From Anaerolineae bacterium (GTDB lineage Bacteria > Chloroflexota > Anaerolineae > JAAYZQ01): a DNA stretch of 25,337 bases. The DNA lies in the NCBI GenBank assembly GCA_016929795.1, contig JAFGIA010000331.1, forward strand, positions 1-25,337, in the 5' to 3' direction. Under the pieces are notes generated by a model. That model was not told the DNA's origin. It worked only from the letters and a program-made list of their open reading frames with translations, and ran no database searches. A program made the position numbers and the translations under genes. Positions 1 through 25,337 of the stretch are shown here, one piece after another. The stretch's first letter is position 1; the number at the start of each line of letters is the position of its first letter.

Positions 1-774
1 CAGCTCCCCTTCGCCTCCCCCCCCCCCCCCCCCCTCTTTCACGGCTTTGACTGGCAGGTTGGGGCGGGCGAGGCGTGGGCCGTCATCGGCCGCTCTGGCT
101 CGGGCAAGTCGACGCTCCTCTACCTGCTCGCCGGCCTGCGCCAGCCGGCCGGCGGCGAGATCCTCGTCGGCGGCAAGCGGCTCGTCCGCCCGCGCCCGCG
201 CACCGGGCTGATCCTGCAGGATTACGGCCTGCTGCCGTGGGCCACCGTGGCGCAGAACGCCGCCCTCGGCCTGCGTATGCGCCGCTTCTACGGCCCCGAC
301 GGCCGCCATGCGCCGGAAGGCGAGCGCCTGCCACGGGCCGAGGTGGAGCGCCGCGTCGACTTTTGGCTGTGCCGCCTGGGCATCGAGGCCCTCGCCGCGA
401 AATACCCGGCGCAGATCTCGGGCGGGCAGCGCCAGCGGGCGGCCATCGCCCGCACGCTGGCCATGAACCCTGACCTGCTGCTGATGGACGAGCCCTTTTC
501 CTCGCTCGACGCACTGACACGCGAGGATCTGGAGCGCCTGACCCTCGAGCTGCAGGGTGAGACGGGCCTGGCGACGGTCATTGTGACGCACAACATCGAG
601 GAAGCGGTCTATCTCGGCCGCCGCCTGCTGGTGCTGCGCCATCCACCGCACGAGGTGCCGCTCATCGTCGACAACCCTGCCGCCGGCCGGCCAGACTACC
701 GCCACGACCCGGGCTTTCAGGCCCGCTGCAACGAGGTGCGCGACCTGTTGGGAGGTAGCGATGCCCTCCCATGA
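1..774 (+). CDS. ABC transporter ATP-binding protein, SsuB/TauB/ThiZ type (5' partial)
   Basis: The reading frame is open from base 1 and lacks its start, so 257 residues are visible. It is the cytoplasmic ATPase of an importer of the nitrate/sulfonate/taurine/HMP class. Seen in order: Walker A GRSGSGKST (nt 88-114), Q-loop LILQDYGLLPW (about nt 208-240), signature ISGGQRQR (about nt 415-438), Walker B LLLMDEPFSSLD (about nt 475-510) and the switch histidine in VTHNIEEAV (about nt 583-609). Its stop overlaps the permease start by 14 nt, so the two are translationally coupled. The substrate cannot be told, because no binding protein is in the window. The N-terminal part contains an 18-C run (17-34) coding for prolines, which is odd for this family and may be an assembly fault. 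Family assignment is firm; substrate is unknown. Confidence 0.93.
   Translation, partial: QLPFASPPPPPLFHGFDWQVGAGEAWAVIGRSGSGKSTLLYLLAGLRQPAGGEILVGGKRLVRPRPRTGLILQDYGLLPWATVAQNAALGLRMRRFYGPDGRHAPEGERLPRAEVERRVDFWLCRLGIEALAAKYPAQISGGQRQRAAIARTLAMNPDLLLMDEPFSSLDALTREDLERLTLELQGETGLATVIVTHNIEEAVYLGRRLLVLRHPPHEVPLIVDNPAAGRPDYRHDPGFQARCNEVRDLLGGSDALP
17..34. other. 18-base C homopolymer at the window edge
   Basis: Eighteen consecutive C residues lie inside the first codons of the ABC ATPase and read as prolines. The length is a multiple of three, so the frame is kept. Runs of this length at a contig end often mark unreliable sequence; a natural polyproline stretch is the alternative. Confidence 0.9.
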
Positions 775-1525
775 CCGCCGCATGCGCCCGTGGCACCTGG
801 CCGCCGCCGCCCTCGCGTTGCTCGCCGCCTGGCAGCTCGCGGCCATGGCCGTCGATCGCGCCGTGCTGCCGCCGCCGGGCGAGGTGCTGCGCGCCTTTGT
901 CACCGAGATGGGCGCAGGGTTGGCCCGCCATCTACTCGTCAGCACATGGCGTGTCGTCGCCAGCATCTTGCTGGCCGTTGCCGCCGCTGTGCCTGCCGGC
1001 CTGGCGCTTGGCCTCAGCCCGGCCGTGGATCGCCTCGCCGCGCCGGTCATCTACCTGCTCTACCCGATCCCCAAGATCGTCTTTCTGCCCATCGTCCTCC
1101 TCCTCCTCGGCATCGGCAACCTCTCCAAGGTGGTCATCATCGGCCTGATCCTCTTTTTCCAGATCCTCGTCGTCGTGCGCGACGAGGCAGCCGGCATCCG
1201 TCCCGAGCTGATCGCCTCTGTACACTCGCTCGGTGCCGGCAGGCGTGCCATCTTTCGTTTTGTCTACCTGCCGGCGTCGCTGCCGGCGGTCCTCACCTCG
1301 CTGCGACTGAGCATCGGCACGGCCATCGCCGTCCTCTTTTTTGCCGAGTCGTTCGCGACCACCTCGGGCCTGGGCTACTATATCATCAGCGAGAGCTGGG
1401 GACGCCTGGCCTACGCCGAGATGTATGCCGGCGTCATGGCCATGAGCCTGCTCGGGCTGGCGTTGTACGTCGTCGTCGACCGGCTGGAGCGCGCCCTATG
1501 TCCATGGCTGGCAGTCCTGGCATGA
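761..1525 (+). CDS. ABC transporter permease, SsuC/TauC/ThiX type
   Basis: A 254-residue inner-membrane permease, the usual length for the BPD_transp_1 family. It has an N-terminal membrane segment (about residues 11-30), several further hydrophobic helices, and the EAA-type cytoplasmic loop that docks the ATPase. That loop reads DEAAGIRPELIASVHSLGAG with the family glycine. The ATG at 761 lies inside the end of the ATPase gene (overlap 14 nt), a classic coupled pair. The gene is followed by about 80 nt before larE. The sequence places it with sulfonate, taurine, nitrate or HMP importers, but the substrate is not determined. No separate promoter was seen. Confidence 0.92.
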   Translation: MPSHDRRMRPWHLAAAALALLAAWQLAAMAVDRAVLPPPGEVLRAFVTEMGAGLARHLLVSTWRVVASILLAVAAAVPAGLALGLSPAVDRLAAPVIYLLYPIPKIVFLPIVLLLLGIGNLSKVVIIGLILFFQILVVVRDEAAGIRPELIASVHSLGAGRRAIFRFVYLPASLPAVLTSLRLSIGTAIAVLFFAESFATTSGLGYYIISESWGRLAYAEMYAGVMAMSLLGLALYVVVDRLERALCPWLAVLA

Positions 1526-1561
1526 CCCCCTTGTGGCCCAATCCTCCGCATTGCTCAAGCT

Positions 1562-1587
1562 CACAACCCGGAGGGTTGTGGCACAAC
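1562..1587. repeat. Two competing hairpins between the ABC genes and larE
   Basis: CACAACCC (1562-1569) pairs with GGGTTGTG (1573-1580) around a GGA loop. The same right arm, GTTGTG (1575-1580), can instead pair with CACAAC (1582-1587) around one G. The two folds exclude each other. The element ends 17 nt before the chosen larE start. It could be a small palindromic repeat, a weak terminator without a T-run, or a leader structure. Confidence 0.6.
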
Positions 1588-1604
1588 GCCCGAAGAGAAT
1601 GACC

Positions 1605-2420
1605 ATGACAGAGTCTCCTATCCCGCCCAGCCTGCGCGATATCCTTTCACACTACCACCGCGTCGCCGTCGCCTACTCGGGCGGCACCGACAGCGCCTAC
1701 CTGCTGGCCGCGTGCGCCGACATCCTCGGCGTGGAGCGCGTCCTCGCCCTGACCGCCGACTCTCCGCTCATGCCGCGCGCAGAGCTGGCAGCAGCCCGCG
1801 CCCTGGCGCGCGACCTGGGCGTGCGCCACATCGTGCTGCCCCACGACGATCTCGCCGTCGAGGGGGTCGTCGCCAATCCGCCTGACCGCTGCTACCAGTG
1901 CAAGCGCGCCCGCTTTGAACGTCTGCTTGACGTCGCCCGTGGCGAGGGCTATCCCCCACTGCTCCACGGCGAGAATGCCGACGACGTGGGCGACTATCGT
2001 CCCGGCAGCCGGGCTGCCGAGGAGCTGGGGGTGGGCGCCCCGCTGCGCGATGCCGGGCTGACCAAAGCGCAGATCCGTGCCCTGTCGCGTGCCCGGGGGC
2101 TGCCCACCTGGGACCGGCCCGCCGACGCCTGCCTGGCCAGTCGCTTTCCCTACGGCACGCGCCTGACCCGCGAGGGGCTGGCGCGCGTCGAGGCGGCGGA
2201 AGAAGCGCTGCGCGCCGCCTGGCAGGTGCGTCAGGTGCGGGTGCGCGACCACCTGCCCCTGGCCCGGATCGAGGTAGCGGCAGCCGACATCGCCCGGCTC
2301 GCGGCGCCAGGCCCCCGCCAGGCTGCCGTGGACGCCCTGCGCTCCCTCGGCTACCGCTACATCACCCTCGACCTCGAAGGCTACCGGATGGGCAGTTTGA
2401 ACATGGAGTTAAAGAGATGA
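1605..2420 (+). CDS. larE: LarE, ATP-dependent sacrificial sulfur transferase
   Basis: LarE adenylates the pyridinium dicarboxylate intermediate and transfers sulfur to it during synthesis of the nickel-pincer nucleotide cofactor of lactate racemase-type enzymes. From the ATG at 1605 the protein has 271 residues, close to the family norm. It shows the PP-loop SGGTDS (25-30), GENADDVGDYRPG (122-134) and ACLASRFPYG (175-184). Cys176 falls at the position I recall for the sulfur-donating Cys176 of Lactiplantibacillus LarE. Two more cysteines in RCYQCK (C96, C99) suggest the three-cysteine, Fe-S-type LarE. GAAGAGA 7 nt upstream supports ATG 1605; ATG 1599 and GTG 1533 are possible but less likely. 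The stop overlaps larB as ATGA. Confidence 0.93.
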   Translation: MTESPIPPSLRDILSHYHRVAVAYSGGTDSAYLLAACADILGVERVLALTADSPLMPRAELAAARALARDLGVRHIVLPHDDLAVEGVVANPPDRCYQCKRARFERLLDVARGEGYPPLLHGENADDVGDYRPGSRAAEELGVGAPLRDAGLTKAQIRALSRARGLPTWDRPADACLASRFPYGTRLTREGLARVEAAEEALRAAWQVRQVRVRDHLPLARIEVAAADIARLAAPGPRQAAVDALRSLGYRYITLDLEGYRMGSLNMELKR

Positions 2421-3199
2421 ACGACCCAGACAAGGCCAATGCCGCCGATTGGAACCCCGGCGACAGCCAGGCCGCCGCCCGGCCCGATTTTCACCGCCAC
2501 GGACGCAAAGGCGTGCCCGAGGTGATCATTGCCGAGCGCAAAACCGTCGAGCAGTCGATCGCGATCGCACACCGCTTTCTCGAGGCCACCGGGCGCGCGA
2601 TCCTGAGCCGCTGTCCCGCCGCGCTGGAGGCGCGCCTGGCCGCCGAGTTCGAGGGGGCAGCAGAGATCGAGTGGCTGCCGGCGCCGCGTGCCGCCGTGCT
2701 GCGCCGCCCCGATTTCTCGCCGCCCCAGACAGGCGGCAGCGTGGGCATCCTCACGGCCGGCACCTCAGACGTGGCGCAGGCCGAGGAAGCCGCGCTCCTC
2801 TGCCGTGAGATGGGCTGCCAGGTGTACACGGCCTACGACGTGGGCGTGGCGGGCATCCACCGCCTGTGGGAGCCGCTCCAGTACATGGTTCAAGAGGCAC
2901 GCGTCGACGTCCTGATCGTCGCCGCCGGCATGGATGGCGCGCTGCCGTCTGTTGTGTCAGGCCTCGTCGACGTGCCGGTCATTGGCCTGCCCACATCGGT
3001 CGGCTATGGCCTGGGGGGCGGCGGCGAAGCGGCGATCCTGTCGATGCTGCAAACGTGCGCGCCGGGCATGGCCGTCGTCAACATCGACAATGGCATCGGC
3101 GCCGGTGCCATTGCCGGCCTGATCGCCAACCGCGCTGCCGCTGCGCGCAACCAGATCCCCGCCACCCCTTCCGAACCAGGCCTACGCAAAGACTCTTGA
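2417..3199 (+). CDS. larB: LarB, pyridinium-3,5-biscarboxylate mononucleotide synthase
   Basis: LarB carboxylates and hydrolyses nicotinate adenine dinucleotide, the first step of nickel-pincer cofactor synthesis. The 260-residue product has a variable N-terminal third and a PurE-like C-terminal half. The latter shows VGILTAGTSDVAQAEEAA (109-126), AAGMDGALPSVVSGLVD (169-185), GLPTSVGYG (190-198) and TCAPGMAVVNIDNG (213-226). Cys214 in the last motif matches the conserved cysteine of the family. The ATGA overlap with larE implies translational coupling. larC and larA are not in the window, so the pathway is incomplete here and must be finished by genes elsewhere. Confidence 0.94.
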   Translation: MNDPDKANAADWNPGDSQAAARPDFHRHGRKGVPEVIIAERKTVEQSIAIAHRFLEATGRAILSRCPAALEARLAAEFEGAAEIEWLPAPRAAVLRRPDFSPPQTGGSVGILTAGTSDVAQAEEAALLCREMGCQVYTAYDVGVAGIHRLWEPLQYMVQEARVDVLIVAAGMDGALPSVVSGLVDVPVIGLPTSVGYGLGGGGEAAILSMLQTCAPGMAVVNIDNGIGAGAIAGLIANRAAAARNQIPATPSEPGLRKDS

Positions 3200-3273
3200 A
3201 ATCGTGCCCAATTGAACCCAACAGGATATGCACAGTCTATGTCAAGCTTTTTGCGCAGCCACTGGGGGCAGAT

Positions 3274-3302
3274 TTGACAGTCTCCCCACTCTATGCTATC
3301 CT
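3274..3302 (+). promoter_or_regulatory. Sigma-70-type promoter of the cold-shock gene
   Basis: TTGACA (3274-3279), a 17-nt spacer and TATCCT (3297-3302). The predicted start is near 3309, giving a leader of about 75 nt with a GCCGGT-rich segment. A long leader is common for csp genes, but no known thermosensor is recognised. Confidence 0.75.
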
Positions 3303-3383
3303 TGACGCCGGTCCTGCGGCCGGTGAGGATCCCTCTTCCCCGGTCGCAAAAAAACCTGACGTCCTAGAAGGAGGCACGCAGTC

Positions 3384-3665
3384 ATGGAAGAGGGATTCCA
3401 AACTGGAACAGAGGCCATTCTGCCCCAGATCGTAGAGGATGGGTTTCTCTATGGGACGGTCAAATGGTTCAGCAGGATGAAGGGCTGGGGATTCATCGAG
3501 CCCGACAATGGCGAGAGGGATGTGTTCGTACACTATGAGAGCATCGTAGGTGAGGGATTTCGCAACCTGGAGCAGGGGGAGCGCGTCAAGTTTCAGATGA
3601 CGGACACCCCCAAGGGACCAAAGGCCCTGACCGTCGTCTCGGTGAACGGCAAGACTTACGACTAG
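3384..3665 (+). CDS. Cold-shock domain protein (CspA family) with N-terminal extension
   Basis: A single cold-shock domain binding single-stranded nucleic acid, probably an RNA chaperone in the cytoplasm. The domain starts at about residue 23 (YGTVKWFSRMKGWGFIEP) and carries RNP1 (KGWGFIEP) and RNP2 (DVFVHY). It is 93 residues long against about 67-70 for typical CspA, because of a 20-residue acidic N-terminal extension of unknown role. AAGGAGG at 3368-3374 sits 9 nt before the ATG and fixes this start. The gene stands alone between its own promoter (3274-3302) and a strong terminator (3687-3723). Confidence 0.93.
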   Translation: MEEGFQTGTEAILPQIVEDGFLYGTVKWFSRMKGWGFIEPDNGERDVFVHYESIVGEGFRNLEQGERVKFQMTDTPKGPKALTVVSVNGKTYD

Positions 3666-3686
3666 ACAGACATCTATACCATCCCC

Positions 3687-3723
3687 AAGCCCTGGCGCTG
3701 TTGCGCGCCAGGGCTTTTTTTTT
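3687..3723 (+). terminator. Rho-independent terminator after the cold-shock gene
   Basis: AAGCCCTGGCGC (3687-3698) pairs perfectly with GCGCCAGGGCTT (3705-3716) around the loop TGTTGC, followed by nine T residues (3715-3723). It starts 21 nt after the stop codon. Confidence 0.95.
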
Positions 3724-3732
3724 CGACCCACG

Positions 3733-3823
3733 CTGTCATTGCCAGTTCATCCATGGCGCCGGCACCACTCAGCCTGTGAGAACCTGTCATTGCGAGCCAG
3801 CGCCAGCGAGCAAAGCAATCCCC
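3733..3823 (+). repeat. Interspersed palindromic repeat, copy A
   Basis: This stretch reads CTGTCATTGCCAG, then CATGGCGCCGGCACCACTCA, then CCTGTCATTGCGAG and finally AGCGAGCAAAGCAATCC. Its reverse complement matches, with few differences, the two tandem units at 16095-16195. The CTGTCATTGCGAG...AGCAATCC part resembles a palindromic repeat seen in many draft bacterial genomes. It lies between the csp terminator and the promoter of the acetyltransferase. The open frame through it has no coding character. Confidence 0.85.
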
Positions 3824-3826
3824 ACC

Positions 3827-3855
3827 TTGTGGCGCGCCTTGCTTTCGAGTATAAT
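3827..3855 (+). promoter_or_regulatory. Sigma-70-type promoter of the Eis-like gene
   Basis: TTGTGG (3827-3832), a 17-nt spacer and a perfect TATAAT (3850-3855). The predicted start near 3862 leaves a leader of about 27 nt containing CAGGAG (3877-3882). The -35 box begins only 3 nt after repeat copy A. Confidence 0.75.
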
Positions 3856-3888
3856 GAGCTCTCGGAACAAACAAACCAGGAGCTGACC

Positions 3889-5136
3889 GTGACAGAAATC
3901 AAACAACTATCTGCCTCTGATTTTGCCGCCCTGACCCACCTCTGGGCCGCCGCCTACCCGGGCGCCAGGGTATTCTCGGAAGAAGAGCGAGAGCGATTCC
4001 GAGCGCGCGCGCTGAGCCTGCACCAAGAGGACCCCACCGCCAGCTTTTACGGGCTGTTTCGTGACGGCGATCTGCAAGGGATCATGTGCCTGTACGATTT
4101 TCGGATGAACTTTCTCGGCACCGACGTGCCTGCCGGCGGCGTCGGCCAGGTGGCTGTGGACCTGCTCCACAAAAAAGAGCACGTGGCGAAAGAGCTGATG
4201 GCCTACTTTTTGCGCCACTACCGCGAGCGCGGTGCTCCCCTCACCCTCCTCTACCCCTTCCGCCCCGACTTTTACGCCGACATGCACTTTGGCTACGGCA
4301 CCAAGATGAGCCAGTACCGGGTCAAGCCGGCCGACTTTCCGAAAGGGCCTTCGAAGGCAGGCGTCCGCTACCTGGGACCCGACGACAAAGAGGCGATCGC
4401 CGGCTGCTTTGACCGCCTGGCCGCGCGCACCCACGGCATGTGCTACAAGACAGAGCGCGAGATGCGTGGCCTATTCCGGAACCCGCAGAACCAGATCGTC
4501 GGCTGCGAGATCGACGGCCAACTACGCGGCTACCTCGTCTACACCTTTGAACAGGGTGATACCTTTATCACCAACGATCTGCACATCCAGGAGTGGGTCT
4601 ATGACACTCCGGAAGCGCTCTCCCGGCTGGTCACCTTCCTCCACACCCAGGCCGACCAGGTCCGCGACGTGATCGTCGACAGCCAGGACGAGGATTTTCA
4701 CCACCTGCTGCTCGATCCGCGCAACGGCTCGGGCCGGCTCATCCCCAGTGTCTACCACGAGAGCAACGTCCAGGGGGTGGGCCTGATGATCCGCCTGGTC
4801 GACGTGGCGCGCATCTTTGAACTGCTCGCCGGACACGACTTTGGTGGGCAAACGTGCACGCTCAGGCTCACCGTCGACGACTCTTTCCTGCCCGAGAACG
4901 CCGGCAGCCTCCTGCTTCACTTCGAGCGCGGTCACGTGCAGCACCTGGACGGCGGCGCGCACGACGTCGAGGTCACGCTCGACGTGGGCCGCCTCTCGGC
5001 GCTGCTCGCCGGCACGGTCGGGTTTCGCTCCCTGTACGACTATGGCCTGGCGCGCATCTCTGACACGACTTATGTCGAACCGGTCAGCCGCATTTTTGCG
5101 GTGGCGCGCCAGCCGGTGTGCATGACACACTTTTAG
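3889..5136 (+). CDS. Eis-like GNAT N-acetyltransferase with C-terminal sterol-carrier-like domain
   Basis: A 415-residue protein, the usual length of the Eis family of acetyl-CoA-dependent N-acetyltransferases. These modify amines such as aminoglycosides or protein lysines. The GNAT region spans about 1-140 with VGQVAVDLLHKKEHVAKEL (85-103) at the acetyl-CoA site and PDFYADMHFGYGTKM (126-140). A second GNAT-like lobe follows, then an SCP2-like domain (about 300-410). The chain ends in phenylalanine; in mycobacterial Eis the C-terminal Phe carboxylate acts in catalysis. The usual arginine/glycine-rich pyrophosphate loop is replaced by KKEHVA. GTG 3889 is chosen because CAGGAG lies 6 nt upstream and the frame farther up runs through a repeat and the promoter. 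The substrate is unknown. Confidence 0.85.
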   Translation: MTEIKQLSASDFAALTHLWAAAYPGARVFSEEERERFRARALSLHQEDPTASFYGLFRDGDLQGIMCLYDFRMNFLGTDVPAGGVGQVAVDLLHKKEHVAKELMAYFLRHYRERGAPLTLLYPFRPDFYADMHFGYGTKMSQYRVKPADFPKGPSKAGVRYLGPDDKEAIAGCFDRLAARTHGMCYKTEREMRGLFRNPQNQIVGCEIDGQLRGYLVYTFEQGDTFITNDLHIQEWVYDTPEALSRLVTFLHTQADQVRDVIVDSQDEDFHHLLLDPRNGSGRLIPSVYHESNVQGVGLMIRLVDVARIFELLAGHDFGGQTCTLRLTVDDSFLPENAGSLLLHFERGHVQHLDGGAHDVEVTLDVGRLSALLAGTVGFRSLYDYGLARISDTTYVEPVSRIFAVARQPVCMTHF

Positions 5137-5143
5137 CCAACTC

Positions 5144-5172
5144 TTGTCGCGGAACATCGTATAGTGTATAAT
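5144..5172 (+). promoter_or_regulatory. Sigma-70-type promoter of the DUF4230 pair
   Basis: TTGTCG (5144-5149), a 17-nt spacer and a perfect TATAAT (5167-5172). The predicted start near 5179 gives a leader of about 87 nt before the TTG start at 5266. Confidence 0.75.
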
Positions 5173-5189
5173 GACATGGGCACAAGGCC

Positions 5190-5269
5190 ATGGAACGGGT
5201 GAGAAGAAGGAATTGAGCAAAGTCAAAATCTACATGTTTGAGAGCAAGCCGGAGGCAAAGTCCCATTGA
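5190..5269 (+). other. Possible leader mini-ORFs linked by ATTGA overlaps
   Basis: ATG 5190 opens an 8-codon frame (MERVRRRN) whose TGA (5214-5216) overlaps a TTG (5213-5215). That TTG opens an 18-codon frame (ending PEAKSH) whose TGA (5267-5269) overlaps the TTG start of the DUF4230 gene (5266-5268). Both junctions are ATTGA. No good ribosome site precedes the mini-ORFs, so this may be chance. Confidence 0.25.
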
Positions 5270-6036
5270 GCCGGGAAACCGACCGCTACGCCGCCCAGAG
5301 ACGGTTCGCGCCGCTTCTGCTTACCATCGTGGCAGCAGGTCTCATCCTGCTGGCTTTGGGATTACTCTACGACCATCTCACTCCCGATCCTGCCGCCGCG
5401 ACGACAACGCCGGTGCGCACCGCCACCGCCGGCGCGGCCGCGCCCTGGCCCACCCACCCCGCCACCTTCACCCCCGCGCCTTCCTCCACCCCTTTGCCCA
5501 CGCGCCCGCCCATCCCTACCGCCACCCCAACCCCGACCATCACCCCTTCTCCGACGCCCACGCTCCCCCCCGTGAACATTGCCGACGTCCGCGAGATCCT
5601 CGAGCTGAATGTGATCGAGTTCGAGGCGTCGACCATCGTCGAACGGGAGCGTCGAGAGTGGTGGGGGCGCGACTGGGTGGTGCTGATGGCCGTCGGCACC
5701 GTGCACATCGGCTTTGACCTGGGCCAGGTCGAGCCGCCCGATCTGCTGGTGAACGGACCCCACCTCACGCTGATCCTGCCCCGCGCCACCGTCACCGCCG
5801 TCGAGCTGATGCCCGACCGGTCACGCATCTATGACAGCAACCGCCGCTGGTTCTTTTCCGAGTACGAGGGGCTGGAGGTCGAAGCGATGGAGGCGGCGCG
5901 CGTCGCGCTGCGCGAGGCGGGACAAGACAACGAGGGCCTGCTCGCGTCGGCGGAAAAGATCGCACAGGCCACCCTGTCCGGCTTTTTCGAGCAGCTCGGC
6001 TACCGAGAAGTGGAGGTCATCTTTGCAGGAAAATAG
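5266..6036 (+). CDS. Membrane-anchored DUF4230 protein, first of two
   Basis: A 256-residue protein with one transmembrane segment (about 14-35), a Pro/Thr/Ala linker rich in TPTP (about 40-100) and a C-terminal DUF4230 domain (about 102-256). The domain has the family pattern: VGTVHIGFDLGQVE, then LLVNGPHLTLILPRATV, then a long helix with EAMEAARVALREAG ending in YREVEVIF. The function of DUF4230 is unknown. The topology suggests an anchored domain outside the membrane. Only TTG 5266 is available, since a stop lies in frame at 5239-5241; GGAGG (5251-5255) is 10 nt upstream. It shares a promoter with its paralogue 22 nt downstream. Confidence 0.82.
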   Translation: MSRETDRYAAQRRFAPLLLTIVAAGLILLALGLLYDHLTPDPAAATTTPVRTATAGAAAPWPTHPATFTPAPSSTPLPTRPPIPTATPTPTITPSPTPTLPPVNIADVREILELNVIEFEASTIVERERREWWGRDWVVLMAVGTVHIGFDLGQVEPPDLLVNGPHLTLILPRATVTAVELMPDRSRIYDSNRRWFFSEYEGLEVEAMEAARVALREAGQDNEGLLASAEKIAQATLSGFFEQLGYREVEVIFAGK

Positions 6037-6058
6037 CCATGCCCGGCAGGGCACCACG

Positions 6059-6814
6059 ATGGACGAGAATGGAGGCCGAGTGGGTGCTCAGCCACCCCAA
6101 GAGGATGGGGGCCGAACGGGCACTCGGCGATCCCAGGAGAATGAAGGCCGAGCCTGCCTGAAGCAAGCCGTGATCATAACCTGGAATGCCCTGGCCGCCG
6201 TGGCCATCATCGTCGCGGCCTTTCTCGTCTTTCGCACCATCTCGCGCGAGATCAAGCCCGCCCCCACGCCCACGCCCGTGCCCGGCCCCACCGTCGTGCC
6301 CGGCACCGTGCTGCTCGAGGCCGTGCAGCACGTGAACAAGCAGATCTTTGTAGAGCACTATAACGCCGTCGACGTTCACTACAGCGAAGCCCCCAGCGAC
6401 TGGGCCGACGCGATCGGCATTCGCCAGGAATTTGTCGTCCTGGTGCGCGGTCGCGTGCCCGCGGGGTTCGATCTGCGACAGCTCTCAGCCGAGGACCTCT
6501 GGATCAGCCCCGACGGGCAGCGCGCCCAGCTCACGCTGCCCGCCCCGATCATCCTGGAGGACCAGGTCGCGATCGATTTTGACAACAGCTATGTGCTGGT
6601 GAACCGCGACCTTTGCCCCGGCTTTCTCTGCCGCGACGACATCGAAGCCTACCAGGATGAGATCCTGAATGAGGGCAAGACGTACCTGATCGAATATGCC
6701 CTGCAAAACGGCATCCTCGAGCAGGCAGCACGGGACGGGCAGGCATACTATGCGCAGTTCCTGCGCGCATACGGCTTTGAGGAGGTGCGCGTCTCGGTCA
6801 CTGGCTACGACTGA
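6059..6814 (+). CDS. Membrane-anchored DUF4230 protein, second of two
   Basis: A 251-residue paralogue of the preceding gene. A charged cytoplasmic head (1-37) is made of imperfect 12-residue repeats (ENGGRVGAQPPQ, EDGGRTGTRRSQ, ENEGRA). It is followed by a transmembrane helix (38-59), a short PTPTPVP linker (68-80) and a DUF4230 domain (about 85-251). The domain shows VRGRVPAGFDLRQLSAEDLW and AQLTLPAPIILEDQVAIDFD and ends in EEVRVSVTGYD. ATG 6059 is the first start after the upstream stop that keeps the anchor, with GGCAGGG 7 nt before it. Duplication of a single ancestral gene is the simplest origin. The function is unknown. Confidence 0.82.
   Translation: MDENGGRVGAQPPQEDGGRTGTRRSQENEGRACLKQAVIITWNALAAVAIIVAAFLVFRTISREIKPAPTPTPVPGPTVVPGTVLLEAVQHVNKQIFVEHYNAVDVHYSEAPSDWADAIGIRQEFVVLVRGRVPAGFDLRQLSAEDLWISPDGQRAQLTLPAPIILEDQVAIDFDNSYVLVNRDLCPGFLCRDDIEAYQDEILNEGKTYLIEYALQNGILEQAARDGQAYYAQFLRAYGFEEVRVSVTGYD
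6065..6163 (+). repeat. 36-bp in-frame tandem repeat (about 2.7 copies)
   Basis: Units at 6065-6100, 6101-6136 and 6137-6163 (partial) begin GAGAATGGAGGCCGAG, GAGGATGGGGGCCGAA and GAGAATGAAGGCCGAG. Each full unit codes for 12 residues of the cytoplasmic head of the second DUF4230 protein, so copy number can change without breaking the frame. Confidence 0.85.
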
Positions 6815-6847
6815 GATTTTCTCCGCGCATCACCGCTGCCGCGCGAT

Positions 6848-6876
6848 TTGACAACCCTGCGGGAACCGTCTACAAT
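6848..6876 (+). promoter_or_regulatory. Sigma-70-type promoter of the kinase/pyrophosphorylase operon
   Basis: TTGACA (6848-6853), a 17-nt spacer and TACAAT (6871-6876). The predicted start near 6883 is followed by CAGGGGGAACAGT directly before ATG 6901. Confidence 0.85.
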
Positions 6877-6900
6877 CCAGCCCATCACAGGGGGAACAGT

Positions 6901-8031
6901 ATGGGCTACGAACTTTCAATACCCGCCCGGATAAACATCCTCGGCAATCCATCCGACGCCTGCGAGGGCGACTTTGCCACCATCTCGGCAGCGGTCGACG
7001 TGCGCGCTGGCGCCCGGGTCGACGCAGCCAACGACCTGATCCTCGAGGCAGTGCAGCGCACCGACGGCACCTTTACCCTCCTCACCCACCTCCAGTTCGA
7101 CCGCGACGCGCTGCCGCTCCCCTACGACGGCGAGCTGGACCTGGTCAAGGGGGCCGTCAACCGCCTGCACGCCTACAGCGCCGAGTTCCGGGTCAAGTTC
7201 GCGCAGCGCGGCGTGCACCTGACGACGTGGACCGACGTGCCACGCCAGAGCGGCCTCGGCGGCTCATCCCTCTTTGTGCTCCTCACGCTGGCCGGGCTGC
7301 GCGCCTATTATGACCTGAACCCGCAGGTGCACAACGACTATGTCTTGGCCGAGCTGACACAGCGCGTCGAGGCCAAGGAGCTGGGCATCACCTGCGGCTA
7401 TGCCGACCGGTATACTCCGCTCTTTGGCGGCCTGGCCTACATCGACTATCGCGGCAAGCTCCACCAGGGCCAGCTCCAGGCCGAGCCCTACGCCACCTAT
7501 GAGCGCCTCGACCCCTGGGTGCGCGACCTGCCCCTCGTCGCCATCTCCACCGGCATCGTGCGCGACTCGGGCGACGTGCATGGGCGCATGCGCCCCCGCT
7601 ACGTCGAAGAGTATGACGCCTGGGTCGAGCGCGGCGGGGCCCCGCCCCCCATGGTGCGCTTTATGCAGGGCGCGTGGGCCACAGCCTGGCAGGGCAAGAT
7701 CGCCCTCCTGGCCGGCGACCTGGAGACGTTCGGCAAGCTGATGAGCGAGAACCATCGCCTCGTCAACGAGATGATGGCCTACTGCTGCTTCCAGGACGGC
7801 GCTGGCTGGGCCAACAACCTGCTGATCGACACGGCGCTCAGCAGCGGCGCGTTCGGCGCCAAGCTGACCGGCGCCGGGGGTGGCGGATCAGTGTTCGCCG
7901 TGACCCGGCCGGGGCACGAAGGCCAGCTCATGGAGCGCTGGCGGCAGACGGCGGCGGATGCAGGCCTGACCGGGGCGCGCATCTATCGCCCCCACGTTGC
8001 GCCGCGTGGCCTGACGGTCAAGGAGATGTAA
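6901..8031 (+). CDS. GHMP-family sugar kinase
   Basis: A 376-residue cytoplasmic kinase that should phosphorylate a sugar, probably at the anomeric carbon. All three GHMP motifs are visible: PARINILGNPSD (8-19), the phosphate-binding loop RQSGLGGSS (115-123) and the C-terminal glycine motif KLTGAGGGGSVFAV (321-334). The closest classes I recognise are glucuronokinase-like and heptose-kinase-like proteins; galactokinase is less likely because its signature is absent. AGGGGG 6 nt upstream of the ATG fixes the start. The next gene, a sugar nucleotidyltransferase, begins 1 nt after the stop, which points to a two-step salvage route from free sugar to NDP-sugar. The sugar is not identifiable from sequence alone. 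Confidence 0.88.
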   Translation: MGYELSIPARINILGNPSDACEGDFATISAAVDVRAGARVDAANDLILEAVQRTDGTFTLLTHLQFDRDALPLPYDGELDLVKGAVNRLHAYSAEFRVKFAQRGVHLTTWTDVPRQSGLGGSSLFVLLTLAGLRAYYDLNPQVHNDYVLAELTQRVEAKELGITCGYADRYTPLFGGLAYIDYRGKLHQGQLQAEPYATYERLDPWVRDLPLVAISTGIVRDSGDVHGRMRPRYVEEYDAWVERGGAPPPMVRFMQGAWATAWQGKIALLAGDLETFGKLMSENHRLVNEMMAYCCFQDGAGWANNLLIDTALSSGAFGAKLTGAGGGGSVFAVTRPGHEGQLMERWRQTAADAGLTGARIYRPHVAPRGLTVKEM

Positions 8032-8032
8032 C

Positions 8033-8986
8033 ATGCAGGGAGTCATCCTCGCCGCCGGCCACGGCTCGCGCTTGCAGCCGATCACCCTCACCCGCTCCAA
8101 GGCAATGGTGCCGATCCTGGGCAAGCCGATCGTCGAGCGTGTGATGGAGCACCTGCTTGCCAATGGCGTCGACGACTTCATCCTGGTCGTCAGCCCCAAC
8201 GACCGGTACATTACCCGCTACTTTCGACGCGACACCGAGATCGAGGCCGAGGTGCGCTTTGCCTACCAACCCGACAGGCTGGGCATGGCCAACGCGCTGG
8301 CCTGCGCCGCGCCGCTGATCGACGACGACGTGATCCTGTCGGCGTGCGACAACCTGATCTCTGCCGCGCACGTGGGCAACATGCTCGCTGCCTGGCATGC
8401 CGACCCGCCGGCGAACGCCGTCCTGACGCTCATGCCCGTCGAGCCGGAAAGGCTGGGCGCCGTGGGCATCGTCGAGCTGGAGGGCGAGTGGGTGACGCGC
8501 ATCGTCGAAAAGCCGGCGCCCGAAGAAGCGCCTTCGAACATCTCGAGCCTGCCTCTCTACTGCCTGTCGCGGCGTATCCTTGATTACCTGCCCCAGGTGC
8601 CATTGTCGCCCCGCGGCGAGTACGAGCTGCAAGACGCGATCCAGATGCTCATCGAGCGCGACGGGCACGTGCGCGGCGTGATGGTCGAGCGCCGCCTCAC
8701 GCTCACCAGCCCGACCGATCTCCTGGCCATTAACCGCCACTACCTGCTCAACGGCAACGACCAGCCGCAGCTCGCCCCCTACACCGTCGGCCCCAACACG
8801 CAGCTCATCACCCCGCTGCGCATCGAGCAGGGCACCCTCATCGGCCGCGATTGTGTCATTGGCCCCAACGTCTATGTCGAGCGCGACTGTCGCATCGGCC
8901 ACGGTGTGACCATCCGCGATGCGGTAGTTCTGCGCGAGTCAACCGTAGCCGATGGGGCGATGGTGGAGAACCAGGTGGTGTCGTAA
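8033..8986 (+). CDS. NDP-sugar pyrophosphorylase (RmlA/GlmU-like nucleotidyltransferase)
   Basis: A 317-residue enzyme that transfers a nucleoside monophosphate to a sugar 1-phosphate. The N-terminal Rossmann-like domain carries the signature LAAGHGSRLQPIT (6-18) with SKAMVPILGKP (23-33), and has SACDN and VEKPAP further on. The C-terminal third has a short left-handed beta-helix of hexapeptide repeats (GTLIGRDCVIGPNVYVE, then CRIGHGVTI). That tail is shorter than in GlmU, and no acetyltransferase activity is implied. The start lies 1 nt after the kinase stop, so both are one transcript and probably act in sequence. The nucleotide and sugar are unknown. Confidence 0.9.
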   Translation: MQGVILAAGHGSRLQPITLTRSKAMVPILGKPIVERVMEHLLANGVDDFILVVSPNDRYITRYFRRDTEIEAEVRFAYQPDRLGMANALACAAPLIDDDVILSACDNLISAAHVGNMLAAWHADPPANAVLTLMPVEPERLGAVGIVELEGEWVTRIVEKPAPEEAPSNISSLPLYCLSRRILDYLPQVPLSPRGEYELQDAIQMLIERDGHVRGVMVERRLTLTSPTDLLAINRHYLLNGNDQPQLAPYTVGPNTQLITPLRIEQGTLIGRDCVIGPNVYVERDCRIGHGVTIRDAVVLRESTVADGAMVENQVVS

Positions 8987-9013
8987 CGCATCACGTTTGT
9001 AAGGAGAGAAAGG

Positions 9014-10657
9014 ATGTCTGAAGAAGCACGGTTTTACGAGCGGGCAGAGCATTGGTTCTATCGGCTGCTGGAGTTCAACCCCGTGGCCGCGACCCAGATC
9101 GGCGATCATCGGTTCGACGACCAGTTGGCAGACATGAGCGGCCAAGCGCTCGATCGCCAGCAACAAGAGATCCTGAGCGCCCTGGCCGAATTTCGGGCGA
9201 TCGACCGATCCGGCTTGGCCCTCAGCGCGCAGATCGACCATGAGCTGACGGTCGCCATCTTTGAGATGTTTGCGCGCGAGTACGAGCAGGGGCGCGGCCA
9301 CCTGCGCAATCCCGGCACCTACCTGGACGAGGTAACCGCCGGCGTCTTTTTGCTGACCCTGCTCGACTTTGCCCCACTGCCGCAGCGGCTGGCATCGGCC
9401 CTCGGCCGCGTGCGCCAGGTGCCGCGCGTGCTGCGCGAAGGGCGCGCCAACCTGGTTCCGGCCGAGGTGCCGCCCGTGTGGGCCGAGATCGCGCTGGAGC
9501 AGGCAGCGTCTGTGCCCGGCCTCTACCTCGGCCTCCTGCCCATGATCGCCTCCCAGGCTGCCCCCGACCTGGTGGAGCCGTTGACAGAGGCAGGACAGGC
9601 AGCCGCGGCAGCAGTACAGGAGTTTGCCACCTACCTGCAGGAAGAGGTGCTGCCGGTGGCCAGGGGCGATTTCGCCGCAGGCACCGACCTCTTTAACCAG
9701 AAGCTGGCCCGCGAGCACATGGTGGATTACGATGCCGACCAGTTGATCGAGATCGGATGGGAGATATTCCACCACACGCGCGAGCAGATGCAGACTGTCG
9801 CCGCCGAGATCGACCCCCACCGCACCGTGCGCCAGATCCTGGAAGACGCCAAGAACGATCACCCCACGGCCGAGATGCTGATCGAAGCGTACCAAAAAGA
9901 GATGACTGCCATCCGCCAGTACGTGATCGACCAGGGCATTGCCACCATCCCACCCGGCGAGCAGCTCAAGGTGATCGAGACCCCATCCTTCTTGCGGCCG
10001 ATCCTGCCCTACGCGGCCTACATGCAGCCCGGCCTGCTCGAAGAAAAGCAGGAAGGTCACTTTCTGGTCACCCCCATCGATCCCGATTCGCCGCCGGAAG
10101 AGCAGGAGCAAACGCTAAAGGGCCACTACTGGGCCAAGCTGCCCATCACGGCGCTGCACGAGGCCTATCCGGGCCACCACCTGCAGCTTATCTGGGCCAA
10201 CCGCCAGCCCACCATTCCACGCCGCCTCGGCTCAATCATCGCCACCCTATTCATCGAGGGCTGGGCGTTCTACTGCGAAGAGCTGCTCGAAGAGCTGGGC
10301 TACATCTCCCAGCCTGTGCAGCGACTGGGCCGGTTGTCCGATCAGCTCTGGCGCGCGGCGCGCATCATCCTCGACGTGTCGCTCCATACACGCGGCATGC
10401 CGGTGGACGATGCCGTGGCCATGCTCGTCGACGAGTGCGGCCTGGAGCCGGCCAACGCGCTGGCAGAGGTGCGGCGCTACACCCAGACCCCGACCCAGCC
10501 CCAGTCGTACCTGATGGGCAAGCGCGCCATCCTCAACCTGGTGGAGGATTATCGTCGTGCCCACCCCGGCGTCACGCTGCGCGAGCTGCACGACGCCATC
10601 CTGGGCGCAGGCTCGCTGCCGCCGCGCCTGATGCGCAGGCACCTGGGGCTGGATTAG
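9014..10657 (+). CDS. DUF885 family putative metallo-hydrolase
   Basis: A 547-residue, mostly helical protein without a signal peptide, so probably cytoplasmic. It carries the DUF885 metal site HEAYPGHHLQ (382-391) and the downstream EGWAFYCEE (415-423), whose glutamate is the likely third ligand. DUF885 proteins resemble zinc carboxypeptidase-like metallopeptidases; activity has been shown for few members, so peptidase function is inference. AAGGAG a few bases upstream supports ATG 9014. It follows the pyrophosphorylase by 27 nt and could be on the same transcript, without an obvious functional link. Confidence 0.88.
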   Translation: MSEEARFYERAEHWFYRLLEFNPVAATQIGDHRFDDQLADMSGQALDRQQQEILSALAEFRAIDRSGLALSAQIDHELTVAIFEMFAREYEQGRGHLRNPGTYLDEVTAGVFLLTLLDFAPLPQRLASALGRVRQVPRVLREGRANLVPAEVPPVWAEIALEQAASVPGLYLGLLPMIASQAAPDLVEPLTEAGQAAAAAVQEFATYLQEEVLPVARGDFAAGTDLFNQKLAREHMVDYDADQLIEIGWEIFHHTREQMQTVAAEIDPHRTVRQILEDAKNDHPTAEMLIEAYQKEMTAIRQYVIDQGIATIPPGEQLKVIETPSFLRPILPYAAYMQPGLLEEKQEGHFLVTPIDPDSPPEEQEQTLKGHYWAKLPITALHEAYPGHHLQLIWANRQPTIPRRLGSIIATLFIEGWAFYCEELLEELGYISQPVQRLGRLSDQLWRAARIILDVSLHTRGMPVDDAVAMLVDECGLEPANALAEVRRYTQTPTQPQSYLMGKRAILNLVEDYRRAHPGVTLRELHDAILGAGSLPPRLMRRHLGLD

Positions 10658-10662
10658 AACGA

Positions 10663-10722
10663 TAGATTGGTAGATTGGTACCAATTTACCAATCTACCAA
10701 TCTACCAATCTACCGATCTACC
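10663..10722. repeat. Hairpin of tandem 8-mers (AGATTGGT / ACCAATCT)
   Basis: The left arm TAGATTGGTAGATTGGTA (10663-10680) is exactly complementary to 10687-10704, with a 6-nt CCAATT loop. The right side continues the 8-mer ACCAATCT for a third and a variant fourth copy (ACCGATCT) up to 10722. It fills the gap between the DUF885 stop and the YigZ start and could terminate or stabilise transcripts. There is no T-run. Confidence 0.9.
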
Positions 10723-10734
10723 ACCACACACACC

Positions 10735-11394
10735 ATGGACTCGTACGACGTCCCGGCGCACGAGACCCGCATCGAGATGTGGGCGGGCAACTCGCGCTTT
10801 ATCGCCACTGCGGCGCCTGCGTTCAGCGTAGAAGAGGCGCGGGCGTTCGTGGAGCGCATCCGGGCCGAGTTTGCCGACGCGACGCACAACGTGCCGGCCT
10901 ACGTGGTGGGGCACGGCAGCAGCGTGATTGCACACACACACGACGACGGCGAGCCATCAGGCACGGCGGGGCGGCCCGCGCTGGCCGTGCTGCAGGGGAG
11001 CGGGCTGGGGGACGTGGCGGTGGTGGTGACGCGCTATTTCGGCGGCACCAAGCTGGGCACCGGCGGCCTCGTGCGCGCCTACGGCGACGCGGTGCGCGAG
11101 GTACTTGAGGTCCTGCCCCACGCGCGCAAGGTGCAGACCCACGTCGTCATGGCCGAGCTGCCCTACAACCTGTACGAGCTGGCCCGCCAGGCCGTCGAGG
11201 CGCATGGGGGCGTGCTGCTCGACCAGGAGTTCGCGGCCAACGTCACCCTGACGGCGCGCTTTGCCGTCGAGGCGTTCGACGGCTTTCAGGCGGCGCTGCA
11301 AGAGGTATCGAACGGGCAGGTGGCAGCCGAGATCGTGGAGCGCGACCAGGCGGCGATCGTGCCCATCGCGGCGGATGCAGATCCCGAGCAGTAG
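10735..11394 (+). CDS. YigZ/IMPACT family protein
   Basis: A 219-residue protein with the N-terminal IMPACT/UPF0029 domain (about 10-125) and the C-terminal DUF1949 ferredoxin-like domain (about 135-195), the bacterial YigZ layout. Diagnostic segments are HDDGEPSGTAGRPAL and VVVTRYFGGTKLGTGGLVRA. Bacterial members are poorly characterised; eukaryotic IMPACT regulates the GCN2 kinase, and a role with translation or RNA in bacteria is inference. The upstream frame reads through the hairpin repeat, so ATG 10735 is preferred. No Shine-Dalgarno precedes it, which leaves the start a little uncertain. The stop overlaps or abuts the next gene. Confidence 0.9.
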   Translation: MDSYDVPAHETRIEMWAGNSRFIATAAPAFSVEEARAFVERIRAEFADATHNVPAYVVGHGSSVIAHTHDDGEPSGTAGRPALAVLQGSGLGDVAVVVTRYFGGTKLGTGGLVRAYGDAVREVLEVLPHARKVQTHVVMAELPYNLYELARQAVEAHGGVLLDQEFAANVTLTARFAVEAFDGFQAALQEVSNGQVAAEIVERDQAAIVPIAADADPEQ

Positions 11395-12577
11395 CGTGAG
11401 CCACACTGCCGGCAACCTGGTGCACCTCGACTTTTCCGCGCTCGACGTGGAGGCAGCGCACCGGGCGCTGGGCCGGGACGTGAGCGCCCAGGTGCACGCG
11501 ATCCTCCACAGGAAACTCGACCACCTCGACGCGCCCGCGCTCGCCATCCAGGCTCGCCTCGTCAGAGCGTGCCGGTCCGCGCTCGACAGCCGGCTGACAG
11601 CGCCCGCGCTCGACCTGCCGGTCCGGTCCGCCCTGCGCCACTACCTGGGTTCTCTATCCGCCTGGGCCAAAGGCGCCGGCCTCGACCGGTTCGCCGCCGA
11701 AAACGCGCCTCGCCTGCGCGTGGATGGCACGCCTCTCACCGCAGACGAGCTGGCCCTCTGGCTGCAGAGCGAGCAGGGGGGCTGTCAGACGGGGATCTAC
11801 CGGGATGATGATGGCTCGATTATCCTGTGGCACACCGAGGAGGACATAGAATCAGCCCCGGGCGCCCGCTTTGACCGGCTCAGGCTCTTTTCCTACCAGG
11901 CTGCCACCCCCGGAAAGGTGGCGACGTCCTTCATCTATCCCGACCTGCTGCCCGGCCCGACCTTTGGCTGGAGCAGCGATCTCTACCTCCAGGCCGTCGA
12001 TTCCCTCTTTGTGCGCGTCCAGGAGACTCGAGGTGCGATTTTCCCCAACGTGGTCGCCTGGATGCGGCTCTACCTGGGACGGGAGATCGGCACAGAACGC
12101 CTGATCCGCGCGTTGGCCCCCTACGCCGGCGGCTATGCCCTGCTGACGGTGCACCGCGACGAGCAGGGCTGGCAGGGGAACAAGATCGAGTTCGCGGGCA
12201 GCCAGCAGCTATCCGCATCCCTCTCCGACCGGCCCGGTGACTTGATATTCCAGGCCAACGTGTTCTCCGACAGAGAATCGCAGATTGCACAGGCGTACGA
12301 AGAGATTGGTGCCCCCAAGAGAGAACTTTTTGAAAAGAGAATCACACGGACCGCGCAAGAGATCGGAACGATCCGGCGATCCGGCAACAAGATAGAATGC
12401 TTCCGGAGGCTTCTCGCTTCCAAAACTGGCGGAGATTTCGCCTACAGCAACCCGGACGTGAAGGCCACCTTTCTGTGCCACGCCCGCGGGCAAGCGCCAC
12501 TGATCTGGGTTGGCGCGGGGCCTGCATCGTGCGGGGATGAATTGCTGTCAGTCACACAAGCAGTGACTACCCGCTGA
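11375..12577 (+). CDS. Hypothetical protein, possible C45-type Ntn-hydrolase/acyltransferase
   Basis: No confident family is recognised by eye. The order of segments resembles acyl-CoA:6-APA acyltransferase-like (C45) Ntn hydrolases: a candidate nucleophile in QGGCQTG (Cys137), then a beta-strand and WHTEED (152-157). After those come TFGWSSDLYLQAVDSLF where C45 proteins have 'GMNE-GL', LTVHRDEQGW, and QANVFSD where they have 'NHF'. If right, the enzyme would be self-processed before Cys137 and act on an amide bond. There is no signal peptide. ATG 11375 overlaps the YigZ gene by 20 nt; GTG 11396 is an alternative. The alpha/beta hydrolase gene follows after 4 nt. CDS status is firm; function is tentative. 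Confidence 0.75.
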   Translation: MQIPSSSVSHTAGNLVHLDFSALDVEAAHRALGRDVSAQVHAILHRKLDHLDAPALAIQARLVRACRSALDSRLTAPALDLPVRSALRHYLGSLSAWAKGAGLDRFAAENAPRLRVDGTPLTADELALWLQSEQGGCQTGIYRDDDGSIILWHTEEDIESAPGARFDRLRLFSYQAATPGKVATSFIYPDLLPGPTFGWSSDLYLQAVDSLFVRVQETRGAIFPNVVAWMRLYLGREIGTERLIRALAPYAGGYALLTVHRDEQGWQGNKIEFAGSQQLSASLSDRPGDLIFQANVFSDRESQIAQAYEEIGAPKRELFEKRITRTAQEIGTIRRSGNKIECFRRLLASKTGGDFAYSNPDVKATFLCHARGQAPLIWVGAGPASCGDELLSVTQAVTTR

Positions 12578-12581
12578 GCCC

Positions 12582-13541
12582 ATGATCAAAAAGCCGCCAA
12601 CTCACACCCCTTTTACATTCCTCCTCATCACCCTGCTTCTCGGCGCAGCTATCTTGGCCTGCGCCGGCCCGGTCGCGCCGTCACCCACCCCGCCACTCCC
12701 CAACCCACAGCCTGGTGTCGTCGAGGTCGTGCCCGGCGCGCACGGCAGCCACGTGCGCTACGTACCCACAGCCCTCACCTCTCCGCCGCCTCTCGTCGTC
12801 CTGGCCCACGGCACGCCTGGCGACGGCGAGACGGCCCAGGCCGCGGCACGATATTATGTCGAAAACTGGAAGGCGTGGGCAGAGACGCACGGCGCCATCC
12901 TGATCGCCCCGGCGTTCGACCAGGCGAACTTTGGCAGCAAAGAGGTCGACATGACGCATGGCGGCTATCGCGGCCTGTTCGGGCGCCAGGTCGGCGCCGA
13001 CGCGTGGGTCATCGAGCTGGTCGATGCCTACGCGGCACGCTACGACCTCACCAACCGGCGGTTCTACCTGTACGGCCACTCGGCCGGCGGCCAGTTCGCC
13101 GCACGCTTCCTGGTAACCCACCCCGAGCGGCTGCACGGCGCCGTCATCAGTGCACCGGTGACCTACCCCCACCCCGACCCTGACATCGCCTGGCCCTTCG
13201 GACTGGCACCCTTTGACGGCACACTTCAGTGGACCGATCCACCGGGCGAAACGCCGGCGCGCGTCGAGCCGGATCCTACCACCTGGCTGGCAGGCGTGCA
13301 GGTTCCGGCCGTCGTCGTCGTCGGGCTGAACGACCTGGAGCCTCAACTGGCCTGGCCCGGGCAGCGCCCCACCAACCGGGTGACCATCGCCCGCGATTGG
13401 GTGGCCGAGATGGAAGCGTGGGCCAGCGCGCACGGCATCGAAAGCCGGATCGAGCTGTCGATGATCCCCGGACTCGGCCACAGCGCCTACGGCCTCCTGC
13501 CCCACTGCCAGCAGGCAATGGCAACGCTCCTGGAAAAGTGA
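12582..13541 (+). CDS. Lipoprotein alpha/beta hydrolase
   Basis: A 319-residue secreted, probably lipid-anchored hydrolase. Residues 1-27 form a lipoprotein signal with a long hydrophobic core and the lipobox ILAC (Cys27), followed by a short Pro-rich linker. The hydrolase fold shows VVLAHGTPGD (oxyanion region), the nucleophile elbow YGHSAGGQ (Ser167), an acidic candidate in VVVGLNDLEP and the catalytic-His candidate PGLGHSAYG near the C-terminus. It resembles PHB-depolymerase/feruloyl esterase-like (LpqC-like) proteins, but the substrate is unknown. The 4-nt gap to the upstream gene suggests a common transcript. Confidence 0.85.
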   Translation: MIKKPPTHTPFTFLLITLLLGAAILACAGPVAPSPTPPLPNPQPGVVEVVPGAHGSHVRYVPTALTSPPPLVVLAHGTPGDGETAQAAARYYVENWKAWAETHGAILIAPAFDQANFGSKEVDMTHGGYRGLFGRQVGADAWVIELVDAYAARYDLTNRRFYLYGHSAGGQFAARFLVTHPERLHGAVISAPVTYPHPDPDIAWPFGLAPFDGTLQWTDPPGETPARVEPDPTTWLAGVQVPAVVVVGLNDLEPQLAWPGQRPTNRVTIARDWVAEMEAWASAHGIESRIELSMIPGLGHSAYGLLPHCQQAMATLLEK

Positions 13542-13581
13542 TCTGTGTGCGTCTCGAGCGCCAAGAGCGGCAACGTGACGC

Positions 13582-13610
13582 TTGACGCCAGCACGATCTC
13601 GCGCTATACT
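13582..13610 (+). promoter_or_regulatory. Sigma-70-type promoter giving a probable leaderless transcript
   Basis: TTGACG (13582-13587), a 17-nt spacer and TATACT (13605-13610). The predicted +1 is about 13617, while the ATG of the zinc-ribbon gene begins at 13618, so the mRNA would have almost no leader. Confidence 0.75.
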
Positions 13611-13617
13611 GGCGTCC

Positions 13618-14325
13618 ATGTTCGACAATATGCTGATCGTCATCGCGCTGGCCGTCGTGGTGGTGCTCGTCTCCCGCGCCGCGCGCATCTGGATCGACTC
13701 GCGCGCGCTCGGCTGGCCCCTGCTGCGCCGGCTCGGCTGGGCGCTGCTCGGCGCGGTGGCACCCAGCAGCTACTGGTGGGAAGCGCGCGTGCAGGCGCTC
13801 GAGGGCGAGGCGCAGGAGGCGCTGGTTGACGCCGAGATGGCGACGCTCGATCTCGACCAGCCCGACGCGCTCGAATGCCCCCTGTGTGGCGCGCAGGTGC
13901 CGCGCGCCTGGACGGTCGATGCGAAAGGGCGCGTCACCGTCGCGCCGGGGCCGGTCGAGTGCCCCGCGTGCGACTTTCGGCTCGACGCCTGCCGCCACTG
14001 TGCCCACTTTTTGCCCGGCCTGCCACACGGCTGGGCACAGCCGGCATTTGCCGACGACGACATGACCTACGGCCGCTGTGGTTTCTACAAGGCGGTTCAG
14101 CCCGTGGAGCAGGCCGCCGATCCCGACATGGCACGCCAGCTAAAAGTGCGCGGCTATGACCAGATCCGCGCCCCACGACCCATCGCCGACAGTTTCCTTC
14201 CCCCCGATAGCTGCCGCGCCTTCAAGCCCGACCGTCGCCGGCTCAAGATGGGCGGGGTCAAGTGGCCCGACACGCGCCGCACGGCGCTGATGAAAGGGGC
14301 AAGGGACAGGGGTGAAACAGGTTAG
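13618..14325 (+). CDS. Membrane-anchored zinc-ribbon protein of unknown function
   Basis: A 235-residue protein with one N-terminal membrane helix (about 4-22) and a cysteine-rich body. The pairs CPLCG (87-91), CPACDF (115-120) and CRHCAHF (125-131), with GRCGFYK (152-158) and SCRAF (198-202), give eight cysteines, enough for one zinc ribbon and a second metal site. I do not recognise a named family. ATG 13618 is chosen because the frame farther up would use the promoter itself as coding sequence. No Shine-Dalgarno is present, which fits a leaderless mRNA. The end overlaps the serine dehydratase start by 14 nt, so the two are probably coupled, though a functional link is not evident. Confidence 0.82.
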   Translation: MFDNMLIVIALAVVVVLVSRAARIWIDSRALGWPLLRRLGWALLGAVAPSSYWWEARVQALEGEAQEALVDAEMATLDLDQPDALECPLCGAQVPRAWTVDAKGRVTVAPGPVECPACDFRLDACRHCAHFLPGLPHGWAQPAFADDDMTYGRCGFYKAVQPVEQAADPDMARQLKVRGYDQIRAPRPIADSFLPPDSCRAFKPDRRRLKMGGVKWPDTRRTALMKGARDRGETG

Positions 14326-15883
14326 CATCCTCAACGACGTGCTCGGCCCCGTGATGCGCGGGCCGAGCAGCTCGCACACCGCGGCGCCCTTTTACATCGG
14401 CGCCATGGCGCGTGCCCTGGGCCGAACCGGCCTGGGCGACGAGCCGGCGGCGGTGACGTTCACCTTCGACCCGGGCGGGTCGTGGGCCGAGGTCTACCGC
14501 GAGCAGGGCAGCGACCGGGGCTTTGCCGCCGGCATCCTCGGCTGGACGCTCACCGATCCTCGCTTTCGCCAGTCGCTCGACGCGGCGCGGCAGGCAGGCG
14601 TCGAGATCCGTTTTCACGTCGCGCCACTGGCGAGGGCCGATCACCCCAACACGGTCGACATCCGCCTGACAGGACGGCGGGGAGGGACGCTGCATGTTGT
14701 CGCGAGGTCGATCGGCGGCGGCGCGCTGGTCTTTACGCAGGTCGGCGGCTGGGCAGTCGAGCTGGCGGGCGACACCCACGAGGTGCTGGTCGAGCTGGAG
14801 GCGGGCGAGGCCGACGAGGGCGAGGTGGCGCGGCTGCTGGCGCCCGCCGAGATCGAGGCGCAGGCGCGGGACAGTCGCCGGCTGATCCGCGCCAGGCGGC
14901 GTGCGGTGCTGCCCGGCGCCGCGCTCGACGCCGTGCGCGCGCTGCCCGGCGTGCGCCACGTGTGGGCCGCGCCGCCTGTCTATTTCGCCATCCAGGGCGA
15001 CCGGCTGTTCGACTGTGCCGCACAGGCAGTAGCGCTGGCGGAAGAGCGCGGCTGGTCGCTGGGCCGGACCGCCCTGGCCTACGAAGCAGCACTGCTCGAC
15101 CTGCCGGAGAGCGAGGTGCTCGCCGAGATGGGGCGCCGGTTTGAGGTGATGCGCGCCGCGGCCGAGCGCGGCCTGGGCGACGAGCTGCCGCCGATGCAGC
15201 TCCTGGCGCCGAGCGCCGGGCGGATCTATCGCGCCGAAGGCGAGGGCCGGCTGGCGATCGGCGGGCTGCACACGCGCGCGGCGGCGCGGGCCATGGCAGT
15301 CATGCACGTCAACGGCGGCATGGGCGTGGTGTGCGCCGCGCCCACGGCCGGCTCGGCGGGCACCCTGCCCGGCGTGGCGGTGACACTGTTCGAGGAGCTG
15401 GGGCTGGACGAGGAAGAGATCGCCCTGGCCCTGCTGGCGGCCGGCGCGGTGGGCATGGTGGTCGGCACGCGGGCCACCTTCGCGGCGGAAGTGGCCGGCT
15501 GCCAGGTAGAGATCGGCGCGTCGGGGGCAATGGCCGCGGCGGCGGTGGTGGAAACGGCGGGCGGCAGCGCGCGCCAGGCGTGCGACGCAGCGGCCATCGC
15601 CTTCCAAAACACGATGGGCTCGGTGTGCGACCTGGTGCAGGGGATCGTGGAGGTACCGTGCCACACGCGCAACGCCGTGGCGGCGTCGAGCGCGTTCGTG
15701 TGCGCCGACCTGATCCTGGGCGGCTACCACAACCCGGTGCCGCTCGACGAGACGATCGACGCCGTGTACGCCGTGGGTCAGATGTTACCACGGGAGCTAA
15801 AGGTGACGGCGCTGGGTGGATTGGCGCTGGCGCCGTCGGCGCTGGCGATGGAGCGGCGGGCGTTCGACTCGTCGGCTCAGTGA
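14312..15883 (+). CDS. sdaA: L-serine ammonia-lyase, iron-sulfur-dependent, single chain
   Basis: It deaminates L-serine to pyruvate and ammonia with a [4Fe-4S] cluster in the cytoplasm. The 523-residue chain joins the beta domain (MRGPSSSHTAAP, 15-26) to the catalytic alpha domain (VCAAPTAGSAGTLPG, 340-354). Three cysteines, C397 (AGCQVEIG), C439 (SVCDLVQG) and C450 (VPCHTRN), have spacings of 42 and 11, the same as the cluster ligands I recall for E. coli SdaA. It is somewhat longer than the usual 455-residue single-chain form, mainly in the middle. GTG 14312 lies in the end of the zinc-ribbon gene, with a purine-rich AAGGGACAGGG site just before it. Confidence 0.94.
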   Translation: MKQVSILNDVLGPVMRGPSSSHTAAPFYIGAMARALGRTGLGDEPAAVTFTFDPGGSWAEVYREQGSDRGFAAGILGWTLTDPRFRQSLDAARQAGVEIRFHVAPLARADHPNTVDIRLTGRRGGTLHVVARSIGGGALVFTQVGGWAVELAGDTHEVLVELEAGEADEGEVARLLAPAEIEAQARDSRRLIRARRRAVLPGAALDAVRALPGVRHVWAAPPVYFAIQGDRLFDCAAQAVALAEERGWSLGRTALAYEAALLDLPESEVLAEMGRRFEVMRAAAERGLGDELPPMQLLAPSAGRIYRAEGEGRLAIGGLHTRAAARAMAVMHVNGGMGVVCAAPTAGSAGTLPGVAVTLFEELGLDEEEIALALLAAGAVGMVVGTRATFAAEVAGCQVEIGASGAMAAAAVVETAGGSARQACDAAAIAFQNTMGSVCDLVQGIVEVPCHTRNAVAASSAFVCADLILGGYHNPVPLDETIDAVYAVGQMLPRELKVTALGGLALAPSALAMERRAFDSSAQ

Positions 15884-15930
15884 GGCGTGGGGCCGGGCGA
15901 CAGAGGTACCCCCTCGGCAGCAATCGCACG

Positions 15931-16057
15931 GTAGAGCCGCAGACGGCCATGAAGTGGCCGTCCTACAGAGCTTCCGCCCGATGAATCGGGCTCAGAACCC
16001 CGTTCACGGGGTGTAAGCTTTGTAGCCGGGGTCATTCATGCCCCGGCGGTCTGCGGC
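15931..16057. repeat. Multi-hairpin REP/BIME-like element with TGAA/TTCA loops
   Basis: Outer stem GCCGCAGAC (15936-15944) with GTCTGCGGC (16049-16057). Inside are hairpin 1 GACGGCCA-TGAAG-TGGCCGTC (15942-15962) and stem 2 CTACAGAGCTT (15963-15973) with AAGCTTTGTAG (16015-16025, one G-T pair). Stem 2 encloses GCCCGA-TGAA-TCGGGC (15976-15991) and ACCCCG-TTCA-CGGGGT (15997-16012). Hairpin 3, GCCGGGG/CCCCGGC with a TTCA tip, covers 16025-16047. GTAG precedes hairpin 3 on the plus strand and hairpin 1 on the minus strand, as in REP elements. Hairpin 1 and the outer stem share three bases. There is no coding frame. Confidence 0.9.
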
Positions 16058-16064
16058 ACGCCAC

Positions 16065-16114
16065 TAAGAAACTGTCATCGCTCGCTAGCGCTCACTCGCA
16101 ATGACAGTTTCTTA
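16065..16114. repeat. 14-bp perfect hairpin (TAAGAAACTGTCAT)
   Basis: TAAGAAACTGTCAT (16065-16078) is the exact reverse complement of 16101-16114, with a 22-nt loop containing GCTCGCTAGCGCTCACTCGC. The right arm is also the start of the first tandem unit of the 50-bp repeat, so this is a terminal inverted copy of the same repeat family. Confidence 0.88.
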
Positions 16115-16208
16115 CAGGCTGAGTGGCGCCGGCGCCATAGATAACTCGCAACGACAGGTTCTTGAGTGCTGAGTGGCGCCCGCGCCATGGCTCAACTCGC
16201 AACGACAG
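16095..16208 (-). repeat. Interspersed repeat copy B: two tandem 50-51 bp units plus a partial
   Basis: Units start with CTCGCAATGACAG (16095), CTCGCAACGACAG (16145) and CTCGCAACGACAG (16196, partial). Each full unit contains GCTGAGTGGCGCC then GCGCCAT. The reverse complement matches copy A at 3733-3796. The array ends about 35 nt before the promoter of the exonuclease gene. Repeat length and divergence do not fit a CRISPR. Confidence 0.88.
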
Positions 16209-16242
16209 ATTTGGACAGGGCAGGAACAGGCCAGCCGGACGT

Positions 16243-16271
16243 TTGCCCACACGTCGCACCTGTGCTATACT
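16243..16271 (+). promoter_or_regulatory. Extended -10 promoter of the exonuclease/PatB pair
   Basis: TTGCCC (16243-16248), a 17-nt spacer and TATACT (16266-16271), with the extended -10 TGC just before it (16263-16265). The predicted start is near 16278. AAGGAGG (16282-16288) and GTG 16298 follow. Confidence 0.8.
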
Positions 16272-16297
16272 GAGGCCAGACAAGGAGGCTGCACCGC

Positions 16298-16891
16298 GTG
16301 GCAAAGAAACTCGACCAGATCCTGGTCGTGGACCTGGAATCGACGTGCTGGGCCGGAGACCCCCCCCCGGGAGAAGAGCACGAGATCATCGAGATCGGCC
16401 TGTGCGTGCTCGACGTAGCCACGGGCCGCCGCCTCGACAACCGGAGCATCCTGATCTGCCCCACCTGCTCGCGCATCAGCGACTATTGCCGTGAGCTGAC
16501 GACACTCACCCAAAACGAGGTTGAGGCCGGCGTGACGCTGGCCGAAGCGTGCCGTGCGCTGCGCGAGAATTTTGGCGCGCGCCGCCGGCCGTGGGCGAGC
16601 TGGGGCGACTATGACCGGAAGCAGCTCCAGCGCGAGTGCCAGGCCAAAAGCGTCGAGTATCCCTTTGGCGACCGGCACATCAACGCCAAAACGCTCTTTG
16701 CCCTGGTGCGGGGCTTGAAAAGAGAGGTGGGCCTGGATAGCGCGCTCGACATGCTCGGCTTCCCACTGGAAGGCACGCACCACCGCGGCGGCGACGATGC
16801 GTGGAACATTGCCCGCATCCTGGCCTGGCTGCTGGCAGCGGCCCGCACCGGCGGTGAGGCAGCCCTGGCACACAACCCCAACCCGGAGTGA
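16298..16891 (+). CDS. DEDDh 3'-5' exonuclease, ERI-1/KapD-like
   Basis: A 197-residue single-domain exonuclease of the RNase T/DNA pol III epsilon fold. The two-metal motifs are visible: VVDLEST (Asp12, Glu14), SWGDYDRKQ (Asp104) and HHRGGDDAWN (His162 with Asp166 or Asp167). HHRG-DDA-N is typical of the ERI-1/KapD subgroup, which trims RNA 3' ends. Extra cysteines (CPTCSRISDYC, 54-64) sit between motifs and might hold a metal, which is inference. AAGGAGG 9 nt upstream supports GTG 16298. The PLP enzyme starts 10 nt after the stop and shares the transcript without a clear functional link. Confidence 0.9.
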   Translation: MAKKLDQILVVDLESTCWAGDPPPGEEHEIIEIGLCVLDVATGRRLDNRSILICPTCSRISDYCRELTTLTQNEVEAGVTLAEACRALRENFGARRRPWASWGDYDRKQLQRECQAKSVEYPFGDRHINAKTLFALVRGLKREVGLDSALDMLGFPLEGTHHRGGDDAWNIARILAWLLAAARTGGEAALAHNPNPE

Positions 16892-16901
16892 GCGGCAAAA
16901 A

Positions 16902-18056
16902 ATGAGCTACGACTTTGACTTTTGCCCCGACAGGCTGGCCACCGAGAGCGCCAAGTGGCACGCCTACGGCGAGGACGTCCTGCCGCTGTGGGTGGCCGAC
17001 ATGGACTTTTGCGCGCCGCCGGCCGTGATCGAGGCGCTGCAGGCGCGGGTGGCGCACGGCGTCTTTGGTTATCCCACAGAGCTACCCGAGCTGCGCCCCG
17101 TGCTGCTCGACTGGATGGAACGATACTACCACTGGCGCCCGGCGCCAGAGGCCATTGTCTTTGTACCCGGCGTCGTGGTCGGGTTCAACGCTGCCATCCG
17201 CACGGTGGCCGCACCTGGCGACGGCGTGCTGGCCCAGACGCCCGTCTACTTTCCGATCCTGTGGGCCCCCGGCAACCACGGCTGCCTGCTCGACGAGATG
17301 GAGCTGGCGCGCCGGCCCGATGGGCAGTACGAGATCGATTTTGACCAGTTCGAGGCGGCCATCACGCCGCGCACACGCATCTTTGTCCTGTGCAACCCGC
17401 ACAACCCCGTCGGCCGCGTATTCCGCCGCGACGAGCTGGCGCGCATGGCCGAGATCTGCCTGCGCCACGACGTGATCATCTGCTCCGACGAGATCCACTG
17501 CGACCTCGTCTTTCCGCCGCATGAGCACGTGCCCATCGCCGCGCTCGATCCCGAGATTGCCCGGCGCACGATCACCCTCATCGCACCCAGCAAGACCTTC
17601 AACATTGCCGGCCTCGAGGCATCAGTGGCGATCATCGAAGATGAGGCGCTGCGCAAGCAGTTCCTGGCGGCGCGCTCGGGCCTGGTGCCCTGGGTAAACC
17701 TCATGGGGCAGGTTGCCACGCTGGCTGCGTACCGCGAGGGGGGAGACTGGCTGGCGGCGGCGCTGCGCTACCTGGAGGCAAACCGCGACTATCTGGCGGC
17801 GGAAGTGGCACGCCGCCTGCCCGGCGTGCGCATGGCCGTGCCGGAAGGCACCTACCTGGCCTGGCTCGACTGCCGCGAAGCGGGGATCGACGGCAACCCG
17901 CACGAGTTCTTTTTGCAGCACGCCAGGGTGGCGATGAACAATGGCGCCACTTTTGGGCGCGGCGGGGAGGGCTTTGTGCGCCTGAACTTTGGGTGTCCAC
18001 GCCGCACGCTGGAGGAGGCGCTGGCACGCATGGAGCGCGCGCTCGCGGAGCGATAA
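16902..18056 (+). CDS. PLP-dependent C-S lyase/aminotransferase, PatB/MalY type
   Basis: A 384-residue fold-type I PLP enzyme of the size and signature of MalY/PatB cystathionine beta-lyases. It has PLWVADMDFCAPPAV near the N-terminus (about 28-42), CNPHNPVGRVF (substrate and PLP contacts), SDEIHCDLVF with the PLP-ring aspartate, and Lys231 in PSKTFNIAG as the Schiff-base lysine. The C-terminal NFGCPR holds the carboxylate-binding arginine. The expected reaction is cleavage of cysteine-S-conjugates or cystathionine to a thiol, pyruvate and ammonia. ATG 16902 gives the normal family start; GGAG of the upstream stop region is the nearest ribosome site, 13 nt away. Confidence 0.92.
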   Translation: MSYDFDFCPDRLATESAKWHAYGEDVLPLWVADMDFCAPPAVIEALQARVAHGVFGYPTELPELRPVLLDWMERYYHWRPAPEAIVFVPGVVVGFNAAIRTVAAPGDGVLAQTPVYFPILWAPGNHGCLLDEMELARRPDGQYEIDFDQFEAAITPRTRIFVLCNPHNPVGRVFRRDELARMAEICLRHDVIICSDEIHCDLVFPPHEHVPIAALDPEIARRTITLIAPSKTFNIAGLEASVAIIEDEALRKQFLAARSGLVPWVNLMGQVATLAAYREGGDWLAAALRYLEANRDYLAAEVARRLPGVRMAVPEGTYLAWLDCREAGIDGNPHEFFLQHARVAMNNGATFGRGGEGFVRLNFGCPRRTLEEALARMERALAER

Positions 18057-18140
18057 CCGCTGAGCCGTGGTGCACTAGCCTGCGATCAGGCGCCAGAGGA
18101 GAACGGCGGTGATCGTCGCAACGACGACCCACAAGTGGAA

Positions 18141-18180
18141 AGTTGGAAGGCTGGAAAGCCAGCTTTCCAACCTTCCAACT
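18141..18180. terminator. Bidirectional hairpin of tandem 8-mers between convergent genes
   Basis: The 18-nt arm 18141-18158 (AGTTGGAAGGCTGGAAAG) pairs with 18163-18180, with one G-T pair and a CCAG loop. TGGAA recurs every 8 nt (18136, 18144, 18152), and TTCCAAC recurs with the same period on the other arm. It directly abuts the stop codon of the minus-strand SufU-like gene and faces the end of the PatB-type gene, so it probably terminates both. No T-run is present. Confidence 0.7.
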
Positions 18181-18572
18181 CACCTATCCACCTCTTCCCC
18201 CTCCCCGAACAACGCCCGCCGGAAGGCGATCCAGGGCAGGAGGGCGCACTTGAGGCGGGCGGGGCGGGGCTCGGCCTGGAGATCGGCGAGGAAGGCGGCC
18301 TGGTCGAGCGCGGCGAGGGCCTCCACCGGCTGGCCCTCGACTGCCTCGCACAGGATGCTGGCAGCGCCAAGACAAAGGGCACAGCCGCGCCCCTCGAAAC
18401 GCGCGGCGGCGACCTGCCCATCGAGCAGGCGCAGAGCGACCGTGACGCGGTCGCCGCAGAGGGGATTGTACTCCTCCACCTCTCTGATCTCGCCCTGGCC
18501 GGGTTCCAACCTCCCCTTGCGGCGCGGGTTGCGGTAGTGGTCGAGCAGGCGGTCGGTATAGATCTCAGCCAC
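18180..18572 (-). CDS. sufU: SufU-like iron-sulfur/sulfur-transfer protein
   Basis: A 130-residue protein of the SufU/IscU fold, which takes persulfide sulfur from a cysteine desulfurase. The three cysteines and the aspartate that bind zinc in SufU are present: NPLCGDRV (Cys39, Asp41), GCALCLGAAS (Cys64) and LKCALLPW (Cys109). It is about 15 residues shorter than Bacillus SufU. The GTG at 18572 overlaps the XdhC-type stop by 8 nt, with GAAGG 8-9 nt upstream. The longer frame up to 18635 adds a tail lying wholly inside the XdhC gene and is not favoured. No sufS, sufB or sufD is nearby. In this operon it may serve sulfur delivery to a molybdoenzyme; that is inference. Confidence 0.87.
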   Translation of the reverse strand: MAEIYTDRLLDHYRNPRRKGRLEPGQGEIREVEEYNPLCGDRVTVALRLLDGQVAAARFEGRGCALCLGAASILCEAVEGQPVEALAALDQAAFLADLQAEPRPARLKCALLPWIAFRRALFGEGEEVDR

Positions 18573-19614
18573 GGGCCACACCTTCGCGCAGGAACCCGGC
18601 CGGCCGCCCATTTTTGACCGCCACGACCTCGGCAATGATGCTCAGTGCCGTCTCAGCCGGCGTCTTGCCGCCCAGGTCGAGGCCGACGGGGCCGTACACA
18701 CGCGCGAGCTGCTCTGGCGTCACGCCCCACCTGGCCATCCGCTCGTAGCGCGCCGCGTGCGTGCCGCGGCTGCCGATCGCGCCCACGTAGGCAGCATCTG
18801 TTTGCAGGGCTGCCGCCAGCGTCGGCTCGTCGATCTTGGGATCGTGGGTGAGCAGCACAATGTAGGTGGCATCGTCCACCTTCAGGTGGGCCAGCGCCTC
18901 GTCCGGCCACTCCACCCACACCTCGTCGGCCTCCGGAAAGCGCTCCCGATTGGCAAACTTTTCCCGCGGATCGGTGACCACGACGTAAAAGCCCAGCTCC
19001 TTGGCCAAGCGCACCAGCGGGATGGCAACGTGCACCGCGCCGACGATCAGGAGGAGCGGTGGCGGGAAGAAAGGCTCGACAAACACCTCCACCCCGGGCG
19101 CCACCCGGTGCACCTCGCCGCGCGGAGCGCGGGCGTCGAGCATGGCGCGCGCGGCCTCGATCACGGCCTGGCGCGCCTCTCCTACCACCAGGCCTTCGCC
19201 GGTCACCAGCGCCACTTCACCGATCGCAGGGCCAGAGAGCACCGTCGACAGGGCAAAAGGTTCCGCCTCGTCCGCCTGGTCGACAAAGGCATCGACCAGA
19301 TCGGGATCCAGCTCGTGGCAAAAGACGTGGATCGTCCCGCCGCACGCCAGGCCAACGTCCCAGATCATATCCTCGGTGATGCCAAACTCGAGCAGGCGCG
19401 GCGGCCCGCCCTGGAGCACGTCCATCAGCTCTTCGTACACAGTCGTCTCGACGCAGCCGCCGCTGACCGAGCCATCCATCCGCCCGGCCGAGGAGACGAC
19501 CATGCGCGCGCCTACGGGCCTCGGCGCCGAGCCCACGACGCGCACCACCGTGGCCATGGCCACGCGCTCACCGTTGGCAAGCCACTCCAGGGTGCGCGGC
19601 AAGAGATCGATCAT
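18565..19614 (-). CDS. XdhC/CoxI family protein
   Basis: A 349-residue protein with the N-terminal XdhC_CoxI domain (about 12-80, including GSVSGGCVE at 48-56) and the C-terminal XdhC Rossmann domain. The latter begins at LLLIVGAVHVAIPLVRLAKE and contains LLTHDPKIDEPTL and YVGAIGSRGTHAAR. XdhC proteins bind molybdenum cofactor and promote its sulfuration and insertion into xanthine dehydrogenase-type enzymes. The glycine loop reads GAVHVA rather than the common GxGHVG, so nucleotide binding may differ. It starts 1 nt after the DUF364 stop and overlaps the SufU-like gene. No molybdenum hydroxylase gene lies in the window. Confidence 0.92.
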   Translation of the reverse strand: MIDLLPRTLEWLANGERVAMATVVRVVGSAPRPVGARMVVSSAGRMDGSVSGGCVETTVYEELMDVLQGGPPRLLEFGITEDMIWDVGLACGGTIHVFCHELDPDLVDAFVDQADEAEPFALSTVLSGPAIGEVALVTGEGLVVGEARQAVIEAARAMLDARAPRGEVHRVAPGVEVFVEPFFPPPLLLIVGAVHVAIPLVRLAKELGFYVVVTDPREKFANRERFPEADEVWVEWPDEALAHLKVDDATYIVLLTHDPKIDEPTLAAALQTDAAYVGAIGSRGTHAARYERMARWGVTPEQLARVYGPVGLDLGGKTPAETALSIIAEVVAVKNGRPAGFLREGVARG

Positions 19615-19615
19615 G

Positions 19616-20371
19616 CTATCGCTCCCACGTCAACAGGCGCACGCCACCGTGGCGCTTGACCTGGCGAAAGGTGGCGCCCTGCCCGACAGAATCGAACACG
19701 CGCCCCGGGTCGGCCACCACAGTGCCGCTGATGGCGCTGGCGCCGGCGTCGAACAGGACGGGCGATAGGGGCGTGCTGGGGCCGAGGACGACGACGAACG
19801 CACCAGGCCGGCACAAAGCGATGAGGTCATGGAAGGTATGATTGAGCAGAGACGTGCCGGTCAGCGCGACGACGTCGGCGCGCGGCAGCACCTCGTCCGC
19901 GCGGCCGGCCGGCAGGTCGCCAGGCTGGGGGCGCAGTTCCAGCACGTCGTACTCGGCTGCGTATTCGGGCAACCTATCGACGAATGGGAAATGCCCGACG
20001 ACGGCCACCCGCTTGCCTCGACCCTTTTCGATCACGCTCTCTTCGGCATTCGCCTCGGTCAGCGCCGCCGCCTGTTCGGGCGGGCGGCCGAGATCGAGCA
20101 GCGCGTTGAGCGCCGCCATGCCGATGCTCGCCTCGATCAGGCGCTCACTGTGTAGCAATTCCGCCAGCTCGCGCCCGGAGCGCGAGCGCAGGCGCCCGGC
20201 CTCGACCACGGGTGGCCAGGGGCCGCCCGTTTCTGCGCGCAGCGTCGACGCCAGCCCGGCATAGGGTGGGTCGGTATCGAGCACCACCAAAGTCCAAAAC
20301 GCACCGACGAGGATGGTGCGCACCGGCGCATCCCGCGTCACCGTCGCCAACAACGCATCCGTGATGTCCAC
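19616..20371 (-). CDS. DUF4213/DUF364 putative metal-chelation protein
   Basis: A 251-residue protein with an N-terminal DUF4213-like part (about 1-90) and the C-terminal DUF364 domain (about 110-251). The latter has a Rossmann-like core: GKRVAVVGHFPFVDRL, then LELRPQPGDLPAGRADEVLPRADVVALTGTSLLNHT as consecutive segments, then VVVLGPSTPLSPVLFDAGAS. DUF364 is described as a putative heavy-metal-binding domain; its substrate is unknown. GTG 20371 is preferred because GGAGG lies 7 nt upstream; the longer frame to 20830 crosses a promoter, a hairpin and the ferredoxin gene on the other strand. It leads a tight three-gene operon with xdhC-type and sufU-type genes. Confidence 0.85.
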   Translation of the reverse strand: MDITDALLATVTRDAPVRTILVGAFWTLVVLDTDPPYAGLASTLRAETGGPWPPVVEAGRLRSRSGRELAELLHSERLIEASIGMAALNALLDLGRPPEQAAALTEANAEESVIEKGRGKRVAVVGHFPFVDRLPEYAAEYDVLELRPQPGDLPAGRADEVLPRADVVALTGTSLLNHTFHDLIALCRPGAFVVVLGPSTPLSPVLFDAGASAISGTVVADPGRVFDSVGQGATFRQVKRHGGVRLLTWER

Positions 20372-20410
20372 CCCTCCACCTCCCTGAGAACTGTCACCGC
20401 TACGCTGGGT

Positions 20411-20439
20411 ATTATAACCGACAAGGGCACCGGCTGCAA
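20411..20439 (-). promoter_or_regulatory. Promoter of the DUF364-xdhC-sufU operon
   Basis: On the minus strand: TTGCAG (20439-20434), a 17-nt spacer and a perfect TATAAT (20416-20411). The predicted start near 20404 gives a leader of about 33 nt with GGAGG before GTG 20371. Confidence 0.65.
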
Positions 20440-20442
20440 GTG

Positions 20443-20509
20443 GGTATTGGATATTTGGTATTAGGGATCGGCCGGCCAGGCATTCACCCCCTATCCAATA
20501 CCGAATATC
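20443..20509. repeat. Hairpin of tandem 7-mers (TATTGGA-like) in a divergent promoter region
   Basis: The left side repeats TATTGGA, TATTTGG and TATTAGG with a 7-nt period (from 20445); the right side carries complementary units. GGTATTGGATA (20443-20453) pairs perfectly with 20492-20502. In another register, 20450-20462 pairs with 20497-20509 with one G-T pair. It lies between the promoters of the DUF364 operon and the ferredoxin. The rest of the 249-nt gap holds only these promoters. Confidence 0.8.
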
Positions 20510-20555
20510 ACCTCCCGCATCACACGCCCCCCAATTTCCCTCCCACTCAATTTCA

Positions 20556-20564
20556 TGGTAGAAT
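20556..20564 (+). promoter_or_regulatory. Extended -10 promoter of the ferredoxin gene
   Basis: TGG followed by TAGAAT (20559-20564) forms an extended -10 box. The matching -35 (TTCCCT, 20536-20541) is weak. The predicted start near 20571 leaves a leader of about 50 nt before ATG 20621. Confidence 0.5.
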
Positions 20565-20620
20565 GGTCGCACCATCAGCGCAAAGAGAATGCGCAGCCTA
20601 TTATACCCAAGGAGGCGAAC

Positions 20621-20923
20621 ATGGCTCACGTAATCACCAATCTGTGCATCCGCGACGGTTCCTGTGTGCTCGTCTGCCCGGTGGAGTGCATCGTGCCGGG
20701 ACCCAAGGATAGCGAGGAATGGGGCGGACAATTTTTCATCGACCCGGACACCTGCATCGATTGTGGTGCGTGCGTGGCCGAGTGTCCTGCAGACGCGATT
20801 TTCCCCGATTTTGAGCTGCCGGCAGAGCACGCAGCCAAGGAGGAGGAAAACGCGCGCTTTTTCTCAGAGGGCCCCGGCTATTGGGACTTTGACCTGGAGG
20901 AGCAGCGCACCCCGACTAGCTAA
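20621..20923 (+). CDS. Dicluster [4Fe-4S] ferredoxin
   Basis: A 100-residue electron carrier with eight cysteines. The second motif, CIDCGACVAECP (45-56), is a classical C-x2-C-x2-C-x3-CP site. The first, CIRDGSCVLVCPVECI (9-24), has the spacing C-x5-C-x3-C-x3-C, unlike the standard bacterial form and reminiscent of FdxA-type proteins. An acidic C-terminal tail of about 40 residues follows. AAGGAGG (20609-20615) 5 nt before ATG 20621 fixes the start, so the frame up to 20555 is leader. A hairpin follows the stop. Redox partners are not shown by the context. Confidence 0.93.
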   Translation: MAHVITNLCIRDGSCVLVCPVECIVPGPKDSEEWGGQFFIDPDTCIDCGACVAECPADAIFPDFELPAEHAAKEEENARFFSEGPGYWDFDLEEQRTPTS

Positions 20924-20935
20924 AAGTCATAGCCA

Positions 20936-20971
20936 TCGAGGCGCCAGGCGCCGCCTGCCCTGGCGCCTCGA
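20936..20971 (+). terminator. GC-rich hairpin after the ferredoxin gene
   Basis: TCGAGGCGCCAGG (20936-20948) pairs perfectly with CCTGGCGCCTCGA (20959-20971) around a 10-nt loop, 12 nt after the stop codon. No T-run follows, so it may be a terminator-like or mRNA-stabilising hairpin. Confidence 0.65.
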
Positions 20972-20978
20972 CGGACCA

Positions 20979-21039
20979 GAAAATCGGCACAGTTGAGACA
21001 TTCGGTGGACAGATCCGGGAGACGCTGTGCCGACTTTTC
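20979..21039 (+). promoter_or_regulatory. Inverted repeat burying the methylase start codon
   Basis: GAAAATCGGCACAG (20979-20992) can pair with CTGTGCCGACTTTTC (21025-21039): nine pairs, a bulged C and five more pairs. The GTG start (21027-21029) is in the stem, and the GGGAG ribosome site (21017-21021) is in the 32-nt loop. In mRNA this could restrict initiation; as DNA it could be an operator. Confidence 0.65.
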
Positions 21040-23897
21040 TTGAACAAGGCGTGCTCGATCGGTTACGCCGGCTGCCGGCAGGCGGCCTGTCCACTGCCCA
21101 AGCGCTGATCTGCGACACGCTGCACTACCCGCCGGCAGGCGATCTTTTGTCGCGTGCCCAGTGGCCCGAGCGCGCGCGGCAGGCAGTCCCAGCCGATCCC
21201 CTCCTCCTGGCGCGCTACCCGGCGGGCGACACCTCATTCGACGTGATCTATGCCCAGATCCCGCTCGCTGGCAGTGGAGGCCATGTCCGCCTGTCGCGCA
21301 CAGCAGAGCACATGGCAGCGAGCGCACTGCTGCGGGATCATCCAACCCTGCTTCTGCTCTTCACCGATGCACAAGAGCGCTGTTGGGAGCTGGTGAGCGT
21401 GCAGACAGGGGGTGACGCACGGCCGGCTCTCCACCGCATCGTGGTGACCCCGGACAGGCCGTTGGGGGGCGCGGCGGGATGCGTGGCCAGGCTCGATCTG
21501 GCCTCGATGGCAGGGCCGTTGCCGGGCACGCTGGCGCCCGCATGGATCGCGCAGCGGCACGCGGAGGCGTTCGACGCCGACGCGCTCGGGCGCGAGTTCC
21601 TGGAGCGCCTGGCCCAAGTGCACGGGCAAGTGCGCGACGCGATCGATGTATCCGCCGACGGCGTCGACTCGAGCGCCCAGGCACAGGCACTGCTCGACAG
21701 GTTGCTCATCCTCCATTTTCTCCAGAAGGGAGGCTGGCTGGGCAATAGCCAGACCTACCTGCGCGACCGATTTCGTGCCCACCACGCGGCCCCCCAGGGC
21801 CGGACCTTTCACCGGGATGTGGCCTATCCGCTGTACCACGCCCTGTCAGATCTGCTGGCAGGCATGCCGGGCGCAGACCTGGCCCCCCCTCACGCAGGCC
21901 TGCCTGTGCCCGACGATACCTATGCCACCCTCTTTGACGAGCTGTTCGAATACTATGATCTCACGCTCGACGAGGATAGCCTCTTTGACCGAACCGTCGC
22001 CATCGGGCCTGACATCCTGGGCAAGGTGTTCGAAAGCCTGGTTCTGCCACGCGAGAAGGAGGGGGACGTGGACAAGCGACGGGCGACGGGATCATACTAT
22101 ACGCCGCGTCCCGTGGTGGCCTTTATGTGCCGCGAGGCGCTGGCCGAGTACCTGGCCAGCGAGGCCGGCCTGGATCGAGAGCGTGCGGGCCGCCTGCTGG
22201 CACTGCCGCCGGAAGGGATGCTGGCCGAAGGGGAACGGCAATGGCTGGCCGGCGCGTTTTCGGGTGCGCAGGCACAGCACGTGCGGCGTGCGCTGCTGAA
22301 CGTGCGGGCGTGCGACGCGGCAGCCGGCTCGGGCGCCTTTCTCGTCGGGCTGTTGCAGGCGATCTCGGCGGCCGTCGAAACGCTGGCGTGGCGAGTGGCG
22401 GGTAAAGCACCCCCGGCAGGGCGGCAGCGTGGGTACGAAACCAAGCGCGCCATTGTGGAGCAATGCCTGCATGGCGTGGATCTGCAGCCCGGTGCCGTGC
22501 GGGCGTGTGCACTGCGCTTGTGGCTGAGCCTCCTCGCCGCATACGAGCCCGGGGATGCGGCAGGCACAACGGCAGCCACGGACAGCCACCCCGGCCAGGC
22601 GCCGGAACCGGGCACCGCCCTCACCCTCCCGCCGCACCTGCTGCCTGACCTCTCGCGCACGCTGCGCCAGGGCGATGGCCTGCTCGAGCGGCTGGGCAAC
22701 GGCGATGGCACGCCGTTCCGTTGGCGAGACGACTTTCGAGACGTGTTTGAAGAAAAAGGTGGATTCGACCTCATGATCGGCAACCCGCCCTACAGCGCCA
22801 GGGTGTCGAGAGGCGATTGGGCCGAAATCAAGGCCAGGTATGTCGGCGCCGCGCGCGCCAGGAACCCGGCAGCCGCCTTCCTGGCCCTGCCCTTTGACTG
22901 CGTACACGAGCAGGGCGTGGCCTGCCAGATCGTGCCCAAATCGGTGACCTTTTCGGCGGGGTGGAGGGCCACACGCCGGCTGATCTGGGAAAGAGGAACG
23001 CTCGTCGGATCGGCCGACGTCAGCCAGGCGTTCGAGGGCGTGCTGTTGGAGCAAGAGGTGTTGATCTACCGGGTGAGGCCGGCGCAGGAAATAAAGCCAC
23101 GTGGCTGGGCGCTGCGCGGCCAGGCCTTTGAGGAGACACACCGCGCGCCCCTGGCGATCCTGAAGCAGCACGATGCGATCATGAACCACGTGCCGCCCCT
23201 GGCGGGGGCACTGATAGAGCGGCTGACCGCGGGCTGCATGCCGCTGGGGCTGCACACAATCACGCGCCGCGGCGCAGGATGGCAGGCGCACCTCGTGGCC
23301 CCCAGCGATGCCGGGCCACCCACCACCCCCGTGATACGCGGGCGCGACGTACGCCAGTTTGGCCTGGCACGGCCACTACCACGCATCGCCGTCCTCCCCG
23401 GCATGGCCCACAGACTGGGTGCAATGACGGTGCCCAAGATCGTATCACAGAACATTATCGCGCACATCACGCAGCCGTACGACACACTGGTGGTCATCTC
23501 GGCGCTCGACAGGGCGGGCCTGGCCGCCCTCGACACGGTGAACATGACCACGCCCCGCCGCGGGTGCCCCTTCCCTGTCGAGTTTGTCGTGGCCCTGCTC
23601 AACAGCTCGTTCGCGCGTTGGTACTTTTACTTTGTGATCTATAACCGGGCCGTGCGCACCATGCACTTGGACGCACCCTACATTGGCAAGCTGCCAGTGC
23701 CGGCAGCGGTGGGGGCCGAGATCGACACCATCTGTGCGCTGGCGGACAACCTGGCGCGCACGCAGGAGGGAGAAGGGATCAAATACTTTTTACATGGACA
23801 CCACCCGCTGTACGACGCCCTCGACGAGGCCCTTTTTCGCCTGTACGCCCTGACCGATCAAGAGATAGGGCTGGTGCTTCGCGAGAGTGAGTCCTAA
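21027..23897 (+). CDS. Eco57I-type N6-adenine DNA methylase, possible type IIG-like restriction-modification protein
   Basis: A 956-residue protein. The N-terminal 240 residues include LLLLFTDAQERCWELVSVQ and a helical stretch LLDRLLILHFLQKGGWLGN found in large Eco57I/PglX-like methylases. The methyltransferase core has motif X TGSYYTP (354-360), motif I ACDAAAGSGAFLVG (428-441), GVDLQPGAVRA and the catalytic NPPY (586-589), which define an adenine-N6 methylase with permuted order. The C-terminal 300 residues look like a target-recognition region. I see no clear PD-(D/E)xK nuclease motif, so cleavage is unproven. No partner nuclease, specificity subunit or BREX/DISARM gene adjoins it. The GTG start with GGGAG 5 nt upstream lies in an inverted repeat. 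The stop overlaps the convergent DUF58 gene. Confidence 0.9.
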   Translation: MPTFLEQGVLDRLRRLPAGGLSTAQALICDTLHYPPAGDLLSRAQWPERARQAVPADPLLLARYPAGDTSFDVIYAQIPLAGSGGHVRLSRTAEHMAASALLRDHPTLLLLFTDAQERCWELVSVQTGGDARPALHRIVVTPDRPLGGAAGCVARLDLASMAGPLPGTLAPAWIAQRHAEAFDADALGREFLERLAQVHGQVRDAIDVSADGVDSSAQAQALLDRLLILHFLQKGGWLGNSQTYLRDRFRAHHAAPQGRTFHRDVAYPLYHALSDLLAGMPGADLAPPHAGLPVPDDTYATLFDELFEYYDLTLDEDSLFDRTVAIGPDILGKVFESLVLPREKEGDVDKRRATGSYYTPRPVVAFMCREALAEYLASEAGLDRERAGRLLALPPEGMLAEGERQWLAGAFSGAQAQHVRRALLNVRACDAAAGSGAFLVGLLQAISAAVETLAWRVAGKAPPAGRQRGYETKRAIVEQCLHGVDLQPGAVRACALRLWLSLLAAYEPGDAAGTTAATDSHPGQAPEPGTALTLPPHLLPDLSRTLRQGDGLLERLGNGDGTPFRWRDDFRDVFEEKGGFDLMIGNPPYSARVSRGDWAEIKARYVGAARARNPAAAFLALPFDCVHEQGVACQIVPKSVTFSAGWRATRRLIWERGTLVGSADVSQAFEGVLLEQEVLIYRVRPAQEIKPRGWALRGQAFEETHRAPLAILKQHDAIMNHVPPLAGALIERLTAGCMPLGLHTITRRGAGWQAHLVAPSDAGPPTTPVIRGRDVRQFGLARPLPRIAVLPGMAHRLGAMTVPKIVSQNIIAHITQPYDTLVVISALDRAGLAALDTVNMTTPRRGCPFPVEFVVALLNSSFARWYFYFVIYNRAVRTMHLDAPYIGKLPVPAAVGAEIDTICALADNLARTQEGEGIKYFLHGHHPLYDALDEALFRLYALTDQEIGLVLRESES

Positions 23898-25198
23898 CCC
23901 CTGCCACTGGTGACCTTGATCACCCGGCCCGTGCCAGATAGGACCTTCAATTCGGGCCGGCCGATGCGCTCGTGCTCGACGATGGGACGGAAGGCGGTGC
24001 CCTGCACGATCTGCTCGGCGTGGATGCCCAGTTCGGCCAGCAGAGTAGCCATCGCCTCGACGTTGCCCGATCCGCCAAAGGTGTTCGGGTCGAGCAGGAG
24101 GACGGTGGGCGTCACGCCGCGGCGCATGGGGGGCAGCAGGCCCGCCACCCAGCCGGGGTCGCACGAGGGCGTGATGACGGCGAGCGTGGTGCCCCGCCCC
24201 AGGTTGCGGTTCATCTCGACCAGGACACGCGCCAGCGGCCAGCGCCCTCCTGCGCGCACGGTGGCCAGCGCCTCGAGGATACGCCACTGCTGGGCACGCC
24301 CCTTGCCCGGCACGACCAGGGTGGGCAGCGGCTGCGGCTCGCCGGTTGGCGTCGCCACGGTGCCATAGGCGACGAGGCCCACGGCGCGGTTCTCCTCCAG
24401 GGTCCGATTCGAGAGAGAGGCGGCGAGGATGACGCCATACTCCTCAGTCGACTCTTCTCCCTCCCCTACGTGCACAGCCTGGTCCATATCAAGCACGATC
24501 CAGAGGTCGCCTGAAGGTTCCAGATCAAAGGTCTTGACCGCCAGTGCATCGCGGCGGGCGGTGGTGGGCCAGTGAATGCGGTTGACGGCATCCCCTGGCA
24601 CGTAGGGACGCACACCGGCCGCGTTGACCGTCACGTCGAGCGCGCGCCGGCTGGCCCGGCCGCTGCCAGTGGCAGCCCCGCGCGGCAAGCAGAGCGTCGG
24701 CAGGTGGACAATGGGCGGGTAGACGAGTACCGACTGGGCGGCGGGATGGTCGAACGTGATGCTGTACAGGCCGAGCGGATCGCCGGTGCAGGCGCGCCAT
24801 GGGCCAAGCGTAAAGAGGCCGCGCTGGCGGCAGATGCCCTCGGTACGCCAGCCGACGGTGGCATACCCATCGGCGCTGCGCACGGAGCGTGCCGAATAGC
24901 CGGGCAGATCCGACGCATCATCAATCTCGACCCATAACGCAGGGAGAAAAGAGCCATTGACCATCACGAACCGCTCTTCGAGCAGGTCGCCGACATGTAC
25001 CCAGCCATAGTGCTGCTCACGGGTCACTTGCAGCCGCGCCGCCAGGTGACGCGCCCAGAGGTAGGCCATGAGCCAGAGGCCGCCCAAGGCCACGAGCAGG
25101 CCGATCCAAACCCGGCTAGGCAGTAGGAGCTGCAAGACGGCCAGCCCGGCCAGAACCCACGGCAGCCAGCGAGCCCGAAAGGTGATGGTTGCCAACAT
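23894..25198 (-). CDS. DUF58 domain membrane protein
   Basis: A 434-residue protein with two N-terminal membrane helices (about 11-27 and 29-47) and a DUF58 body. It shows TGDPLGLY (138-145) and the family signature GDAVNRIHWPTTARRDALAVK (202-222, written here as its consecutive segments). A von Willebrand factor A-like domain follows, beginning LWIVLDMD. DUF58 proteins usually accompany MoxR ATPases and transglutaminase-like genes and are thought to help assemble or mature cell-envelope or metal-dependent complexes; no MoxR gene is visible here. ATG 25198 is chosen since the frame above it is promoter; it lacks a ribosome site and lies at the predicted +1. The TAG stop overlaps the methylase TAA. 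Confidence 0.88.
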   Translation of the reverse strand: MLATITFRARWLPWVLAGLAVLQLLLPSRVWIGLLVALGGLWLMAYLWARHLAARLQVTREQHYGWVHVGDLLEERFVMVNGSFLPALWVEIDDASDLPGYSARSVRSADGYATVGWRTEGICRQRGLFTLGPWRACTGDPLGLYSITFDHPAAQSVLVYPPIVHLPTLCLPRGAATGSGRASRRALDVTVNAAGVRPYVPGDAVNRIHWPTTARRDALAVKTFDLEPSGDLWIVLDMDQAVHVGEGEESTEEYGVILAASLSNRTLEENRAVGLVAYGTVATPTGEPQPLPTLVVPGKGRAQQWRILEALATVRAGGRWPLARVLVEMNRNLGRGTTLAVITPSCDPGWVAGLLPPMRRGVTPTVLLLDPNTFGGSGNVEAMATLLAELGIHAEQIVQGTAFRPIVEHERIGRPELKVLSGTGRVIKVTSGRG

Positions 25199-25204
25199 AG
25201 AGAC

Positions 25205-25233
25205 AGTATAACACACCTCTCTTCTTCCACCAA
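25205..25233 (-). promoter_or_regulatory. Extended -10 promoter giving a probable leaderless DUF58 transcript
   Basis: On the minus strand: TTGGTG (25233-25228), a 17-nt spacer and TATACT (25210-25205), preceded by the extended -10 TGT. The predicted +1 (about 25198) coincides with the A of the DUF58 start codon. Confidence 0.7.
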
Positions 25234-25247
25234 CCAAGTCACCAGAA

Positions 25248-25276
25248 TTGACAGCCTTTTCGCGAGCATGTATAAT
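25248..25276 (+). promoter_or_regulatory. Perfect consensus sigma-70 promoter
   Basis: TTGACA (25248-25253), exactly 17 nt, then TATAAT (25271-25276). It is divergent from the DUF58 promoter, with about 15 nt between their -35 boxes. The predicted start is near 25283. Confidence 0.92.
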
Positions 25277-25308
25277 TGCGCCAGTTTGGCACCTAGAGGA
25301 GTAGTACT

Positions 25309-25337
25309 GTGACAGTTGAAAACCGCATCTCCCTCGA
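25309..25337 (+). CDS. Start of an unidentified gene (3' partial)
   Basis: GAGGAG (25296-25301) is followed 7 nt later by GTG 25309, opening a frame that reads MTVENRISL before the window ends. A consensus promoter lies just upstream, so the gene is probably well expressed. Nine residues are too few to name it. Confidence 0.6.

Follow-up and report, generated by a model that had tools for sequence, protein, structure and literature searches.

A four-hairpin, REP-dimer-like repeat family of Chloroflexota and its Y1 transposase neighbours

The systems closest to the element studied here are the GTAG REPs. The accessible portion of Di Nocera 2013 (PMC3733652) describes such repeats together with dimers that have GTAG on their inside and with structured spacers, and counts Chloroflexi among the phyla in which GTAG repeats occur. 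Some known REP-dimer spacers also carry stem-loops according to that portion, in which two stem-loops at the spacer ends are named for the CGTC-3 dimers of A. tumefaciens and a GTAG case was not found. On the side of the enzymes, the part of Quentin 2018 (PMC6006769) at hand describes a rare class 3 of TnpAY1 proteins, combining an IS200-like signature with a REPtron-like surround.

The stretch of DNA that we have analysed, called here the window, is 25,337 nucleotides long and contains an element of this general kind. Like GTAG REPs, the element and its relatives are small palindromes present in many copies; they have a GTAG foot and form inverted pairs with GTAG on the inner side, the 'TT' dimer of the accessible text of PMC3733652. 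As in the GTAG REPs and REPtrons treated in the available parts of PMC3733652 and PMC6006769, the stems show alternative complementary residues and units are found around a Y1 gene. They depart from GTAG REP dimers, BIMEs and REPINs in their fixed form, in which four hairpins with TNAA/TTNA loops have an inner stem in common, and from REP systems in that the partners are IS200-like by NCBIfam. With TnpAY1 class 3, as described in the same part of PMC6006769, they may share an IS200-like Y...Q signature in a REPtron-like surround (the signature is written there with four dashes and is Y-x-x-x-Q here), and both have many genomic copies. However, the class 3 foot is given there as CnGA and its hosts as principally Planctomycetes, Acidobacteria and Proteobacteria, whereas here the foot is mostly GTAG/CTAC and the hosts are Chloroflexota. 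As in A. variabilis GTAG-15 and H. neapolitanus CGTC-1, which the accessible text of PMC3733652 places regularly within inverted repeats, the dimers can be enclosed by such repeats, but here these are of several types, with duplications of 4, 6, 8 or 9 bp, and one type is shared with an IS701-family gene. Finally, the copies of one relative (G002, the genome of locus L002, recorded as Chloroflexi bacterium SpSt-1225) resemble IS701-type MITEs in their terminal inverted repeats (TIRs), their 4-bp duplications (6/9) and a probable autonomous partner. Unlike IS701-type and other MITEs, the copy in the window is free of such ends, and the core is common to elements with other ends or with none.

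We propose, with a probability of about 0.8, that the element is a non-autonomous mobile DNA unit, namely an inverted pair of GTAG-footed REPs that encloses two spacer hairpins and is mobilised by a Y1 enzyme. The two outer REP-like hairpins, inverted and with a GTAG foot each, would be united by the common inner stem, and the two smaller hairpins would be a structured spacer within the unit. In single-stranded DNA, a small IS200-like HuH (Y1) enzyme would most likely recognise, cut and rejoin hairpins and feet, its gene being placed among the unit copies in many relatives. A second route in relatives may be carriage inside TIR elements, which in one type have ends in common with a transposase gene of the IS701 family. 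The family adds to the known systems a REP-like repeat that is widespread in one class of Chloroflexota, has a fixed four-hairpin form and is adjoined by IS200-like transposases, and it bears on the open question of the origin of REP systems from IS200 transposons.

The unit in the window and its conserved fold

The conserved four-hairpin unit, a quasi-palindromic, REP-dimer-like cassette, extends over positions 15941..16047 (~107 bases); it is assigned to neither strand, and a covariance model built without the window (R2) matches it on both. Hairpin 1 (15942..15962, minus strand), the first outer REP, consists of GACGGCCA, the loop TGAAG and TGGCCGTC, and is followed by CTAC (15963..15966), the GTAG foot of this hairpin on the minus strand. 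The same position begins the 5' side of the inner stem, CTACAGAGCTT (15963..15973, plus strand, as all features that follow), which pairs with its 3' side, AAGCTTTGTAG (16015..16025), as read from the sequence. Enclosed between them the DNA fold gives hairpin 2 (15976..15991; GCCCGA / TGAA / TCGGGC) and hairpin 3 (15997..16012; ACCCCG / TTCA / CGGGGT). The end of the 3' side of the inner stem is the GTAG foot (16022-16025) of hairpin 4 (16025..16047), the second outer REP, with a loop containing TTCA; the foot was read from the sequence and both outer hairpins from sequence and DNA fold. An outer inverted repeat of 9 bp, with arms GCCGCAGAC (15936..15944, overlapping the base of hairpin 1) and GTCTGCGGC (16049..16057), is visible in the sequence and is not conserved.

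The preliminary description had read four hairpins, an inner stem of 11 bp (with one G.T pair) and the 9-bp outer repeat from the sequence alone, together with GTAG feet in opposite orientations, and all of them are present at the coordinates claimed; the four-hairpin observation is thus confirmed. Its near-symmetry was borne out as well, R2 finding the window with 85.5 bits (E 3.8e-14) on the plus strand and with 81.4 bits on the minus strand. The extent it had assigned, 15931..16057, has to be narrowed, as relatives keep the unit 15941-16047 and not the outer stem (50.4% of cells paired in alignment A1). Hairpin 1 uses the inner GAC of the outer stem as its base as well, and therefore the two cannot both fully form.

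Folded as DNA, the element gives the four hairpins at -42 kcal/mol, against a mean of -20.9 for shuffled sequences (z -7.5), and none of the 200 shuffles folded as well. The region around it is GC-rich, where hairpins might arise by chance, but given the shuffles, the independent match by R2 and the many relatives this reading has a negligible probability; plain chance is rejected by the first two. The minimum-energy fold as RNA (-77 kcal/mol, z -7.9) fuses the middle two hairpins into one arm. This merged arm was discarded, as on alignment A1 (15 of the 30 extracted copies plus the window) it left 82.3% of cells paired with four double-change pairs, whereas four separate hairpins gave 89.4% and seven pairs with double changes.

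Compensatory changes, which the preliminary description had proposed to look for, are abundant in relatives. Alignment A3 consists of the window and 13 copies picked by hand from G002 and from G003 (the latter is the genome of locus L003, recorded as an Anaerolineales bacterium). It has 39 cells in which both members of a pair have changed, where shuffles give 14.4, and the signal disappears once the partners are shifted along; its count of double-change pairs, 11 against 8.3, is less striking (32 of 500 shuffles were as high). Alignment A5 (MAFFT; 16 hand-chosen, mostly top-scoring copies, the window excluded) has double changes at 24/36 pairs and in 78 cells, against 11.3 and 21.1 in shuffles (0/500). 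There, the helix of hairpin 1 is 99.2% paired with double changes at 5/8 pairs, the inner helix is 87.5% paired, and the helices of hairpins 2, 3 and 4 have double changes at 5/6, 4/6 and 6/8 pairs. The largest set takes its rows from 30 genomes that lie outside the first covariance model (R1), the best of each genome, and there 96.1% of cells are paired, with 29/36 pairs and 178 cells doubly changed against 15.6 and 47.7 (0/1000 shuffles as high), in rows that are top-scoring and were selected and aligned by the model, which favours it. For this set the best row per locus was taken, and the loci of R1 (L089, L103, L122, L213, L214 and the window) and three further loci of G199 were dropped. 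Judging from these alignments, the four-hairpin structure is under selection.

In the same 30 genomes loops and feet vary least: the loop is TNAA at hairpins 1 and 2 (28/30 and 29/30) and TTNA at hairpins 3 and 4 (23/30 and 29/30), and the feet are CTAC and GTAG. That all four tips are TGAA or TTCA, as had been noted, is true in the window but not strictly in relatives, where these exact loops occur at hairpins 1-4 in 18, 10, 18 and 22 of the 30. The foot after hairpin 1 is CTAC in 24/30 of the other genomes. Before hairpin 4 we found GTA in 19/30 (9+9+1 rows) and as next base G in 30/30, and thus a GTAG foot in 19/30; this G column makes 29 G-C pairs and one G-U pair. With loops and feet fixed in this manner, each half, on its own strand, reads alike: the foot and then a hairpin with a TNAA loop. 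A divergent four-hairpin unit of 55 bits at L227 (genome G333), which keeps the TNAA/TTNA loops and is without clear GTAG feet, may be a sign of a wider superfamily.

The unit lies between two genes of the same strand, an L-serine dehydratase gene (SDH_alpha; 14312..15883, plus strand) that ends 52 bases before the outer stem, and a gene for an RNase_T-type exonuclease (16298..16891, plus strand), an ordinary neighbouring gene. This gap of 414 bases contains also a repeat at 16058-16211. The closest serine dehydratase fragment (83%, part of the protein), at L076, has the same next gene, and the orthologous gap there is 72 bases long and element-free; the covariance model found no unit in that genome at the thresholds used. 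Gain of the unit in the lineage of the window is the simpler reading, loss or deletion in L076 being the alternative. We found one promoter-like site at 16243-16271, ahead of the exonuclease gene.

The gene setting, the strong covariation (G-U pairs included) and the plausible transcription of many REPs (Di Nocera 2013, PMC3733652, in its accessible part) would suit a structured RNA, co-transcribed with the upstream gene as a 3' stabiliser, attenuator or processing site, the copies of which are kept as useful. However, the model scores are similar on both strands, the copies are spread over many places, some with target duplications, and the orthologous gap of L076 is free of the element; nor is there a terminator-like site in 15850-16320 or a gathering-level match in Rfam. 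We therefore consider a structured RNA quite unlikely as the main explanation, while the unit may have a secondary role at the RNA level. Identity with a described RNA family was ruled out, since Rfam 15 gave no match to the window at gathering score (two sub-threshold matches, sR53 and mir-653, fall near the unit).

Distribution of the family

Judged by the R2 match, the window is shown to belong to a family of four-hairpin repeats. The relatives were found in steps of different sensitivity. The serine dehydratase search led to Chloroflexota relatives, among others. A DNA search of nine relative genomes (E<=0.01) gave at least 27 places in G002, one each in G003 and G004, and no unit in the other six. 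By blastn, relatives were seen in two of the 11 genomes of G002's family and in at least 3/400 genomes of the phylum (two candidates scored per genome), few enough that a covariance model was needed. R1 rests on the window plus 13 copies (from G002 and G003), and its E-values, like those of R2, are rough. At E<=0.001 it matched at least 88/396 genomes of G003's class and at least 11/400 genomes drawn across the phylum; the counts are lower bounds, since nine or ten candidates were scored per genome. Ten genomes were searched more closely and four of them had matches at E<=0.01. The same model, which gave matches in the class, phylum and ten-genome searches, found none in 46 genomes of other phyla (E<=0.001, 86 candidates scored per genome), an empty result that is informative only alongside those positives. 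T. roseum (GTAG-23) is reportedly a Chloroflexi host of GTAG repeats.

The copies can be very numerous. With the best 150 candidates scored and matches on both strands able to count, we found at least 142 unit matches in G530, at least 150 in G546 and at least 150 in G651; the same scoring gave 47 in G436, 19 in G601 and 16 in G518, and none in G009. The matches listed for G546 fall in at least 79 different places. Six of the seven relatives therefore have many dispersed copies per genome (16 to 150 matches), as in REPs, and the covariance-model search of Chloroflexota suggested in the preliminary description has produced many related copies. Covariation and the copies in other genomes weigh against the refutation that it had envisaged. 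Within the window itself a half-unit pattern with three mismatches allowed had no match, and a DNA pattern with the exact inner stem had none in viral contigs. That no named family has this design also stood, with Rfam empty at gathering level and no description of the four-hairpin family found in the literature searched (most subscription journals lying outside its scope).

Y1 transposase genes beside the units

A search for transposase genes, likewise proposed beforehand, found Y1 genes with adjoining units in the relatives. Pfam PF01797 was detected at E<=1e-6 in 232 of the 396 genomes of the class, and more often in the unit-bearing ones (73/88) than in those without the unit (159/308; odds ratio 4.6, p 8e-8, a value uncorrected for kinship or genome size, in a Pfam family that also covers ordinary IS200). 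At the level of loci, R2 units lie within 2 kb at 29 of 79 Y1 loci at E<=0.01, and at 13/79 at E<=1e-5. They were present at 19/51 Y1 loci of genomes with strong copies and at 10/28 in genomes without (11/51 and 7/28 with R1), whereas 397 kb of control stretches had no unit at E<=0.02 with R2, and R1 gave the same. Fisher's test of Y1 loci against control gives 5e-12, using 93 control windows that were derived from the control length and are an approximation. The 79 loci were hand-picked from the matches listed, and are hence non-random, and many are truncated at the end of a contig. As control, 20 stretches, unscreened for Y1 genes, were chosen on long contigs, 14 of the stretches in genomes with strong units and six in genomes without. 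Counting against the participation of Y1, 50 of the 79 loci are without a unit at E<=0.01, and G002, which holds the closest copies in the DNA search of nine genomes, had no Y1 match in its draft genome. In high-copy genomes some proximity to Y1 genes is also expected by chance (G546 has about one listed place per 48 kb).

Individual loci show how units and gene are arranged. Two units lie on either side of a Y1 gene in G546, and a same gene pair has two whole units in G546 and a lone hairpin in G530. The partner Y1 genes of G546 and G530 are located at L351 (1857-2348, minus strand) and L317 (1995-2486, plus strand), respectively. In G003, a Y1 gene adjoins six units in a row, of which the sixth is truncated where the contig stops; with R1, units were found at three of the seven Y1 loci of this genome, one of them being in the model. 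The flanking copies are 97% (G530), 96% (G546), 89% (G651) and 86% (G003) alike to dispersed copies of their own genome. However, copies of G530 and G546 are 96-99% alike between the two genomes, and a G659 copy is as close or closer to those of G651 (92%) and G003 (87%), so that these values do not establish that each gene goes strictly with its own type of unit. In the relatives, then, the structure with its covariation goes together with dispersal in many copies and enrichment beside Y1 genes. The Y1 enzyme would act on the units through hairpins and GTAG, and the copy in the window would have arrived in this way.

The preliminary description had compared the layout with REP/BIME elements mobilised by RAYT transposases. 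A mobile element is supported in relatives, but the partners that we tested score as IS200-like and not as canonical RAYTs. Four partner proteins scored 67-76 bits with the NCBIfam IS200 model NF033573 (cut-off 55), and had no match or at most 24.4 bits with that for REP-associated transposases, NF047646 (cut-off 80), so that a canonical RAYT as partner was under the cut-off in 4/4 proteins. The unit would work like a REP dimer, yet the partners tested fail the canonical REP-transposase test. The L343 partner matched eight solved sequences, all of them transposases, the best being 2xm3 (E 8.5e-11) and others 2ec2 and 2a6m; 2xm3 we take to be ISDra2. The signature Y-x-x-x-Q was present in 17/17 readable frames of the 21 flanked Y1 loci. 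In a tree of 72 Y1 proteins (14 of 86 loci having no usable Y1 frame), a branch of 13 (support 99/95) includes seven of the 17 flanked genes; among its other six, five have weak adjoining matches (E 0.0002 to 0.04, in 20 kb with filters off). To place the flanked genes the tree needs 10 changes, whereas shuffles give 15.5 (1/500 as low). They are not one clade, and a single origin, seen in 0% of bootstrap trees, was rejected.

These proteins also raise the option that the unit is a fused pair of IS200/IS605 ends, that is, a non-autonomous IS derivative and not of REP type. The four partners above the IS200 cut-off and far below that for REP transposases would agree with it, as would the structure matches of the L343 partner and the Y...Q signature in all the flanked loci that could be read. 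On the other hand, whole units, sometimes several, stand on both sides of the gene (L351, L343) with no left-end and right-end types, Y1 matches are few (two, four and three in G530, G546 and G651, against the at least 142 to at least 150 unit matches), and GTAG at the feet of hairpins is a REP feature. We regard a fused pair of IS ends as unlikely, and prefer the REP pair mobilised by Y1.

Units inside elements with terminal inverted repeats

The support for a mobile element extends to an arrangement that the preliminary description had not foreseen, i.e., units within TIR elements. An element of G002, some 200 bases in length and bounded by ends like TTTGACAATGGCACATT, has the unit as its core. 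One or both of these ends lie near 22 of the 27 places listed, and flanks of 4 bp are identical in 6/9 of the copies measured. Similar ends enclose a gene of the IS701 family coding for 465 aa. This IS701-family element (L182, positions 759-2373; NF033540, E 2e-61) has TTAA on both sides by eye, and is the probable autonomous partner of the unit-bearing elements of G002. A second end type of the same genome, GTAACCGTTCAG, was found in L122, L191, L196 and L198, with both ends only in L196 and L198, where the 8-bp repeat is perfect and has one mismatch, respectively; these ends presumably resemble those of IS66 type. The copies of G601 have different ends and perfect 9-bp repeats in 3/3. Yet other ends are found in G651, with 6-bp repeats in two of the four copies measured; two more copies had no match by the script, and one of them, L408, has a 6-bp repeat by eye. 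A unit-bearing element at L249 (G500), with ends ATGAAAGTTA..TAACTTTCAT, seems by eye to be inserted in another four-hairpin unit, and the copies of G436 have ends similar to those of L249.

Flanking inverted repeats above the 99% control were found in 10 of 40 dispersed units (43 places, three of them without flank; the test misses short or degenerate ends, e.g., L222). Four of these ten (L089, L404, L415 and L420) had been listed after their ends were already seen, two (L245 and L267) represent neighbouring units, and L248 is almost a palindrome; the three remaining are L249, L258 and L261, the last from the same genome as L420. Among the units adjoining Y1 genes, 1/18 was above this control, through a tandem neighbour, and weak ends resembling the G651 type accompany the unit at 1226 of L343, a neighbour of the Y1 gene of G651 (with 10.0 they score above the 95% but below the 99% control). 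In the window the best flanking inverted repeat, skipping the 9-bp outer stem, reaches a score of 7.5, where the 95% control stands at 9.5.

One could conclude that the unit is just the inside of MITEs of DDE transposons, unrelated to Y1, and that the window has a decayed MITE. The TTTGACAATGGCACATT-like ends, the 4-bp flanks and the IS701-family gene of G002 speak for it, and so do the further end types of G002, G601 and G651 and the weak ends of the L343 unit beside a Y1 gene. The ends, however, vary among genomes while the unit is constant, 30 of the 40 dispersed units do not exceed the 99% control for flanking inverted repeats, the only unit to do so beside a Y1 gene owes it to its tandem neighbour, and 29 of the 79 Y1 loci have units against none in the control. 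A MITE origin with no part for Y1, including decay of a MITE in the window, is in our view very improbable. The unit is thus not tied to one end type, and the TIR elements look like a second vehicle besides the Y1 mobilisation that we favour.

Two unrelated chemistries may be combined in one hyper-mobile module, namely single-strand cutting by an IS200-like Y1 enzyme that has become REP-like, and repeated capture of the unit between unrelated DDE ends (an IS701 type with duplications of 4 bp, and others with 6, 8 and 9 bp). We put this forward tentatively, at slightly under even odds. If true, MITEs of different origin across the class would share one core, and the family would represent an intermediate stage linking IS200 transposons to domesticated RAYT/REP systems. 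A core common to different MITEs also points to other transposons as carriers that can spread REP-type units.

The window has other repeats besides the unit. The one at 16058-16211, with a second location at 3733-3811, is imperfect, has the core CTCGCAATGACAG and is not part of the four-hairpin unit; its copies stand in tandem behind the unit, with another in inverted orientation at a distance of 12 kb (87% identity), and it had one weak match among the loci fetched (L349, E 0.0009). Inverted and tandem 10-base repeats, TAGATTGGTA / TACCAATCTA, occupy 10655-10720, and similar stretches are found in L250 at ~1280-1365. Finally, positions 21027-23897 code for a protein of 956 aa with an Eco57I-type methylase domain, probably a restriction-modification enzyme.
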